A DNA stretch of 64,000 nt from Sphingobacterium mizutaii (GTDB taxonomy: Bacteria > Bacteroidota > Bacteroidia > Sphingobacteriales > Sphingobacteriaceae). Location: contig NZ_LT906468.1 in NCBI RefSeq assembly GCF_900187125.1, forward strand, positions 3,720,001 to 3,784,000, in the 5' to 3' direction. The notes beneath the pieces are model-generated. The model had not been told where the DNA came from and did no database searches. It worked only from the letters and a program-made list of their open reading frames with translations. Shown piece after piece: positions 1 through 64,000 of this stretch (positions are counted from its first letter, which is position 1; the number at the start of each line of letters is the position of its first letter). The position numbers and the translations under genes are program-made.

Positions 1-248
1 GCACTAAACCTACCTACTTCGTAAGCCAAGAGGAAGTAAATGATCTTAAGGAAATCGCATTGAGCTCGATCCGTGAGATCGAAGCTGATTACAATGCTGG
101 GGTTTTCAAGACTACCACTCCTTATGAGACGGCAACCTATGGGGCTACGCTAAACAGCATAGAGGATGTATTGATCACTTCGGTAGGTCATGACAACTTG
201 CACTATGGCTATGCAACCGCACAAAAAAGAATAATCAACAACAAATAA
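1..248 (+). CDS. DinB-like protein, C-terminal part (cut by window start)
   Basis: An open frame enters from the left edge (phase from base 3) and stops with TAA at 246-248. About 81 residues are visible. The end resembles the C-terminal helix of small DinB/YfiT-type four-helix-bundle proteins of Bacteroidota: a segment reading DYNAGVFKTTTPYET, then SIEDVL, then GHDNLHYGYATAQKRI, where the family has a conserved H-x-x-x-H-x-G before the last helix. It does not look like the acetolactate synthase small subunit expected upstream of ilvC. The TTG at 60 is an internal codon, not a start. It lies 42 bases before ilvC on the same strand. Function unknown; family call is from remembered sequence patterns. 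Confidence 0.55.
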   Translation, partial: TKPTYFVSQEEVNDLKEIALSSIREIEADYNAGVFKTTTPYETATYGATLNSIEDVLITSVGHDNLHYGYATAQKRIINNK

Positions 249-290
249 TAAGAAACCTTAATCGAAAAAAATATTTAATTCAGTATTACA

Positions 291-1772
291 ATGGCAAATT
301 ATTTCAACACATTACCTCTTAGAGAGCAATTAGATCAATTAGGCGTTGCAGAATTCATGAATTCATCCGAGTTCAATGAAGGAGTAGAAGCTTTAAAAGG
401 TAAAAAAATCGTAATCGTAGGTTGTGGAGCTCAAGGCTTGAACCAAGGTCTAAACTTGAGAGATAGCGGATTGGACGTATCTTATGCATTGCGTAAAGAA
501 GCTATTGAACAAAAAAGAGATTCTTGGAAAAATGCAACTGACAACAATTTCAAAGTTGGAACCTATGAAGAGTTGATTCCTTCGGCTGACCTTGTTATCA
601 ACTTGACTCCAGATAAACAACATACATCCGTAATCAATGCTGTAATGCCATTGATGAAAGAAGGTGCTACCCTATCCTACTCACACGGCTTCAACATCGT
701 GGAAGAAGGTATGCAGATCCGTCCAGATATCACGGTAATCATGGTGGCTCCAAAATGTCCAGGATCAGAGGTTCGCGCTGAATACTTAAGAGGATTTGGT
801 GTTCCTACCTTGATCGCTGTTCACCCAGAAAATGACCCACAAGGAAAAGGATGGGCTGAAGCGAAGGCATACTGTGCTGGAACTGGTGGTGACCGCGCTG
901 GGGTATTGAAATCATCTTTCGTTGCAGAAGTAAAATCTGACTTGATGGGTGAGCAAACTATCCTATGTGGTTTGTTGCAAACTGGTTCTATTCTTTCATT
1001 TGATAAAATGGTAGAAAAAGGAATCGACGCTGGTTATGCATCAAAGCTTGTTCAATACGGTGTTGAAGTTATTACAGAAGCTTTAAAGCATGGTGGTGTA
1101 AGTGGTATGATGGACCGCTTGAGCAACCCTGCGAAAATCAAGGCTTTTGAATTGTCAGAAGAATTGAAGGACATTATGCGTCCATTGTTCCAGAAACACC
1201 AAGATGATATCATGTCTGGCGAATTCAGCAAGACCATGATGGAAGACTGGGCTAACGGCGATGCAAACTTGTTGAAATGGAGAGCTGAAACAGGTGAGAC
1301 TGCTTTCGAAAAAACTCCAGCTGGAGATGTTAAGATTTCAGAACAAGAGTACTTTGACAATTATCTATTGATGGTTGCTTTCGTGAGAGCTGGTGTTGAA
1401 TTGGCTTTCGAAACGATGGTTGAGGCTGGTATCAAACCAGAATCGGCATACTACGAATCATTGCACGAGACTCCATTGATCGCAAATACCATTGCTCGTA
1501 AGAAATTATTCGAGATGAACCGTGTTATTTCCGACACAGCAGAATATGGTTGTTATTTATTTGACCAAGCTTGTAAGCCATTATTGGCAGATTTCATGAA
1601 GAAAATCGACACGGATGTGGTTGGTAAAAACTTCAATGAAGGAAAAGATGGTTCAGTTGACAACATCAAATTAGTACAGGTTAACGATATTTTAAGAAAT
1701 CATGAAGTAGAAATCGTAGGTAGAAAGTTGCGTAAAGCGATGACTGCTATGAAAGCTATTCAAACTGTTTAA
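291..1772 (+). CDS. ilvC: Ketol-acid reductoisomerase, class II (long form)
   Basis: Second common enzyme of valine and isoleucine synthesis: it isomerises and reduces acetolactate or acetohydroxybutyrate with NADPH and Mg2+. The 493 residues match the long enterobacterial-type enzyme rather than the short form of about 330. The Rossmann glycine motif GCGAQG lies at residues 44-49. The stretches [38 protein letters not shown] and [16 protein letters not shown] are all characteristic. The duplicated C-terminal knotted domain is complete. It is followed by a terminator-like hairpin (1800-1835) before leuC, so it may be expressed partly apart from the leu genes. Cytoplasmic. The start ATG at 291 gives the usual N-terminus. 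Confidence 0.98.
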
Positions 1773-1799
1773 TTTTTCGTAAATTAGATAGCTAAAACT

Positions 1800-1835
1800 G
1801 GGGTAAAATTACCATATTTTGATTTTACCCCTTTT
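1800..1835 (+). terminator. Terminator-like hairpin between ilvC and leuC
   Basis: Arms GGGGTAAAAT (1800-1809) and ATTTTACCCC (1822-1831) are perfect complements around a 12-base loop and are followed by TTTT. GC content of the stem is low, so it may be a partial terminator or an mRNA 3' end rather than a full stop. No distinct promoter is obvious in the remaining 33 bases before leuC. Confidence 0.65.
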
Positions 1836-1868
1836 AAAATTTCAAACCAACAAGAGATAAAGAGAAAA

Positions 1869-3266
1869 ATGGGAAAAACATTAGTAGAAAAAATTTGGGA
1901 TGCACATGTCGTCAAGCGTCAAGAAGGGTTTCCTGATATCATATATATCGATACCCACCTCATCCATGAAGTGACCTCCCCACAGGCATTTGATGGTTTG
2001 CGCAAAAGAGGACTGCCTGTACTCCGTCCGGATCAAACTGTAGCAACGGCTGACCATAATGTCCCAACATTAAACCAGCATTTGCCAATCAAAGAAGAAC
2101 TTTCTCGCTACCAAGTAGACATGCTGACCAAAAACTGCAAGGAATTTGGTGTTGAATTATATGGATTGGGTCACCCTTTCCAAGGAATTGTGCATGTTAT
2201 TGGGCCTGAATTAGGCATCACCTTACCTGGAAAGACAATGGTATGTGGAGATAGCCACACTTCTACACATGGTGCATTTGGTACCATTGCATTTGGAATC
2301 GGGACTTCCCAAGTTGAGCAAGTATTTGCTACACAATGTTTATTGCTGCAAAAACCAAAAACCATGAAAATCGAGGTCAATGGTGAACTAGGAAAAGGTG
2401 TGGGTGCTAAAGATATTATCCTATACATCATTTCCAAGATTTCTGCAGCTGGTGGAACAGGTTATTTTGTTGAATATGCAGGTTCTGCTATTCGCTCATT
2501 GAGTATGGAAGGCCGTATGACCATCTGTAACATGAGTATTGAAATGGGTGCTCGTGGTGGATTGATCGCCCCAGACCAAACGACTTTTGATTATATCAAT
2601 GGTCGCGAATTCGCTCCAAAAGGAGAAGAATGGGAAAAAGCATTGGCTTATTGGAAAACCTTGTATTCCGATGATGATGCAGAGTTTGATAAGGTATTGA
2701 CTTTTGATGCTGCTGATATCCAACCTATGATTACTTATGGTACCAACCCAGGAATGGGAATCGGGATCACGGAAAACATTCCTACAACGACTTCTCAACC
2801 AGAGAATGAACGTCCATCTTACCAAAAGGCTTTAAATTACATGGGATTCCATGATGGTGAACAGGTTATCGGAAAGCCGGTTGATTATGTTTTTATCGGA
2901 AGTTGTACCAACTCTCGTATTGAAGATTTGCGTCAGGTAGCTGCCTTCGTTCAAGGCAAGCATAAGGCAGATAATGTGGAAGTATGGATCGTTCCGGGAT
3001 CAAAACAAGTGGAAGCTCAGGCTAAACTTGAAGGAATTGACAAGATATTTGAAGAAGCAGGCTTTATCCTTCGTGAACCTGGCTGTTCTGCATGTCTAGG
3101 GATGAACGAAGACAAGATTCCTGCGGGTAAATACTGTGTTTCTACTTCTAACCGAAATTTTGAAGGTAGACAAGGACCAAATGCGCGCACTATGCTGGTA
3201 AGTCCACTTACCGCAGCAGCTGCAGCAGTGACTGGTAAAATTGTAGACGTTAGAGAATTAGTGTAA
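1869..3266 (+). CDS. leuC: 3-isopropylmalate dehydratase large subunit
   Basis: Aconitase-superfamily subunit that, with LeuD, isomerises 2- to 3-isopropylmalate in leucine synthesis. At 465 residues it has the usual bacterial LeuC length. The motif [13 protein letters not shown] begins at residue 126. The three [4Fe-4S] cluster cysteines are at 346 (in GSCTNSR), 406 and 409 (in [10 protein letters not shown]). The C-terminus carries the usual [10 protein letters not shown] signature. It is 12 bases upstream of leuD and clearly co-transcribed with it. Confidence 0.98.
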
Positions 3267-3278
3267 AGAATTAGAATC

Positions 3279-3863
3279 ATGAAAAAATTTGAAAAATTAT
3301 CCTCTCGTGTAGTTCCACTACCGATAGAAAATATAGATACAGACCAGATCATTCCAGCTCGTTTCCTGAAGGCGACGACACGTGAAGGATTTGGAAATAA
3401 CTTATTCCGCGATTGGCGCTTTGATAGTGAAGATCAGCCAAAAGCGGACTTCGTTATGAATGACCCGACTTATAAAGGCAAAGTTTTGGTTGCCGGTAAG
3501 AACTTTGGCTGTGGCTCATCTCGTGAGCATGCTGCCTGGGCTATTCAAGATTATGGCTTTGATGTTGTGGTTAGCTCTTTCTTTGCAGACATCTTCAAAG
3601 GAAATGCTTTGAACAATGGGGTATTACCTATCACAGTCCCTGAGGATTTCTTAGAAAAAATCTTTGAGAAGGTTTTTGCAAATCCAGATACGGAACTGGT
3701 AGTTGACCTAGAAGCTCAAACCATCAGCATAGCTGGTACGGATGACAAATTCACTTTTGAAATCAATCCTTACAAAAAATCATGTTTGATCAATGGCTAT
3801 GATGATATTGACTATATCCTGAGCCAAAAAGCTGAAATCGAAGCTTTCGAACAAAACAGATAA
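3279..3863 (+). CDS. leuD: 3-isopropylmalate dehydratase small subunit
   Basis: Partner of LeuC, forming the swivelling domain of isopropylmalate isomerase. The 194-residue length is typical. The hallmark GCGSSREHA lies at residues 77-85, preceded by the N-terminal [13 protein letters not shown]. The TAA stop shares one base with the ATG of the next gene (TAATG), indicating tight translational coupling to the ABC ATPase that follows. Confidence 0.97.
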
Positions 3864-5326
3864 TGGCAGCTTTCGTCCAAATATCAAATTTATCGGTTTC
3901 ATACGGTCTTACCACCGTTTTGAACAATTTGTCTTGGACCATTGCCCCAGATGAAAACTATGTATTGGCCGGAAAGAGTGGATCAGGCAAAACAACATTG
4001 GCTAAAGCTATTGCAGGTTTGATAACTGCAGCTGGCGAGGTGAAAGTTGAATTTGATTCTAGTTGTCCACTCCTTCAGAAGGCGATCTATGTTTCCAATT
4101 GGTACCAGTTCACCAATTTAGAAGGCGATAGAAACTTCTATTACCAACAACGCTACAATCGCCATCAAGGGAATGATACCCTGACAGTCAAAGCTGAATT
4201 GCTTCATTTTGCTAAGAAAGAAAACCTTCAATTGGAGGATATTCATGAGAAAATTGTAGCCATGGGTTTTGAACATACCATGGATTCTCAATTGATCGAG
4301 CTTTCGAGCGGTGAGCACAAGAAATTGCAATTGATCAAATCTCTTTGGTTGAAACCGCAGCTTTTGATCATTGATGAACCTTATACCGGTTTGGATAAGC
4401 AATCCAGAGTGGAATTGAACAGCTGGTTAGATGAACTTGTTGCAGAAGGCGTTCAGTTGGTTATCATCTCAAATGATAGACAGTTACCGAACTCAATCAA
4501 CCGATATGCACATATAGTGGATGGTCAGATCGAAACGGTTCAATCATTTGATGAGATCATCCAAGATGAGAAGCGAGTTAAAAAGGAATTACCTTCCTTT
4601 TTGCACAAAATACCTGAAACAAACTACAATACTGTAGCCGATCTGAAGGATATCATCATCAGATATGGTGAGAAGGTTGTACTGAACAAGGTGTCTTGGA
4701 AGGTAGATGTTGGCGAGAAATGGCTATTGCAGGGACCGAATGGTTCTGGGAAATCCACTTTATTGAGTTTGATCAATGGTGATCATCCGCAGTCTTATGG
4801 ACTGGAGATCGAATTGTTCGGGAATAAACGCGGATCCGGCGAGAGTATTTGGGATATCAAACAGAAGATTGGGATGATATCTCCAGAGATGCATTGGTAT
4901 TTTGATCAGAATGCTACAGTTTGGCATACGCTGGCTTCAGGATTTTACGACAGTATTGGTTGGTTTATTGATGTAAAATTCCAAGAAAAGAAGCAGATAG
5001 AAGAACTGATGGCTTTCTTTGATTTAACCGAGCATAAGGATAAGCTGCTGCATACCCTTCCGTTAGGCAAACAGCGCATGGCTATGTTAGCCAGGAGCAT
5101 CATCAAAAACCCACCCTTATTGGTATTGGATGAACCTTGCCAAGGTCTGGATTCGCAGCAAGCAAAATATTTTAATGATGTAGTGGATGAACTTTGCCAG
5201 CACGGCAAAACATTGATCTATGTCGGACATTATGAAAGTCAGCTTCCGAGCTGTATTGAAAAAAGAATTGTATTAGAAAAAGGTGAAGTCATAGCCTTAG
5301 AAAATAAAGTTGAAAACGTTTTATAA
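3863..5326 (+). CDS. Tandem ABC ATPase, ModF/PhrA-like
   Basis: Two ABC nucleotide-binding domains in one 487-residue soluble chain with no membrane segments. Domain 1: Walker A GKSGSGKT (37-44), signature LSSGE (147-151), Walker B LLIIDEP (167-173). Domain 2: Walker A GPNGSGKST (291-299), weak signature LPLGK (399-403), Walker B LLVLDEP (419-425), switch His456. In domain 1 the switch histidine appears replaced by Asn204 (ISNDR). The layout fits the ModF/PhrA group of E. coli, whose role is poorly defined. No permease gene is nearby. It overlaps leuD by one base and ends 3 bases before leuB, so it belongs to the leucine operon by position; substrate or role unknown. An ABC-F translation factor is less likely because the typical linker and paired LSGG signatures are missing. 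Confidence 0.85.
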   Translation: MAAFVQISNLSVSYGLTTVLNNLSWTIAPDENYVLAGKSGSGKTTLAKAIAGLITAAGEVKVEFDSSCPLLQKAIYVSNWYQFTNLEGDRNFYYQQRYNRHQGNDTLTVKAELLHFAKKENLQLEDIHEKIVAMGFEHTMDSQLIELSSGEHKKLQLIKSLWLKPQLLIIDEPYTGLDKQSRVELNSWLDELVAEGVQLVIISNDRQLPNSINRYAHIVDGQIETVQSFDEIIQDEKRVKKELPSFLHKIPETNYNTVADLKDIIIRYGEKVVLNKVSWKVDVGEKWLLQGPNGSGKSTLLSLINGDHPQSYGLEIELFGNKRGSGESIWDIKQKIGMISPEMHWYFDQNATVWHTLASGFYDSIGWFIDVKFQEKKQIEELMAFFDLTEHKDKLLHTLPLGKQRMAMLARSIIKNPPLLVLDEPCQGLDSQQAKYFNDVVDELCQHGKTLIYVGHYESQLPSCIEKRIVLEKGEVIALENKVENVL

Positions 5327-5329
5327 CAC

Positions 5330-6403
5330 ATGAAGAAAAACATTCTTATTATTCCCGGAGATGGAATTGGACAAGAGGTTACTACCTGGGGAAAAGAAGT
5401 TCTAAATAAAATTGCCGAAAAATATAATCACGAATTTATTTTCGACGAGGCAATCATGGGCCACACTGCTATTGAAGCTACAGGAAATCCATTACCAGAT
5501 GAGACCTTAGAAAAAGCAAAAGCATCAGACGCTATCCTTTTCGGTGCGATCGGCCATGCTAAATATGACAATGACCCTTCTGCCAAGGTACGTCCTGAGC
5601 AAGGCTTATTGAAGATCCGTAAGGAATTAGGCTTATATGCCAACCTACGCCCTATCCTATTGTTTGATGAGTTGTTGGATGCTTCAAGCTTGAAACCTGA
5701 AGTCCTTCGTGGAACTGATATCCTTTTCTTCCGTGAACTGACTGGTGATGTTTACTTCGGTGAGAAGAAACGTAATGAGGATAACACCTTCGCTTCCGAT
5801 CTGATGAACTACAACCGTTATGAGGTTGATCGTATTGCTCGCAAGGCATTCGATGCGGCTAGAACCAGAAGCAAAAAGCTTTGTTCAGTGGATAAAGCCA
5901 ATGTGTTGGAAACATCAAGATTGTGGAGAGAGGTTGTCCAAGAAATCGCCAAGGAATACCCAGATGTTGAAACTGAACACATGTTCATCGACAATGCCGC
6001 GATGCAATTGGTTAAGAATCCTAAGAAATTTGATGTGGTATTGACGGCAAACCTTTTTGGTGACATCTTAACTGATGAAGCATCACAGATTGCTGGATCA
6101 ATGGGGATGTTGGCTTCTGCTTCTGTGGGCGATGGAACTGGTTTCTTTGAGCCTATCCACGGATCTGCACATGACATTGCAGGACAGAACAAAGCTAATC
6201 CTTTAGCTTCTATCCTTTCGGCGGCATTGATGTTGGACATCGCATTTGGATTACAAGATGAAGCAAAAGAAGTGACCAATGCAGTTGCTGAGACATTGAA
6301 GGCAGGTTGGAGAACAGGAGACATCGCCAATGCGGATACTCCAGCTGACAAGATTTTAGGCACCCAAGAAATGGGCGCTAAAGTTTTAGAGTTTTTGAAA
6401 TAG
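5330..6403 (+). CDS. leuB: 3-isopropylmalate dehydrogenase
   Basis: Oxidative decarboxylation of 3-isopropylmalate with NAD+, in the isocitrate/isopropylmalate dehydrogenase family. The 357-residue length is standard. The N-terminal IPGDGIGQEV (8-17), the substrate-site stretch RELTGDVYFGEK, the metal-site segment TANLFGDILTDEASQIAGS and the cofactor region HGSAHDIAGQNKANP are all present. It follows the ABC ATPase by 3 bases and precedes leuA by 34 bases, within a single plus-strand operon. Confidence 0.98.
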   Translation: MKKNILIIPGDGIGQEVTTWGKEVLNKIAEKYNHEFIFDEAIMGHTAIEATGNPLPDETLEKAKASDAILFGAIGHAKYDNDPSAKVRPEQGLLKIRKELGLYANLRPILLFDELLDASSLKPEVLRGTDILFFRELTGDVYFGEKKRNEDNTFASDLMNYNRYEVDRIARKAFDAARTRSKKLCSVDKANVLETSRLWREVVQEIAKEYPDVETEHMFIDNAAMQLVKNPKKFDVVLTANLFGDILTDEASQIAGSMGMLASASVGDGTGFFEPIHGSAHDIAGQNKANPLASILSAALMLDIAFGLQDEAKEVTNAVAETLKAGWRTGDIANADTPADKILGTQEMGAKVLEFLK

Positions 6404-6437
6404 AATTAATCAAGGTATAAACATAAATTGAGACAAT

Positions 6438-7598
6438 ATGTTACACGATCCTAATCACTTATACATTTTCGATACGACATTACGTGACGGTGAGCAAGTG
6501 CCGGGTTGCCAATTGACAACTCCTGAAAAAATCGAAATTGCCAAAGATTTGGAACGCTTAGGGGTAGATATTATCGAAGCAGGATTCCCTGTTTCAAGTC
6601 CCGGAGATTTCCAATCGGTAGTCGAACTATCTAAGGCTGTTAATGATGTGATCATCTGTGCACTGACCCGTGCTAACATGAACGATATCGATGTGGCTGC
6701 TGATGCATTGAAATATGCAAAAAGACCCCGTATCCATACTGGAATCGGCTCTTCAGACATGCACATCAAATATAAATTCAATAGTACCCGCGAAGAAATC
6801 CTAGAACGTGCTGTAGCAGCAGTAAAACATGCCAAATCTTATGTAGAAGATGTGGAGTTCTATGCTGAAGATGCTGGCCGTGCCGATTTAGAGTTCCTGG
6901 CAAAAATGATCGAATCCGTTATTGCCGCTGGTGCTACGGTAGTCAATATCCCCGATACCAATGGCTATTGCTTACCAGATCAATATGGCTCCAAAATAAA
7001 ATACCTGAAAGAAAATGTAAAAAACATTGATCAGGCTATTATCTCTGCGCATTGCCACAACGACTTAGGATTGGCTACTGCTAACTCCATCGCTGCTATC
7101 CAAAATGGTGCCCGCCAAGTGGAATGTACCATCAACGGAATCGGTGAACGTGCAGGAAACACTTCTCTTGAAGAAGTTGCCATGATCTTGAAAGTACACA
7201 ACCAGGCTTTTGGAGGATTATCTTCCAATATCGATAGCAGAATGTTCACTTATCTTTCTAGAAAAGTAAGCGAAATGATGAATATGCCAGTTCAACCTAA
7301 CAAAGCTATTGTTGGCCGTAATGCTTTCGCACATAGTTCCGGAATCCACCAAGATGGATTCTTAAAACACCGCGAGAATTACGAGATCATCCGTCCTGAG
7401 GACGTAGGCTTGGAAGAAGCGGACATTATCTTAACTGCTCGCTCTGGCCGCCATGCCTTGAAACACCACCTTGAACGCCTAGGTTATAACCTAGATAAAG
7501 ATAAATTAGCAGATTGCTACCAAAGATTCTTGATCTTGGCAGATGCTAAAAAAGAGATCTGCGATGAGGATTTACTGATCTTGGTAAAAGAAAATTAA
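6438..7598 (+). CDS. leuA: 2-isopropylmalate synthase, short form without allosteric domain
   Basis: Condenses acetyl-CoA with 2-oxoisovalerate, the committing step of leucine synthesis. The TIM-barrel catalytic core is complete: [10 protein letters not shown] at 11-20 with metal ligand Asp12, and the HCHND metal site at 205-209. The [13 protein letters not shown] and [12 protein letters not shown] segments are also present. At 386 residues it lacks the roughly 120-residue C-terminal LeuA dimer domain that binds leucine in the long enzymes. Feedback inhibition must therefore be absent or work otherwise (inference). Homocitrate or citramalate synthase is an alternative in principle, but its place among leuBCD argues for LeuA. 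Confidence 0.93.
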
Positions 7599-7602
7599 TA
7601 CA

Positions 7603-7624
7603 AAGGCTGGGTGACCAGCCTTTT
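7603..7624 (+). terminator. Short hairpin with T-run between leuA and ilvA
   Basis: AAGGCTGG (7603-7610) and CCAGCCTT (7615-7622) form an 8-bp stem with the tetraloop GTGA and end in TTTT. It is compact and terminator-like, only 29 bases before the ilvA start. It may reduce readthrough into ilvA. Confidence 0.6.
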
Positions 7625-7653
7625 AAATCACCTAAACAAACGAACGGATTAGA

Positions 7654-8907
7654 ATGAGTTTGGACCTATCAACATTGACCATAGACTCTGTTGCTGCAAA
7701 AGTACAGATCAAGGATGTGGTTACCCGTACTCCATTGCAGTACAACCATCATCTTTCTGAAAAATACGGAGCAGAGGTCTATCTTAAAAGGGAGGATCTT
7801 CAAGTAGTAAGATCTTATAAATTACGTGGCGCTTTCAACAAAATCTGCAGTCTTTCCCAAGAAGAAAGAGAGCGAGGAGTTGTTTGTGCCAGCGCAGGAA
7901 ACCATGCCCAAGGCGTTGCATTATCCTGCAAAAAATTAGATATCAAAGGCGTAATCTTTATGCCCGGCCCTACCCCTAGACAAAAAATTACCCAAACTGA
8001 AATGTGGGGAAATGGCAATATCGAAATCGTACTGATTGGCGACACATTCGACGACTGCCAAAAAGCCGCTTTGGAATTCACAAAGGAACATAACATGACC
8101 TTTATCCCTCCTTTTGATGACCTCAAAGTCATTGAAGGGCAAGGTACAGTAGCTGTTGAAATCCTAGAGGACCTACCTGATGTAGATGCTATTTTCATCC
8201 CAATTGGTGGCGGAGGCTTGTCATCCGGAGTAAGCTACCATATCAGCAAATTTGCTCCCGGAGTAAAATGCTACGGTGTTGAACCAGAAGGGGCTCCATC
8301 TATGCAGGCGGCAATCCAGAATGGCAGCCCAATTGAACTGGAGCAAATCAATAAATTTGTTGATGGTGCTGCCGTTAAGAAAGTGGGTGCTCTGACCTTC
8401 GATATCAGTTCCCAACTGTTGGACGGCGTAAAATCGATTCCTGAGGGCAAGATCTGTACTACCATCCTTGAATTATATAATAAGGATGCCATTGTAGTAG
8501 AACCTGCAGGGGCACTTTCCATTGCTGCATTGGATTTTCACAAAGATGAAATCAAAGGCAAGAAAGTTGTCTGTATTATTTCTGGAGGAAACAACGATAT
8601 CGATCGAATGAGCGAGATCAAGGAACTATCTTTATTATATGAAGGATTTAAACATTACTTCATCGTTCGCTTCCCCCAAAGACCTGGTGCATTGAAATTA
8701 TTGGTTACCGAAGTACTTGGTCCTAAAGACGATATCACCCGTTTTGAATACATCAAAAAAACAGAACGAGAAAGAGGTCCTGCCTTAATTGGTATTGAAT
8801 TAAATGATCCAAATGATTATATTACATTTATAGAACGCTTAAAGTCTTATAAATTTGACTTTATCGAACTAAACAAAGACCAGACATTATTTGAGTATCT
8901 GGTATAA
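7654..8907 (+). CDS. ilvA: Threonine dehydratase (biosynthetic)
   Basis: PLP-dependent deamination of threonine to 2-oxobutyrate, first step of isoleucine synthesis. The PLP lysine is Lys56 in SYKLRGAF, the phosphate-binding glycine loop GGGG is at 185-188, and SAGNHAQGVA lies at 80-89. After the catalytic domain comes one ACT-like regulatory module (about residue 335 to the end, beginning FIVRFPQRPGALK). The length of 417 thus matches the single-ACT type found in Bacillus. The module implies control by isoleucine or valine. Last gene of the ilv-leu cluster, closed by the terminator at 8940. Confidence 0.96.
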   Translation: MSLDLSTLTIDSVAAKVQIKDVVTRTPLQYNHHLSEKYGAEVYLKREDLQVVRSYKLRGAFNKICSLSQEERERGVVCASAGNHAQGVALSCKKLDIKGVIFMPGPTPRQKITQTEMWGNGNIEIVLIGDTFDDCQKAALEFTKEHNMTFIPPFDDLKVIEGQGTVAVEILEDLPDVDAIFIPIGGGGLSSGVSYHISKFAPGVKCYGVEPEGAPSMQAAIQNGSPIELEQINKFVDGAAVKKVGALTFDISSQLLDGVKSIPEGKICTTILELYNKDAIVVEPAGALSIAALDFHKDEIKGKKVVCIISGGNNDIDRMSEIKELSLLYEGFKHYFIVRFPQRPGALKLLVTEVLGPKDDITRFEYIKKTERERGPALIGIELNDPNDYITFIERLKSYKFDFIELNKDQTLFEYLV

Positions 8908-8939
8908 AAACGCAACTAACCCTCCAAAATAAAGTAGAT

Positions 8940-8976
8940 GCAACGGCCATTATTTCTTATGGTCGTTGCTTTTTTA
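8940..8976 (+). terminator. Rho-independent terminator after ilvA
   Basis: GCAACGGCCAT (8940-8950) pairs with ATGGTCGTTGC (8959-8969) through 10 Watson-Crick pairs and one G-U, with an 8-base loop and a T6 run. It marks the end of the ilv-leu operon. Confidence 0.92.
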
Positions 8977-9369
8977 TTTTACAGATATTATCAAATTTTT
9001 GACTCTTTTGTTACAAAACAACTAAAAAAGTTTAGGTGGGATAGGATGCGGATTCTCTAATTTATTGACCATCAACAAAAGAACATCCCAAAAGAAGAAC
9101 ACCTACCTGCATTAGCTTTATTTTACCCGATTACCAATACAAATAGATGTTCTAGAAAATTTTAACCTATCATAACTTTATCTAACTAACAAACCTAAAT
9201 TCTAGGATAGATTATGAATCAATATTAGGGATATTTACTGTTAAGAAGTGTAAATAAATCCTAATGTTCTCTTAAATTTTCATTAACCGATTGACTTTCA
9301 GTGAAATTATACAACAATTATCGCTAATTTCAGTTTATTATATAGTCATTAACCAAAATCATACTTACG
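8977..9369. other. AT-rich intergenic region, no gene seen
   Basis: About 390 bases between the ilvA terminator and the DUF2911 gene. No open frame with coding character, RNA gene or convincing TAnnTTTG promoter was found. A loose inverted pair (TAGGTG near 9031 with CACCTA near 9099) is too weak to interpret. The upstream signals of the next gene presumably lie at its right end. Confidence 0.6.
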
Positions 9370-9891
9370 ATGAGAGCATCAACAATCTTATTAATCTTGA
9401 CCCTGCTATGCGGTTTTTCCCTGGCTCAAGCTCAAGAAAAAAAACCTAAGGCTAGTCCTGCAGACAGCACTATGGTCACTACAGACGACGGAGTAACAAT
9501 TTCAATCAAGTACAGCAGCCCTTCTCTAAAAGGGCGTAAGCTCGGTGTAGACCTTGCAAAAGTTGGAGAGGTATGGAGAACTGGAGCCAATGAAGCTACT
9601 ACCGTAGAATTCGACAAAAACGTATTGGTAAACGGCCAAAAACTTCCTGCTGGAAAATACAGCTTGTATTCCATTCCTGGTGAATCCCAAACAACCGTGA
9701 TCTTTAATAAAACATGGAAACAATGGGGAACCGATTACAACGAGAAGGACGATGCCCTTCGCGTGCAAGTCGACAATGAGGAAAACGGAGAAAATCTGGA
9801 ACGCCTCAAAATCACCGCTGACAAAGATGGAACAATCAAAGTGAAATGGGGCGATTACGGCCTGCCAATTTCGGTTAAAGCGGATAAATAA
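9370..9891 (+). CDS. Exported DUF2911 protein
   Basis: 173 residues with a clear N-terminal signal peptide (hydrophobic STILLILTLLCGFSLAQA, cleavage likely just before Gln-Glu). The mature part has the DUF2911 hallmarks: IKYSSPSLKGRKLG, then VWRTGANEATTVEF, then the LPAGKYSLYSIP strand and TTVIFNK. The family is common in Bacteroidota and predicted to be a periplasmic or secreted beta-rich domain; no biochemical role is established to my knowledge. A single-gene unit, closed by a perfect 18-bp bidirectional terminator. Confidence 0.88.
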   Translation: MRASTILLILTLLCGFSLAQAQEKKPKASPADSTMVTTDDGVTISIKYSSPSLKGRKLGVDLAKVGEVWRTGANEATTVEFDKNVLVNGQKLPAGKYSLYSIPGESQTTVIFNKTWKQWGTDYNEKDDALRVQVDNEENGENLERLKITADKDGTIKVKWGDYGLPISVKADK

Positions 9892-9930
9892 AATAAAACG
9901 GTCCTTTTTTGTAAAAAGGACCGTTTTATT
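9892..9930. terminator. Bidirectional terminator, 18-bp perfect stem
   Basis: The arms at 9892-9909 and 9913-9930 are perfect complements with a 3-base loop. The core is ACGGTCC/GGACCGT, flanked by A-rich and T-rich tracts, so it can stop both the DUF2911 transcript and the converging S9 peptidase transcript. Confidence 0.93.
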
Positions 9931-9940
9931 TTATTTAAAC

Positions 9941-10012
9941 ATAAGACAGTGGACAAAAAAGAAAGCTAAAAAATGCTAACAGCCCTACCCATGTCTTATG
10001 TCTTATGTCTAC
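9941..10012. repeat. Heptamer inverted-array element A (GTCTTAT type)
   Basis: Left side: ATAAGAC (9941-9947) and a degenerate unit AGTGGAC (9948-9954). Right side: GTCTTAT at 9993-9999 and 10000-10006, then GTCTAC (10007-10012). Right units are reverse complements of the left unit. The right array overlaps the TAG stop of the minus-strand S9 peptidase (10009-10011). The word AGCCCTACCC (9981-9990) just before the right array recurs with one change in element E. This is the shortest and most eroded of five elements of the same plan. Confidence 0.6.
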
Positions 10013-12405
10013 TTCCTATTCTTCACATATTTCTCCAAGAACTGATCTTGCTCCCATAATAAGTGGAAGATATTTTCTTTTGCCGCATAGCCATGAGACT
10101 CTCTTGGCAACAATACCATTCTAACTGGGGCGCCCAAGTTTTTCAGGGCTTGGAAATAACGCTCAGTTTGTAGGGTAAATGTACCAGGGTTATTATCTGC
10201 AGCTCCATGCACCAACAACATCGGCGTCTTCATCTTGTCTGCGCTAAAGAAAGGCGACATGGTGATATATAGGTTTGGATCATCCCAAAGGTTCCTTTGC
10301 TCGCTCTGGAAACCAAATGGAGTCAAGGTACGGTTATAAGCACCGGAACGCGCAATACCTGCTGCAAACAGCTTAGAATTGCTCAACAAGTGTGCAGTCA
10401 TAAAGGCTCCATAAGAGTGACCTCCAACAGCCACTTTATTTCTGTCCACATAGCCCAGTTTATCTACGGCGTCAATGGCAGCCTCGGCATTGCCAACCAA
10501 TTGTTCGATAAAATTATCATTAGGTTCTTGGGTTCCTTCACCAACGATCGGGAAAGCTGCATTATCCAATACTGCATACCCTTTAGCTACCCAATAAATA
10601 AAGGAGCCATAGCTCGGGAAAGTAAATTCCTTAGGATTATTAGTGCTCTGCCCTGCAGTGCTCTTATCCTTATATTCACGAGGATAGGCCCAGATCAACA
10701 AAGGCAATTTCTCTTTCTTGTCATAACCCGCTGGTAAGTACAAGGTACCTGATAGGTCAACCCCATCCTTACGCTTGTAGTTCAACACCTCCTTATGCAC
10801 ATTCGCCAGGGACTGGAATGGATTAGCAATCTCGGTAACTGCTTTCTCCTTACCAGATTTGATATTCTTGGAATAGTAATTAGGGAAATCTGTAGGAGAT
10901 TGTAAAGAAACCAAGATTTCTCCCTTATCCATATCGATTACCGAATAGATACGTTCTTGCATCTTCGACTCTTTGGCCGTATAGATACGTTTCTTCTTTT
11001 GGGTTTTGAAATCATATTCATCGATAAATGGATATTCACCTTCTTTGGTATATCCATCTCCTATCCAATAAGACTTACCGTTCTTGATATACATGCTGTA
11101 GGCACCATAGTCATTCTTATCCCGATAGGGAGTTCCTGGATCCGAATAGATATCCTGCACGTTAAGGTCATAGATCACCTGATTTTTTCCAGTACTTGGA
11201 TTCAGTAAATAGGTCTTTCCATTTCTGGTATCATACCATTGGCTATAAACTATGGCATAATCATCATTTCCCCAGATCGTACCAGCATAACGGTCTTTGA
11301 TCTTGATCAATGATTTTGGTTCCGCGTTGAATGGCGCATCCCAAACAAATAGTTCATCCCTAAATTCGGCTTCCTTGTTGGCATCTCCCCCATCTAATGC
11401 CTGTACAAAGGCAAGAGTCGCTGGCTTATCCGTTCTCCAAGATAAAGAACGCTTTCCAGGGCGCGTAGAAGAGAATCCTTTCGGCATAATTTCCATCAAT
11501 GGCGTCTCATTCACCTTCTTCACCAAATTTCCTTTCAGATCATAAACGTTGGTTTCCATTGGGAAGCTGCCATAAGAAACAACATAGGAGAAAGGTTTTT
11601 TCAAGCTAGTCACCAATACATATTGTCCATCAGGAGAAACTGATGAACCCATGTGCAGGTCAGCATTTTTAAAAGGCTCTTCCTTGCCGTCCAAACCTAA
11701 CCAAACCAATTTAGACTTCACCAAGTTCTCAAATTGCTGCTCATCCTGAGGGTTTTTCAACAGATCCTGGTAAGTACGCAATTGCGAAACCTGTCCTGTA
11801 GAACTCGACACCACCGGTCCGGTTGGCAACTCATCTGGATTCCTAACCTTATCCTTTACAGAACCATCGATCAGACTTAACAATAACCGATCTGAGGATT
11901 TATACCAAATATAAGGCTGGTGCATTACGGCATTTAAGTTATACTCGGTTAGCTTTTTCAGTTCCCTCTTTTCGATGTCATAGACAAAAAGAGCGACCCC
12001 ATTTTCCTGTGTGTTGGTAAAGGCCAACTTCTTGGAATCTGGTGAAAAGGACACATTCGATACCTTTGCCATCTCTGGCAATGCAATTTCAATTACTTCC
12101 TTCGATCCAGCCGGACTTAAGCTCAAGGCATCAAAGTAAGTCTCAGTACTCGAAATATGAGCTTTTGCATTGATTCGCAAACCTGCCAATTTAGTTTCTT
12201 CCACGCCTAGTTCGGATAGCGTTTTGTAAGTCGGGCGGTACATGGATAGCACCCAGTTCTTGTCGCTGCTCATCTGGATGGATGGCGGGCGCTTGAAATC
12301 TGCCAACTGAAGGATTTCCGTGGATGGTTTTTGGAAGGTTACATTCTCTTGAGCAGACACACTCGAAAACAGCAAGAGAAATGGCACTAAAAATTTACAT
12401 TTCAT
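10009..12405 (-). CDS. Exported S9-family prolyl oligopeptidase-like peptidase
   Basis: 798 residues: a signal peptide (FLVPFLLLFSSVSAQ), then a beta-propeller-like region to about residue 540, then an alpha/beta-hydrolase catalytic domain. The triad is visible: Ser664 in GGHSYGAF, Asp737 in HGAADNN and His771 in RESHGYAA. The arrangement resembles the S9 members annotated as glutamyl endopeptidase or acylaminoacyl peptidase-like rather than DPP IV; peptide preference cannot be read off. Likely periplasmic. The stop codon lies inside the right array of heptamer element A. The start is at 12405, facing away from the nrd cluster. Confidence 0.85.
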   Translation of the reverse strand: MKCKFLVPFLLLFSSVSAQENVTFQKPSTEILQLADFKRPPSIQMSSDKNWVLSMYRPTYKTLSELGVEETKLAGLRINAKAHISSTETYFDALSLSPAGSKEVIEIALPEMAKVSNVSFSPDSKKLAFTNTQENGVALFVYDIEKRELKKLTEYNLNAVMHQPYIWYKSSDRLLLSLIDGSVKDKVRNPDELPTGPVVSSSTGQVSQLRTYQDLLKNPQDEQQFENLVKSKLVWLGLDGKEEPFKNADLHMGSSVSPDGQYVLVTSLKKPFSYVVSYGSFPMETNVYDLKGNLVKKVNETPLMEIMPKGFSSTRPGKRSLSWRTDKPATLAFVQALDGGDANKEAEFRDELFVWDAPFNAEPKSLIKIKDRYAGTIWGNDDYAIVYSQWYDTRNGKTYLLNPSTGKNQVIYDLNVQDIYSDPGTPYRDKNDYGAYSMYIKNGKSYWIGDGYTKEGEYPFIDEYDFKTQKKKRIYTAKESKMQERIYSVIDMDKGEILVSLQSPTDFPNYYSKNIKSGKEKAVTEIANPFQSLANVHKEVLNYKRKDGVDLSGTLYLPAGYDKKEKLPLLIWAYPREYKDKSTAGQSTNNPKEFTFPSYGSFIYWVAKGYAVLDNAAFPIVGEGTQEPNDNFIEQLVGNAEAAIDAVDKLGYVDRNKVAVGGHSYGAFMTAHLLSNSKLFAAGIARSGAYNRTLTPFGFQSEQRNLWDDPNLYITMSPFFSADKMKTPMLLVHGAADNNPGTFTLQTERYFQALKNLGAPVRMVLLPRESHGYAAKENIFHLLWEQDQFLEKYVKNRK

Positions 12406-12875
12406 AATTATGGCTTCATAAACATTTAATAAATTCTTGAATAGTTACCCTTGGTTTGGGTCTCACTTCTTAACAATTGTTAATAAAGTAGCACATTAGA
12501 TTTACACAAATCTAACAATATATTGTTTTATTATTTACTTTTAAAAATATATAACGATTTTGGTTAATATTCCCAAAAAACCCAAGGTAATTTGACAATA
12601 AAAAGAGGAACGATTTCAGGCCAAAAATTATCTTCTATAAGTTATCAACATAGTTATAAAGCTGTAAAACAAGCCTTTAACAAATAGTAAATGTTACCAA
12701 GCATGTTTTAACCTGATTTTGGAAATCAATGTGGAAAAGTATCGTTACCGCCCCGAGGAAAAATAAGAGATATTTGTTCTACTTAAGAAAATGACCTTCT
12801 TAAGTCACAACGTTTTTTTTATTTATCAAAGGACCAAAGCTTAATCAGCTAAAATTCTTTTAAACTTAATATATC
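12406..12875. promoter_or_regulatory. Divergent control region between S9 peptidase and nrd cluster, with three palindromes
   Basis: 470 AT-rich bases without a gene. Three perfect inverted repeats stand out: TTAACAATTGTTAA (12470-12483), AACAATATATTGTT (12514-12527), and ACTTAAGAA with TTCTTAAGT around a 7-base spacer (12781-12805). The second contains CAATATATTG, which fits the core of the NrdR-box consensus. The third lies 70 bases upstream of nrdH and could be an operator or leader hairpin. No full TAnnTTTG promoter was seen; GATATTTG near 12769 is one base off. Site functions are inference. Confidence 0.4.
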
Positions 12876-13109
12876 ATGGCAAGAATCATTAAATTCGAAA
12901 AAAATGACTGTGCACCATGCGCACAAGTATCGGCATACCTAGACAGTAAGGGTATTGCCTACGAAACCATTAACCCTTTCGACGAACCTGAATTAGCCGT
13001 TAAGTTTAAAGTTCGTACCGTACCGACTGTGATCGTACTGGAGAACGATGAAATCAAAAACCGAATCATTGGATTCAATCCATCTGAATTAGATCAAATC
13101 GCATTGTAA
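12876..13109 (+). CDS. nrdH: NrdH-type glutaredoxin/thioredoxin-like redoxin
   Basis: 77-residue single thioredoxin fold with the redox motif CAPC at residues 12-15 and the cis-proline loop TVPTVIV. The short size and its place directly before nrdI fit NrdH-like electron donors of class Ib ribonucleotide reductase. The active site differs from the classical NrdH CVQC or CMQC, so it may instead be reduced by a different reductase. It is 21 bases upstream of nrdI. The role as reductant for NrdE is inferred from context. Confidence 0.75.
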   Translation: MARIIKFEKNDCAPCAQVSAYLDSKGIAYETINPFDEPELAVKFKVRTVPTVIVLENDEIKNRIIGFNPSELDQIAL

Positions 13110-13130
13110 TAATCATAAACCGGAGGAATT

Positions 13131-13538
13131 ATGATTTATTTATACTATGATTCTCGAACAGGTAATGTGGAACGCTTCATCAATAAAGTGGTTCAGATTA
13201 CCGGCTGGACAGCCATCCGCATCCAAGATGACTTGGAAGTCAAGGAAGCTGGCCATCTGATCACCTATACCACTAATTTTGGTAAAGTGCCAGATAAAAC
13301 CGATGCATTCATGAAAGAAAAAAGTCATCTGATCAGTTCTGTTACTTCAAGTGGTAACCGCAACTGGGGAAGAAACTTTGCCGTGGCTGCAGACAAAATC
13401 TCTGAAATATTCGACATCCCTACAGCGATGAAATTCGAACTTTCAGGAACAATGGAAGATATTAATCAATTTATTGACATCATAAAAAATCAGTACTATG
13501 ATAGCAAACGAGGTAGCGAAAAACTGGATATTGCTTAA
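13131..13538 (+). CDS. nrdI: NrdI flavodoxin-like maturation protein
   Basis: 135 residues matching NrdI, the FMN protein that supplies oxidant to build the Mn(III)2-tyrosyl radical cofactor of NrdF. FMN-site motifs are YYDSRTGNVERF near the N-terminus, YTTNFGKVP, and SSGNRNWGRNFAVAADKI. The sequence resembles Bacillus and Staphylococcus NrdI. The gene overlaps nrdE by 41 bases, which implies coupled translation. Confidence 0.93.
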   Translation: MIYLYYDSRTGNVERFINKVVQITGWTAIRIQDDLEVKEAGHLITYTTNFGKVPDKTDAFMKEKSHLISSVTSSGNRNWGRNFAVAADKISEIFDIPTAMKFELSGTMEDINQFIDIIKNQYYDSKRGSEKLDIA

Positions 13539-15603
13539 CAACGAAATCATGATCAAACATGATGACGAGTTCAGCTTGCATAAAGACAAGGAGGCTGTGC
13601 GCGCCTATTTCCTGGAATATGTGAACAAGAACACCGTGTTCTTCTATACATTGAAGGAAAAAATCGACTATTTGATCGAAAACGATTATTACATCGATTT
13701 CTACCAATGGTTTACGTTCGAGCAAATGGAAGAGGTATACAACTATGTATTCGCCAAAAAATTCCGTTTCCAATCCTTTATGGCTGCATTCAAGTTCTTC
13801 CAAAGTTACGCTTTGCGCGATGACTCTGGCGAGAAGTTCTTGGAACGCTATGAAGACCGCGTCGTTGCTGTATCCCTATTCTTGGCTAGAGAAGAAGGTG
13901 TACAGAAAGCTATCGAGTATGCCGAAATCATGATCAATCAAGAATATCAGCCCGCTACCCCGACTTTCTTGAACGCTGGTAAAAAACGTTCCGGTGAACT
14001 GGTGTCATGTTTCTTGGACGAAATCGGCGATAACCTGAATGGTATTGGTTATGCAGTTGATTCAGCCATGAAGCTATCTTCTATCGGTGGTGGGGTTTCT
14101 TTCAACATCTCCAAGATCCGCGCCCGTGGCGAAGCCATCAAAGGCGTAGAGGGTCGTGCAGGTGGGGTATTGCCTATCATGAAAATCATGGAAGATACTT
14201 TCTCCTATGCTAACCAACTAGGCCAACGCCCAGGTGCAGGTGCTGTATACTTGAACATCTTCCACTCAGATATCGAAGAGTTCTTGGATTGTAAGAAAAT
14301 CAACGTAGATGAGAAAGTTCGTATCAAATCCCTTTCTATCGGTATTATCGTTCCGGATAAATTCATGGAATTAGCCGAGAAAGATGAGCCTTGTTACTTG
14401 ATCTACCCGCATACCGTGATGCAAGAGTACGGTCAATACCTTGACGAAATCGACATGGATGCGATGTACGATGAGTTGATCACCAATCCAAACGTTAAAA
14501 AGAAAAAAATCAATGCCCGTCACCTATTGGTGAAAATCGCTCAGACACAAAAAGAGTCGGGATACCCATACATCTTCTTCAAAGAGAACACCAACCGTGC
14601 ACATGCATTGAATGGTATCGGTAAAGTGAAATTCTCTAACCTATGTACCGAAATCATGCAAGTATCAGAGGTATCTGATATCAACATCTACGGTAAAGAA
14701 GATACCATCCGTTACGGAATTTCTTGTAACCTAGGTTCCTTGAACATTGCAACGGTAATGGACAACAAACGCATCAAGGAAACCGTTAAGACCGCTATGC
14801 GCGCCTTAACTGTGGTATCTGATGTAACCAATATCGAAATGGTTCCTTCCATTGCCAAAGCAAACCGTGAGCTTCACTCTGTAGGTTTGGGAGCAATGAA
14901 CTTGCATGGTTACCTAGCGAAAAGCTTTATCATGTATGAATCTACCGAAGCATTGGATTTCGCGAACATCTTCTTCATGGCGATGAACTACTACTCGATC
15001 GAGGCTTCCATGGAGATTGCAAAAGAACGCCAGCAGACTTTCGTAGGATTCGAAAAATCAGCTTACGCTGATGGTACTTATTTCGATAAATACCTTTCGC
15101 ATGAATACACCCCGAAAACGGAGAAAGTTAAAGAATTGTTCGAAGGCATCCACATCCCTACATTAGAAGATTGGGCGAACCTTAAAGCTCAAGTGGCTGA
15201 ACATGGTGTGTACCATGCTTACCGCTTAGCGATCGCTCCAAACCAGTCTACTTCATACATCATGAACGCAACTGCATCTGTAATGCCGATCGTGGACATC
15301 ATCGAAGTAAGAGAGTACGGTGATAGTACAACTTATTACCCTATGCCTTACTTGACCAATGACAATTACTTCTATTTCAAATCAGCTTACGATATGGATC
15401 AGATGAAAGTGTTGAAATTGATCTCGGTTATCCAACGTCATATTGACCAAGGGGTATCCACCATCCTTCACACCAATTCAAAAGACTCCACTCGTGATCT
15501 AGCGAAATATTACATTTACGCACATAAACTAGGACTGAAGTCATTGTACTACACCCGTACGCGTAAATCAACAATCGAGGAATGTATTTCTTGTTCAGCA
15601 TAA
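13498..15603 (+). CDS. nrdE: Class Ib ribonucleotide reductase, alpha subunit
   Basis: Catalytic subunit reducing ribonucleoside diphosphates. Redox cysteines are Cys171 (GELVSCF) and Cys411 (SCNLGSLN). The thiyl Cys384 lies in NLCTE. The C-terminal shuttle pair is Cys696/Cys699 in ECISC. There is no N-terminal ATP-cone, as expected for class Ib. The start at 13498 inside nrdI is chosen because the reading from there (AKNWILLNNEIMI) aligns with the N-terminus of Bacillus NrdE; the ATG at 13549 would remove this. The C-terminal third is strikingly like staphylococcal NrdE, and the usual APTGS loop reads APNQS. A 15-bp hairpin separates it from nrdF. Confidence 0.96.
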   Translation: MIANEVAKNWILLNNEIMIKHDDEFSLHKDKEAVRAYFLEYVNKNTVFFYTLKEKIDYLIENDYYIDFYQWFTFEQMEEVYNYVFAKKFRFQSFMAAFKFFQSYALRDDSGEKFLERYEDRVVAVSLFLAREEGVQKAIEYAEIMINQEYQPATPTFLNAGKKRSGELVSCFLDEIGDNLNGIGYAVDSAMKLSSIGGGVSFNISKIRARGEAIKGVEGRAGGVLPIMKIMEDTFSYANQLGQRPGAGAVYLNIFHSDIEEFLDCKKINVDEKVRIKSLSIGIIVPDKFMELAEKDEPCYLIYPHTVMQEYGQYLDEIDMDAMYDELITNPNVKKKKINARHLLVKIAQTQKESGYPYIFFKENTNRAHALNGIGKVKFSNLCTEIMQVSEVSDINIYGKEDTIRYGISCNLGSLNIATVMDNKRIKETVKTAMRALTVVSDVTNIEMVPSIAKANRELHSVGLGAMNLHGYLAKSFIMYESTEALDFANIFFMAMNYYSIEASMEIAKERQQTFVGFEKSAYADGTYFDKYLSHEYTPKTEKVKELFEGIHIPTLEDWANLKAQVAEHGVYHAYRLAIAPNQSTSYIMNATASVMPIVDIIEVREYGDSTTYYPMPYLTNDNYFYFKSAYDMDQMKVLKLISVIQRHIDQGVSTILHTNSKDSTRDLAKYYIYAHKLGLKSLYYTRTRKSTIEECISCSA

Positions 15604-15638
15604 TACAACCTCTTTAGCATCCAAGACATAAATCAATG

Positions 15639-15679
15639 AGAAGCTGAACTGGAAAATCAAAAAATCCAGTTCAGCTTCT
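15639..15679 (+). other. 15-bp perfect hairpin between nrdE and nrdF
   Basis: AGAAGCTGAACTGGA (15639-15653) and TCCAGTTCAGCTTCT (15665-15679) are exact reverse complements with an 11-base loop. No T-run follows, so it is not a standard terminator. It ends 25 bases before the nrdF start and could act as an mRNA processing or stability element. Confidence 0.8.
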
Positions 15680-15704
15680 TCAACTAAAAGATATAAGAAT
15701 AGCA

Positions 15705-16691
15705 ATGAGTAAACAATTTACAGCGGTAAACTGGAATACACCAGACAACGATTACGCTTTGATGTTCTGGGAGCAGAATATCAGACAATTCTGGATCGAT
15801 ACAGAATACATCCCTTCTAAGGATATTGACAGCTGGAAAGGTCTAAGCTGGGATATGAAAGAATGTTATAAGAAAGCATTAGGCGGTCTTACTTTACTGG
15901 ATACCCTGCAAAGCCACACCGGTATGCCAAAGATCATTGACCATATTGACTCATTGCAGAACAAAGCCGTTCTTTCTTATATGTGTATGATGGAAGCTAT
16001 CCACGCCAAATCATACTCAACCATCTTTACAACGGTTTCTACAACAAACGAAATCAATGATGTTTTTGGATGGGTTTCCCAAAACAAATTCTTACAGTAC
16101 AAAGCATCCACAATCGACAAGTACTACCGTGCTATCGATAAGGAAAATGTATCTGACGAAGAATTGTTCATGGCTCTAGGAGCTTCGGTTTTATTGGAAT
16201 CTTTCCTTTTCTACTCCGGTTTCTTCTTGCCTTTATGGTTATGTGGCCAAGGACAGATGGTAGCTTCTGCCGATATCATCAAAAAGATCATCGCTGATGA
16301 ATCTATCCACGGTGTATTCGTAGGCCTTATCGGCCAAGAGGTGTTCGCTAGACTACAGAACAAAGCAGAAGTTAAACAACGCTTCCTGGACTTGTTAAAC
16401 GAGCTGTACGAGAACGAAATCAAATACACAGAAGAATTGTATACCGTAGTAGGATTAACCGCTGAGGTGAAAGAATACGTACGCTACAACGGAAACAAAG
16501 CCCTAATGAACTTAGGCTTCGACCCAATCTTCGAAGTAAAGCAAGTAAACCCAATCGTATTGAACGGTCTAAACACAGAAACCACACAACACGATTTCTT
16601 CTCTAAAAAATCTACTAACTACGAAAAAGCAACAGAAATCGTCCACCTAAAAAATGAAGATTTCTTATTAGATGCTACAGTAGAGATTTAA
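15705..16691 (+). CDS. nrdF: Class Ib ribonucleotide reductase, beta (radical) subunit
   Basis: 328-residue ferritin-like subunit carrying the dimetal-tyrosyl radical. Predicted ligands are Asp66 (LLDTLQS), Glu97 and His100 (MMEAIHAKSY), Glu165 (LLESFLFYSGF), and Glu199 and His202 (ADESIHG). The radical tyrosine is Tyr104. With NrdI adjacent, a dimanganese cofactor is likely in vivo (inference from class Ib knowledge). Closed by a strong bidirectional terminator at 16711. Confidence 0.96.
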   Translation: MSKQFTAVNWNTPDNDYALMFWEQNIRQFWIDTEYIPSKDIDSWKGLSWDMKECYKKALGGLTLLDTLQSHTGMPKIIDHIDSLQNKAVLSYMCMMEAIHAKSYSTIFTTVSTTNEINDVFGWVSQNKFLQYKASTIDKYYRAIDKENVSDEELFMALGASVLLESFLFYSGFFLPLWLCGQGQMVASADIIKKIIADESIHGVFVGLIGQEVFARLQNKAEVKQRFLDLLNELYENEIKYTEELYTVVGLTAEVKEYVRYNGNKALMNLGFDPIFEVKQVNPIVLNGLNTETTQHDFFSKKSTNYEKATEIVHLKNEDFLLDATVEI

Positions 16692-16710
16692 TATTCTTTG
16701 TTATAAAAAA

Positions 16711-16745
16711 AACTCCCCTCAGGTAAACTGAGGGGAGTTTTTTTT
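16711..16745. terminator. Bidirectional terminator after nrdF
   Basis: AACTCCCCTCAG (16711-16722) pairs with CTGAGGGGAGTT (16728-16739) around loop GTAAA, with an A8 run before and a T8 run after. It serves nrdF and also the converging susD-like transcript, on the far side of heptamer element B. Confidence 0.95.
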
Positions 16746-16876
16746 ATAGATATGAGTATTGAGATATGAGATTTGAGATATCAAACGGTATATGTTTTTT
16801 ATAGATTTGAGTATTGAGATATGAGATTTGAGATTTCCACTCTCTCATATCTCACATCTCATATCTCATATCTCTC
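16746..16876. repeat. Heptamer inverted-array element B (GAGATAT type, doubled left arm)
   Basis: The left arm occurs twice, at 16746-16779 and 16801-16834. The two are 34-bp direct copies with one mismatch, each made of 7-bp units of the type TTGAGAT/ATGAGAT and each preceded by a T-run. The right arm at 16841-16876 is a run of ATCTCAT-type 7-mers, the reverse complement. The right arm ends where the TAG stop of the minus-strand SusD gene begins (16877). The word AAACGGTAT follows the first left arm at 16783-16791. It shares plan and unit with elements C and D. Confidence 0.85.
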
Positions 16877-18511
16877 CTAGTAACCCGGATTTTGTTTCAG
16901 GTTAGGGTTGATGGCCATATGTTGTTGAGGAATTGGAAACAATTCCTTGTTGACATCGTTGGTTGCTTTGTGATCCCACCATGTTCCGGTTGTGTATTTA
17001 CCGAAACGGATAAGGTCAGTTCTGCGTTTTCCTTCGAAGATAAACTCACGACCACGCTCAGCCAATAGTTCATCTAGGGTCAAGGTCGCAGTTGAATACT
17101 GGTTAGCACTCCAATCTGCTGCTGCAAATGAGCGTTTCTTAGACTCATTGATTAAGTTTACAGCTTCTTGGTTTGCGGTTCCACCATTCTTGCGCATGAT
17201 AGCTTCTGCCTTGTTAAAGTATACCTCAGTCAAACGATAGATCAAGTAATCGTTTTCTTGGTAGTTATCATCCGATAAACGACCCGATTTATACTTGTTA
17301 AACCTTGCTCCTGAGTTCTCTTCTCCTTCTGCCATCGATCCTTGTGAGGTTTTATCGCCTTCACTTTCACGACGGATGGAATTAACAAATACTAAATCTT
17401 GCCCTGAATACTCTTCTGTACCTTGAACTGGAGTCTTGGTGCCGTATTTATATTGAGGACCAAACAAGAACCAATCTTTCTTTCTCAAGTCTTTGGCGTT
17501 GTAGGCGTCAAACGCAGTAGGAATAACCACAAATGCATTCCAACCACCATAACCTACGTTCAAAGCTTCTTTCATGTAGTCATATCCGAAGTAGAATCCA
17601 CCCCAATCAAAAGCCCATCCACCTTTACGGCTGAACTGGAATTGGAAAAGGGCCTCTGGATTTGCAGAGTTGGTATTGCTGAAAGCAGCATTGATGTCGG
17701 TAGAAAGTTTCGGCGTTCCACCGATTCCACCACCAGCACCTGAAATGACCTTGTCCGATGCAGCAATCGCTTGATCCCACATAGCGGTGCCCGACCATTT
17801 CTGTGCATTCAGATAAAGCTCCGAAAGCATGGCATAACCTGCCGCTCTATTCACCTTACCCACTGATTCTGCATTCAAATCTGGCAACTTCGGAACCTCA
17901 GCCTCCAATTCGGCCTTGATAAAATCAAACACCTCTTTTCTGGTCTTGGTCTCTGGGTTCAATGGCTTATCAGCCACCTCAACTGCGATCGGAACATTAC
18001 CCCACATATCCACAATACGCATGTAGTGATATGCTCTTAATACCTTCAATTGCGCAACAGCGACATTGATCTCTTCTTGGGTCATATTGATGCTTGCGAA
18101 ATCCAGTTTCTCAATATCACCGATGGCATTATTGATAAAACCAACACCGGTCCACATCAAATCCCAAGCGTTCTTCAATCTATTCTCATTCACTGTCCAA
18201 GTATGGTAGTGCATACGGAAGTGGTCTCCCCCATCATAACCATGGCGACCTTTTTGCGGCCAAGCCACTTGATCTGCTGCCAATTCGGAATGGTAGTAAA
18301 ATCCAGATCCCCCGGTAGGAGCCAACCATGCCTGCATGTGCGTGAATGGCCTTAATACGGCCTGCTCTACCTCCAACTTATTTTTATAGAAACTTTCCTG
18401 TTCTAATTTGCTATATAGATTCTCATCTAAATTGGTACAAGCGGAAAGTCCAGCTGTCGCCATTACCGCAACCGCTGCAAATCGTATCGTACGTTTATTT
18501 AATAATCTCAT
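16877..18511 (-). CDS. SusD/RagB-family outer-membrane glycan-binding lipoprotein
   Basis: 544 residues. The signal sequence ends in a lipobox (GLSAC, Cys25), so the protein is anchored in the outer membrane and probably faces outward. The N-terminal SusD helices (NLDENLYSKLEQESFYKNKLEVEQAV), the TPR-like centre (AYHYMRIVDMWGNVPI) and the C-terminal SusD signature (LLAERGREFIFEGKRRTDLIRFGKY region) are typical. It delivers oligosaccharides to the SusC partner encoded immediately upstream, with 11 bases between the genes. The ligand is not predictable from sequence; the nearby GH76 gene hints at a mannose-containing glycan. Confidence 0.95.
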   Translation of the reverse strand: MRLLNKRTIRFAAVAVMATAGLSACTNLDENLYSKLEQESFYKNKLEVEQAVLRPFTHMQAWLAPTGGSGFYYHSELAADQVAWPQKGRHGYDGGDHFRMHYHTWTVNENRLKNAWDLMWTGVGFINNAIGDIEKLDFASINMTQEEINVAVAQLKVLRAYHYMRIVDMWGNVPIAVEVADKPLNPETKTRKEVFDFIKAELEAEVPKLPDLNAESVGKVNRAAGYAMLSELYLNAQKWSGTAMWDQAIAASDKVISGAGGGIGGTPKLSTDINAAFSNTNSANPEALFQFQFSRKGGWAFDWGGFYFGYDYMKEALNVGYGGWNAFVVIPTAFDAYNAKDLRKKDWFLFGPQYKYGTKTPVQGTEEYSGQDLVFVNSIRRESEGDKTSQGSMAEGEENSGARFNKYKSGRLSDDNYQENDYLIYRLTEVYFNKAEAIMRKNGGTANQEAVNLINESKKRSFAAADWSANQYSTATLTLDELLAERGREFIFEGKRRTDLIRFGKYTTGTWWDHKATNDVNKELFPIPQQHMAINPNLKQNPGY

Positions 18512-18522
18512 AATTTACTTCT

Positions 18523-21500
18523 TTAAAAACCAATATTTAATCCCAATGACCATGATTGTGTTCTAGGGTAGAATCCTCTAGAATCGATACCTCCATCAAA
18601 TCCAGTATCTTGCAATTCCGGATCAATACCAGAATAAGAAGTAATGGTTGCAAGATTCCTTGCGGTCATATACACATATAAATTCCTCAAATAGTCATTC
18701 TTAAGGTTGAAAGTATATCCAAGGGTAATATTGTCGATCTTAACAAATGAACCGTTCTCCAAATAGTAGTCTGAGTACTGTGGGTCATCCTTCAATTCAG
18801 CATGTTTTCCGAATGCAGATTCCAATACGTTGTTCGGCAACCATTTTTGGTTTCCAAAATACATATCGGCTGTATTCAAGATATCATACTTGAATTTACC
18901 TCTTAAGAATACGGTCAAGTCAAATCCTTTGTAGCTGAAACGGTTACCTAAGGAAGCCTGGAATTTTGGAATACCATTTCCGATATAGGACAGGTCATCG
19001 TTGTTGATCTCGCCAGCATGTGCTGTTGATCCATCAGCTTTGTAGAACAACCATTTTCCTTCATCGTCAAATCCAGCAAATTTCTTTCCGTAGAATGAAC
19101 CTACTTCACCACCTTCTTCCAAACGGATCGCGTTACCTAAGTTACCTGGCGAAGGAAGTCCTCCGAATTCTAACCAGTTACTCTTGAAGATATCACTGGA
19201 TAGTTTGGTCAACTTATTCTTTTGGTAGTTACCGGCAAAGTCAACTTGCCATGTAAAGTTATCGTTGGCGATCGGTGTACCGGTCAATTGGATCTCGATA
19301 CCTTTATTTACCACCTCCCCTACGTTGTACCAAATCGATGGCTGAACATAAGCTGGCAACTGCGCATTGTACTCATACAATAAATCGGTTGTCTTTCTGT
19401 GGTACACATCGATAGCACCCGTCAAACGGTTATTGAACATACCAAAGTCAACCCCGATATTGGTCTCTGCTTTTTGCTCCCATTTCAAATCTGGATTTGG
19501 GTTTGTAGAGATACCGTAAGTCTGGTAATAAATTCCGTTCTGCGGATAAACACCACCGGTTCCTAAAGTTACTAGCGAAAGGTAGTTAGGGATACCCTGG
19601 TTACCTGTTACACCATAACCAGCACGTAATTTCAAGTCATTAACCACTTCTTTGTTGGTAAAGAAGTCTTCGTTTGAAATATTCCAACCTGCGGAAACCG
19701 CTGGGAAGTTACCCCATTTGTTGTTGGCACCAAATCTTGAAGATCCTTCACGACGCAAGATCGCTGTAACGAAGTACTTGTCGGCATAATTATAGTTTAC
19801 ACGACCAAAGAAGGCAATCAACGTATTATCTTCCTTAAAGGAATTTAATCCTGGTCTAGGCAATTTATCATTGGTGATGGCTGTACCGGAATTAAAATCC
19901 CAATCCAGGAATCCATCCGTGGTAAAACCATTATTGCTCATGTCAAACCACTCCAAAGTAGAGTATTGGTAACTGTAACCTAACAATCCTGTAACGGTAT
20001 GTTTCTCGTTGAAGGTCTTGTTATAGTCTATGGTACTTTCAAAAGTCTTAGTCCAGTTCAGTTCATTGCGTTTATACGCATAGCCCATTCCCTGGTAGTT
20101 GGAATCTTCCCTTTGGTCCCAATCTAATTTTGAACGGAACTCACGTCCATTCCAGTTATCGCGCACATACGACCCGAATGCCGAAACGCTCAATTCGTCC
20201 AAGATCTTGAACTTCAAGCGAGCATCACCCGAGAAGGTCTGTTGGTTACGCTGATTCAACCTATAAGCCAAACGGCTCATTGGGTTATAGTTATTGTATT
20301 CTTGGGTCTGGTAGAAAGTTCCGTCTGCTTTCACCAATGGAGCTGTCGGGTTACGCTGAATAGCTTGTTCAAAATCCCCAGTCTGTCCACCCAATAAATT
20401 AGCTTTATTAAAGTTGGCAGCAATATTAGCAGACAAAGTCAAACGATCTTTCAAACCGGTTTGGCTGAAATTGATACGTCCACCAAATTGTTCTTTTCCA
20501 TTTTCCTTAGCCACCCCTTTTGCTTGCTCATAGTTGAAGGAAGCACGATAAGTTGAGTTTTCCCCACCACCACTGGCAATGAAGTTATGGAAATGCGAAA
20601 AGTTATCTTTATTGATCAATTCATCATATAGGTCGGTTGTAGCCCCTAAATCAGAATTAGGTCTATTCAATCCATTGACTACTTTATCCCTGAATTGAGC
20701 CGCATCCAACATGGTTGGTCTACGGTTTACGATTTCAGTCTGTCCGTAGGTTAGGTATTCAAATTGTGGAGTTCCTGCTTTACCTTTTTTGGTCGTCACC
20801 AAGATTACACCACCATTACCACGAGTACCGTAGATTGCCGCTGCCGAACCATCTTTCAATACGTCGATGGACTCGATGTCACCTTGTTTGATCAGGTCTA
20901 GGTTACCTCCTGGAATACCGTCGATAACTACCAATGGGCTATTGGATCCTTTTAGGGACGCCATACCACGTAACTGGATATTGGTACCGGAGTTCGGATT
21001 ACTTCCTTGGGTCCTGGTCACGTTCAGACCAGCAACTTTTCCTTGGACCAATTCCATCGGGTTCCTCATTCCCCCGCGGTTAAAATCCTTTTCTTTTACC
21101 GATGCCACAGCAGAGGTAATCTCCTTACGTCTTTGAGTACCGTAACCCACTACGACTACTTCATCAAGTGATTCCTCATCGGGTGCAAGGTTTACATTGG
21201 CTGTTGTGGAGGTTACAGGGAATTCTTGGGTTTTAAATCCAATGGAACTTACCTGGAGAACATCTCCATTTTCAGCTGCGATGCTAAAATTACCAGCATC
21301 ATCGGTTTGGGAGGCTGCTTCTTTGCCTTTCACGCGGACGGTCACTCCTGAAAGTGCTTCCCCTGTGTTTGCATTCTTCACCGTCCCCGTCACTGTCTGT
21401 TGAAATTCAACCCTCTCCATTTTTGTCGCTTCAGAATACGGTACCGATGCAGCATAACCATAACTGCAAGCCATCAGCGCAAAGCACAATATGCTCCCTC

Positions 21501-21546
21501 TGACAAAGCCTTTCCGATACATTTTTGAACTGTAAATGTTTGGCAT
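18523..21546 (-). CDS. SusC/RagA-family TonB-dependent outer-membrane transporter
   Basis: 1007 residues. After a signal sequence comes a carboxypeptidase-regulatory-like beta domain (VTGTVKNANTGEALSGVTV, about 53-120). Then follow the SusC plug start VVVVGYGTQRRKEIT, the plug motifs VVIDGIPGG and GTRGNGGVILVTTK, and a beta-barrel ending in an aromatic residue (LNIGF). It imports oligosaccharides captured by SusD, powered by TonB-ExbBD. Two starts are possible, Met1 at 21546 or Met9 at 21522; the second gives a more ordinary signal peptide. A 12-bp palindrome lies 5 bases upstream of the first start. Confidence 0.96.
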   Translation of the reverse strand: MPNIYSSKMYRKGFVRGSILCFALMACSYGYAASVPYSEATKMERVEFQQTVTGTVKNANTGEALSGVTVRVKGKEAASQTDDAGNFSIAAENGDVLQVSSIGFKTQEFPVTSTTANVNLAPDEESLDEVVVVGYGTQRRKEITSAVASVKEKDFNRGGMRNPMELVQGKVAGLNVTRTQGSNPNSGTNIQLRGMASLKGSNSPLVVIDGIPGGNLDLIKQGDIESIDVLKDGSAAAIYGTRGNGGVILVTTKKGKAGTPQFEYLTYGQTEIVNRRPTMLDAAQFRDKVVNGLNRPNSDLGATTDLYDELINKDNFSHFHNFIASGGGENSTYRASFNYEQAKGVAKENGKEQFGGRINFSQTGLKDRLTLSANIAANFNKANLLGGQTGDFEQAIQRNPTAPLVKADGTFYQTQEYNNYNPMSRLAYRLNQRNQQTFSGDARLKFKILDELSVSAFGSYVRDNWNGREFRSKLDWDQREDSNYQGMGYAYKRNELNWTKTFESTIDYNKTFNEKHTVTGLLGYSYQYSTLEWFDMSNNGFTTDGFLDWDFNSGTAITNDKLPRPGLNSFKEDNTLIAFFGRVNYNYADKYFVTAILRREGSSRFGANNKWGNFPAVSAGWNISNEDFFTNKEVVNDLKLRAGYGVTGNQGIPNYLSLVTLGTGGVYPQNGIYYQTYGISTNPNPDLKWEQKAETNIGVDFGMFNNRLTGAIDVYHRKTTDLLYEYNAQLPAYVQPSIWYNVGEVVNKGIEIQLTGTPIANDNFTWQVDFAGNYQKNKLTKLSSDIFKSNWLEFGGLPSPGNLGNAIRLEEGGEVGSFYGKKFAGFDDEGKWLFYKADGSTAHAGEINNDDLSYIGNGIPKFQASLGNRFSYKGFDLTVFLRGKFKYDILNTADMYFGNQKWLPNNVLESAFGKHAELKDDPQYSDYYLENGSFVKIDNITLGYTFNLKNDYLRNLYVYMTARNLATITSYSGIDPELQDTGFDGGIDSRGFYPRTQSWSLGLNIGF

Positions 21547-21550
21547 GTTA

Positions 21551-21562
21551 ATTAACGTTAAT
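21551..21562. promoter_or_regulatory. Palindrome ATTAACGTTAAT at the susC start
   Basis: A perfect 12-bp palindrome just upstream of the SusC start codon on the minus strand, in a position where a repressor or activator could act or where it would fall in the 5' leader. No regulator gene of this locus is in the window next to it. Function is inference. Confidence 0.35.
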
Positions 21563-21807
21563 GAATAAATAATTTTTAAAGGTCTATAAAACTGATACTT
21601 AATCCTAAAACGATTTAGTTTAATTGGGACACAGATACGCTACTAAATGACCCAATAAAAGTAACGAGATAATTAGTTAAATATTATCCTAAGTTTTATT
21701 GATATTCACGAATATTAGAAAATTTATGTTAAAAACATAAAAATAGCAGCACAAAGTTTGGTAACACTTGCGTTATATTCTGCTAAATAATTCAGAAATT
21801 TTATTGC

Positions 21808-22986
21808 CTAAATGGAGGCAATCCGAGCATACATTTCCACCATGGCAAGTTGGTCCAAAAGCCATTTTTTACTGCTCTTTTTTTCACCCGACCAGTCCTT
21901 GTTGAACAAGCCATTCCCCTCCCGTAAATCCGTCCAAGCATATTGTAGATTATCCTTGAAACTGTTGATATACAGCGGATTTTTATCGATATGGTATAAC
22001 TCGACAAATCCCCTTAACATGACGGCGATAAACCAAGAATCGGAGTTCTTAAAAACCTTAATTTTTTTGCCAGAATTCAACTCTTTATCTCGAAAGAAAT
22101 ATTCATGCGCAGAGGCGGCAATTTCCTGTGCATCCTGAAGGTATTTTTGGTCTTTTGTAATTTTGTAAATTAAGGCTGCCGATTGTAACATTTGCCCGGA
22201 ATTATATGGGAATTTCGTTTTGTTTACTTTACCCGACAGGGAAATGTTGTCAAAATAAAGATGGTCCGTAGTATCCTCCAGATTTTCCTTCGTCCATTGG
22301 TACAATTTCACCGCCTTATCTAAATAGTCTTTCTTCTTCGTGGCTTCATATAACTTTAACAGATAGACCACCGCAGGTGCATTCGAACAGGTATTCTTGG
22401 ACTCCTTTTTCTGTTCGCACCAATAGATCCCACCGCCTAACTTATCATCCATCCCACTTTCCACAAAACGCCAGATCTCTTCCGATTTATCCAAGAATTT
22501 CTTGTCCTTAGAATTTAGGTACAGATCGGCAAAGTCTATTCCCAACCAAACGTTATCATCATAGAACCGATCCGATAATGGAGCATTCTTCACATAGGAA
22601 GCATAGCCATAAGGCTCTCTTTTATCATAATACTGTTCCAGACCCGGTAATACCTTGGTCTTGATCTCCTTTAAGATCTTGGGATCCTTATTTAGCTCAT
22701 AGCGTGCAACCTGGGCAGAAAGTGAACCCGAAAAAGGCCAAAGGTAAGAATAGGCATTCCCTTTTTTACCCTCATCAGGTCCAGCCAAATAACTCGCCTT
22801 GTAGCTATCGTCATAAGGATAATTTTCGCGCAGTAAATATTCCCCCTTAATCCCATAATGTTTATAGATAGAGTCCAAGCTGATGGCAGCTTGCTCAGCA
22901 AAGGTCGGCATTGTGGACTTTGACTGTCCAAACAGCATTACAAGATTCAATAAACAAATTACAGTTAGGATGAATGATTTTTTCAT
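21808..22986 (-). CDS. GH76-like glycoside hydrolase (alpha-1,6-mannanase family)
   Basis: 392 residues: signal peptide (ILTVICLLNLVMLFGQ) followed by an (alpha/alpha)6-type barrel. GH76 features: the paired acidic motif FYDDNVW with Asp143-Asp144, the GGGIYW segment, NTCSNAPAVVYLLKLYEAT, the FPYNSGQMLQSAALIY strand-helix, and a C-terminal LLDQLAMVEMYARIA. Known GH76 enzymes cut alpha-1,6-mannan endo-wise. It lies upstream of susC on the same strand with a 261-base gap. An N-acylglucosamine epimerase-like fold is the main alternative, but the DD motif favours GH76. Periplasmic or secreted. Confidence 0.72.
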   Translation of the reverse strand: MKKSFILTVICLLNLVMLFGQSKSTMPTFAEQAAISLDSIYKHYGIKGEYLLRENYPYDDSYKASYLAGPDEGKKGNAYSYLWPFSGSLSAQVARYELNKDPKILKEIKTKVLPGLEQYYDKREPYGYASYVKNAPLSDRFYDDNVWLGIDFADLYLNSKDKKFLDKSEEIWRFVESGMDDKLGGGIYWCEQKKESKNTCSNAPAVVYLLKLYEATKKKDYLDKAVKLYQWTKENLEDTTDHLYFDNISLSGKVNKTKFPYNSGQMLQSAALIYKITKDQKYLQDAQEIAASAHEYFFRDKELNSGKKIKVFKNSDSWFIAVMLRGFVELYHIDKNPLYINSFKDNLQYAWTDLREGNGLFNKDWSGEKKSSKKWLLDQLAMVEMYARIASI

Positions 22987-23072
22987 GGTCGCTTTCTTTT
23001 CTTCTTAAAGTTTATGTTGGAAAACTTGGTTTCCATAGGTTGATTGATGCCCGATGGCATCAGCGTGATTGA

Positions 23073-23112
23073 CATTCGTTGGGGATCAACAGGCGTGAAT
23101 CCCCAACGAATG
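23073..23112. other. 14-bp perfect hairpin after the GMC gene
   Basis: CATTCGTTGGGGAT (23073-23086) and ATCCCCAACGAATG (23099-23112) form a 14-bp stem with a 12-base loop, directly 3' of the minus-strand GMC gene. A second small hairpin, GATGCC/GGCATC, follows at about 23046-23061. Neither has a T-run, so this may be a 3'-end stabiliser or factor-dependent terminator. Confidence 0.65.
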
Positions 23113-23123
23113 ATAGTATTTTC

Positions 23124-24839
23124 TTAAATATTGCCTTTTTTCAATTCATTGACGGCATGGTCCACTGCCCGTGCAGAAAAGGCCATATAGGTCAATGAAG
23201 GGTTTTGCGTAGAGGTGGATGTCATGCTGGCACCATCCGTTACATATACATTTGGACAGGCATGTACCTGATGCCAACTGTTCAAAACCGATGTTTTAGG
23301 GTCCTTACCCATACGGGCTCCTCCCATTTCATGGATATCCAGCCCCGGAGCTTGCGAACTTTCATTTCTTTGGATGTTTTTGAAACCAGCGGCAGTAAAC
23401 ATTTCTTCCATGGTATCCAGGTAATCCTTCTTCATCTTCGCATCATTATCATCATAATCCACCGAAATCTTGAGTAATGGCATTCCCCATTCATCTTTCT
23501 GTTGATCATCCAAGGCTACATAATTGCTTTCCTTCGGAATGGTTTCACCCATCATGTGCGATCCAACACCCCAATTTCCATATTTCGGCGTCAAGATAGA
23601 ACCTTTCAGGTCTGCACCCAAGCCAGACTCATCCGACCAGGAAGAACGATAAGCTCCAAAGCCTGCCGCATAGCCTCTCAAGAAATCGGTTTCTTGTTTA
23701 TGTAAATTCCTGAAACGTGGAATATAACCTCCGCCAGCAGGGTTTCTGCCATCGGTCTTAAATTCCAACATCCCTTCGTATTCCGCACCTATCCTGGCAC
23801 TGTAATTATGGAAAGCCACATACTTGCCTAATGTACCTGAATCATTGCCGAGACCATTTTGAAATCTATTGGATTTAGAATTCAACAGGATCAAGGTGGA
23901 ATTCAATGCCGCTGCGTTCACAAAGATCACTTTCGCATAGAAATCTATCTCTTCCTTCGTTTCCTTGTCGATTACCTTTACCCCTACTGCTTTACCTTTA
24001 CTTTCATCGTATAAAATGGAATGCACCACCGAGTTAGGTCTCATGGTTAGGTTTCCAGTCTTCGCTGCCCAAGGTAACGTGGAAGCATTCGAACTGAAGT
24101 ATCCTCCAAAAGGACAGCCACGTTGACACAAGGTACGGTTCTGACATTGAACCCTTCCTTGATCCAAGTGGATCTGATTAGGTTTGGATAAATGGGCACA
24201 GCGTGCTGAAATCACTTTTCTTCCCGGGTATTTGCTCTCCACCTGTTGCTTGAAATATTTTTCAACCACATTCAAGGGGTACCCAGGTAGAAATTCACCA
24301 TCAGGCAATTCCGGTAGACCGTCCTTATCGCCAGCAATGCCTGCAAAACGTTCCACGTGGTCATACCAAGGTTTAATATCTTTATATCGGATCGGCCAAT
24401 CAACGGCAAAACCATCCCTTGCCGGACCTTCAAAATCAAAATCAGACCAACGCTGGGTCTGTCTGGCCCATAATAGGGATTTACCCCCTACCTGATAGCC
24501 ACGGATCCAATCAAATGGCTTTTCCTGAACATAAGGATGCTCTTTGTCCTTGACAAAAAAGTGTGCAGCATCCTCATGGAAAGCATAACAACGATTGACG
24601 ATCGGGTTTTCCTGTTTTACCGCATAAGGCATTTCACCTCGATGCTCAAATTCCCATGGATATAGGTTGGTGGTAGGATAATCTTTCACATGCTGTACAT
24701 CCCGGCCACGTTCCAAGACCAAGGTCTTAAGCCCCTTTTCACAAAGTTCCTTGGCAGACCATCCGCCAGAAATTCCTGATCCGATGACGATGGCATCGTA
24801 ACTACGATCTTTTTCTGAATCTATATTTAAGTTTGCCAT
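23124..24839 (-). CDS. GMC-family oxidoreductase, glycoside 3-dehydrogenase-like
   Basis: 571 residues of glucose-methanol-choline oxidoreductase type. The FAD dinucleotide motif GSGISGG is at 20-26, GGKSLLWARQ is in the FAD-binding middle, and the C-terminal active-site region reads DIHEMGGARMG followed by TSTQNPSLTYMA. A cysteine segment (CQNRTLCQRGCPFGG) resembles the flavoprotein large subunits of gluconate 2-dehydrogenase and glucoside 3-dehydrogenase. No signal of its own: it would be exported with the Tat-signal small subunit encoded 3 bases upstream. Probable role: periplasmic oxidation of a sugar to its 3-keto form (inference). No cytochrome c subunit gene is adjacent. Confidence 0.82.
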   Translation of the reverse strand: MANLNIDSEKDRSYDAIVIGSGISGGWSAKELCEKGLKTLVLERGRDVQHVKDYPTTNLYPWEFEHRGEMPYAVKQENPIVNRCYAFHEDAAHFFVKDKEHPYVQEKPFDWIRGYQVGGKSLLWARQTQRWSDFDFEGPARDGFAVDWPIRYKDIKPWYDHVERFAGIAGDKDGLPELPDGEFLPGYPLNVVEKYFKQQVESKYPGRKVISARCAHLSKPNQIHLDQGRVQCQNRTLCQRGCPFGGYFSSNASTLPWAAKTGNLTMRPNSVVHSILYDESKGKAVGVKVIDKETKEEIDFYAKVIFVNAAALNSTLILLNSKSNRFQNGLGNDSGTLGKYVAFHNYSARIGAEYEGMLEFKTDGRNPAGGGYIPRFRNLHKQETDFLRGYAAGFGAYRSSWSDESGLGADLKGSILTPKYGNWGVGSHMMGETIPKESNYVALDDQQKDEWGMPLLKISVDYDDNDAKMKKDYLDTMEEMFTAAGFKNIQRNESSQAPGLDIHEMGGARMGKDPKTSVLNSWHQVHACPNVYVTDGASMTSTSTQNPSLTYMAFSARAVDHAVNELKKGNI

Positions 24840-24842
24840 TGT

Positions 24843-25331
24843 CTATGCATCCATTTTTGCAGCTCCGTTGTATCTTCCCGGAACTAATTCGTAAACTAAT
24901 TTATTTTTCATCACGTATTCCGAGTTCTTATACCCTTGAATCGTCCTTCTTTTTAGGATCTTGAAGAATACATCTTCTTCAGGCAGCGCCTTGAAATAAG
25001 CTTGTTGCTCTTCCATAGGCTTAGCTTTGAGTTTTGAAGCTTTCTTCAAGCCTTCCATAAATTTATCTTGATCTTCTGGACTTGTGCAATCGTCCAGCAT
25101 CTTCATCACGAAAAGATGTAGGTTTAGCTCTTTGGCGCCAGGGCTGTCCGTTTGGGGAATAATGGCTTCAACCAACTCAGCCAACAAGTGCTCATCATCG
25201 AGATTGAGCTTCACTTGGTTTAACTGAATGGTTGGAGCTTTAGAACTAAAGTCGCAGGAAGTAGCAATCATGATACCACCTGCCACGATAAACATTTGTT
25301 TTAATGCGGTCCGTCTATCCATAAGATTCAT
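24843..25331 (-). CDS. Gluconate 2-dehydrogenase subunit 3-like, Tat-exported lipoprotein
   Basis: 162 residues. The N-terminus carries a twin-arginine signal (DRRTALKQMF, Arg6-Arg7) and a lipobox-like ATSC with Cys26, implying Tat export and possibly lipid anchoring. The remainder is helical with LAELVEAIIPQTDSPGAKEL, the signature of the gluconate 2-dehydrogenase subunit 3 family (PF13618 as I recall). In known complexes this small subunit carries the folded GMC flavoprotein across the membrane. It ends 3 bases before the GMC start. Confidence 0.85.
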   Translation of the reverse strand: MNLMDRRTALKQMFIVAGGIMIATSCDFSSKAPTIQLNQVKLNLDDEHLLAELVEAIIPQTDSPGAKELNLHLFVMKMLDDCTSPEDQDKFMEGLKKASKLKAKPMEEQQAYFKALPEEDVFFKILKRRTIQGYKNSEYVMKNKLVYELVPGRYNGAAKMDA

Positions 25332-25374
25332 AATCTAGAATCCTAAAATACGAATTTCGCAGATAGTTAGTTCT

Positions 25375-26034
25375 TTAATTTAAGGAAAGCAACGATTTTT
25401 TTACTTCTGCTAAATCGTTTAATAATTCGTCAGCATGTGACAAACGTGATTTTTCGACCTCCTGTTTGGTCACCGCTATACAGTAAAGACCGGCGTTTTT
25501 AGCCGCTGTACAGCCTGTACTGGTATCTTCAACCACCACAATCTCCTCCTTTGGCACTGATAATTTATTGACTGCCAATAAATACGGCTCTGGATTGGGT
25601 TTGGGATTCTCTACCTGTTCCCTTGTCACAAAGAATTCGAAATATTTCAGCAAATTATGTTCGCCTAGGACGGTGTCCACCGTGGTTTGGTAACTGGAAG
25701 TCACTAAGCCAATGGTCTTTCCGGCATCCTTCACTGCATCCAATAACTCTTTGGCATGCGGCATCAAACGGATGTTCTTCATATTGGCCTTCGCATAGCG
25801 GGAACGGGTTGCAAACCACATATCCTCTTCATCAACATGCAGCTTATACTCCTCATTCAACATCTTGACATTATGGCTCAAGGTATGACCAGCAAAATTG
25901 GAAATCCACTCATCAAAGTCAATCTTCAAACCATAATCATTTTCCAATATTGGAGCCCAATTGCTGAAATAGAAATATTCAGAATCAATCAATGTCCCAT
26001 CTAGATCGAAAAGTACTGCATTTATATTATTCAT
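25375..26034 (-). CDS. HAD-superfamily phosphatase, beta-phosphoglucomutase-like
   Basis: 219-residue cytoplasmic HAD hydrolase with all four motifs: FDLDGT (Asp10 nucleophile, Asp12), the serine motif TSS after GLV, Lys in NPKPNPEPY, and the acidic motif VVEDTSTG. A helical cap is inserted after motif I, as in beta-phosphoglucomutase and sugar-phosphate phosphatases. It is 43 bases upstream of the Tat small-subunit gene on the same strand, so it may lead that operon and act on a sugar phosphate. Exact substrate unknown. Confidence 0.8.
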   Translation of the reverse strand: MNNINAVLFDLDGTLIDSEYFYFSNWAPILENDYGLKIDFDEWISNFAGHTLSHNVKMLNEEYKLHVDEEDMWFATRSRYAKANMKNIRLMPHAKELLDAVKDAGKTIGLVTSSYQTTVDTVLGEHNLLKYFEFFVTREQVENPKPNPEPYLLAVNKLSVPKEEIVVVEDTSTGCTAAKNAGLYCIAVTKQEVEKSRLSHADELLNDLAEVKKSLLSLN

Positions 26035-26397
26035 GTTGCAAATTTAACCATATTAATATTAAGCCTATGTTAAATAACAAAGCCTTAACATTAGCCTTTA
26101 CCTTAGCTTAACAGGATTTCTGGCAACATGTTGGTCTCTAATTCTCCTATTTCATTCGGACATTGGTTTACCCATATTCGGGACATATTGCGAAAGTTCC
26201 GAATATGCCCCGAATAAGATCTAAATCTGCACAGTAAACTTGCTCCTAACCATACTTTAACTTTTTATTCATTCCATGGGTCAGCTCTGTAATTTCATTG
26301 TTGTTAATGAAGGTTTGATTTGCGATAGCTACGGGCTTTTATTAAGTTTGCTTAGCCCGCTATAAAGGTAAGCGGAAAGCATAAAACAAGACACTTT
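26035..26397. promoter_or_regulatory. Divergent intergenic region with nested hairpins
   Basis: 363 bases between the HAD gene (minus) and the FAH-family gene (plus). It holds the palindrome CAACATGTTG (26124-26133) and two mutually exclusive hairpins. CATATTCGG (26173-26181) pairs with CCGAATATG (26199-26207); ATTCGGGACATATT (26176-26189) pairs with AATATGCCCCGAAT (26202-26215) with one mismatch. The plus-strand promoter at 26319-26350 lies further right. No coding frame seen. Confidence 0.5.
26319..26350 (+). promoter_or_regulatory. Bacteroidota-type promoter of the FAH-family gene
   Basis: TTTG (26319-26322), a 20-base spacer and TAAGTTTG (26343-26350), an exact fit to the TTTG-N19-21-TAnnTTTG consensus. 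The start of transcription would fall near 26356, about 40 bases before the ATG. Confidence 0.75.
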
Positions 26398-27009
26398 ATG
26401 AAAATAATTGCAGTAGGCAGAAACTATATAGACCACGCCAAAGAATTAAATAATCCTGTTCCGGAAAAGCCAGTTATCTTTATGAAACCAGATACTGCAG
26501 TTTTAAAGGACAATAAGGATTTTTACTATCCAGAATTCAGCAAGGATGTACATTATGAAGTTGAATTGGTAATTCGGGTCTGCAATGAGGGCAAACATGT
26601 TTCCAAAAAATTTGCCCATAAATATTATGATGCCATTGGTCTAGGGATCGACTTTACGGCAAGGGATGTTCAATCTGAACTGAAGGCCAAAGGATTACCT
26701 TGGGAATTGGCAAAAGCTTTTGATCATTCTGCGGTAGTTGGTGAGCTGATCGCAAAGGACCAAATCACTGATCTGCAAAGCCTTGATTTCTCCCTTCAGA
26801 AAAATGGAGAAACGGTCCAAGAAGGAAACAGCAAGGACATGATATTTGACTTCGATAGCTTGATCACGTTTGTATCCCAATACATCACCCTAAGGAAGGG
26901 AGATTTGATCTACACAGGTACTCCAGCAGGAGTCGGGCCGGTACAAATTGGGGATAAATTGGAAGGATTTTTGGAGGGAAAAAGCATGTTCACATGCCAA
27001 ATAAAATAA
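26398..27009 (+). CDS. Fumarylacetoacetate hydrolase-family protein
   Basis: 203 residues of the FAH fold, the small bacterial type that includes acylpyruvases and oxaloacetate decarboxylases. The metal-binding acidic pair is Glu54/Glu56 in HYEVELVIR, with Asp85 in GIDFTARD. Other family marks are GRNYIDHAKEL at the N-terminus, AKAFDHSAVVG, and the C-terminal TGTPAGVGP. Cytoplasmic; probably cleaves or decarboxylates a small 2-oxo acid. It leads an operon with the M23 peptidase (1-base gap) and bcp, though nothing functional links them. Confidence 0.9.
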   Translation: MKIIAVGRNYIDHAKELNNPVPEKPVIFMKPDTAVLKDNKDFYYPEFSKDVHYEVELVIRVCNEGKHVSKKFAHKYYDAIGLGIDFTARDVQSELKAKGLPWELAKAFDHSAVVGELIAKDQITDLQSLDFSLQKNGETVQEGNSKDMIFDFDSLITFVSQYITLRKGDLIYTGTPAGVGPVQIGDKLEGFLEGKSMFTCQIK

Positions 27010-27010
27010 G

Positions 27011-28732
27011 ATGAAGAAAATTACGCTATCCTTATTGGTAGCCATTAGCCTAGCGGGATCTCTTTCCGCTCAAAATAAAGATATTATCAAATCCCGGAAT
27101 TATCCGCAGGGATATTTCCGGAACCCATTGAACATTGCGCCGGATGCCTCAGGTACTTTTGGGGAACTCCGTTCCACCCATTTCCATGCGGGCGACGATT
27201 ACCGTACGCAACAGCGAATCGGCCTCCCCCTGCATGCCGCAGCCGAAGGATATGTTTCACGTGTCAGGGTACAGATTGGTGGTGGCGGAAACTCGGTCTA
27301 TATTGACCATCCTAATGGCTATACCACGGTTTACTTGCACATGGACAGCTTTAACGATGCCCTGACCAATATCATCAGAGCTGAACAATACAAACAGCAA
27401 CGATTTGATGTGGACATGGAATTAAAACCTGGCCAGGTTAAATTGAGCAAAGGTCAATTTATTGGAAATGCAGGGAATACGGGTGGTTCAGCAGGACCGC
27501 ATCTGCATCTTGAAATCAGGGATACCAAATCCCAGCATCCATTAAACCCACAGTTATTTGGTCTGCACTTCAACGATAAGTTTGCTCCAACTATCAATGG
27601 GATTATGGTCTACGATTTGATTGACCCCTTGTTCAATGAAAATACGGGCAGACGATATCAGCAATTAAAAGCATTGGGTTCAGGACGCTATAGCTTAGCT
27701 TCTGGCGCCCCGATTTCGGTTAACGGCAAATTTGGATTGGGAATCAATACGATTGACAGACATCGCGCCGGAGGTTTCCAAAACGGGGTATATTCGATCG
27801 AATTGTTCCTGGATGGTAAGGCGGTCTCCACCGTGCTATTTGAGGAACTTGACTTCAATACCTCCAGTGCAATACACTCCTACCTGGATTTTCCACATTT
27901 TAAAAGAACTAAGGCCAAGGTTCAAAAGAGTTTCAAAGACCCAGGCAACCCAATCCAGATCTTTAAGTTCCTGGACAAGGATGGCACGATTGAATTGAAG
28001 GACGATGCTGTGCACGATGTAAAATATGTGGTCAAAGATGTTCATGGCAACTGCAGCGAGTTGGATTTTAAAGTCAAGAACAATCCTACATATGGAGCCA
28101 AGAGAAATCCTGTAAAAGGCGAATTGTTCGCTTATAACAAAGAAAACAAGTTTGAGGCGGACCAAGTAAAATTAGATATACCAAAAGGTGCCCTGTATAC
28201 GGACCTGGACTTTACATATTCAACCAGTGCCCCAAGACCAAACAGTTATTCAGCAGTACATCACGTGCAGAACAACTTGACTCCCCTATTCTCGACTTAT
28301 AAGTTGAGCATTAAACCGACCAGTCTCCCAAAACATTTGGAAAGCAAAGCATTGCTTGCTTCAGTAGACGGCGGTTCGGTAGGTGGAAAATTTGAGAACG
28401 GTTGGGTTACAGTGAACACCAAGATATTCGGCTCATTTTATGTGACGGTTGACACCATTGCACCGACTATTGTCCCTCGAAATTTCAGTAATGGAAAGAA
28501 CGTGAGCGCCCAATCAAAAATTGATTTCACCATTGCCGATAATTACTCGGGGATACAATCATTCAATGCTTATATTGATGGCAAATGGGTATTGATGGAA
28601 TATGATTCAAAGAACAGGCATGTTTGGCATCGATTTGACCCCTCATTAAGCAAGGGAAAACATACATTCAAATTCGTAGTGAAGGACTGGAAAGATAACG
28701 AGAAAGTTTACGAAGCTACATTTACTAGATAG
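27011..28732 (+). CDS. Exported M23-family metallopeptidase
   Basis: 573 residues with a signal peptide (LSLLVAISLAGSLSAQ). The LytM/M23 domain spans about residues 45-185: zinc ligands His59 and Asp63 in HAGDD, and the catalytic HLH at 164-166 in GPHLHLE. The remaining about 390 residues are beta-rich and include a late segment (DYSGIQSFNAYIDGKW) like those following M23 domains in other Bacteroidota proteins. Probable periplasmic peptidoglycan endopeptidase or an activator of one; zinc ligands look intact, so activity is plausible. Confidence 0.9.
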   Translation: MKKITLSLLVAISLAGSLSAQNKDIIKSRNYPQGYFRNPLNIAPDASGTFGELRSTHFHAGDDYRTQQRIGLPLHAAAEGYVSRVRVQIGGGGNSVYIDHPNGYTTVYLHMDSFNDALTNIIRAEQYKQQRFDVDMELKPGQVKLSKGQFIGNAGNTGGSAGPHLHLEIRDTKSQHPLNPQLFGLHFNDKFAPTINGIMVYDLIDPLFNENTGRRYQQLKALGSGRYSLASGAPISVNGKFGLGINTIDRHRAGGFQNGVYSIELFLDGKAVSTVLFEELDFNTSSAIHSYLDFPHFKRTKAKVQKSFKDPGNPIQIFKFLDKDGTIELKDDAVHDVKYVVKDVHGNCSELDFKVKNNPTYGAKRNPVKGELFAYNKENKFEADQVKLDIPKGALYTDLDFTYSTSAPRPNSYSAVHHVQNNLTPLFSTYKLSIKPTSLPKHLESKALLASVDGGSVGGKFENGWVTVNTKIFGSFYVTVDTIAPTIVPRNFSNGKNVSAQSKIDFTIADNYSGIQSFNAYIDGKWVLMEYDSKNRHVWHRFDPSLSKGKHTFKFVVKDWKDNEKVYEATFTR

Positions 28733-28743
28733 AAAGGACAATT

Positions 28744-29208
28744 ATGGCAGAGTTGAAAGTTGGAGACAAAGCTCCACAGTTTACATCAAAGAATCAGAAT
28801 GGTGAGGAAATTAAGCTATCGGATTTCCAAGGGAAAAAGGTGATCTTATATTTCTATCCCAAGGATAATACTCCGGGTTGTACCACGGAAGCCTGTAATT
28901 TTCGGGATAACTACCAGAGCTTATTGAAAGATGGCTTTGAGGTTATCGGTGTCAGTATCGATAGCGAGCAATCGCATCAGAAGTTCATGTCGAAGTTCGA
29001 ACTTCCCTTTAATCTGGTTTCTGATGAAGACAAAAAAATCGTGGAAGATTATGGGGTTTGGGTGGAGAAGAATATGTATGGCAAGAAATACATGGGTACC
29101 GCCAGAACCACTTTTATCATTGACGAGAAAGGTATTATTCAGCATATTATCAAAAAAGTTGACAATAAAAATGCAAGTCAACAAATAAGAGATTTATTGG
29201 CACAATAA
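28744..29208 (+). CDS. bcp: Thioredoxin-dependent peroxiredoxin, Bcp/PrxQ type
   Basis: 154 residues. The peroxidatic Cys46 is in TPGCTTEAC and the resolving Cys51 lies five residues on, the atypical two-Cys arrangement of Bcp/PrxQ. FYPKDNTPG, the GVSIDSEQSHQKF helix and FELPFNLVSDE are standard. It reduces hydrogen peroxide and alkyl peroxides with thioredoxin. Eleven bases after the M23 gene; the glyS promoter begins 15 bases after its stop. Confidence 0.94.
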   Translation: MAELKVGDKAPQFTSKNQNGEEIKLSDFQGKKVILYFYPKDNTPGCTTEACNFRDNYQSLLKDGFEVIGVSIDSEQSHQKFMSKFELPFNLVSDEDKKIVEDYGVWVEKNMYGKKYMGTARTTFIIDEKGIIQHIIKKVDNKNASQQIRDLLAQ

Positions 29209-29223
29209 ATCAAACGAATACAT

Positions 29224-29231
29224 TATATTTG
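29224..29231 (+). promoter_or_regulatory. TATATTTG promoter box directly before glyS ATG
   Basis: An exact TAnnTTTG box whose last base is only 6 bases from the ATG at 29238. Transcription would begin at or next to the start codon, suggesting a leaderless transcript. A TTG at 29197-29199 is 24 bases upstream, longer than the ideal spacing. Confidence 0.6.
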
Positions 29232-29237
29232 CCCCTT

Positions 29238-30707
29238 ATGAGCAAGCAAACAGACGATTTTTTCAAGAATATCATTTCGCATGCGAAGGAATATGGATTT
29301 GTTTTTCCTTCGAGTGAGATCTATGACGGTTTAAGTGCCGTATATGATTATGGTCAATTGGGTTCTGAATTAAAGAACAACCTGAAGACATATTGGTGGA
29401 AATCCATGGTTCAATTGAATGAGAACATTGTGGGCATTGATGCTGCAATTTTCATGCATCCAACAACCTGGAAAGCATCTGGCCACGTGGATGGGTTTAA
29501 TGACCCGATGATTGACAATAAGGATTCGAAAAAGCGTTACCGTGCCGATCAATTGATCGAGGATAAAATCGATCGCTATGAAAAGGACGGCAAAAATGAA
29601 AAAGCTGCCCAACTTCAGAAAGATTTAGATGATGCTTTGAATGCAGACGACCTTGTTCGTTTGAAAACCATCATCGAAGAACATAATATTGTTTGTCCAA
29701 TCTCAGGAACAAAAAACTGGACCGATGTGCGTCAGTTCAACTTGATGTTTGCTACGCAAATGGGAGCTATGGCTGATGGCGCAGAACAGGTATATCTACG
29801 TCCTGAAACGGCACAAGGTATCTTTGTAAATTTCCTGAATGTTCAAAAAACAGGAAGGATGAAGATTCCTTTTGGTATTGCGCAAATTGGTAAAGCATTC
29901 CGTAATGAGGTTATTGCACGTCAATTTATCATGCGTATGCGTGAATTTGAACAAATGGAAATGCAATTCTTTGTACGTCCGGGTACTGATTCAGAATGGT
30001 ATGCAAAGTGGAAAGAGAACCGTTTAAAATGGCATTTGGCATTGGGCGCGGATGAAACGAAATATCGTTACCATGATCACGTGAAATTGGCACATTATGC
30101 TAAAGCGGCAGTCGATATTGAATACCAATTCCCATTTGGATTTAAAGAGGTAGAAGGTATCCACTCCAGATCTGATTTCGATTTAAAACAACACCAAGAA
30201 TTTTCAGGAAAGAAAATGCAATACTTCGACCCTGAGATCAACCAAAGTTATATTCCATTCGTAATCGAGACATCAATCGGTTTAGACCGTTTATTCCTGA
30301 CCGTATTGGCAAACAGCTTGGTACAAGAAGACCTTTCTACGGAAGACAAACAAGATTCGCGTGTGGTATTGAAATTCCACCCAGCAATCGCTCCAGTTAA
30401 AGCGGCTATCCTTCCTTTGACCAAAAAAGATGGTTTGCCAGAAAAAGCCAGAGAGATCATGTCTAAGTTGAAATTGGATTATAACATCCAGTATGACGAG
30501 AAAGATTCTATTGGTAAGCGCTATCGCCGTCAGGATGCTATTGGTACTCCATTCTGTATCACAGTAGATCACCAAACATTGGAAGACAATATGGTTACTA
30601 TCCGTCACCGTGACAGTATGCAACAAGAGCGCGTGAACATTGATGAATTAGAAAACATCATTGGCAACCTTGTCAGCATGAGCAATCTATTGAAACAGTT
30701 GATCTAA
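29238..30707 (+). CDS. glyS: Glycyl-tRNA synthetase, homodimeric (alpha2) type
   Basis: Class II synthetase of the dimeric type, 489 residues from the ATG at 29238. The TTG at 29229 is rejected because it lies inside the promoter box. N-terminal FPSSEIYDGLSAVYDYGQLGSELKNN, motif 2 region RPETAQGIFVNF, FRNEVIARQFIMRMREFEQME, and motif 3 ETSIGLDRLFL are clear. The C-terminal anticodon-binding domain has DYNIQYDEKDSIGKRYRRQDAIGTPFC. It charges tRNA-Gly with glycine. Single-gene transcript closed by a terminator at 30731. Confidence 0.97.
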   Translation: MSKQTDDFFKNIISHAKEYGFVFPSSEIYDGLSAVYDYGQLGSELKNNLKTYWWKSMVQLNENIVGIDAAIFMHPTTWKASGHVDGFNDPMIDNKDSKKRYRADQLIEDKIDRYEKDGKNEKAAQLQKDLDDALNADDLVRLKTIIEEHNIVCPISGTKNWTDVRQFNLMFATQMGAMADGAEQVYLRPETAQGIFVNFLNVQKTGRMKIPFGIAQIGKAFRNEVIARQFIMRMREFEQMEMQFFVRPGTDSEWYAKWKENRLKWHLALGADETKYRYHDHVKLAHYAKAAVDIEYQFPFGFKEVEGIHSRSDFDLKQHQEFSGKKMQYFDPEINQSYIPFVIETSIGLDRLFLTVLANSLVQEDLSTEDKQDSRVVLKFHPAIAPVKAAILPLTKKDGLPEKAREIMSKLKLDYNIQYDEKDSIGKRYRRQDAIGTPFCITVDHQTLEDNMVTIRHRDSMQQERVNIDELENIIGNLVSMSNLLKQLI

Positions 30708-30730
30708 GGATCAGTAGACATAAAACAATT

Positions 30731-30763
30731 AAACCTGCTTCGGACATGAAGCAGGTTTTTTTT
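30731..30763 (+). terminator. Rho-independent terminator after glyS
   Basis: AAACCTGCTTC (30731-30741) pairs with GAAGCAGGTTT (30748-30758) around a 6-base loop and continues into a T8 run. Confidence 0.93.
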
Positions 30764-30782
30764 ATATAGAGGGCTGGTTAGT

Positions 30783-31895
30783 TCAATGATATCTAGTGGA
30801 GGAGATACTGGATTGCTCCATGGCATAATTTCGCTGTTCGAGGTATTTCCATACCGAACATCCATTTACCTTTTGGAATACCCGATGAAAGTCATACTCA
30901 CTCTTGAATCCGGATTCAAACAATAACTTATTAATGAGTGCTGAATCATGATCCGCAAGCCCTAGTTTATCCATAAAATAAGCAATGCGCTTTGAATTGA
31001 GATAGACGTCGAAATTACCCTTGAGGTAAACCTTGGTTATTTCTTTTAACTCCCGATCAGACAGTGGCAAGAATTTAGCAATGTCGGATAGCTTCAGTTC
31101 TGGATTCTTAAAAAGCCTTTCTTGATCCATCAATTGATCTATGGCGGTCACATAAAAGATCAAATCCACATCCTTTCGAAATGGACCTTCCAATCTTGTA
31201 TTTTTAACCAAACCGTATGATCGTAATAGATAAGCAAAAAACAATTGGACCGTCCTGAAATATCGATAGTAAAAGATAGAGAATAAGACCAAAAAAGTAT
31301 AGAGGCCATCTGGAAATTCCAGGAACAGACCATTTTCTAAAAACATTCCGTTGAAAAGGATGATTCCCAGAACAAACAGTTTGGAAAAGAAGAGCGCACA
31401 GCCCAATTGACCATCTATGGAACAGGACAGCTTGGCCAAGTTTTTACGAAATGGCCAAAGGATATAGACATCATAGATCAGCGTAACAGCAAACAGGATC
31501 GTCCTGGAGCGTTGATTGAAGAAATCCAAGTAATCATAGATCATTCCTTCTTTTATTTGATCTGAGAAGATATTATAGAGGAAAAAGAAGACGTAAAAAA
31601 GTAAGAATGGAAAAAACGCCAAAAGCACGAGATACCCTGATGTCCTAATTTCCAAGACAATATTCCGGATGTATAAGGAGGAAAGGGATACTAAACAGAG
31701 ACTGCTCGTAGCAGTAAAGAGGAGATCAATATGGGGATCGATCATGGACACTAGATATTTAACTAATAGAACAACAAGAGAGGTGAACATGAGAATTCGG
31801 ATAATCTCCCCTCTTTCATCCCTAATAGATTTAACCTTAAGATAGAGGATAATGATTAGTACCTGAATAATAGTTAGCGCTAGCAAATAAGCCAT
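30783..31895 (-). CDS. Membrane-anchored AraC-type transcriptional regulator
   Basis: 370 residues from the ATG at 31895; a GTG at 31913 would add six residues. The first about 215 residues hold roughly six or seven hydrophobic helices (for example YLLALTIIQVLIIILYL, YLVLLAFFPFLLFYVFFFLY, LYTFLVLFSIFYY). The C-terminal about 110 residues read as an AraC helix-turn-helix domain: LKLSDIAKFLPLSDRELKEI, then VYLNSKRIAYFMDKL, then FESGFKSEYDFHRVFQKVNG. Such 7TM-AraC proteins are common in Bacteroidota and presumably sense a signal at the membrane. It lies 85 bases after the lipoprotein gene and may control it (inference). AT-rich compared with its neighbours. Confidence 0.82.
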   Translation of the reverse strand: MAYLLALTIIQVLIIILYLKVKSIRDERGEIIRILMFTSLVVLLVKYLVSMIDPHIDLLFTATSSLCLVSLSSLYIRNIVLEIRTSGYLVLLAFFPFLLFYVFFFLYNIFSDQIKEGMIYDYLDFFNQRSRTILFAVTLIYDVYILWPFRKNLAKLSCSIDGQLGCALFFSKLFVLGIILFNGMFLENGLFLEFPDGLYTFLVLFSIFYYRYFRTVQLFFAYLLRSYGLVKNTRLEGPFRKDVDLIFYVTAIDQLMDQERLFKNPELKLSDIAKFLPLSDRELKEITKVYLKGNFDVYLNSKRIAYFMDKLGLADHDSALINKLLFESGFKSEYDFHRVFQKVNGCSVWKYLEQRNYAMEQSSISSTRYH

Positions 31896-31979
31896 ATAAC
31901 AATAATAACACACTATTATTAAGAAATTAAAAAGGCCTCGTTAAGTTTAATTTTTTAATTTGCACGATGATTCCCTTTT

Positions 31980-33464
31980 TTAACTGAATTCCACTACTTT
32001 TTGATCTCCCCACGATTCATCGATTATTATTTCGAAAAAGCCAGTAGAAAGACCTGTGGGGTATAAAGGACCTTTGAAAATCAACTTTACATTGTTTTTG
32101 ATCTGTGATTTTAGGTTAAGTTTTCGAATGACCTTTTTATTATCCCAAACTTCAATTTCATATTGAACAGGTAGATTAACATCCGTAAAACCTATAAAAT
32201 GATTAAAAGAAACTTCCTTATTCACATTAAAATCTTGTTCAAATTCCAATTGGTTAGGGCTATTGTCAGGCACCATTGTTTCTAACTTTGTATTGAATGG
32301 TTTCCAAAAATAGGCCGCTGTAATGGGTTTGACCTTGACTTTTTTAATATTATCTAAATCCTGCATGTCCGTAAAATCCAAAGTGACCATACTGTAAAGA
32401 CGCTTAAGGGTGACTTTCTTTTCTACATTTTCTTTTAGTTCAAAAGAATCCAAGGCTGCAAAGGAACGACCATATTTATCATCAACCAGTTGGCTGACAT
32501 AAAATTGATCTTTATTCTTTATATCACTTGGCAGGATTAACTTCTTAGGAGAATCATGTAATAGAATGACATTGTAATAGTTACCATTGGGAAGTTCCAT
32601 GAGCAATTCTTTGTTATCGGTTGAGAGGTCGAAGCTTCCTTTTTTCACGAGTTCACCGGTTTTCTTTTTGAAAATATAATAGGGCAAATCATTATAATTG
32701 GGGTTCGAAGGCTTCTTTCGCTTACCATAGACCCTAATGTTATCTATCAGGTGATGCCATTTTTCGAGATTTTTAACAAAATTGTCCTTTGTATCTGGAT
32801 GTTTCATTTGCAAGGCAATGGATGTTTGCTTTTTGTTTTGATTCAATCGTTTAGGAAAGTTAATTGAATAAGTTTTCAGTTGTCTTATTGGGTTTGAGCC
32901 TGACACGAGATCCATTAGGGTATCAAGAGATCTATACTCGGTTCGATCAGCCAAAAATGCCATGTAAATACTTTTCTGCTGTTCATCCATCGATAAAAAA
33001 TCAAATTCAAGCCGGTGTATTTCGTGAATTTTAGTTTGATCAAATTCAAACCATAAAGTAATCAAGCTATCCGCTTTGAAGGCATAGTTATTTTTATTTG
33101 CCGTATTATTGGGATTAGGAACAAATTGGAGGGCTTTTTTATTGGAAAGGAGATGAATTATTTTAAAAAACCCATAATAATTATAGCTCGGTTCAAAAGA
33201 CTTATTATTGAAATTGATATAGGCAAGAAGTTCCGATCGTTCGGGATGATTATTTTCATCGCTTTCACTTGAGCCTGATTTTGTTAAGGGATTGGAATTG
33301 AAGGGTTGGATTTCTGACTGGAAATTGGAAAAATTAAAGGAGACTTGATGAAGGTTATGGTTTGGTTCGAGGGTCTCATGCTCTTTTTTCCTACAAGAAA
33401 TGTTCAGAAGGAGTAGAAATAGAAGAGTTAAAGGTAAATAAGGGGAACGGCTAAATAAACTCAT
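31980..33464 (-). CDS. Surface lipoprotein of unknown function, jelly-roll-like N-terminal part
   Basis: 494 residues with a lipoprotein signal (LTLLFLLLLNISC, Cys24). Residues about 75-250 show a strand pattern ending HHLIDNIRVYGK that recalls carbohydrate-binding or choice-of-anchor jelly-roll domains. The following part (LPNGNYYNVILLHD, then a TLKRLYSMVTLDF strand) is vaguely like FimB/Mfa2 fimbrial anchor proteins. I do not recognise the family firmly. The coding sequence is noticeably AT-rich and Asn/Lys-rich. It is preceded by a minus-strand terminator at 33536-33567, so it has its own promoter, and it is followed by the AraC-type regulator. Confidence 0.6.
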   Translation of the reverse strand: MSLFSRSPYLPLTLLFLLLLNISCRKKEHETLEPNHNLHQVSFNFSNFQSEIQPFNSNPLTKSGSSESDENNHPERSELLAYINFNNKSFEPSYNYYGFFKIIHLLSNKKALQFVPNPNNTANKNNYAFKADSLITLWFEFDQTKIHEIHRLEFDFLSMDEQQKSIYMAFLADRTEYRSLDTLMDLVSGSNPIRQLKTYSINFPKRLNQNKKQTSIALQMKHPDTKDNFVKNLEKWHHLIDNIRVYGKRKKPSNPNYNDLPYYIFKKKTGELVKKGSFDLSTDNKELLMELPNGNYYNVILLHDSPKKLILPSDIKNKDQFYVSQLVDDKYGRSFAALDSFELKENVEKKVTLKRLYSMVTLDFTDMQDLDNIKKVKVKPITAAYFWKPFNTKLETMVPDNSPNQLEFEQDFNVNKEVSFNHFIGFTDVNLPVQYEIEVWDNKKVIRKLNLKSQIKNNVKLIFKGPLYPTGLSTGFFEIIIDESWGDQKVVEFS

Positions 33465-33535
33465 AGTAATTAATTTTAGAGTAAAATAAAATATTATATA
33501 CTTAAATTAATTAACTAAAGTTAATGTAAAAGAAA

Positions 33536-33567
33536 AAAGAGATAATCAAAATATTAATTATCTCTTT
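33536..33567 (-). terminator. Terminator of the fucosidase operon (minus strand)
   Basis: AAAGAGATAAT (33536-33546) and ATTATCTCTTT (33557-33567) form an 11-bp stem with a 10-base loop. Read on the minus strand, the stem runs into a T-rich tail. Confidence 0.8.
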
Positions 33568-33627
33568 AGGGTTCAGCTAGATAGAATGATATCTAGACTT
33601 TATGTTTAAATTACTTTATTAAATGCT

Positions 33628-35952
33628 TTAAGAAACGGTATAGTTTATTTTTTCTCCATTTTTAATGACAGGCACTTGTTCACCTTTTTTGCCTTTAATT
33701 TGAAGATTTGTAACTTTTCCGTCTTTCCATTCAAAATCAACCGTATAATTTCCTCTTGCTTTTAATCCAGAAACCTTACCATCTTTCCAAGCAGTTGGCA
33801 AAGCTGGCAATAAATGGATGTAACCATCGTGGCTTTGGATCAGCATTTCTGCAATACCAGCCGATCCTCCAAAGTTTCCATCAATCTGGAAGGGAGGATG
33901 GGCACAAAACAGATTAGGATAGGTCCCTGCGCCAGCGCCTTGATAGGTCGTACCACTACCGTAGGCAGGCTGCAACAACTGTCTCAGGATCTCTAGCGAA
34001 TGATCCCCATCATGCAACCTTGCCCAGAACAAGATTTTCCAAGCTCTAGACCAACCTGTTCCTTCATCTCCACGGACTGCCAAGGTTTTCTTAGCTGCTT
34101 CTGCCCATTCAGGACTGCTAACTGGAGAAATAAAATTAGCTGGATATAATCCATATAAATGCGAAACATGGCGATGCTTAGGCTCTACTTCTTCGTAGTC
34201 TTCCAACCATTCCATCACTCGGCCTGATTTGCTAACTACGACTGCCGGAGGTAGTTGTTTTATATCGCCTTGCAATTGTTTGGCGAAATCATCATTCAGG
34301 CCTAGGATCTCATTACTTTTGATAACAGATTCGTATAATTCACGAACGATCTGGTTATCAATGGTAGGTCCCATTACTACTGCCGCACGCTTTCCATTTG
34401 GCAATTTGAATCCATTTTCAGGAGAAACCGAAGGAGAGGTAACTAACCAGCCTGTCTTTGGATCTTTGACCATTGTGGCTTTATAGAAAACCGCAGCTTC
34501 CTTAAGGACTGGATAAACCTCCTTGAGATACGCTTCGTCTTTTGTAAATTGATAGTGTTCCCAAAGGTGATTACATAACCATCCTGAAGCGGTACTCGCT
34601 CCCCAAGAAGCATGTTCTCCCGGTGCCGTATATCCCCATGGATTGGTCATCATGTAGACTACCCATCCCGGTGCATTATAATAAGCTTTGGCTGTTTTGG
34701 TGCCTTCTTTCGCCAGATTTTTGATCATCTCGATAAAAGGCTTATGATATTCCGAAAGGTTGCTCACTTCAACTCCCCAATGGTTCATTTGGGCATTGAT
34801 GTTCAAATGGTAATCTCCATTCCAAGGAGTCTGGATCTGATGCGCCCATAATCCTTGCAGATTGGGAGGCAATGCCTTGGGCGTGCTAGGTGAAGTGCTT
34901 GATATCGTCAGGTATCTTCCGAATTGAAAGTACAGGGATGCTAATCCATTATCTTGGCTAGGATCTTTAAAAAATGCCTGCAAGCGATCCTTTGTTGGGA
35001 TGTCTGCTTTAGAAGTAAGATCGGCAATCTGCAAATCTACCCGGTTGAACAATGGCTTATATTTGGAAGAATGTGCCTTCCAAAGTTTTGCATAGCTGTT
35101 CTTTTCTACCTTCTGGATCTCTTTGGATACATAGTCCTTAGGGTCATGTCCATAATAGCTGGTAGAGGCTGCAAACAACACTACGGCCTCATCTGCCCCT
35201 TTCACTATAAGCTGGTTATCGTGGTTCTGAAGGGTCCCTCCTTTTGATAGAACTTTAAATTTGGCAGCATACTGTATACCCCGACCGCCTTTGCCATCTG
35301 GAAGGCTTCCTGTTACGGTAATTTCATTGCCATTGATCTTATAGTCTTCAATATTTTGATCCCTATAAAAGTGCATCGCGAATTCAATGGATTTCTTTTT
35401 ATCAGCAGACAAACGCACTACGCCGACATTCTTGTCGAAAGAGGTAAAGTATTCACGCTGATAATGGACTCCATCCGTATTAAAACTGGTTACAGCTTTT
35501 GCGTCCGCGATATCCAACCAGCGCTTATAGTCTGTGGTCTCGCCCTGATGGAAGAACAGAAAATTCATAAAGCCTAAATTCTGGAAAGCACCATAAGGCG
35601 CCTCGGCACCATTACCTTGCCCAGAACCTGCGCCTACACAAACAAAATTCTTGTTGACCAATGCTTCTGCTAAATCATTCTTTCCTTCAAAAAGCAATTT
35701 CTGGATCTCACCTACAGAATTCATCGCCTGATAATTATTGGCATCCTGTGGAGATCCGGACCACATCGAGATTTCATTCAACACAATGGACTCATCATTG
35801 ACCTTGCCATCTGGCATCATCCCAATCAGACCATTCCCCAATGGCAAGGTTTCCTCCCATACTTTTGCGGGTTCCTTATACCATAATTTAGAATCCTGCG
35901 CACTTAGAAATCCTGTCCATAGGCACAAACTCATCAACACTACTTTCTTCAT
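33628..35952 (-). CDS. GH95 alpha-L-fucosidase
   Basis: 774 residues with a signal peptide ([14 protein letters not shown]). GH95 features: N-terminal beta-sandwich with [15 protein letters not shown] and [11 protein letters not shown], then the (alpha/alpha)6 barrel with [35 protein letters not shown], and the catalytic-acid stretch [14 protein letters not shown] with Asp691. Known GH95 enzymes are inverting, mostly alpha-1,2-fucosidases, some alpha-L-galactosidases. It begins 3 bases after the GH29 gene, so the two are co-transcribed. Exported, probably periplasmic. Confidence 0.95.
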
Positions 35953-35955
35953 CTC

Positions 35956-37860
35956 TTATTTTAAATAAACATCAAATTCGGCTACTGAAAATTCCTTCCC
36001 TTCACTTAAAATTTCTTTCGGGATAAATCGTATATAATGTGCTTCATGGGCAGTATCAAAATTGATATTCTGCTCTGTTGCATTTGCTCTGATATTGGAG
36101 AACTCGCCCATAGCTACTGTCTTCCATTCTTTTCCATCAATACTGGTCTGTACTTCATATTTTGATGGGATACCATTGATCTTGCGATCCTGTCTCGGCA
36201 TATAGCTCAATCCTACGACTTGCTCAGTTTTTGGTAGTCTGATCTCGACGAATTTTTGATTGCTCAGGATGGTTTCCCATACGGTCTTATCATCGTTATC
36301 TGAAGCAAGTTTTACATTTTTATCCCCTGAAATGATCATGATCTGATCTTTGGCTATTTTTTTACGGTCAGCATGATCAAATTTGAAATCGGATACTGCC
36401 TCCTTGAAAAGTGCAAAATCACTCAACGTTGGTGCAACTGGGGCATATAATTTCAACTTCAATTTGCTGGCGCGGATAGGCTTCTCCAATTTAATCAATC
36501 GCGTAGCACCGATACTGGTGGCCGAAGCTAAGGGTTTCCACTGATCCTCTGACCATACCTCAACCTGAACGCTATCCAATCGCTGTCCTAATTTGATGTT
36601 TTCACGCAGTCTGATCAGATCAAACTCTTGATCATGTGCCAGGTTGATTTCAATCGTTGGGTTCAGCACATTGTCATCAGAAGCATAATAGGAGTACCTA
36701 TCGTTGTCAAATAGATTCTTTTCGGCAAATTTCGCACTGTTTTCCCTTAGATTGCTTGCTTTAGCTGTAGCTCCAGCAGCGAGATTATCAGAGAATGTGG
36801 CTTTCAATTTCTCACCAAAAGCAGCCAGTGATTTCACATCGTTATCATGTAGGAGTCCATTCGGCATTGGAGCTAGTCCAAGGTTCATATTTCCGCCACG
36901 TCCGACAGACTTCAAGTAGATTTCAAACAATTGATTTGGGGTTTTTACCTTCTCGTTCTGGTCTTCATGGTAAAACCATCCTGGTCTCTGTGGAACATCA
37001 CATTCTGCTGGGATCCAGAATTCACCATTGCGGTCACCTGAAGGTAAATTGGAATCATCCACTTCGCCCGGAACGGCTGGTTTACCTGGAGTTTTACTTT
37101 TTGGAGTCAAGGTAGCCCAACTGGTTTCTGCAGCAAAGCCTTTCTCATTCCCTACCCATCGCATATCAGGACCAACATCGGAAAAAATCATGGCCATAGG
37201 CTGCAGTTTCCTGACGATAGGCCAGGTCTTTTCGTGCCATTCATAATAGGTGGTACGATCGATGGTTCTTTTTTCATTTTTACCACCGTAGTAGCCATCC
37301 CCTCCATTTGCACCATCATGCCACGAAGTAAACAAAGTACCGTAGTTGGTCATCAATTCAGTAAGTTGCTCTCGGTAAGCATCTGCATAGGCTTTGGTAC
37401 CATATCGGGTATCATTTCTATCCCAGGCAGAAAGGTAGACCCCGAATTCAAGTCCATTATCGTGGGAAGCTTGCATGAATTCTTTGACCATATCGCCTTT
37501 TCCATCCCGCCAAGGTGAGCTAGCCACACTGTATTGTGTAGTTTTTGTTGGCCATAAACAAAAACCATCATGGTGTTTTGCAACCGAAATCAGTCCTTTG
37601 AAGCCACCTGCTGCCGCTGCTTTGGCAATTTGGTTGGCATCGAACTTAGTTGGATTGAAAATTTCAGGGTCGGCATCACCGAATCCCCATTCTTTATTCT
37701 GAAAGGTGGTAGGTGTAAAGTGAATCAGGGTATACAATTCCATTTCATGCCACTTCAACTGTCTTTCACTGGGCAGCACACCATAGGGTTTAGGCTCAGT
37801 CTGTGCAAAGGATAGCAAGGGACATAAAAATACCAAAGAAAGAAGGTTAGATCTTTTCAT
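35956..37860 (-). CDS. GH29 alpha-L-fucosidase with C-terminal discoidin-like domain
   Basis: 634 residues with a signal peptide (LLSLVFLCPLLSFAQ). The catalytic barrel (about 30-350) has HFTPTTFQNKEWG, the substrate-binding KHHDGFCLW (95-103), and the probable nucleophile Asp182 in SWHDGANG. From about residue 490 an F5/8 type C (discoidin) carbohydrate-binding domain is suggested by VGLSYMPRQD, KYEVQTSIDGKEWKTV and a terminal HYIRFIPKE. GH29 is a retaining family that usually removes alpha-1,3/4-fucose, complementary to GH95. First gene of a two-gene operon; no SusCD pair or fucose-catabolism genes are adjacent. Confidence 0.94.
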   Translation of the reverse strand: MKRSNLLSLVFLCPLLSFAQTEPKPYGVLPSERQLKWHEMELYTLIHFTPTTFQNKEWGFGDADPEIFNPTKFDANQIAKAAAAGGFKGLISVAKHHDGFCLWPTKTTQYSVASSPWRDGKGDMVKEFMQASHDNGLEFGVYLSAWDRNDTRYGTKAYADAYREQLTELMTNYGTLFTSWHDGANGGDGYYGGKNEKRTIDRTTYYEWHEKTWPIVRKLQPMAMIFSDVGPDMRWVGNEKGFAAETSWATLTPKSKTPGKPAVPGEVDDSNLPSGDRNGEFWIPAECDVPQRPGWFYHEDQNEKVKTPNQLFEIYLKSVGRGGNMNLGLAPMPNGLLHDNDVKSLAAFGEKLKATFSDNLAAGATAKASNLRENSAKFAEKNLFDNDRYSYYASDDNVLNPTIEINLAHDQEFDLIRLRENIKLGQRLDSVQVEVWSEDQWKPLASATSIGATRLIKLEKPIRASKLKLKLYAPVAPTLSDFALFKEAVSDFKFDHADRKKIAKDQIMIISGDKNVKLASDNDDKTVWETILSNQKFVEIRLPKTEQVVGLSYMPRQDRKINGIPSKYEVQTSIDGKEWKTVAMGEFSNIRANATEQNINFDTAHEAHYIRFIPKEILSEGKEFSVAEFDVYLK

Positions 37861-38171
37861 AAAACGCGCTTAAATAAACCCTCAAGATACAGAAAACTGC
37901 CTATAATCGTCAGTAAAATTCGCTTTTTGATGTAATTTATTTAAAACAATAGCGATTTTTTATTAAACAATCGATTTCGTTGATAAACCAACAGCATATG
38001 TTAATTATCATAAATAAATCATCAAAATCGATTTGAGAGGTAGAAAATAAAATTGACTGGGAGCAAAAACTGGCTTGGGAAAAGGTTTGCATAAAAATAT
38101 TTTCAGATAAAGCTTAAAATTATCTTATTGACTTAGTGCTTTTTATTGAAAAGTGAATAAATTTGTTAATC
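37861..38171. other. Divergent intergenic region, GH29 / metZ-like
   Basis: About 310 AT-rich bases. The word AATCGATTT occurs twice (37969-37977 and 38026-38034), 57 bases apart and containing the palindrome AATCGATT; this may be coincidence. The metZ-like gene's TAnnTTTG box is at its right end. No open frame of coding character. Confidence 0.45.
38158..38165 (+). promoter_or_regulatory. TAAATTTG promoter box directly before the metZ-like ATG
   Basis: Exact TAnnTTTG box ending 6 bases before the ATG at 38172, the same spacing as at glyS. A leaderless or nearly leaderless transcript is implied. No clear upstream TTTG at the expected distance. Confidence 0.55.
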
Positions 38172-39344
38172 ATGAATAACGAACAATCTAAAATCATCCG
38201 CGAGCAAGCCAAACGTTCTTCATTGAGGGAGCATTCGGTACCATTATACTTAACCTCAAGTTTTATTTTTGACAGTGCTGAGCAAGGCCGTGCGGTCTTT
38301 GCCGACGAAGAAGAGGCCATGGTCTATTCTCGATATGCTAATCCTAACACCACGGAGTTTATCAACAAAGTCTGTTTAATGGAAGAAGCTGAAGCCGGTT
38401 TAGCTTTTGCATCTGGAATGGGTGCAATCTTTGCAACCTTTGCAGCTTTCATCGCACAAGGAGACCATATCGTATCTTCTCGAGCTATCTTTGGTTCAAC
38501 CCATCAGCTATTTACCCAGCTGTTCCCACGTTGGGGAGTCACGACGACCTATGTGGATGCCATTAACCCTGAAGAATGGGAAAAAGCCATTCAACCCAAT
38601 ACTAAATTTATCTTTTTGGAATCGCCTTCAAACCCAGGCCTGGAATTAGTGGATCTGGAATGGTTAGGTGGTTTAAAGAAAAAATATCCGCAGATCATCT
38701 TTGCTATCGACAATTGTTTTGCGACTCCATATTTACAGAAACCCCTTCCTTATGGTTTCGACCTTTCGATCCATTCTGCTACCAAGTATATGGATGGACA
38801 AGGAAGAGTGCTAGGTGGAATCGTGGTGGGTAAACAGGAGCTGATGGACAAGATGATGTTCTTGATCCGCCATACAGGTCCTGCCATGTCTGCATTTAAT
38901 GCCTGGATCCTTTCAAAAAGCATTGAGACCTTAGGATTGCGCATGGACAGACATTGTTCTAACGCTTTGGCTCTAGCAGAAGAATTGGAGAAAAATGAGG
39001 AGGTCTTGGATGTAAAATACCCTTTCTTACCTTCCCATCCACAATACGAACTTGCCAAGAAACAAATGAAAGCAGGTGGAGGAATTGTGACTATTGAAGT
39101 GAAAGGTGGAAAAGAGCGAGCCTTTAAATTCTTGGATGCACTAAACATGATCCTTTATACTTCTAACCTAGGAGATTCAAGAAGTATTGCCACTCACCCT
39201 GCCTCTACTACGCACTCCAAATTATCGGAAGAAGAAAGAGAAAAATTAGGCATCCGACCAGGAACTGTCAGACTTTCCATAGGAATCGAAGACAAACAAG
39301 ACATCATCGATGATATCCTGCCAGCTTTAGAGGCTTCGAAATAA
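38172..39344 (+). CDS. metZ: Cys/Met-metabolism PLP enzyme, O-succinylhomoserine sulfhydrylase-like
   Basis: 390 residues of the trans-sulfuration family. The PLP lysine is Lys205 in HSATKYMDGQGRVLGG, where the DGQGR following the lysine is typical of MetZ. SRYANPNTTEF and the ASGMGAI phosphate loop are also present. The likely reaction is O-acyl-homoserine plus sulfide to homocysteine. Cystathionine gamma-synthase and methionine gamma-lyase are related alternatives. The start at 38172 is preferred to the TTG at 38163, which overlaps the promoter box. Single-gene unit with its own terminator. Confidence 0.72.
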   Translation: MNNEQSKIIREQAKRSSLREHSVPLYLTSSFIFDSAEQGRAVFADEEEAMVYSRYANPNTTEFINKVCLMEEAEAGLAFASGMGAIFATFAAFIAQGDHIVSSRAIFGSTHQLFTQLFPRWGVTTTYVDAINPEEWEKAIQPNTKFIFLESPSNPGLELVDLEWLGGLKKKYPQIIFAIDNCFATPYLQKPLPYGFDLSIHSATKYMDGQGRVLGGIVVGKQELMDKMMFLIRHTGPAMSAFNAWILSKSIETLGLRMDRHCSNALALAEELEKNEEVLDVKYPFLPSHPQYELAKKQMKAGGGIVTIEVKGGKERAFKFLDALNMILYTSNLGDSRSIATHPASTTHSKLSEEEREKLGIRPGTVRLSIGIEDKQDIIDDILPALEASK

Positions 39345-39380
39345 ACAAAAAAATGGGCTTTTGAGGCCCATTTTTTTGTT
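39344..39380. terminator. Bidirectional terminator after the metZ-like gene
   Basis: The 15-base arms 39344-39358 and 39366-39380 are exact complements (AAAAAATGGGC with GCCCATTTTTT at the core) around the loop TTTTGAG. Heptamer element C begins at the next base. Confidence 0.92.
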
Positions 39381-39525
39381 TATAGTATTGAGATGTGAGA
39401 TTTGAGTATTGAGATAGAAACCGTATAAATTAAATCTGGATATTACCATGAGATTATTATTAAAACGGTCAACCCTTATTAGGGATGGACATATCTCATA
39501 TCTCACATCTCATATCTAACATCTT
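39381..39525. repeat. Heptamer inverted-array element C (GAGATAT type)
   Basis: Left array 39381-39416: 7-bp units TTGAGAT, GTGAGAT, TTGAGTA, TTGAGAT. It is followed by AAACCGTAT (39418-39426). Right array 39492-39525: ATCTCAT, ATCTCAC, ATCTCAT, then decaying units, preceded by TGGACAT as in element D. It starts exactly after the terminator and ends 9 bases before the stop of the minus-strand tpx gene. Confidence 0.85.
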
Positions 39526-39534
39526 AATTACCCC

Positions 39535-40032
39535 TTACACTGCCGCTAAAGCTGCATCGTAGTTTGGTTCTTCGGTGGTTTCAGCGACCTGCTCGGTGTA
39601 TTTCACTTTTCCATCTTCGTCTACGACTACAACCGAACGGCTTAATAGGCCTTGAAGAGGTCCATCTGTGAATTTCACGTGGTATGCGTTGTTGAAATTA
39701 TCGTCTTTAAAATCGGATAAGGTCACTACATTTTCTAAGCCTTCAGCTGCACAGAAACGACTCTGGGCGAAAGGAAGATCTTTTGAGATACAAAGGACCA
39801 CGGTGTTGTCTAGACCGGAAGCTTTTTCGTTGAATTGACGTACTGACATGGCACAGGTACCAGTGTCAATACTTGGGAATATATTAAGGATTACTTTCTT
39901 TCCTGCAAAGTCTTTCAATGATTTTTGTGACAAATCACCAGCTGTAAGTGTAAAGTCAGGAGCTACCTCACCTACTTTAGGTAGGTCTCCACCGGTATGC
40001 ACTGCAGTACCTTTAAATGTTACTTGAGCCAT
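39535..40032 (-). CDS. tpx: Thiol peroxidase
   Basis: 165-residue atypical two-Cys peroxiredoxin of the Tpx group, reducing lipid and alkyl hydroperoxides with thioredoxin. The peroxidatic Cys60 is in [13 protein letters not shown] and the resolving Cys94 in [11 protein letters not shown], nearly the same numbering as E. coli Tpx. Cytoplasmic (no signal). Transcribed toward the metZ-like gene, with heptamer element C between the two 3' ends. Confidence 0.96.
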
Positions 40033-40195
40033 AAATAATTTTTTTATCTGTTTATATTGAAAACCAATATACCTTAATTATGTTTTGATTAAAAACGATA
40101 GGGACTCTTTTATCGAATCTTGACAATTATTTTATAATTATTTATCAATTAATTTATAATTATTAACAGAATTTTACTATGTTAGCATATCAAAT

Positions 40196-40203
40196 TAAAT
40201 TTG
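40196..40203 (+). promoter_or_regulatory. TAAATTTG promoter box of the FadL-like gene
   Basis: Exact TAnnTTTG match 23 bases before the ATG at 40227. Transcription would start near 40209. No convincing -33 TTTG. Confidence 0.5.
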
Positions 40204-40226
40204 AAAAACGCTAATCAATAATTACT

Positions 40227-41447
40227 ATGAAACAATTATTACTCAGTTTGTTATTAGCTTCCCCTACGCTGTTGTTTGCACAGGGTTCCCAAGTTAATAC
40301 CCAAAGCCAAAAAGCGGTGGGTATGGCAGGTGCTGGATCTGCACTTTTTATTGATGAAACATCCATCGTATACAACCCTGGAGCATTAGTGAAAATGGAG
40401 AACAATGGGGTACAAATAGGTGGTAGCGCCATCATGTACAGATCTGCATTCCAAGAATATGGCAGTCCTGATGTACACCATACAAAATTCCAAGTGTCCC
40501 CTCCATTTGGTGCTTATGCTACATTTGGTCCTAAAGGATCATGGTGGAAAGCCGGAATTGGAGTCTATACTCCTTTTGGAGGCGGGGTAGATTGGGGCAC
40601 CGATTGGCCAGGTAAATTCTCATTGACTCACCTTTCTATGCGAGCAATCTATATCCAACCAACGGTTAGTTTTAAATTAACAGATCAGTTCTCGATCGGT
40701 GGTGGATTTGTTTACAACATCGGCTTGGTGGATCTAGGAAGAGCATTGCCAGTGTTCTATCCAGATGGAAGCACAGGGCAAGCAACCTTGAAAGGTACCG
40801 GAACAGGTATGGGTTATAATGTTGGGGTTCATTATTCACTTGATGAAACCTTCGCATTATCACTAAATTATCGTTCAAAAGTTGTTACAAAACTGGAAGG
40901 TGGAGATGCAACATTTGAAGTGCCAAATTCTTTAGCGGCTAATTTCCCGAATGGAAAATTTGATGCTGAATTACCTTTACCAGGTTCATTCAATGTTGGT
41001 ATTACTTTCCCATTATCAGAGAAAGTGGATGCAGCGATTGATGGGTCCATTATCAATTATGACATTTACAAAGAATTGGTATTTGATTACGAAAACAATA
41101 CCCCTGTATTGCAGGATACCCGTTCGGAGAAGAATTATGAAAATGCCTTTTCCGGAAAAGTTGGTCTGAACTACGAGGTGAATGATAAATTAGACCTTCG
41201 TCTTGGTGCCGGTTATGTTTATACTCCGGTTCAAGCGAAATACGTTTATCCAGAAACTCCAGATAACAACCGCGTGATGGCGGCAGGAGGTGTAACCTAT
41301 AAGTTTTCACCAAACTGGCAGATGTCGGCAGCCTATGTTTTCCAAAAAATCTTGAAGAGAACAACCACAAATGCTGAAACGCAATTGAGAGGAACGTATG
41401 AAACCAATATTCATGCTCCAGGTATTTCTGTTTCTTATTACTGGTAG
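40227..41447 (+). CDS. OmpP1/FadL/TodX-family outer-membrane channel
   Basis: 406 residues with a signal peptide (LLLSLLLASPTLLFAQ). The N-terminal hatch region QKAVGMAGAGSALFIDETSIVYNPGALV is the FadL signature. About 14 amphipathic strands follow, and the chain ends in an aromatic residue (VSYYW) as outer-membrane barrels do. The family passes hydrophobic compounds such as long-chain fatty acids. It is 10 bases upstream of an SGNH-hydrolase lipoprotein gene, suggesting that ester cleavage at the surface feeds the channel (inference). Confidence 0.92.
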   Translation: MKQLLLSLLLASPTLLFAQGSQVNTQSQKAVGMAGAGSALFIDETSIVYNPGALVKMENNGVQIGGSAIMYRSAFQEYGSPDVHHTKFQVSPPFGAYATFGPKGSWWKAGIGVYTPFGGGVDWGTDWPGKFSLTHLSMRAIYIQPTVSFKLTDQFSIGGGFVYNIGLVDLGRALPVFYPDGSTGQATLKGTGTGMGYNVGVHYSLDETFALSLNYRSKVVTKLEGGDATFEVPNSLAANFPNGKFDAELPLPGSFNVGITFPLSEKVDAAIDGSIINYDIYKELVFDYENNTPVLQDTRSEKNYENAFSGKVGLNYEVNDKLDLRLGAGYVYTPVQAKYVYPETPDNNRVMAAGGVTYKFSPNWQMSAAYVFQKILKRTTTNAETQLRGTYETNIHAPGISVSYYW

Positions 41448-41457
41448 GCCTTAAATT

Positions 41458-42768
41458 ATGAAAACAATGAAAAAGAATTTTAAACTCTATATCGGACTTG
41501 CAATTTTAGGATTTGCAAGTTCTTGTGCCCCTTCTCTTGATGAATTGGAAGCCAGCAAAGGAACAGCTGATTTCTCCAAATTCATCGCAGTGGGTAATTC
41601 CTTGACTTCAGGATATGCTGACAATGGTCTTTATCTAGAAGGTCAGAAAGTGGCATTCCCTAATTTGATGGCTGAGCAGTTTAAGACTGTTGGTGGTGGT
41701 GAATTCACCTCTCCTTTCTTCAGTCAGGACCAAGCGAACGGTTCAGGTTATATTCAATTGAAGTCTTTGGTTGATGGTAATCCTGTAATGGAGCCTGTAA
41801 CAACTAATTTGGCAATTAGAGGTAAAAGCCCTAATGGCGGTCCTTTATATACAAAATACACGGAGCCTATTCAGAATTTAGGTGTACCGGGTATGCGTTT
41901 GGATATGTCGATGGCTCCTGGAATTGGTACCGTAATGGGAAACCCTTACTTCGAGAGGTTATTGCCAGATGGCACTCCGCAAACCTTGAAATATGTGGAA
42001 TATGCAGCTTCTCATGAACATACTTTCTTCTCATTCTGGTTAGGAAATAATGATGTGTTAGGCTATGCCACAAATGGTGCGGCAGCAACTGAGGATCCTA
42101 CGAAGAAATTATTGGATTTGCCAACTTTTGAATTAGCATACAATACTTTTGTGACTGCATTGACGCAAAATAATGCTAAAGGTGTTGTAGCTACCATTCC
42201 GGATGTTACAACAATCCCTTTCTTGAACACCGTTACTACTGCTAGATTGAATGCTGCAGTAGAAGCTGTGTCTAAAGGTGAAGCTAAGAATGTATTTATT
42301 GCCACTAAAACTGGTCCTCGGATCGCAACTGATGCCGATCTATTTGTCCTGACTTTCCCTACTGCTTTATTGGGTACACGGAATGAGCAACAGATCCCTT
42401 ATGGTTTGCATCCATTGAACCCAATTGAAGATCAATACGTATTGGATAAAGCGGAAGTGGTTGAGGTTTCTGGCCGCGTAAAAGCTTTCAATGACAAGAT
42501 CAAAGCGATCGCTGATTCAAAGCAACTTGCTGTTGCGGATGTCCATGCGTTCTTAAATAAAGTGAAAACTGGATACAACTACAATGGTATTCATATTTCA
42601 GCAGCATTTATCACTGGAAATGCTTTCTCTTTGGATGGGGTACATTTAACTCCTATGGGGAATGCAATTGTAGCAAACTTATTTATCGACGCTATCAATG
42701 CGAAGTACAATTCAAAAGTACCGAAGGTTGATATCAGTCTATATCGAGGTGTAAAATACCCGAACTAA
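41458..42768 (+). CDS. SGNH/GDSL-type hydrolase lipoprotein
   Basis: 436 residues with a lipoprotein signal (IGLAILGFASSC, Cys23). Block I reads VGNSLTSGY with the presumed nucleophile Ser48 (Asn in place of Asp in the usual GDS). Block III is LGNNDVLGYA and block V DGVHLTPMGNAI supplies the Asp/His pair. This is the catalytic set of an esterase or lipase of the SGNH fold. It is encoded directly after the FadL-like channel, a pairing I recall as common in Bacteroidota. It probably sits on the outer membrane. Substrate unknown. Confidence 0.87.
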   Translation: MKTMKKNFKLYIGLAILGFASSCAPSLDELEASKGTADFSKFIAVGNSLTSGYADNGLYLEGQKVAFPNLMAEQFKTVGGGEFTSPFFSQDQANGSGYIQLKSLVDGNPVMEPVTTNLAIRGKSPNGGPLYTKYTEPIQNLGVPGMRLDMSMAPGIGTVMGNPYFERLLPDGTPQTLKYVEYAASHEHTFFSFWLGNNDVLGYATNGAAATEDPTKKLLDLPTFELAYNTFVTALTQNNAKGVVATIPDVTTIPFLNTVTTARLNAAVEAVSKGEAKNVFIATKTGPRIATDADLFVLTFPTALLGTRNEQQIPYGLHPLNPIEDQYVLDKAEVVEVSGRVKAFNDKIKAIADSKQLAVADVHAFLNKVKTGYNYNGIHISAAFITGNAFSLDGVHLTPMGNAIVANLFIDAINAKYNSKVPKVDISLYRGVKYPN

Positions 42769-42807
42769 AACAGGAAAGCCCCAAAAGATTGGGGCTTTCT
42801 TGTTTTT
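42769..42807 (+). terminator. Rho-independent terminator after the SGNH lipoprotein
   Basis: AACAGGAAAGCCCCAA (42769-42784) pairs with TTGGGGCTTTCTTGTT (42789-42804), 15 Watson-Crick pairs and one G-U, tetraloop AAGA, then further T residues. Confidence 0.93.
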
Positions 42808-42861
42808 ATGGCTATTCATTCTCCCGAATGTCTATACTATGTAGTCTTTGCCTGTTACTTT

Positions 42862-42891
42862 TTTGTCTTGATTGTATTTTAACTAACTTTA
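42862..42891 (+). promoter_or_regulatory. Probable promoter of the OsmC-family gene
   Basis: TTTG (42862-42865), 18-base spacer, and TAACTTTA (42884-42891), one base from TAnnTTTG. The start of transcription would be near 42897, 14 bases before the ATG. Confidence 0.45.
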
Positions 42892-42910
42892 AAGCTATAA
42901 ATCAAAAAAC

Positions 42911-43327
42911 ATGAAAGTACATATTAAAAGACAGAATCAAGCGGTACACTTCGAAGCATCCAGCGAACTTTCACCAGTAACAGTTCATGTAGACGGGCCA
43001 GAATCAATTGGAGGTGAAGGCAAGGGCGTAAGACCGATGGAATTGGTATTGATGGCTTTAGGATCGTGCAGTGCGTTTGATTTAACGACCATCTTACAGA
43101 AGCAACGTCAAGATATCCAGGACATCCAAGTGGATGTGGAAGGTGAGCGTAGAGATGAAATCCCAAATATCTTCACCAAGATTCACATTTCCTTTAAATT
43201 GAAGGGTGAGATCGATGAGGCAAAAGCCCAAAAGGCAGCTGAACTAGCCGTAAAGAAATACTGTTCAGTACATGATATGCTTGTAAATGGTGGCATTGAA
43301 ATCACCTACAGTATACAGATCAACTAA
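42911..43327 (+). CDS. OsmC/Ohr-family protein
   Basis: 138 residues of the OsmC fold. The two redox cysteines are Cys53 in GSCSAFDL and Cys118 in KKYCSVHDML, the positions used for thiol-dependent peroxide reduction. The N-terminal strand set and the RPMELVLMALG helix are typical of the YhfA-like OsmC subgroup rather than Ohr itself. The stop is 6 bases from the stop of the converging LacI gene, with no terminator between them. Confidence 0.9.
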   Translation: MKVHIKRQNQAVHFEASSELSPVTVHVDGPESIGGEGKGVRPMELVLMALGSCSAFDLTTILQKQRQDIQDIQVDVEGERRDEIPNIFTKIHISFKLKGEIDEAKAQKAAELAVKKYCSVHDMLVNGGIEITYSIQIN

Positions 43328-43333
43328 TCTTGA

Positions 43334-44344
43334 TTATTTGAGCACCAGTTTAGAAGGGAATACCACATCCTGTGGATTCGTGGTATATTCTTTCTTATCT
43401 ATACAATCGAACAATATCTCGGCAGCTTTTTGAGCTTGTTTTTCAGGGTATTGTTCGATACTTCCCATAGGCGGGTTATCCATATATTTCCATAAAGGAT
43501 AATTTGCATAGCTAATGAAAAACATATCTTGGTTGAGGACTATCCCTCTTTGTTTGGCATAGCGGATAAGATCCAAAGTCACGAAGTCATTGAAGGAAAC
43601 CACCGCTGACGGTCGATCTGCCAGGGAGCAGATTTTATCCATTGCTTCTTCATTTCCTTGTTCGGTAAGATCAGTATTGACTACATAACTTGAATCAGCA
43701 CCGATTCCATTCTTTTCTAAAGCATTCTGAAAAGCTTCTGCCCTTTCTTTAGAAGCCAATAGAGATTCGGGCCCATTGATCAGGGCAATTTTTCTATGTC
43801 CACGGTCCACAAAAGCTTCGATGGCTTCAATCATTCCTGAGGCTAGGTCGCTATATACTTTATGGACATTTGCTAAGTCGGGAACACAGTCAAAAAATAC
43901 GATTGGGATTTCTGTTTTGGCAAGGATTTCCAGAAAGTCAGTATCGCCGGTGTTTTTACTCATGGAAATCAAGATCCCATCCACCCGATGCTTTTTGAAA
44001 GTCTGGATAATGTTCAGTTCTCTGTTTTCATCATCCAAGGATTGCCCAAGCAGTACGGTATATTTCTTGTCCTCAGCGACATTTTCAATCACGCTGATTG
44101 CTTCAGAGAAAAAGGGTTCAGATAATTTTGGCAGAATGACCCCTATCGTAAAAGTCTTGCGTTGTTTAAAGAAGATAGCAGTTTGATTAGGCTCATAAGC
44201 CATTTCTTCAGCCATTTTCTTAACGCGCATAGTCGTGACCAGCCCAATGCTGGGGTGATCATTTAATGCCCTAGACACTGTAGAAGGAGAAATCTTGAGT
44301 TTCCTTGCGATTTCTTTGATCGTGGTTGGTTTATTTCCTGCCAT
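43334..44344 (-). CDS. LacI-family transcriptional regulator
   Basis: 336 residues. The N-terminal helix-turn-helix and hinge are clear (TTIKEIARKLKISPSTVSRALN, then YEPNQTA). A periplasmic-binding-like effector domain follows (IGVILPKLSEPFFSEAI, GILISM, RGHRKIALINGP, AVVSFND). It probably responds to a sugar. It is 31 bases after the S41 gene on the same strand and could be co-transcribed, but no sugar-use genes are adjacent, so its targets are not evident here. Confidence 0.94.
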   Translation of the reverse strand: MAGNKPTTIKEIARKLKISPSTVSRALNDHPSIGLVTTMRVKKMAEEMAYEPNQTAIFFKQRKTFTIGVILPKLSEPFFSEAISVIENVAEDKKYTVLLGQSLDDENRELNIIQTFKKHRVDGILISMSKNTGDTDFLEILAKTEIPIVFFDCVPDLANVHKVYSDLASGMIEAIEAFVDRGHRKIALINGPESLLASKERAEAFQNALEKNGIGADSSYVVNTDLTEQGNEEAMDKICSLADRPSAVVSFNDFVTLDLIRYAKQRGIVLNQDMFFISYANYPLWKYMDNPPMGSIEQYPEKQAQKAAEILFDCIDKKEYTTNPQDVVFPSKLVLK

Positions 44345-44375
44345 GCATCAAAGTTAATAATTTAATAATGATAAA

Positions 44376-45809
44376 TTAGTCCTTTACCATATTACGAACT
44401 GGTATTTTGTTCAATTCACGTGTAGTTCTGTTCACTGAGCTTCGGACAACAGCAGTTCTGCTGCTGGCCTTAGAACCAGGTCCAATCAGGATATTGAGTG
44501 CTTTACGTGTCATGTCTTCGCTAGGATCGCCAAGCTGTTTATAGAAATTATCAAAAACATTCGGATAATCAGCAGGGATACCATCCCAGTAATCGGTATA
44601 ATTAGCAGCATTAACGATCTTAAAGGAAGCGGCCCATAGTCCTACTTTGTTTAGGATATCCTCTCTAAAAAATCCTACTGGCTTGCCATAAGTTGAGGCA
44701 TTATAGCCAACAAGCTTAACATCCATATAAGGTTTCAAAGCTGAGATTACGATCTCACTCGCAGAAGCGGTATTATCACTAACCAAGAATACAACTTGTT
44801 GGATCTCTAGCGTTCCATTATCCTTTTTAAAGATTTCATCCACAAATTCCTGGCTACCTTGATCACGTTCCTTCTTCAGGTTTTTGTTCAGGTCATATTT
44901 GAACATTACCTTATTATTACCTGCCGTATTGATGATTTTATTCAATAGATAAATCGAAGAACTGACGTATCCTCCGCCATTATATCTTAGATCTACAATT
45001 AGCTTGGTCACATTCTGGCTTGCAAAAGCCGTGAAAGTGGAGTCGATTCCTCTTTTCATTTTAGAATCTGAACCACCGGATTGCAGTTCTTCAAAGGATG
45101 ACAAACCAATATAACCGGCTTTTTTCCCATTCTCAGCAAACACCTTACCTAATTGGAAAGGCTGGATATCATAAGAGGTATAAGTTAGATTATATGATTT
45201 TTGTACTCTTTGTGGATTTTCAGTTTTAATGCTGAGAGTATTTTCTTCGATGTACTGATCAACCTTGGCTTTATTGGAATAAACCATTTTTTTATCCCCT
45301 TGCATTTCAAGAACTTTATCCCCTCTTTTAATTCCAGCGATCTGCCCAGGCGAACCCCCTTCAACAAAATAAACAAATAAACTATCGCCACGATCTCCAT
45401 CAAAGGCCATGTACAAGCCGTAGCCATCAGCTAAATCGGCCTTCAACGAGGCTTTGGAATCACTGCTGATATCTTCAAGCCAAGAAAAGCGATCTAAGGG
45501 GCCATTATAATTGGGGTGATAGATATAGTTGTTCTTTTGAGGGGTCTGTCCCATCAAATAACTCAGAAGGTCATCAGAATCTGTGTATTTATCTGTCAAA
45601 CTGGATATAGGATCAACTGCCTTAACGGAGGACTCCCAATACGATAGATATTTATATTTGGAATAAACACTATCTAATACCTGTTGATCAATGGTCCTGC
45701 TACCACCGGGCCTTGGAGGTGGAGATATATCTTTAAGATCCTTTTTACAACCGAATATTGAAACTATGGTCAATACAACCAGTAGCTTAGCTAGTATAGT
45801 GTTTTTCAT
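44376..45809 (-). CDS. S41-family (C-terminal processing) peptidase lipoprotein
   Basis: 477 residues with a short lipoprotein signal (LLVVLTIVSIFGC, Cys21). A PDZ-like segment (SPGQIAGIKRGDKVLEMQG) is followed by the S41 catalytic region: VDLRYNGGGY, the nucleophile serine in NTASASE, and the lysine in STYGKPVGFF. Homologous across its length to the S41 gene 70 bases upstream, so the two are tandem paralogues. Probably periplasmic or surface-exposed. The gap between them holds no clear promoter or terminator. Confidence 0.9.
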   Translation of the reverse strand: MKNTILAKLLVVLTIVSIFGCKKDLKDISPPPRPGGSRTIDQQVLDSVYSKYKYLSYWESSVKAVDPISSLTDKYTDSDDLLSYLMGQTPQKNNYIYHPNYNGPLDRFSWLEDISSDSKASLKADLADGYGLYMAFDGDRGDSLFVYFVEGGSPGQIAGIKRGDKVLEMQGDKKMVYSNKAKVDQYIEENTLSIKTENPQRVQKSYNLTYTSYDIQPFQLGKVFAENGKKAGYIGLSSFEELQSGGSDSKMKRGIDSTFTAFASQNVTKLIVDLRYNGGGYVSSSIYLLNKIINTAGNNKVMFKYDLNKNLKKERDQGSQEFVDEIFKKDNGTLEIQQVVFLVSDNTASASEIVISALKPYMDVKLVGYNASTYGKPVGFFREDILNKVGLWAASFKIVNAANYTDYWDGIPADYPNVFDNFYKQLGDPSEDMTRKALNILIGPGSKASSRTAVVRSSVNRTTRELNKIPVRNMVKD

Positions 45810-45879
45810 TTATAACATTAAGTAATATCGAACCATGCAAAGATGATTCCAATAATGGACTTCCTTTATCGGAAAAAGA

Positions 45880-47373
45880 TTAATCCATCTTCATCAAACT
45901 CGGGATTTTTACATCCGGAAATTTGTACATATTATTTCGGTAATCTTTCATTTCAGGGATTTTCATCTCTCTTGCGCTTTCAAGACCGGTTTTTGTTGTT
46001 CTGTTGGCTGCCCTCGCTCCTGCTCCTGTTCCTGTAATATCCGCGATAGCCGTGGATAATAAGGCTTCTCTTTCATCCCCCAGTTCTGTAAAGAAACCAT
46101 CACTGGCAGTCGTAATCTTTCCTTTTAAACCATCGAAATAATCACCAAAGCCATCTTTATTGAGCATTTGAAAAGATGTAATATAAAGATCTGCATAACC
46201 ATGTACCACAGGATAACCGAAAAAGCCAACCGGCTTGCCGTAAGTGCCTTTTCCATTGGTGGTAATGATCTGCACATCCATATAAGGTTTCAGCACATTC
46301 ATCACTAATTCGCTGGCAGAAGCGGTTCCGGTAGTTCCTAAGAAGTAGACTCTTTGTAGGTTCAGTGCGTTGGTTTTATTGAAGTTAACAGAGCGGAATG
46401 GAGCTTCAGGATCAGTTTCATCAGCCCAGCCCCATTCTTTCAGATTCTTATTGATCTTATAATCATACATTTTACCTTTAGCACCAGTCGTTGGCACCAA
46501 AAGGTTTGACATCATTTCAGCCGTTGCAGTCGAGCCGCCTCCATTATATCTTAAATCCACGATCAACTCATTCACATTAGCTGTTTCAAATTCCTTGAAG
46601 GCATTTGTTAAAGCTGTATGGTAGCTATTTGGCCCAGATTTACCAAATACATTGACAAAAGAGGTGTAGAAGATGTACCCTATTTTCTTACCATTGATGG
46701 TGAATATCTTTTTGACCAAGATTGGGTCTATATTATAAGCCCCTCCAGAAACTGTAACGGTTTTTGTAGTTGTTTCACCAGGAGCTTGAACCACCAAATT
46801 CAATGCTTCCTTGCCTTCTACTACTTTATAGTAGTTTTCAATAGCCTTTTGTTCACTCTTATTATAGTCCAGATTGCCATCTCCATTAATGCTCACGATG
46901 CGCATTCCTCGTTTTAATCCAGCCTTCTCTCCGGGAGAATTCTTTTGCACATACTTGACATACATATTGGCTTCTCCATTGTTCTGGTTGCTTACAGTAA
47001 TGAAAATTGGGATTATACCAGTTTCTTTGTGCACACCTTGCTGAATTTCCTCACTCACGGTACCTTCACGATCAACAAAGCTAAAGCGATCATCGGGTGC
47101 ATTTCTTCTCAGTGCGGCCAGAACACCTTCGGCATCCTGATAGGCATTCGTAAAGGCTTTAAGGTCAGGTTGCCCTTTAGAATCAACTTTGGGCTGTGGG
47201 AGTTGATCTTCCCAGAGGGAAAACACTAAGGAGTAATAGTAAGTGGAGTCTCTTAAGAGGATTTCTTTGTCAGGATCTCGACCATCATCGGCTGGTTGCA
47301 CCGGATCTTTCTTGCAGCTAGCTCCAAAAAGCAATGAAATCAGCAAGAAAGGAAGAACAAATCTTTTCATCAT
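45880..47373 (-). CDS. S41-family peptidase lipoprotein, paralogue of the next gene
   Basis: 497 residues with a lipoprotein signal (LLISLLFGASC, Cys20). PDZ segment SPGEKAGLKRGMRIVSINGDG; catalytic region VDLRYNGGGS, GTASASELV (nucleophile Ser) and GTYGKPVGFFGYP (general-base Lys). The ATG overlaps the TGA of the HAD-like gene by ATGA, so translation is coupled to the lolD-led operon. Which proteins it cleaves is unknown; export of LolD-type lipoprotein cargo offers a loose thematic link only. Confidence 0.9.
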   Translation of the reverse strand: MMKRFVLPFLLISLLFGASCKKDPVQPADDGRDPDKEILLRDSTYYYSLVFSLWEDQLPQPKVDSKGQPDLKAFTNAYQDAEGVLAALRRNAPDDRFSFVDREGTVSEEIQQGVHKETGIIPIFITVSNQNNGEANMYVKYVQKNSPGEKAGLKRGMRIVSINGDGNLDYNKSEQKAIENYYKVVEGKEALNLVVQAPGETTTKTVTVSGGAYNIDPILVKKIFTINGKKIGYIFYTSFVNVFGKSGPNSYHTALTNAFKEFETANVNELIVDLRYNGGGSTATAEMMSNLLVPTTGAKGKMYDYKINKNLKEWGWADETDPEAPFRSVNFNKTNALNLQRVYFLGTTGTASASELVMNVLKPYMDVQIITTNGKGTYGKPVGFFGYPVVHGYADLYITSFQMLNKDGFGDYFDGLKGKITTASDGFFTELGDEREALLSTAIADITGTGAGARAANRTTKTGLESAREMKIPEMKDYRNNMYKFPDVKIPSLMKMD

Positions 47374-47930
47374 AACCTAGCTATATTGTCTTCAATGAAA
47401 ATCAAATCACTCTGTGTTATTTGATTTTCAGAAGCAATATAGTTAAATGGTTCAATATTTCTGAAATTTAACTCGTCGATAAAATAAATTTTTACATTTC
47501 GGTCAAAGCCCTGCCAATCAAGATGTTTCAACTTATTTAATTGCAATGCCGGGTTGCCCTTGGTCAAGATTGCTATCTGTCCCCCATTTTCTAGGATGGA
47601 AGCAAATAATAGCTTGATTTCATTAAACAAGAAGAGTTTCAATGGAAGGTGTCCATTGACCATAAGACGTTCAAAATTCTCTTGGTAATCATTACTGAAA
47701 TTAAATTTCTTGGCCGCTTGATTGTAAAGATTATCCTCTCCTTTTTCCAGATAGTAATCTTTCATATAATTCACAAGTTCTGCGGAAATCGGCCTCCCCT
47801 CAGTGAATTCTACAAACTGTGAAAAAAGATAATAGATCTGCAACAAATAGTCCTTTTTAGGGAAAAGGACATCATCTACTTCAAAAAGATATAGTTTTTT
47901 ATCTAAAGGAATATTCGAAAAATCAATCAT
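47370..47930 (-). CDS. HAD-superfamily-like protein with altered motif I
   Basis: 186 residues from the ATG at 47930, chosen because it follows the previous stop by one base (TAA-T-ATG); a longer frame from 47966 would overlap. Motif I reads YLFEVDDVLF, where HAD enzymes have DxD: the nucleophile aspartate is replaced by Glu17, Asp19 is kept. Motif II (AILTKGN) and an acidic motif near the end (IFIEDNIA) are recognisable. Catalysis by the usual phospho-aspartate route is doubtful. It sits between a pre-ATP-grasp-like gene and an S41 peptidase. Confidence 0.6.
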   Translation of the reverse strand: MIDFSNIPLDKKLYLFEVDDVLFPKKDYLLQIYYLFSQFVEFTEGRPISAELVNYMKDYYLEKGEDNLYNQAAKKFNFSNDYQENFERLMVNGHLPLKLFLFNEIKLLFASILENGGQIAILTKGNPALQLNKLKHLDWQGFDRNVKIYFIDELNFRNIEPFNYIASENQITQSDLIFIEDNIARL

Positions 47931-47931
47931 A

Positions 47932-48399
47932 TTAAATGGTACAAAGCGCAATATCGTCACCTTCATCCGAAATGGTAAACAAACCTGAAACGTCCATATC
48001 CAACTGACGGTCGGAATTCAGGCTTTTCCCTTCATGGACTAACACTAATTCTACTGCGGAGGGTGGGTTTTCCAAAACAAACAACTCTGCTAAAGTATCC
48101 TTATCAGGAGCCAGCAATTGTATGCCATATTCTTCGAAAAGAACTTTAGACTCCGCCAAGATATTAATCTCGTTAAGACCTAAAGGAAGAAGATAATTTA
48201 CTTCCTTGTCTAAGCAAAGCTTCAGGAGTTCATGGGCGAAAGTTGGATTCGCAGCCGTAGGAATTTTCTTGAAATTAGCTTCCAAAAAGCTAGGCACTTC
48301 TTCCGAAGTTGCAAATAGTACTTCAAGTTGCTGATTCAACATTTTGGATAGCCTTTGCGCTAAAGGTCTTGTTCCAAAAGTTATTAGGAGCTTTTGCAT
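47932..48399 (-). CDS. Stand-alone pre-ATP-grasp-like domain protein
   Basis: 155 residues. The pattern LLITFGTRPLAQRLSKML, then SEEVPSFLEANFKKIPTAANPTFAHELLKLC, then YLLPLGLNEINILAESKVLFEEYGIQLLAP resembles the N-terminal (pre-ATP-grasp) domain of carbamoyl-phosphate-synthase or PylC-like ligases. The catalytic ATP-grasp domain that should follow is absent, and the last 40 residues (QLDMDVSGLFTISDEGDDIALC) are unrelated. It starts 1 base after lolD and ends 1 base before the HAD-like gene. Function unknown; the family match is my own pattern reading. Confidence 0.5.
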   Translation of the reverse strand: MQKLLITFGTRPLAQRLSKMLNQQLEVLFATSEEVPSFLEANFKKIPTAANPTFAHELLKLCLDKEVNYLLPLGLNEINILAESKVLFEEYGIQLLAPDKDTLAELFVLENPPSAVELVLVHEGKSLNSDRQLDMDVSGLFTISDEGDDIALCTI

Positions 48400-48400
48400 A

Positions 48401-49054
48401 TTAATAGATTAATCCGTCTCTCATATGGATCGTGCGATCCGAAATTCTCGCTAATTCTTCGTTGTGGGTTACAATGACGAAAGTCTGCTGCATCTTATCC
48501 CTCAAGTCGAAGAATAATTGATGCAGTGCCGTAGCATTTTCTGAGTCCAAGTTACCGGAAGGTTCATCGGCAAGGATAAGGGTAGGATTGTTGATCAGTG
48601 CCCTAGCAACCGAAACACGTTGTTGCTCCCCCCCAGACATTGCCGAAGGTTTATGATGGGCTCTATGGGCAACACCTAAAATATCGAGGAGTTCCAATGC
48701 ACGCTTCTCAACTGCTTTTTTATCCTGTCCAGCAATGAATCCAGGAATGGAAACATTTTCTAGAGCCGTGAACTCAGGAAGTAGATGATGAAATTGAAAA
48801 ACAAAGCCAATGTGTTTATTTCTAAAATCACTCAGTTTTTTTTCATTCAAGGCAAAAACATCTTCCCCTTCGATCAGCACAGTTCCCTGATCGGGCTTAT
48901 CCAATGTTCCGATGATATGAAGCAGTGTACTTTTCCCGGCTCCAGATGCACCGACGATGGAAACAATCTCTCCTTTACGGACAGAAATACTGACACCCTT
49001 GAGAATTTCAAGGTCGCCATAAGACTTAAAAATGTTATTTGCCTTTAAGATCAT
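48401..49054 (-). CDS. lolD: LolD-like lipoprotein-export ABC ATPase
   Basis: 217-residue ABC ATPase of the LolD/MacB group. Walker [10 protein letters not shown] (35-43), Q-loop [18 protein letters not shown], signature [15 protein letters not shown], Walker [13 protein letters not shown] and switch His in VIVTHNEEL. The [14 protein letters not shown] stretch is a LolD mark. It would pair with LolC/E-type membrane subunits to release lipoproteins from the inner membrane; those genes are not here. First gene of a five- or six-gene minus-strand operon. MacB-type or FtsE-like roles are less likely. Confidence 0.88.
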
Positions 49055-49150
49055 ACTGCGAAAATAACAAAAATCAAAAACAACTTGCCGTTCCTACAAT
49101 ATATTAAATCGCAAGGCGTAACATTAGGACAATTTAATCGTAATAATAAC

Positions 49151-49181
49151 TTGACCCTTACGAATAAATACGCTATTTTTA
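49151..49181 (+). promoter_or_regulatory. Probable sucC promoter
   Basis: TTG (49151-49153), 20-base spacer and TATTTTTA (49174-49181), one base from TAnnTTTG; 18 bases before the ATG at 49200. Confidence 0.45.
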
Positions 49182-49199
49182 CAGCAAATTTTTTTATCA

Positions 49200-50399
49200 A
49201 TGAACATTCACGAATATCAAGGAAAAGAAATACTTAAGAGTTTCGGAGTAAGAGTACAAGAAGGTATTGTTGCTGAAACCCCAGAGCAAGCTGTTGAAGC
49301 TGCTAAGAGAATGAAAGAAGAATTCAACTCGGATTGGGTTGTGGTAAAAGCACAGATCCATGCGGGTGGCCGTGGTAAAGGTGGTGGTGTGAAATTAGCG
49401 AAGAACCAAGATGAAGTATTGCAACGCTCTACGGACATCATTGGCATGCAGCTAGTAACTCCACAGACTGGTCCAGAAGGTAAAAAAGTTAACAAGGTTT
49501 TAATCGCGCAGGATGTTTACTACCCTGGTGATAGCGAAACCAAAGAATTCTACATGTCTGTATTATTAGACCGTGCTACAGGTCGTAACATCATTATGTA
49601 CTCTACAGAAGGTGGTATGGACATCGAAGAAGTTGCTGAAAAAACTCCACACCTTATTTTCAAAGAAGAGATCGACCCTAAAGTAGGTCTTCAAGGTTTC
49701 CAAGCTCGTAAAATCGCTTTCAACTTAGGTCTTACTGGTGCTGCGCACAAAGACATGGTTAAGTTTGTTGCTGCATTATACAAAGCTTACGATTCAATTG
49801 ATGCATCTATGTTCGAAATCAACCCTGTTTTGAAAACATCTGATGATAAAATCTTAGCTGTTGATGCAAAAGTAAACTTGGATGAAAACGCATTATACCG
49901 TCATCCAGAAATCGCTGCTTTACGTGACATCACGGAAGAAGATCCAACTGAAGTTGAAGCTGGAGAATTCAACCTTAACTACGTTAAACTTGATGGAAAC
50001 GTAGGATGTATGGTAAACGGTGCTGGTTTAGCGATGGCAACTATGGACATCATTAAAATTGCCGGTGGTGAACCTGCAAACTTCTTAGATGTGGGTGGTA
50101 CTGCTAATGCTGAAACTGTTAAAGCTGGTTTCAACATCATCTTAAAAGACCCTAACGTAAAAGCTATTTTGATTAATATCTTCGGTGGTATCGTTCGTTG
50201 TGACCGTGTTGCTCAAGGTGTTATCGATGCATATAACGAAATCGGAAACATTCCAGTTCCAATTATCGTTCGTCTACAAGGTACAAACGCGAAAGAAGCA
50301 AAAGAATTGATCGACAATTCTGGCTTAAAAGTTTACTCAGCAATCCTATTGAAAGAAGCAGCTGAACTTGTAACTAAAGTATTAGAAGAAGGAAAATAA
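49200..50399 (+). CDS. sucC: Succinyl-CoA ligase, beta subunit
   Basis: 399-residue ATP-grasp subunit of the TCA-cycle enzyme that couples succinyl-CoA cleavage to ADP or GDP phosphorylation. N-terminal [17 protein letters not shown], the nucleotide-binding loop [13 protein letters not shown], the Mg-site region FEINPV and the C-terminal [15 protein letters not shown] are all standard. The alpha subunit gene sucD is not adjacent, which is usual in this group. Single-gene unit ended by the 50409 terminator, then heptamer element E. Confidence 0.97.
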
Positions 50400-50408
50400 T
50401 TTTCCTCC

Positions 50409-50453
50409 CATAAAAAAAGCGGGCTTTTCTCAAGAAAGCCCGCTTTTTTTATG
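50409..50453. terminator. Terminator after sucC
   Basis: The arms 50409-50427 and 50435-50453 are perfect 19-base complements (AAAAGCGGGCTTT with AAAGCCCGCTTTT at the centre) around a 7-base loop, with A and T tracts on both sides. Confidence 0.94.
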
Positions 50454-50455
50454 AG

Positions 50456-50654
50456 GTATTTAGTATAAAGTATTTAGTAGTTAGACCTATTGCTTGTTTT
50501 CAGATTGGTGGTTATGTGATTTACAATAATGAAAAACTACTAATAACAATATACTAATTGCTAGTACAAATATTATTATAACATTTCCGTCATAATCCCC
50601 CTATTTAGAGCCCTATCCTAATCTAAATACTAAATACTAACTACTAAATACTAC
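50456..50654. repeat. Heptamer inverted-array element E (GTATTTA type)
   Basis: Left array 50456-50483: GTATTTA, GTATAAA, GTATTTA, GTAGTTA, followed by GACCTAT. Right array 50624-50654: TAAATAC, TAAATAC, TAACTAC, TAAATAC, TAC, exactly the reverse-complement units, including the variant GTAGTTA/TAACTAC. The word AGCCCTATCC (50609-50618) precedes the right array, as AGCCCTACCC does in element A. Here the neighbour is co-directional, and the right array runs into the hemL promoter box instead of a stop codon. Confidence 0.85.
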
Positions 50655-50659
50655 TTTTG
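50652..50659 (+). promoter_or_regulatory. TACTTTTG promoter box of hemL
   Basis: Exact TAnnTTTG match beginning inside the last 7-mer of heptamer element E and 24 bases before the hemL ATG at 50684. Confidence 0.55.
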
Positions 50660-50683
50660 TACTATACAATAAAACAAAAAACT

Positions 50684-51997
50684 ATGACAACATCTACTTC
50701 AGATATTTCTCGCGAAAAGTCGGCGAAGTTATTTGAAAAAGCCAAGGAATACTTTCCTGGTGGTGTAAACTCTCCTGTTCGTGCATTCAAATCAGTATAT
50801 GGAACTCCATTGTTCATTGAGCGTGGGGACAAAGCTCATCTTTGGGATGCTGATGGCAATGAATTTATTGACTATTGCTGTTCATGGGGTCCATTGATCC
50901 TTGGTCACAATACGCCAGAAATCCGTGAAGCCGTGCAAGAGCAATTAGGTAAAGGTTTGAGTTTTGGAGCTCCCACAGCTCTTGAAAATGATCTAGCGGA
51001 ATTGATCCTTAGCAACAACAAAAAGATTGAAAAAATCCGTTTTGTAAGCTCAGGTACTGAAGCCGTGATGTCTGCTATCCGCCTAGCTCGCGGATATACC
51101 AAAAGAGACAAAATCGTAAAATTCGAAGGCTGTTACCATGGCCATTCTGACTCTCTATTGGTTAAGGCTGGTTCTGGTCTGGTAACCTTCGGTGAAACCT
51201 CTTCAGCGGGTGTACCTAAAGCTTTCGCAGATGAAACTATTGTAATTGCATTGAATGATAAAGAAGCCCTTAAAAAGGTATTTGCTGACTTCAAAGACCA
51301 AATTGCAGCGGTTATTATCGAAGGAGTCCCTGCGAATAACGGTCTATTGATCCAAGATAAAGACTATATCCATTTCCTTAGAGATATTACCAAGGAGAAT
51401 GGCGCCTTATTAATCATGGACGAAGTGATCACTGGATTCCGTTTAGGATTTGAAGGAGCATCTAAATATTATGACATACAACCCGACATCTTGACTTACG
51501 GAAAGATTATCGGTGGTGGTATGCCTGTTGGCGCTTATGGAGCATCCAAAGAATTAATGGGCTGCATTTCGCCAGATGGTTCCGTGTACCAAGCTGGAAC
51601 CTTATCGGGTAACCCTGTTGCCATGGCAGCTGGAATCGCAGCTTTGCAGATCCTGGCTCAACCAGGATTCTATGAAAAATTAGAAAAAACAACGCAAGAA
51701 TTCGTTGCAGAACTTCGCTCTTTCATTCAAGAAAACGGATATGAAGTTTCTATTACGACGATAGGTTCAATTTTCTGGTTTGCCTTTACAGATAAGGAAA
51801 AAATCCAACGTGCTGACGAAATCGATCCAGCATCCATGGAAAAATATAAAGTCATGCATAGGGAGCTATTGAACAGAGGGATTTATTTTGGCCCGTCGGG
51901 TTATGAGGTAGGATTTATTTCCGCAGCTCATACAGAAGATGACCTTAAGAAAACACTTCTTGCTATAAAAGAAGCTTTACAGATTGTATTTCAATAA
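50684..51997 (+). CDS. hemL: Glutamate-1-semialdehyde 2,1-aminomutase
   Basis: 437 residues from the ATG at 50684; the upstream TTG at 50657 is part of the promoter box. A PLP enzyme converting glutamate-1-semialdehyde to 5-aminolevulinate, the C5 haem route. N-terminal AKEYFPGGVNSPVRAF, the GTEAVMSAIRLAR helix, EGCYHGHSD, and the PLP lysine Lys274 in TYGKIIGGGMPVGAYG are diagnostic. Single gene, transcribed with no other haem gene nearby. Confidence 0.97.
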   Translation: MTTSTSDISREKSAKLFEKAKEYFPGGVNSPVRAFKSVYGTPLFIERGDKAHLWDADGNEFIDYCCSWGPLILGHNTPEIREAVQEQLGKGLSFGAPTALENDLAELILSNNKKIEKIRFVSSGTEAVMSAIRLARGYTKRDKIVKFEGCYHGHSDSLLVKAGSGLVTFGETSSAGVPKAFADETIVIALNDKEALKKVFADFKDQIAAVIIEGVPANNGLLIQDKDYIHFLRDITKENGALLIMDEVITGFRLGFEGASKYYDIQPDILTYGKIIGGGMPVGAYGASKELMGCISPDGSVYQAGTLSGNPVAMAAGIAALQILAQPGFYEKLEKTTQEFVAELRSFIQENGYEVSITTIGSIFWFAFTDKEKIQRADEIDPASMEKYKVMHRELLNRGIYFGPSGYEVGFISAAHTEDDLKKTLLAIKEALQIVFQ

Positions 51998-52016
51998 ATA
52001 ATAAACAATTTACCGT

Positions 52017-52024
52017 TATATTTG
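52017..52024 (+). promoter_or_regulatory. TATATTTG promoter box
   Basis: Exact TAnnTTTG box 43 bases before the ATG at 52068 of the His-rich lipoprotein gene; transcription would begin near 52030. Confidence 0.5.
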
Positions 52025-52067
52025 TTCTAGTAACATAACAAATTTCGACTAAATTTTAAATTAAGTG

Positions 52068-52880
52068 ATGAGAACATTCAAATCAGCATTAGCAGTATTA
52101 GCTGCAACAGCGGTACTCGCTTCTTGCAATACCCCGACAAAAAATCAAGATGGTGAAGTTAAAGATTCTACAGCATTAGCTGACTCAGTTGGCGCAATTG
52201 CAGTAAATCCTCTTCAACATGCTAAAGACTTTCCTGGAGCAACTTTGAAGATCGCTTCATTAACTTCTGAAAAAGTAGGAACTGACTCTGCAAAGATCAC
52301 CGTTAAATATGACGTTCAGAACTTTAAACTAACTGAACAAACTGAACATGAGCACCACATGGCTAACTCACATGATGGTCAGCATATCCACTTTATCTTG
52401 GATAACACACCGTATGTAGCTTTGTACAAACCAGAACATACATTTACAGTCCCTGTTAATTCTGAGCACTATTTAATGTCTTTCTTGTCTCGTTCATTCC
52501 ACGAATCTTTAAAGACTGCAGATGCTTCAAAACTAGTGAAGTTCAAAGTAGAAGCTGATGGTAAAATCGCTGAGCTTCCTACTCCTACTGAACCATCTTT
52601 ATTCTACAGCAGACCAAAAGGTGATTACAAAGGCGAAGAAACCAAAACTTTATTGTTAGACTTCTTCGTATCGAATGCAACTTTAGGCGCTGATAGCTTC
52701 AAAGTAAAAGCAAACATCAACGGTCAAGAGTTCACTTTGGATCAATGGGTTCCTTATGAAATCCTTAACCTGCCTCTAGGAGAAGCTACTGTTAAATTAA
52801 CTTTAGTTGATAAAGACGGTAATGCAGTAACTGGAGACAATGTTTCAGTGGAAAGAAAAATCAACTTATTAGAGAAATAG
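52068..52880 (+). CDS. Lipoprotein with His-rich segment, function unknown
   Basis: 270 residues from the ATG at 52068 (a GTG one codon earlier is possible). Lipobox VLASC with Cys20. A histidine-rich stretch (TEHEHHMANSHDGQHIHF, about residues 92-110) precedes ILDNTPYVALYKPEHTF. This is followed by a beta-rich C-terminal half with an immunoglobulin-like feel (FKVKANINGQEFTLDQW, GEATVKLTLVDKDG). The histidines could bind metal, but no known metallochaperone motif is seen. Likely periplasmic or outer-membrane. Single gene, ended by a 22-bp terminator stem. Confidence 0.7.
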   Translation: MRTFKSALAVLAATAVLASCNTPTKNQDGEVKDSTALADSVGAIAVNPLQHAKDFPGATLKIASLTSEKVGTDSAKITVKYDVQNFKLTEQTEHEHHMANSHDGQHIHFILDNTPYVALYKPEHTFTVPVNSEHYLMSFLSRSFHESLKTADASKLVKFKVEADGKIAELPTPTEPSLFYSRPKGDYKGEETKTLLLDFFVSNATLGADSFKVKANINGQEFTLDQWVPYEILNLPLGEATVKLTLVDKDGNAVTGDNVSVERKINLLEK

Positions 52881-52888
52881 GTTGTAAA

Positions 52889-52940
52889 TACCACATAAAA
52901 AAGGGGATAATTTAATTTTTATCCCCTTTTTTATGTGGTA
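52889..52940. terminator. 22-bp perfect bidirectional terminator
   Basis: The arms 52889-52910 and 52919-52940 are exact complements over 22 bases (AAAAAAGGGGATAA with TTATCCCCTTTTTT inside) around an 8-base loop. Heptamer element D begins at its last bases. Confidence 0.95.
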
Positions 52941-53083
52941 GATGTGAGTCTTGAGATTTGAGTATTGAGATATCAACCTATCTCCTCAACCACCTATTAC
53001 TATATTGGATGAAAATGAGATAAGAATAAATACGGCCTACACTATTGAGAGCTGGACATGTCTCATATCTCATATCTCCCTCC
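52939..53083. repeat. Heptamer inverted-array element D (GAGATAT type)
   Basis: Left array 52943-52972: GTGAGTC, TTGAGAT, TTGAGTA, TTGAGAT, followed by AACCTAT (52975-52981). Right array 53058-53078: GTCTCAT, ATCTCAT, ATCTCCC, preceded by TGGACAT as in element C. Only a short C/T-rich tail separates it from the TAG stop of the minus-strand argC gene (53085-53087). Confidence 0.82.
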
Positions 53084-53084
53084 C

Positions 53085-54104
53085 CTAAAAGCCAACCGAC
53101 TTCAAGTTCAGCCCTGCTTTTTCATCCAAACCAAACATCAGGTTCATATTCTGTACAGCCTGTCCAGAAGCCCCTTTCAATAGGTTATCGGTAATATTTA
53201 GGATCAATAGCTTATCGCCATGTTTTTCCAAATGGATAATGCTCTTGTTGGTATTAACAACTTGTTTGATATCGATATTAGCCTTTGAAACATGCGTAAA
53301 AGGATGGGCAGCATAATAGGATTCATACAGCTCATAAGCTTCCGCTTCGCTAAGCTCCGAATCCACATAGATGGCAGAAAAGATACCTCTTGGGAATGCG
53401 CCACGTTGAGGAATAAAATTAATTTTCTGTGCAGCTCTTTCCAGCAAAGAACCCTCTCCCGCAGGAAGGAATCCCTCTTGCAATTGGTTTAACGATTCCG
53501 AGATCTCTTGCAGGTGCTGATGCTCAAAAGATTTATAAGCCGATAGGTTATGGCTTCTCCAGGAAAAATGCGTTGTTGTAGATGGTTTTTGACCTGCACC
53601 AGTAGATCCGGTAGTCGCATTCACATGGATCTGGTCTCCCAATAAACCTTTACTTGCCAGAGGCAATAATGCCAATTGTATATTCGTAGCAAAGCAACCA
53701 GGATTAGCGATATACTGTGCCGATACGATATCAGCTTTATTCAATTCAGGCAAGCCGTAGATAAAATTCTTTCCTTGGTATTCTGTGTTTGCCTTAAGCC
53801 TATAATCTTGTGAAAGATCAATGATCTTTACCGAAGGATCAATGGGATGAGCATCCAAAAACTTGCGTGCATCACCATGTCCAACACATAAGAACAACAC
53901 ATCGATGTCAGAATGAAAATCAGAGGAGAAGGTCAGGTCCGTATCTCCAAACAAATCATTATGTACATCCGAAAGTTTATTGCCTGCATTTGAAGCACTA
54001 TTGGCAAATATTATATCCACGTTCGGGTGATAGATCAACACCCGAAACAATTCACCTCCAGTGTAGCCTGCCGACCCTACAATACCTACTTTAATTTTTT
54101 CCAT
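53085..54104 (-). CDS. argC: N-acetyl(or succinyl)-gamma-glutamyl-phosphate reductase
   Basis: 339 residues. NADPH-dependent reduction of the acylated glutamyl phosphate to the semialdehyde. N-terminal GSAGYTGGELFRVLIYHP and the active-site Cys137 in NPGCFATN are diagnostic. The acyl group may be succinyl, since Bacteroidetes such as Bacteroides use succinylated intermediates (inference). It lies 95 bases after argG, with a terminator-like hairpin between, and is the last gene of the arginine cluster here; argB, argD and argF' are not in the window. Confidence 0.96.
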   Translation of the reverse strand: MEKIKVGIVGSAGYTGGELFRVLIYHPNVDIIFANSASNAGNKLSDVHNDLFGDTDLTFSSDFHSDIDVLFLCVGHGDARKFLDAHPIDPSVKIIDLSQDYRLKANTEYQGKNFIYGLPELNKADIVSAQYIANPGCFATNIQLALLPLASKGLLGDQIHVNATTGSTGAGQKPSTTTHFSWRSHNLSAYKSFEHQHLQEISESLNQLQEGFLPAGEGSLLERAAQKINFIPQRGAFPRGIFSAIYVDSELSEAEAYELYESYYAAHPFTHVSKANIDIKQVVNTNKSIIHLEKHGDKLLILNITDNLLKGASGQAVQNMNLMFGLDEKAGLNLKSVGF

Positions 54105-54134
54105 TATGATAAATAATCAGTCTATATAAAACAA

Positions 54135-54166
54135 AAACCAAGGAGCCTAGACAGCTACCTTGGTTT
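54135..54166 (-). terminator. Terminator-like hairpin between argG and argC (minus strand)
   Basis: AACCAAGG (54136-54143) pairs with CCTTGGTT (54158-54165), extended by AGC/GCT inside with a one-base bulge. On the minus strand the stem runs into TTTTTGTTTT. It should reduce argC transcription relative to argG unless read through. Confidence 0.7.
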
Positions 54167-54199
54167 GCAAAAAGATTTTCAATATTTGAAGAAAGGCGG

Positions 54200-55387
54200 T
54201 TAGCCTTTGTTATTTACTTTGTGCCAGATGATGGTTTGGTTACCGAAGATTTTCGAGAAACCTTTCACATCATCACCAGTGTAGCCTTTGTTCATTTCAC
54301 CGTATGAACCAAACTTGTTGGACATCAAATCATGCTCAGACTCAATTCCCAAGATCACAAATCGGTACGGGTGAAGTTCGATAAATACGCGGCCTGAAAC
54401 AGTATCCTGTGAACTTTGAAGGAAAGCCTCCATATCACGCATTACAGGATCATGCATCTGACCTTCGTGCATATAGTTACCATAGAAACCTGCTAATTGA
54501 TCTTTCCAAGAAAGTTGCCATTTCGTCAAGGTATGTTTTTCCAAAGCATGGTGTGCTTTGATCAAAATAATTGGCCCAGCAGCCTCAAATCCAACACGTC
54601 CTTTGATACCGATGATGGTATCTCCAACGTGGATATCACGACCGATTCCATAAGGTTGAGCAATCGCTTGAAGCTCTTGGATAACCTTCACTGGATTCAT
54701 TTTCTCACCATCTAAAGCAACTGGTTGACCGTTTTCAAAGTCAACAGTGATCTTACGAGGTTCTGTGGAAGTTACAGGAGTTGGCCATGCAGACTCTGGA
54801 AGGTATTCATTCGAAGTTAGCGTCTCTGCCCCTCCTACTGAAGTTCCCCATAATCCTTTATTGATGGAATATTTTGCTTTTTCAGCAGAATATTCAACAC
54901 CATGTGAATTCAAATAATCAATTTCTGCCTCACGAGACAATTGTAGATCACGGATTGGTGTGATGATCTCTACACCCGGAATCAAGGTTTGGAAGATCAT
55001 ATCAAAACGAACCTGATCATTACCTGCACCTGTTGAACCATGGGCAACACATTCTGCTCCAATTTTCTTCGCATAGTTTGCTATCGCTGTGGCTTGGCAA
55101 ACACGCTCAGCTGATACTGAAAGCGGATAAGTAGCATTTTTCAAAACATTACCAAAAATCAAATACTTGATGGTGTCTTGGTAATAGTCTTCAGTTTCAT
55201 CAATAGTAGTATGCGACTTTACACCTAGGTCATAGGCCTTTTTTTCGATATTCTTTAATTCTTCCGCTGAAAAACCTCCGGTATTTACTACAACGGAGTG
55301 AACTTCTAATCCTAAGTCACGAGACAGGTAGATACAACAGAAGGAAGTATCCAACCCACCACTAAATGCTAAAACTACTTTTTTCAT
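54200..55387 (-). CDS. argG: Argininosuccinate synthase
   Basis: 395 residues; joins citrulline and aspartate with ATP. N-terminal PP-loop AFSGGLDTS (7-15), HGSTGAGNDQVRFD, the SINKGLWGTSVGG segment and YGIGRDIHVGDTIIGIKGRVGFEA are standard. The length is the usual one. Preceded by the GNAT gene (41-base gap), which holds a minus-strand promoter-like box, and followed by a terminator-like hairpin before argC. Confidence 0.97.
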   Translation of the reverse strand: MKKVVLAFSGGLDTSFCCIYLSRDLGLEVHSVVVNTGGFSAEELKNIEKKAYDLGVKSHTTIDETEDYYQDTIKYLIFGNVLKNATYPLSVSAERVCQATAIANYAKKIGAECVAHGSTGAGNDQVRFDMIFQTLIPGVEIITPIRDLQLSREAEIDYLNSHGVEYSAEKAKYSINKGLWGTSVGGAETLTSNEYLPESAWPTPVTSTEPRKITVDFENGQPVALDGEKMNPVKVIQELQAIAQPYGIGRDIHVGDTIIGIKGRVGFEAAGPIILIKAHHALEKHTLTKWQLSWKDQLAGFYGNYMHEGQMHDPVMRDMEAFLQSSQDTVSGRVFIELHPYRFVILGIESEHDLMSNKFGSYGEMNKGYTGDDVKGFSKIFGNQTIIWHKVNNKG

Positions 55388-55415
55388 TTGATAACGATTA
55401 ATATGCTGATGATAA

Positions 55416-55423
55416 CAAAAATA
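55416..55423 (-). promoter_or_regulatory. TATTTTTG box upstream of argG
   Basis: On the minus strand this is an exact TAnnTTTG, 28 bases before the argG ATG and just after the GNAT stop. It may give argG a secondary promoter. No -33 TTTG seen at ideal spacing. Confidence 0.35.
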
Positions 55424-55428
55424 ACAAA

Positions 55429-56145
55429 TTAAAAACCTTTAACAGGTCTAATCCCTACGGGAATTACCGCAGCGACCATTTTTTTAGTCGATCTCCAAAG
55501 CTTGGCTTCTATTCTTTTCAATAGCGATTGCTTTTTGGAAATACGATCCAGACGCTCTTTAGCTTCTGCTTTACGAAGGATCTTTTCTTTAAGCTCTTTT
55601 TCCTTTTCCACTGGATCCCATAACATCGCCGTACACATACAGTTCTTACGATCTTTAGAAACCAAGATGTCAAAGTTCACACAAGACTGGCATCCTTTCC
55701 AGAATTCCTCATCTTGCGTCAACTCAGAATAAGTAACCGGCTCATATCCTAAATCAGAATTGATTTTCATGACTGCCAATCCTGTGGTCAATCCGAAAAT
55801 CTTCGCATTCGGATACTTCTCTCTGGACAGGTCAAAGACACGTTTCTTGATGGCTTTTGCCAAACCTACCTTACGGAATTGCGGATTGACAATAAGGCCT
55901 GAATTCGCCACATAATCACCATGGCTCCAGGTCTCAATATAACAGAAACCAGCCCAAGTCCCATCCTTATGTAAAGCAATAACTGCCTTACCTTCCTCCA
56001 TCTTACGCGCTACGTATTCTGGTTTTCTGCGTGCAATACCTGTCCCACGAGCCTTTGCAGACTCGAACATTTCATTACAGACTTCGTCGGCATACTTTAC
56101 ATGGTTTGCCGTCGCGGGAATAATTAAAAAATCTGAGATTGTCAT
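55429..56145 (-). CDS. GNAT acyltransferase of arginine synthesis, probable N-acylglutamate synthase
   Basis: 238 residues. The GNAT acyl-CoA site reads NSGLIVNPQFRKVGLAKAIKKRV (about 81-103), in the place of the usual Q/RxxGxG/A motif. Then comes LGYEPVTYSELTQ. A cysteine cluster follows (Cys152, Cys155, Cys169, Cys171: CQSC...CMC) and a basic helical tail. Its position at the head of argG-argC parallels Bacteroides thetaiotaomicron BT3761, which I recall being reported as N-succinylglutamate synthase. It would thus do the first step of arginine synthesis in place of ArgA or ArgJ. Acyl donor not certain. Confidence 0.75.
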   Translation of the reverse strand: MTISDFLIIPATANHVKYADEVCNEMFESAKARGTGIARRKPEYVARKMEEGKAVIALHKDGTWAGFCYIETWSHGDYVANSGLIVNPQFRKVGLAKAIKKRVFDLSREKYPNAKIFGLTTGLAVMKINSDLGYEPVTYSELTQDEEFWKGCQSCVNFDILVSKDRKNCMCTAMLWDPVEKEKELKEKILRKAEAKERLDRISKKQSLLKRIEAKLWRSTKKMVAAVIPVGIRPVKGF

Positions 56146-56649
56146 TGAATAATGTCGACCTAAAAAATAAATACCAAAGTATTTGAACTAACTAATCTAA
56201 TTTGAATATCAATCGCCGAGCCGGGCGAATGACAATATGGGAAGTTTGCCTGCCTCGGTATCAAGCTCGAGGCAGAATAGGTCGTCGGAATCGAAGAACT
56301 GGACAGTTAAATCTACGCATTGCATAATATGCCCTTATACTAAGCTTGATGCAAGCTTGAGCGAAAGAATTCATATTTAACTTGTTACAATACATATATT
56401 TTTGTCTTATATACTTAGTGATCAGACAGCGCAAAAGTAAACAATTATTTTTTTCTTTTATGCAATCTGAAAGTAGTTTTTTTATTTATAAAATAAATTC
56501 GCCCTAAATTCATTGAAAACCTTTCAATCAGACTTTCCAATTATTGAAAGGTTTAAAATCTTTCATTGTTTTGTAAGATTTCAATTCAAAATGAAGCATT
56601 TGCATCGATATATAAATAAATCCTTAATTTTGCATCAAATTAAAAAATC
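56146..56649. promoter_or_regulatory. Divergent intergenic region with a hairpin-rich block
   Basis: 504 bases between the arginine cluster (minus) and a small membrane-protein gene (plus). The block 56205-56360 is richer in GC than its surroundings and holds small hairpins: CTGCCTCG/CGAGGCAG (56250-56257, 56268-56275) and AAGCTTG/CAAGCTT (56342-56348, 56352-56358), plus the palindrome GCATAATATGC near 56331. It could be a leader of the arginine transcript or the relic of a small element. Right of it, AAACCTTTCAAT (56517-56528) and ATTGAAAGGTTT (56543-56554) form a 12-bp inverted repeat. No coding frame seen. Confidence 0.45.
56599..56632 (+). promoter_or_regulatory. Promoter of the small membrane-protein gene
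   Basis: TTTG (56599-56602), 22-base spacer and TAATTTTG (56625-56632), an exact TAnnTTTG, 17 bases before the ATG. Both boxes are followed by CATC, giving a TTTGCATC direct repeat. Confidence 0.55.
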
Positions 56650-56898
56650 ATGGTTGGTCCAAGTATCTTTTTTTACGCCCTATTCGTTATCCCTTACATC
56701 CTTTTTATGTACTGGTTGGTTAAGCAAGACAAAAAGAAATATATGTGGGGAGTAATAGTCGTAACGGTAGTTGCCATTTTTGGTTTGGTCGTTTCCCAAC
56801 GTGCCAGCAAGATCGCAATGGAAAACTACAAACAGCATCAAATCGATGCCCGCGAAATTGAAGCAGAAAACAGAGCTGATAGCTTAAATCACAAATAA
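56650..56898 (+). CDS. Small membrane protein, unknown
   Basis: 82 residues with two hydrophobic helices (IFFYALFVIPYILFMYWLV, residues about 6-24, and WGVIVVTVVAIFGLVV, about 33-48). A short basic loop (KQDKKKY) lies between them, and the C-terminal tail is charged and helical. The topology suggests a hairpin in the inner membrane with both ends on the same side. Family not recognised. It has its own promoter and a bidirectional terminator, so it looks like a real gene despite its size. Confidence 0.7.
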   Translation: MVGPSIFFYALFVIPYILFMYWLVKQDKKKYMWGVIVVTVVAIFGLVVSQRASKIAMENYKQHQIDAREIEAENRADSLNHK

Positions 56899-56919
56899 GA
56901 AATTCTCTAATCATAGAAA

Positions 56920-56949
56920 AAAGGGCAATAGAATCATCTATTGCCCTTT
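56920..56949. terminator. Bidirectional terminator
   Basis: AAAGGGCAATAGA (56920-56932) pairs perfectly with TCTATTGCCCTTT (56937-56949), 4-base loop, with an A-run before and T-rich sequence after. Shared by the small membrane gene and the converging S9A gene. Confidence 0.92.
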
Positions 56950-56971
56950 CTTGTATATCTCTATTCCTATT

Positions 56972-59128
56972 TTATTTGGTAATTCCTTCCAACTTAAATA
57001 GGAATGCATAACTCAATGCAACATCTTTCAGATAGTCAAACCTTCCAGAAGCTCCACCATGTCCATAATCCATATCCGTTTTCAATAGGATTACATTATT
57101 GCCCTTTTTGGTTGCACGTAATTTCGCGACCCATTTTGCTGGCTCAAAATACTGCACCTGGCTATCATGAAGCCCTGTTGTCACCAATAGGTTTGGATAT
57201 TCTTTAGCCTCAATATTTTCATACGGAGAATATGATTTCATATAATCATAAGCTTCTTTGTTGTTTGGATTACCCCATTCATCATACTCATTCGTCGTCA
57301 ATGGAATGCTTTCATCCAGCATGGTATTGACTACATCAACAAATGGTACCTGAGCAATCACTCCATTCCAGATCTCAGGTGACATATTGATCACAGCACC
57401 CATCAATAATCCTCCTGCACTTCCACCTTGGGCATAGAGATGTTCCTTAGCGGTAAACTTCTGATCGATCAAAAACTTCCCGCAGTCTATAAAATCCGTG
57501 AAAGTATTCTTCTTTTTCATCATTTTTCCATCTTCATACCACTGTCTACCCATTTCCTCACCACCACGGATATGAGCTAAGGCATAGATAAACCCTCTAT
57601 CCAACAAGGACAATCTCGAAGAACTGAAGCTTGGATCCATGGAATTGCCATAAGAACCGTAGGCATACAATAACAATGGAGCAGTACCATCCTTTTTGGT
57701 TCCCTTCTTATAGACAATAGAAATAGGAACCTCCGTACCATCTGCTACCTTCGCCATGACGCGCTCAGTCACATAATTCTTCATATCATAACCACCAAGA
57801 ACCTCTTGTTGCTTCATCAAGGTCTTATCTTTGGTTTTCATATTATAGTCAAAAGTTGACGAGGGAGTAACCATCGATGTATATCCATACCTTATTACGT
57901 CGGTATTATATTCTGCATTCGTACTTGGATAGACCGTATATGCCGCTTCACCGAAATCCAGGTAGTGCTGCGAGTTGTCCTTTAGGTTTCTGATTGCCAA
58001 TTGTGTCAATCCATTTTTCCTTTCCGAAATGGCTACATAATTAGCAAACTCATCAATCCCCTGAACCAAAACACCCTGTCTATGCGGAATGTATTCCTTC
58101 CAATTCTCTTTTGTAGTCTTATCCAATGGCGTTTCCATTACCTTAAAGTTCTGGGCATTGTCATTAGTAACAATCAAAAACTTATCTGCCAATGGCGTCA
58201 CATCATACAGCACATCCTTCATTCTAGGTTGGAAAACCTTGAACTCTGCATTCGGCTCATCTGCCTTTATATACCTAGTCTCCGAACTTAGCGTACCTCC
58301 TGAATAAATAAAGATATATTGATCGTTCTTGGATTTACTTACACCTATATAATTGGTGTTATCCTTTTCTTCATAAACTACGGCATCCGATCCAGCATCT
58401 GTACCCAAGGTATGGCGCTTGATCTTTTCACTTAATAAGGTCACTGGATTCTTGGAGGTATAGAAGATCGTTTTATTATCAGATGCCCATACTGAACCAC
58501 CAGAAGTCCTTACAATTTTATCCGCTAATAGCTCCCCCGTTTCCAGGTTCTTGAATTGGATAACATATTCTCTTCTTGAAACGGTATCAACTGAAAACGC
58601 AAGCAATTTGTTATCCGGGCTTACCGTAGCACCACCGATGGCATAATAGGCAAATCCTTCCGCCATCTTATCTACATCCAATAGCACTTCTTCCTTAGCA
58701 TCCAAACTACCCTTCTTACGGCAAAGCTTGAAATATTGTTTGCCTTCTTCGGTCCTTTGATAATAATAATACCCGTTTTTCAAATATGGAACGCTCTCAT
58801 CAGTTTCCTTGATCCTACCTTTCATTTCCTTGAATAGGATATCCTGAAAAGATTCAGTATCCTTCATCATGGCTTCGGTATATTTATTCTCTGCCTCCAG
58901 ATAGGCTACTACCTGTGCAGAATCAGCTCCCTTCTTGAAATAATCAATCATCCAATAATAAGGATCAGAGACGGTATCACCGTGGATTATTCTTTCATGG
59001 GCTTTCTTTTCGGCAATAGGTGCGCTTGAATCGGGCCAGTTCAATGGCTCTTTCTGTACTTTGTTATCTGATGAACAGGATGATATCATGATTGACAATA
59101 TTAAACCAATTACATATTTATCTTTCAT
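56972..59128 (-). CDS. S9A oligopeptidase B-like lipoprotein
   Basis: 718 residues: lipoprotein signal (ILSIMISSC, Cys18), an N-terminal seven-bladed propeller preceded by the S9A-type HGDTVSDPYYWM, and a catalytic alpha/beta-hydrolase domain. The triad is Ser570 in GGSAGGLLMG, Asp655 in GLHDSQVQ and His690 in YGHGGASG. RGGEEMGRQWYEDGK is an oligopeptidase B mark, suggesting cleavage after basic residues in short peptides. Anchored in the periplasm or outer membrane. Distinct from the other S9 peptidase at 10009, which lacks these S9A marks. Confidence 0.9.
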   Translation of the reverse strand: MKDKYVIGLILSIMISSCSSDNKVQKEPLNWPDSSAPIAEKKAHERIIHGDTVSDPYYWMIDYFKKGADSAQVVAYLEAENKYTEAMMKDTESFQDILFKEMKGRIKETDESVPYLKNGYYYYQRTEEGKQYFKLCRKKGSLDAKEEVLLDVDKMAEGFAYYAIGGATVSPDNKLLAFSVDTVSRREYVIQFKNLETGELLADKIVRTSGGSVWASDNKTIFYTSKNPVTLLSEKIKRHTLGTDAGSDAVVYEEKDNTNYIGVSKSKNDQYIFIYSGGTLSSETRYIKADEPNAEFKVFQPRMKDVLYDVTPLADKFLIVTNDNAQNFKVMETPLDKTTKENWKEYIPHRQGVLVQGIDEFANYVAISERKNGLTQLAIRNLKDNSQHYLDFGEAAYTVYPSTNAEYNTDVIRYGYTSMVTPSSTFDYNMKTKDKTLMKQQEVLGGYDMKNYVTERVMAKVADGTEVPISIVYKKGTKKDGTAPLLLYAYGSYGNSMDPSFSSSRLSLLDRGFIYALAHIRGGEEMGRQWYEDGKMMKKKNTFTDFIDCGKFLIDQKFTAKEHLYAQGGSAGGLLMGAVINMSPEIWNGVIAQVPFVDVVNTMLDESIPLTTNEYDEWGNPNNKEAYDYMKSYSPYENIEAKEYPNLLVTTGLHDSQVQYFEPAKWVAKLRATKKGNNVILLKTDMDYGHGGASGRFDYLKDVALSYAFLFKLEGITK

Positions 59129-59222
59129 ACTATTTAGTTAATAATGGTTATTGAATGCTTAAAAATAAGATAAAATTTTTGTGATTTTAGATTAATTAAC
59201 AAAAGCATCTAGTTGAAAATAT

Positions 59223-59230
59223 TAAATTTG
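59223..59230 (+). promoter_or_regulatory. TAAATTTG promoter box of the subtilase gene
   Basis: Exact TAnnTTTG match 22 bases before the ATG at 59253. A TTG at 59211 is too close to act as the upstream element. Confidence 0.5.
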
Positions 59231-59252
59231 TCGAATTATAATCTATAAAAAT

Positions 59253-60878
59253 ATGATAGGAACAAATAAATTTCTGTGCTATTTAGCTTTAGGAATTCTT
59301 CCGACACTTGGTTTTAGCCAAGATAAGACTGCTACTCCTCCCGCAAATTGGTATAATCTTGATTTTCAAAAAGACGGTGTCATGGGGATCAGTACTGAAA
59401 AAGCCCAAGAACTTTTAAAAGGAAAAAAAGCAACTCCAGTAGTTGTGGCCGTTCTTGATGGTGGAGTGGATATCCAACATGAAGATTTAAAGGATGTATT
59501 ATGGACCAATCCAAAGGAAATCCCAGGTAATGGCAAAGATGATGATGGCAACGGCTATATCGACGATGTCCACGGATGGAACTTTATTGGAGGTAAAGAT
59601 GGTTTGAATGTTAATCAAGACAACCTAGAGGTAACCCGCTTGATCCGAATTTACGAACCTAAATACATTTCAGTATTGCCAACTACGCCGCTTTCTGAAA
59701 AAGAAAGAAGGGAATTCGTAGCCTACCAAAAAATGATCACCGATTATACTTCCAAAATGGAAGAAGCATCTTTCGGTAAGTTGAACTACGGTCGACTTAA
59801 AAATGAAGTGGATGCAGTAATCAAAAAAATTGGCAAAGAACCAAAAGATATCACTAAAGCCGATTTAGACGCTTTCCAACCGGAAGGTGACCAACAAAAA
59901 ATGGCTGTAAGAATTGCAAAGAAAGAACTGGACAATGGTTCATTCGATAAATTCTACACCGATATCAATGATGCTGTAACATACTTTACAGATCAAGCGG
60001 ATTACCATTTGAACAAGGAGTTTGATCCAAGGCACGTTGTAGGCGACAATTACGAAGATGCCTCTCAACGGGATTACGGAAACCCAGACGTAAAAGGTCC
60101 AGATGCGGAACATGGAACACACGTTGCCGGTATTATCGGGGCCAAGCGCAACAACAACAAAGGAGTTAACGGCGTTGCGGACAACGTTCAGATCATGGCT
60201 GTTCGTCTAGTACCTAATGGTGATGAACGCGACAAAGATGTTGCCAATGGAATCCGTTATGCAGTGGACAATGGCGCAAGAGTAATAAACATGAGCTTCG
60301 GTAAAGGTTATGCTTACAATAAAAAAGCAGTGGATGAAGCTATAAAATATGCAGAATCCAAGGATGTTTTACTTGTTCATGCCGCTGGTAATGATTCCCA
60401 AGATAATGATATTGAGAAAAACTATCCAACCAAGTATTTTACGGATAGTGTAGATGCTATTGTCGGAGAAGCTAAAAATTGGATCACGGTAGGTGCTACA
60501 GGCTTGAAACAAGATGCTGATCTATTGGCCAGCTTCTCAAACTATGGTTATCGTAGTGTGGATGTGTTTGCACCGGGTGTTAAGATCAACTCGACCATCC
60601 CTGAATCTAAATACAAAGAAAACCAAGGTACAAGTATGGCAGCCCCTGTTGTTGCAGGTTTAGCAGCGATGATCCGTGCTTATTACCCTTCATTGACTGC
60701 AGAACAAGTGAAAGATGTGATCATGAAGAGCGTAACTAAAGTAGACCAAAAAGTAAAAATCAAAAAAGATGGTAACACGAAACGTGTCTATCTGGATGAA
60801 ATCAGTGTAAGTGGAGGTATTGTGAATGCCTATAACGCTATCGTAGAGGCTAATAAATTAGTTTCAGAAAAAAAGTAA
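59253..60878 (+). CDS. Exported subtilisin-like serine protease (S8)
   Basis: 541 residues with a signal peptide (LCYLALGILPTLGFSQ). Catalytic triad: Asp69 in VAVLDGGVD, His287 in AEHGTHVAG and Ser461 in QGTSMAAP, with the oxyanion Asn380 in HAAGND. Between Asp and His lies an insertion of roughly 150 residues (about 120-275), charged and helical, much longer than in ordinary subtilisins. No recognisable T9SS C-terminal domain, so probably periplasmic. There is no classical I9 propeptide before the catalytic domain. Confidence 0.93.
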   Translation: MIGTNKFLCYLALGILPTLGFSQDKTATPPANWYNLDFQKDGVMGISTEKAQELLKGKKATPVVVAVLDGGVDIQHEDLKDVLWTNPKEIPGNGKDDDGNGYIDDVHGWNFIGGKDGLNVNQDNLEVTRLIRIYEPKYISVLPTTPLSEKERREFVAYQKMITDYTSKMEEASFGKLNYGRLKNEVDAVIKKIGKEPKDITKADLDAFQPEGDQQKMAVRIAKKELDNGSFDKFYTDINDAVTYFTDQADYHLNKEFDPRHVVGDNYEDASQRDYGNPDVKGPDAEHGTHVAGIIGAKRNNNKGVNGVADNVQIMAVRLVPNGDERDKDVANGIRYAVDNGARVINMSFGKGYAYNKKAVDEAIKYAESKDVLLVHAAGNDSQDNDIEKNYPTKYFTDSVDAIVGEAKNWITVGATGLKQDADLLASFSNYGYRSVDVFAPGVKINSTIPESKYKENQGTSMAAPVVAGLAAMIRAYYPSLTAEQVKDVIMKSVTKVDQKVKIKKDGNTKRVYLDEISVSGGIVNAYNAIVEANKLVSEKK

Positions 60879-60936
60879 AAAAATGTTAAATTTTTCACAA
60901 TATTGCTAAGTATCTTGCGTTTAGATAGAAAACAAG

Positions 60937-61134
60937 ATGCTTATGGTCGAAAACTCTACTAAAACAAAAGAAGTAAATTACGAAGGTCAACTTTCAGGTA
61001 TCATTCAAGACGTTAATCTTGAATTATCATTCGAGGAGAAAATCAAAAGTTGCATACAACAGTTGTCTAAAGATCCAGAAGACAGAACTATAGAAAGTAT
61101 CCTCAATTATTCTAAGACCTTACGTAACTTATAA
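60937..61134 (+). CDS. Small acidic protein, unknown
   Basis: 65 residues (63 if the ATG at 60943 is used), no signal or membrane segment. Predicted helices with the pattern LELSFEEKIKSCIQQLSKDPEDRTIESILNYSKTL. Coding character is good and a hairpin follows its stop, so it is likely real. Family not recognised. It lies between the subtilase and nth genes on the same strand. Confidence 0.6.
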   Translation: MLMVENSTKTKEVNYEGQLSGIIQDVNLELSFEEKIKSCIQQLSKDPEDRTIESILNYSKTLRNL

Positions 61135-61136
61135 TA

Positions 61137-61167
61137 ACGAAGCCATTCTAAGAAAGAGTGGCTTCGT
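61137..61167 (+). terminator. Hairpin after the 65-residue protein gene
   Basis: ACGAAGCCATTCT (61137-61149) pairs with AGAGTGGCTTCGT (61155-61167), 12 Watson-Crick pairs and one G-U. It has no T-run, so terminator activity is uncertain. Confidence 0.5.
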
Positions 61168-61219
61168 CAATTATACACTATTCCCTTCACAAAGCTTAAA
61201 TCTTCCCTAGAAATATTAT

Positions 61220-61227
61220 TATCTTTG
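61220..61227 (+). promoter_or_regulatory. TATCTTTG promoter box directly before nth ATG
   Basis: Exact TAnnTTTG box ending 3 bases before the ATG at 61231, so the transcript would start on or near the start codon. The upstream TTG codon at 61225 lies inside the box. Confidence 0.5.
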
Positions 61228-61230
61228 TTT

Positions 61231-61893
61231 ATGCTGATAAAAGAACGTTACAAGGCTTTTGTTGAATATTTTTCTACCCATAATCCCGATGCTCAAACGG
61301 AACTGAATTATGGCAATCCCTTTGAATTGCTGATTGCAGTAATCCTTTCCGCACAATGCACGGACAAACGCATCAATCAGGTCACTCCTGCTTTATTTGA
61401 ACGATATCCTAACCCTGAATCCCTAGCGGCAAGCTCCTCCGATGAAGTATTCACTTATATTAAGTCGGTAAGTTATCCTAACAACAAAGCAAAGCACTTA
61501 GTTGGGATGGCGCAAAAGCTCCTGAGTGAATTCCATGGAGAAATCCCTGAAAAGGTAGAAGACCTGGTCAAACTTCCTGGAGTAGGAAGAAAAACAGCCA
61601 ATGTAATTTCTTCTGTTGTTTTCCATAACCCTGCCATGGCGGTAGATACCCATGTGTTCCGTGTCGCCGATAGAATTGGTTTGACCAATAAGGCAACAAC
61701 TCCGCTTGCAGCAGAAAAGCAACTTGTCAAACATTTACCCAAAGATACCATAGCTATGGCTCACCATTGGCTCATCTTACATGGTCGGTATATATGCTTG
61801 GCTAGATCGCCAAAATGCGATATTTGCCCAATCTCCTATTTTTGTCGATATTTTGAACGAAATAAAAAGGCAAAATTGGTTCACAAAGATTAA
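61231..61893 (+). CDS. nth: Endonuclease III (DNA glycosylase/AP lyase)
   Basis: 220 residues from the ATG at 61231. Helix-hairpin-helix LPGVGRKTANV with catalytic Lys121, and Asp139 in AVDTHVFR. The [4Fe-4S] cluster cysteines are 189, 196, 199 and 205 (C-x6-C-x2-C-x5-C). It removes oxidised pyrimidines and nicks the backbone in base excision repair. It is followed by recA, another DNA-repair gene on the same strand but with its own promoter. Confidence 0.97.
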   Translation: MLIKERYKAFVEYFSTHNPDAQTELNYGNPFELLIAVILSAQCTDKRINQVTPALFERYPNPESLAASSSDEVFTYIKSVSYPNNKAKHLVGMAQKLLSEFHGEIPEKVEDLVKLPGVGRKTANVISSVVFHNPAMAVDTHVFRVADRIGLTNKATTPLAAEKQLVKHLPKDTIAMAHHWLILHGRYICLARSPKCDICPISYFCRYFERNKKAKLVHKD

Positions 61894-61981
61894 ATCAAAC
61901 TTCCAAATACCAGCTTTAAACAATTAAAAAAGCACCTCAAGAAAACATTAACATAAAATAACTAACTTTTTTAGCATTTTA

Positions 61982-62013
61982 TTTGTAAAATTCATTATTA
62001 TAAATTATTTTTG
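61982..62013 (+). promoter_or_regulatory. recA promoter, full Bacteroidota consensus
   Basis: TTTG (61982-61985), 20-base spacer, TATTTTTG (62006-62013): an exact match at both boxes and ideal spacing. Transcription would start near 62019, 14 bases before the ATG. No SOS-box-like palindrome was recognised overlapping it. Confidence 0.8.
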
Positions 62014-62032
62014 ACAACGTTATACTAAAAAT

Positions 62033-63058
62033 ATGAGCAACTCAGACAAATTAAAAGCCTTACAGCTTACATTAGATAAATTAGAAAAGAACTACGGAAA
62101 AGGTACCATCATGAAATTAGGCGATACAGCTGTTGAACCTATTGAAGCTATCTCTACAGGTTCATTAGGCTTAGATATCGCTTTAGGTATTGGTGGTGTT
62201 CCAAAAGGACGTATTATCGAAATCTATGGCCCTGAATCTTCTGGTAAGACTACCTTAGCTACTCATATTGTAGCAGAAGCGCAGAAAAAAGGCGGTATCG
62301 CAGCGATTATCGATGCGGAGCACGCTTTTGATAAATATTATGCACAGAAGCTTGGTGTAGATATCGAAAACCTCTTGATTTCCCAACCAGATAATGGTGA
62401 GCAAGCTTTAGAAATTGCTGATAACTTAATCCGTTCTGGAGCCATCGACGTTATTGTTATTGACTCGGTTGCAGCTTTAGTACCTAAAGGTGAGATTGAA
62501 GGTGAAATGGGTGAATCCAAAATGGGTCTTCAAGCTCGTTTGATGTCCCAAGCTTTACGTAAGTTGACCGGTACAATCTCAAAAACCAACTGTTGTTGTA
62601 TCTTCATCAACCAATTACGTGAGAAAATCGGTGTTATGTTCGGTAACCCTGAAACAACCACTGGTGGTAATGCCTTGAAATTCTATGCTTCCGTACGTTT
62701 GGATATCCGTCGTACCTCACAGATCAAAGATTCTGATGAAGTATCAGGTAACCGCGTAAAAGTGAAGATCGTTAAAAATAAAGTTGCTCCTCCATTCCGT
62801 ATCGCTGAATTTGACATCATGTTTGGTGAAGGTATCTCTAAAGTTGGTGAAATCATCGACTTAGGCGTTGAATACGGAATCGTTAAAAAATCGGGTTCAT
62901 GGTTCAGCTATGGTGACACTAAACTTGGACAGGGCCGAGATGCCGTTAAAACCTTGCTTTTAGACAATCCAGATTTAATGGATGAACTAGAACACAAAAT
63001 CAGAGCTGAAGTAAGTGGTGTAGATCTTGATCAAGCTGCTATCAGAGAAGAAGATTAA
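62033..63058 (+). CDS. recA: RecA recombinase
   Basis: 341 residues. Walker A GPESSGKT at 66-73, Walker [25 protein letters not shown]-binding loop 1 region [15 protein letters not shown], loop 2 [26 protein letters not shown], and the C-terminal domain complete. ATP-dependent strand exchange and SOS co-protease. No intein or insertion. Single gene with its own promoter and a terminator at 63118. Confidence 0.99.
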
Positions 63059-63117
63059 TTAGAATCATTTTTTACAAAACTCCTCTAGGTTTCAAATTAA
63101 TAGGAGTATATATTGAA

Positions 63118-63149
63118 ACAGCATCTCAATGGAGGTGCTGTTTTTTTTT
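63118..63149 (+). terminator. Rho-independent terminator after recA
   Basis: ACAGCATCTC (63118-63127) pairs with GAGGTGCTGT (63132-63141), one G-U, 4-base loop, followed by a T-run. A weaker hairpin ACTCCT/AGGAGT lies just upstream. Confidence 0.88.
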
Positions 63150-63257
63150 ATAGCTCAAACCCGCTTTTGTCAAACTGTTGCTACAGCAGGAATAACTTGT
63201 GTAATACAAAGATGTTTTTTATAAATTTACAAGTACACAAATTAACCATAAACAAGC

Positions 63258-64000
63258 ATGAGTTTTAATAGAAGAAACTTCCTTAAGGGAATTGGTTTAA
63301 TTGGTTTAGGAGCTAGCACCCCCGCTTATGCAGAAAAACTGGTCCCGAAACAAAATGCAGCCTTTTCATTAGCCTGCCCACCCTACCTACAAAACCTAAA
63401 CGCTGAAACAGTAACCATCTGTGCCATTTTCAACAAACCTTGCCTAGCTTGGATTGAAGTCCTTGATGCCAACAACAATACCCTGAAATCCGTTTATCAG
63501 GTCGAAGATGGAATGCGAAATGCCAATGCGGAACTGTTCAAATTCCAAGTGAACCATAAAAACGGACAGTTAAAATATAAGGTCGTGGCAAAGGAAATCA
63601 GCAAATTCGAACCCTACAAAATTGAGTATGCTGGCACTATCCAGTCGGAGCCTTTCGATATCACCTTGCCTCAACCAAAACAGGATAGCATACACTGTTT
63701 GATCCTGAACGATATCCATGAAGATAAAGACAGCTACACTTACCTATTTGATAAGAGCAAATTGGCAAAAAAGGATTTGGTATTCTTAAATGGCGATTCT
63801 TTCCACTATGTGACCAACCAAGCAGACCTGACCGAAAAACTATTGAAGCCTGTAGGAAATAAGTTTGCCAGCACTATTCCATTCCTCATGATCCGAGGCA
63901 ACCATGAAACAAGGGGAGCTTTTGCCAGGGACTATAAAAAATACTTTGATTATCCAGAAAACAAATTCTACCAAGCCTTCCGCATGGGGCCCATCTATTG
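63258..64000 (+). CDS. Tat-exported metallophosphoesterase, N-terminal part (cut by window end)
   Basis: 248 residues visible, no stop before the edge. A twin-arginine signal (NRRNFLKGIG, Arg5-Arg6) is followed by a fibronectin-like N-terminal domain (to about 135). A calcineurin-like phosphoesterase domain follows, with metal ligands in NDIH (Asp152, His154), NGDSFH (Asp180) and RGNHETRG (Asn215, His216). The layout resembles purple-acid-phosphatase-like exported phosphatases or nucleotidases. Substrate unknown. A weak promoter (TAAATTTA at 63222-63229) precedes it. Confidence 0.88.
   Translation, partial: MSFNRRNFLKGIGLIGLGASTPAYAEKLVPKQNAAFSLACPPYLQNLNAETVTICAIFNKPCLAWIEVLDANNNTLKSVYQVEDGMRNANAELFKFQVNHKNGQLKYKVVAKEISKFEPYKIEYAGTIQSEPFDITLPQPKQDSIHCLILNDIHEDKDSYTYLFDKSKLAKKDLVFLNGDSFHYVTNQADLTEKLLKPVGNKFASTIPFLMIRGNHETRGAFARDYKKYFDYPENKFYQAFRMGPIY

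Follow-up and report, generated by a model that had tools for sequence, protein, structure and literature searches.

The tandem heptanucleotide repeats of Calothrix and Nostoc go by the name STRR. They are scattered in intergenic DNA, and only a few inverted pairs were reported for the GGGGA(C/T)T repeats of Nostoc in the account given in PMC4692102. The heptamer repeats of Xanthomonas (GGGAATC / GGGANTN) were described in the same article as preferring four units, forming inward pairs and avoiding the gaps between divergent genes; the GGGAATC repeats were G-rich, and their quadruplex formation in vitro was connected by the authors with the number of four units (Rehm et al. 2015, PMC4692102). 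The TAACTGA heptamer repeats of Beggiatoaceae, cyanobacteria and five Bacteroidetes were for the most part forward-oriented and placed immediately 5' of start codons, and a single inverted case was reported for that genome (MacGregor 2015, PMC4679880).

The stretch of DNA analysed here (the window) comprised 64 kb of the Sphingobacterium mizutaii genome (G000:C1:3720001-3784000, G000 being the source genome). A pair of inverted heptamer arrays, or arms, was present in the window between two ORFs that we take to be sucC (succinate-CoA ligase beta subunit, named from the translation) and hemL (glutamate-1-semialdehyde aminomutase, also named so in an earlier note on this DNA). Many further pairs of this kind were present in the genus. 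The Xanthomonas GGGAATC pairs are the closest known system, and the Sphingobacterium arrays are not members of the quadruplex repeats. The TAACTGA repeats consist of one fixed sequence, unlike the several vocabularies of Sphingobacterium, and TAACTGA was absent from the units listed in a heptamer count made without a vocabulary (up to 25 units per segment in eight segments). A published description of such arrays in Sphingobacteriaceae was not found among the matches listed from the open-access literature.

Layout of the arrays in four Sphingobacterium genomes

Eight segments with a total length of 2.46 Mb were scanned with unit vocabularies in four genomes (864 kb of G000, 800 kb of G059 and 400 kb each of G028 and G057). 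The vocabularies had themselves been derived from these eight segments, and an array was defined as three or more units. A total of 224 arrays were found in the eight segments, whereas the shuffled controls gave means of 0 to 0.5 arrays per segment and at most one per 200-464-kb segment. The dominant vocabularies were T (AGTATTT), G (AGATATG), C (AGACATA) and D (AGATATT), the last of which occurred in G028 and G057 and largely replaced G there. The inner end AGACCTA of the T arms was conserved across species.

Like the Xanthomonas repeats, the arrays were built of heptamers, and the unit number peaked at four (123 of 251 arrays, 16 being longer), as in both arms at sucC–hemL. The preference for inward inverted pairs was also shared; 60 of the 106 neighbouring pairs at most 400 nt apart were inward, 46 had the same direction and none was outward. 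Genes in the segments were simple ORF calls of at least 90 aa, and the orientation of neighbours was approximate (atpC was missed, for instance). By these calls the arrays were intergenic (222/224 between ORFs) and, again as in Xanthomonas, rare between divergent genes: 62 of 122 clusters lay between convergent genes and 6 between divergent ones, whereas the reference gaps of at least 100 nt (n = 808) included 137 convergent and 215 divergent gaps. With respect to the outer gene, 170 of the 224 arrays faced its end and 54 its start, and 31 stop-facing arms began at or inside the stop codon. Unlike the Xanthomonas repeats, the arrays were almost all without G tracts suited to quadruplexes; 210 of 224 were without GG, 12 contained GG and 2 contained GGG. 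Hence, the layout is independent of quadruplexes, and the count of four is not explained by them. A further difference from Xanthomonas was that several vocabularies coexisted and were able to change in both arms together.

In arrays that were found without a vocabulary, the unit junctions (n = 943) were TTAG in 419 cases, TGAG in 271, TAAG in 103 and TCAG in 16. Across the four genomes, 848 of the 943 junctions contained a stop codon, on the strand in which the gene that ends at the array would read on. The rule that each unit brings a stop codon was rejected; it held commonly but was broken in G063. A family-wide pattern count (245/301 genomes), with a pattern that itself excludes C before AG, was rejected as a sign of spread because a reversed control was equally high in many genomes.

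Several other arrangements were observed beside the simple pairs. At G000:C1:988230-988480, 1066380-1066760, 1112160-1112490 and 1299540-1299960 (L143, L147, L149 and L158), three to five G-type arms followed each other in direct repetition with a period of ∼48-49 nt, which indicates that whole arms were multiplied with their linkers. A short C-type array (ATGTCTT units) was located at a gene end at window positions 9990-10010, with no clear partner of at least three units. A dispersed piece of ∼32-42 nt (AACGGTCAACCC..AGGGATGGA) was present beside the arms at G000 3759384 (window 39384) and at G059 3748147, 3831330 and 1212214. A distinct dispersed repeat of ∼43 nt with a 50-nt period (around GGTTCAAGACAATCC...CCTTCCTTTCCTGG) filled the spacer between the arms, in both orientations, at G057:C1:642200-642780 (L211) and at further loci of G028 and G057.

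Structure and conservation of the sucC–hemL pair

The features of the intergenic region are collected in Table 1. The terminator-like hairpin was placed between sucC and the left array, whose units from 50456 were GTATTTA, GTATAAA, GTATTTA and GTAGTTA. The units of the right array at 50624-50651 were TAAATAC, TAAATAC, TAACTAC and TAAATAC, and they were followed directly by TACTTTTG. The two arms formed an inverted repeat of 30 nt with 87% complementarity and a spacer of 136 nt. The segment 50535-50557 was a third piece, missing from the list in the earlier note; as a second, partial complement of the left arm within the spacer, it makes a competing pairing with that arm possible. By hemL protein, the nearest named relative was S. 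cellulitidis (96% identity). The 64-kb window had no Rfam match at gathering thresholds.

Table 1. Coordinates of the features in and around the sucC–hemL intergenic region (window positions)
Feature	Position	Strand	Remarks
Upstream gene sucC	49200..50399	+	ORF of 399 aa
Perfect hairpin of 19 bp, terminator-like, with A and T tracts	50409..50453	.	Inverted repeat with a 7-nt loop, 100% complementary
Left arm, four heptamers, T type (AGTATTT vocabulary), then inner end AGACCTA	50456..50485	+	
Partial complement of left arm within spacer	50535..50557	-	Inverted repeat, 23 nt, 83%
Right arm, four inverted heptamers, T type	50622..50651	-	
TACTTTTG, match to Bacteroidota -7 box TAnnTTTG	50652..50659	+	24 nt 5' of hemL ATG
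Downstream gene hemL	50684..51997	+	ORF; mechanical start 50657; ATG 50684 conserved in relatives

The units of both arms had been listed correctly in the earlier note, as confirmed by re-reading the sequence. The mirror symmetry that was claimed for them unit by unit, variant included, did not hold: only units 1 and 3 matched, and the variant GTAGTTA was not opposite its complement in this mirrored register. Read from the outside inward, the last five bases of the AG units were TATTT, TATAA, TATTT and TAGTT on the left and, on the arm's own strand, TATTT, TAGTT, TATTT and TATTT on the right. The variant was thus the innermost unit on the left and the second-outermost on the right, and in the predicted stem of the window each copy was opposite a non-complement. 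In a register shifted by two units, an exact 16-nt complement was obtained with the variants facing each other, and this register was adopted in the predicted fold of the G059 ortholog. TAGTT was the second commonest unit of T-type arms; 11 of 38 such arms in G000 and G059 carried it, and hence its occurrence in both arms is unremarkable. The stretch from arm to arm was predicted to fold into an interrupted stem of 27 pairs, with z = -4.16 for RNA (0/200 shuffles equally stable) and z = -2.33 for DNA (4/200 shuffles equally stable).

The evolution of the pair was followed across species. The upstream regions of hemL were inspected in 20 relatives, and sucC was kept there in four; together with G059 and the window these gave six species, of which five had at least one array (the window, G059, S. 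cellulitidis, S. humi and S. endophyticum) and four had both arms. The arms were predicted to fold together in all four of these. The notion that the arms are kept complementary was not borne out by the changes between species, since 0 of 27 stem pairs carried a compensatory change in the alignment of five species. In the shifted register the count was 0 of 16 in the same alignment, and shuffled partners gave the same values in both registers. The pair cells were still paired in 89.2% and 90.6% of cases in the two registers versus 12 to 56% with slid partners, the structures being derived from one of the aligned sequences. S. cellulitidis had three TAGTT units in the left arm and mostly TATTT in the right, and S. 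endophyticum had the right array only, the left being absent. TAGTT was the last left unit in all four species with a left arm; the second right unit was TAGTT in three of five species and TAGAT in S. humi. The variants held their positions within each arm, indicating that the arms were inherited separately at sucC–hemL. Both arms were better conserved than the spacer: the identity between the window and G059 was 28/30 for the left arm, 29/30 for the right arm and 107/136 for the spacer, and in the four other species 26 to 29 of the 30 bases of the right arm were identical to the window, although arm identity may be inflated because a repeat alignment can shift register.

The right array had also been proposed to abut a promoter box of hemL, and this proposal gained support from the conservation of the box sequence, a putative promoter. 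The -7 consensus of Bacteroidota is given as TAnnTTTG (PMC9723704). In all six species examined, a TAnnTTTG motif started upstream of the hemL ATG at a distance of 30 to 32 nt; one of the six (L033) had the box with hardly any array. Across the class, a box was located at most 30 nt outside the arm for 4 of 54 start-facing and 1 of 170 stop-facing arms, and two of the four start-facing cases were the sucC–hemL locus and its G059 ortholog. Among background intergenic windows, 460 of 13698 (3.4%) contained the box. The frequency near start-facing arms did not clearly exceed this background, and the box is therefore a feature of sucC–hemL and not of the array class; a promoter box as a general trait of start-facing arms was rejected (4/54 vs 3.4%). 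The right arm probably survives as the AT-rich DNA upstream of the hemL promoter.

Shared type and type changes of paired arms

The two arms of a pair had the same type in 44 of 56 pairs versus 26.7 expected, a value that none of 5000 permutations reached; 4 of the 60 pairs, from a duplicated element, were left out of this test. The signal was carried by G000 (20/22) and G059 (11/12). The coherence in G028 (8/10) was not significant (p = 0.08), and it was absent in G057 (5/12 vs 4.3 expected). At the level of units, same-type arms from one locus resembled each other no more closely than arms from different loci did (38 pairs). The alignment score was 19.5 within loci vs 20.6 expected, with a fraction of 0.9988 of the permutations at least as high, and four word- or position-based scores gave no within-locus excess either. 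An opposite order of the left words in the right arm, suggested by eye at a few loci, was rejected (p = 0.46). Unit-by-unit correction between arms was also rejected at sucC–hemL, where no compensation was present, and it was not seen genome-wide.

By flank similarity, 21 array loci were common to G000 and G059, the duplicated family being excluded. The types agreed at 17 of these loci, were changed in both arms at three and were called differently at one (3856651), which had a degenerate right arm. The changes in both arms were from T to G at atpD–atpC, from T to C at ilvD–ilvB and from G to C at the junction at window position 16748. In the stretches that were covered for both genomes, five further loci had no listed partner (3759384 and 1340276 in G000; 3661218, 1044838 and 1110218 in G059), and two-unit counterparts were present at the expected place for 3759384 and 3661218.

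The atpD–atpC and ilvD–ilvB junctions were compared across the genus. Thirty junctions each were taken, of which 28 and 29, respectively, were usable; near-identical species were dropped (13/28 at atpD–atpC and 8/29 at ilvD–ilvB), and kinship among the rest was ignored in the statistics. At atpD–atpC, an inward pair was visible by eye in all of the 15 non-redundant species except G021 and G082, weakly so in G048, and the units differed by species, G033, for example, having heptamers of the GTA type and G063 having TGCG units. The arms matched better within than between species at atpD–atpC (16.8 vs 11.2, n = 15) and at ilvD–ilvB (13.2 vs 10.1, n = 21), and in both cases 0 of 20000 permutations was as high. 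Several species were without excess at ilvD–ilvB, among them G028, G084 and G027. Within species, arms of the same locus matched better than arms of the other locus in 14 of 19 cases (p = 0.008), with p = 0.049 in the 10 non-redundant species. Part of the within-species match is the species' own vocabulary, and the match at these two junctions is as copying or stem selection would give. Two further observations were made. At atpD–atpC of G059, G018, G031, G032 and G057 (L226, L227, L230, L246 and L237), the innermost left unit paired by eye with a copy right behind it, and the resulting local hairpin would compete with the long stem. In G018:C1:3874047-3874365 and 3857132-3857435, pieces of NrdF and IlvB matched in two reading frames, which suggests assembly frame errors or broken genes.

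The idea of arms kept complementary thus stood in part. Compensation and unit-level likeness, which it would have led one to expect, were absent, whereas the retention of ∼90% of the pairs, the kept folds, the sharing of a type above chance and the within-species match at atpD–atpC and ilvD–ilvB spoke in its favour.

Origin of the pairs and competing explanations

We propose that the sucC–hemL element is an ageing member of its class, in which a pair is renewed as a unit by fold-back copying and the units then change independently; we rate the chances of this reading as even. Renewal as a unit would leave the same vocabulary in both arms. The most economical mechanism would be fold-back template switching during replication, by which one arm is rewritten from the other, and slippage over the 7-nt repeats and perhaps selection for the stem-loop may assist. 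Between renewals the units of each arm would change independently, as at sucC–hemL. The occurrence of the same type with different units fits renewal in one event followed by independent change. Template switching at quasipalindromes is described as creating and restoring inverted-repeat stems in one event (PMC8794818). Quasipalindrome template-switch mutation is a replication process, proposed here as the cause, and not a repeat family.

Copying traces were not found at sucC–hemL, and direct footprints were limited to two or three loci. At G057 3440548, 33 nt of non-array sequence beside the arms were also inverted-complementary, and at G057 3407715 a stretch of 42 nt was inverted-complementary, the first 10 of which were not array. 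At atpD–atpC, the right arm of G042 matched the inner left segment by eye, while that of its relative G033 matched the outer one. Of 44 arm combinations, 4 had complementary flanks at p < 0.05, and two of these (in G028) resembled terminator hairpins; the flank test in G057 had small null sets and a p floor of ∼0.03. The inner flanks as an extra stem gave no general signal (p = 0.72), with two clear loci in G057. Frequent copying should raise the likeness of same-type arms within a locus, and the score of 19.5 vs 20.6 counts against it, although the remaining measures did not fall clearly below expectation. Furthermore, the conservation of the arms above the spacer, the ∼90% pairing and the foldability in 4/4 species count against ageing at sucC–hemL and leave room for stem selection. 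Many pairs are located directly after a stop codon or between two cistrons, and the natural function of these would be that of a stem-loop in the 3' or intercistronic RNA. The sucC–hemL pair lies outside the expected mRNAs, where a stem would be possible only in read-through RNA or in DNA. With the left arm after the terminator and the right arm before the box, an RNA role is unlikely at this locus, and the pair is regarded as ageing.

The main rival to fold-back renewal is a mobile element. The arms would then be the ends of a small non-autonomous, MITE-like element inserted as a unit, the types would be families and the arms would since have decayed. Type coherence without unit-level matching would be accounted for in this way, as would the fixed unit number, the conserved inner end AGACCTA of the T arms and the T and D pairs of G028 and G057 that seem to be nested. 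In G000 and G059, pieces within or next to the spacer, 27 to 57 nt long, were common to some non-orthologous loci, including ACGGTCAACCC..AGGGATGGA next to the arms of four loci and a stretch present in duplicate at 1032590 and 1340276, and further shared pieces of this kind were present in G028 and G057. However, the shared pieces were short, concerned less than half of the 63 clusters in G000 and G059, and were not the same from one group to the next; a masked comparison of these clusters gave no common core, only the pieces of 27-57 nt in small groups. Moreover, the 21 loci at the same places in both genomes, three of them with changed type, are not expected from random fresh insertion, and we consider the mobile element unlikely, if a serious candidate. 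Neutral simple-sequence slippage, with the arms alike only through the repeat vocabulary of each species, appears improbable. The over-representation of heptamers in many bacteria was ascribed to polymerase slippage (PMC4679880, PMC4692102), and same-type arms of one locus were no closer than those of other loci. Slippage alone leaves the 60 inward and 0 outward pairs, the sharp stop at four units and the better match within loci than between them (14/19) unaccounted for, and 20 of 22 pairs in G000 were coherent even though two main types coexist there.

Two explanations assign a function to the repeats themselves. The right array might be a regulatory operator of hemL, in which a protein would bind the tandem heptamers directly 5' of the -7 box. 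The right arm was present in all five array species, even without a left arm, and the other four had 26 to 29 of 30 bases in common with the window; the -7 box was conserved. We hold this to be quite improbable, given that the same vocabulary occurred at many unrelated gene ends, that the share of start-facing arms with a nearby box (4/54) did not clearly exceed the 3.4% background, and that L033 had the box but hardly any array. The arrays might instead be translation fail-safes, with one stop codon per heptamer, so that three units would close all frames behind a gene. The 848 of 943 junctions with a stop codon, a count without a background rate, point in this direction, as do the 170 of 224 arms that face a stop codon and the 31 that start at or inside one. 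Pairs were also located between co-directional cistrons, where one arm is antisense and start-facing; the TGCG units of G063 were without stops at atpD–atpC and ilvD–ilvB; and at sucC–hemL the left arm comes after the terminator. The fail-safe is accordingly the most doubtful of these explanations and very improbable.

A more general idea, reaching beyond the genus, is put forward tentatively here, and we consider it possible rather than probable. The inward-paired array of four heptamers would be a general bacterial intergenic module with a set unit length, unit number and pairing but with free letters, the vocabulary of both arms could be exchanged in one step at a conserved junction of genes, and quadruplexes would be a by-product. 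If this is true, the module arose or spread as a G-rich form in Xanthomonas and an AT-rich form in Sphingobacterium, and the real constraint would be the arm length of 28 nt together with the pairing. For hemL itself the consequence is modest: a conserved putative promoter box with a repeat array directly upstream, where the array might influence hemL expression. Since arrays of the same layout were nearly free of G tracts here, quadruplex formation cannot be the general reason for a count of four. The junctions that switch vocabulary in both arms would provide a natural record of the rewriting of inverted repeats, including one within an essential operon (atpD–atpC) across the genus.
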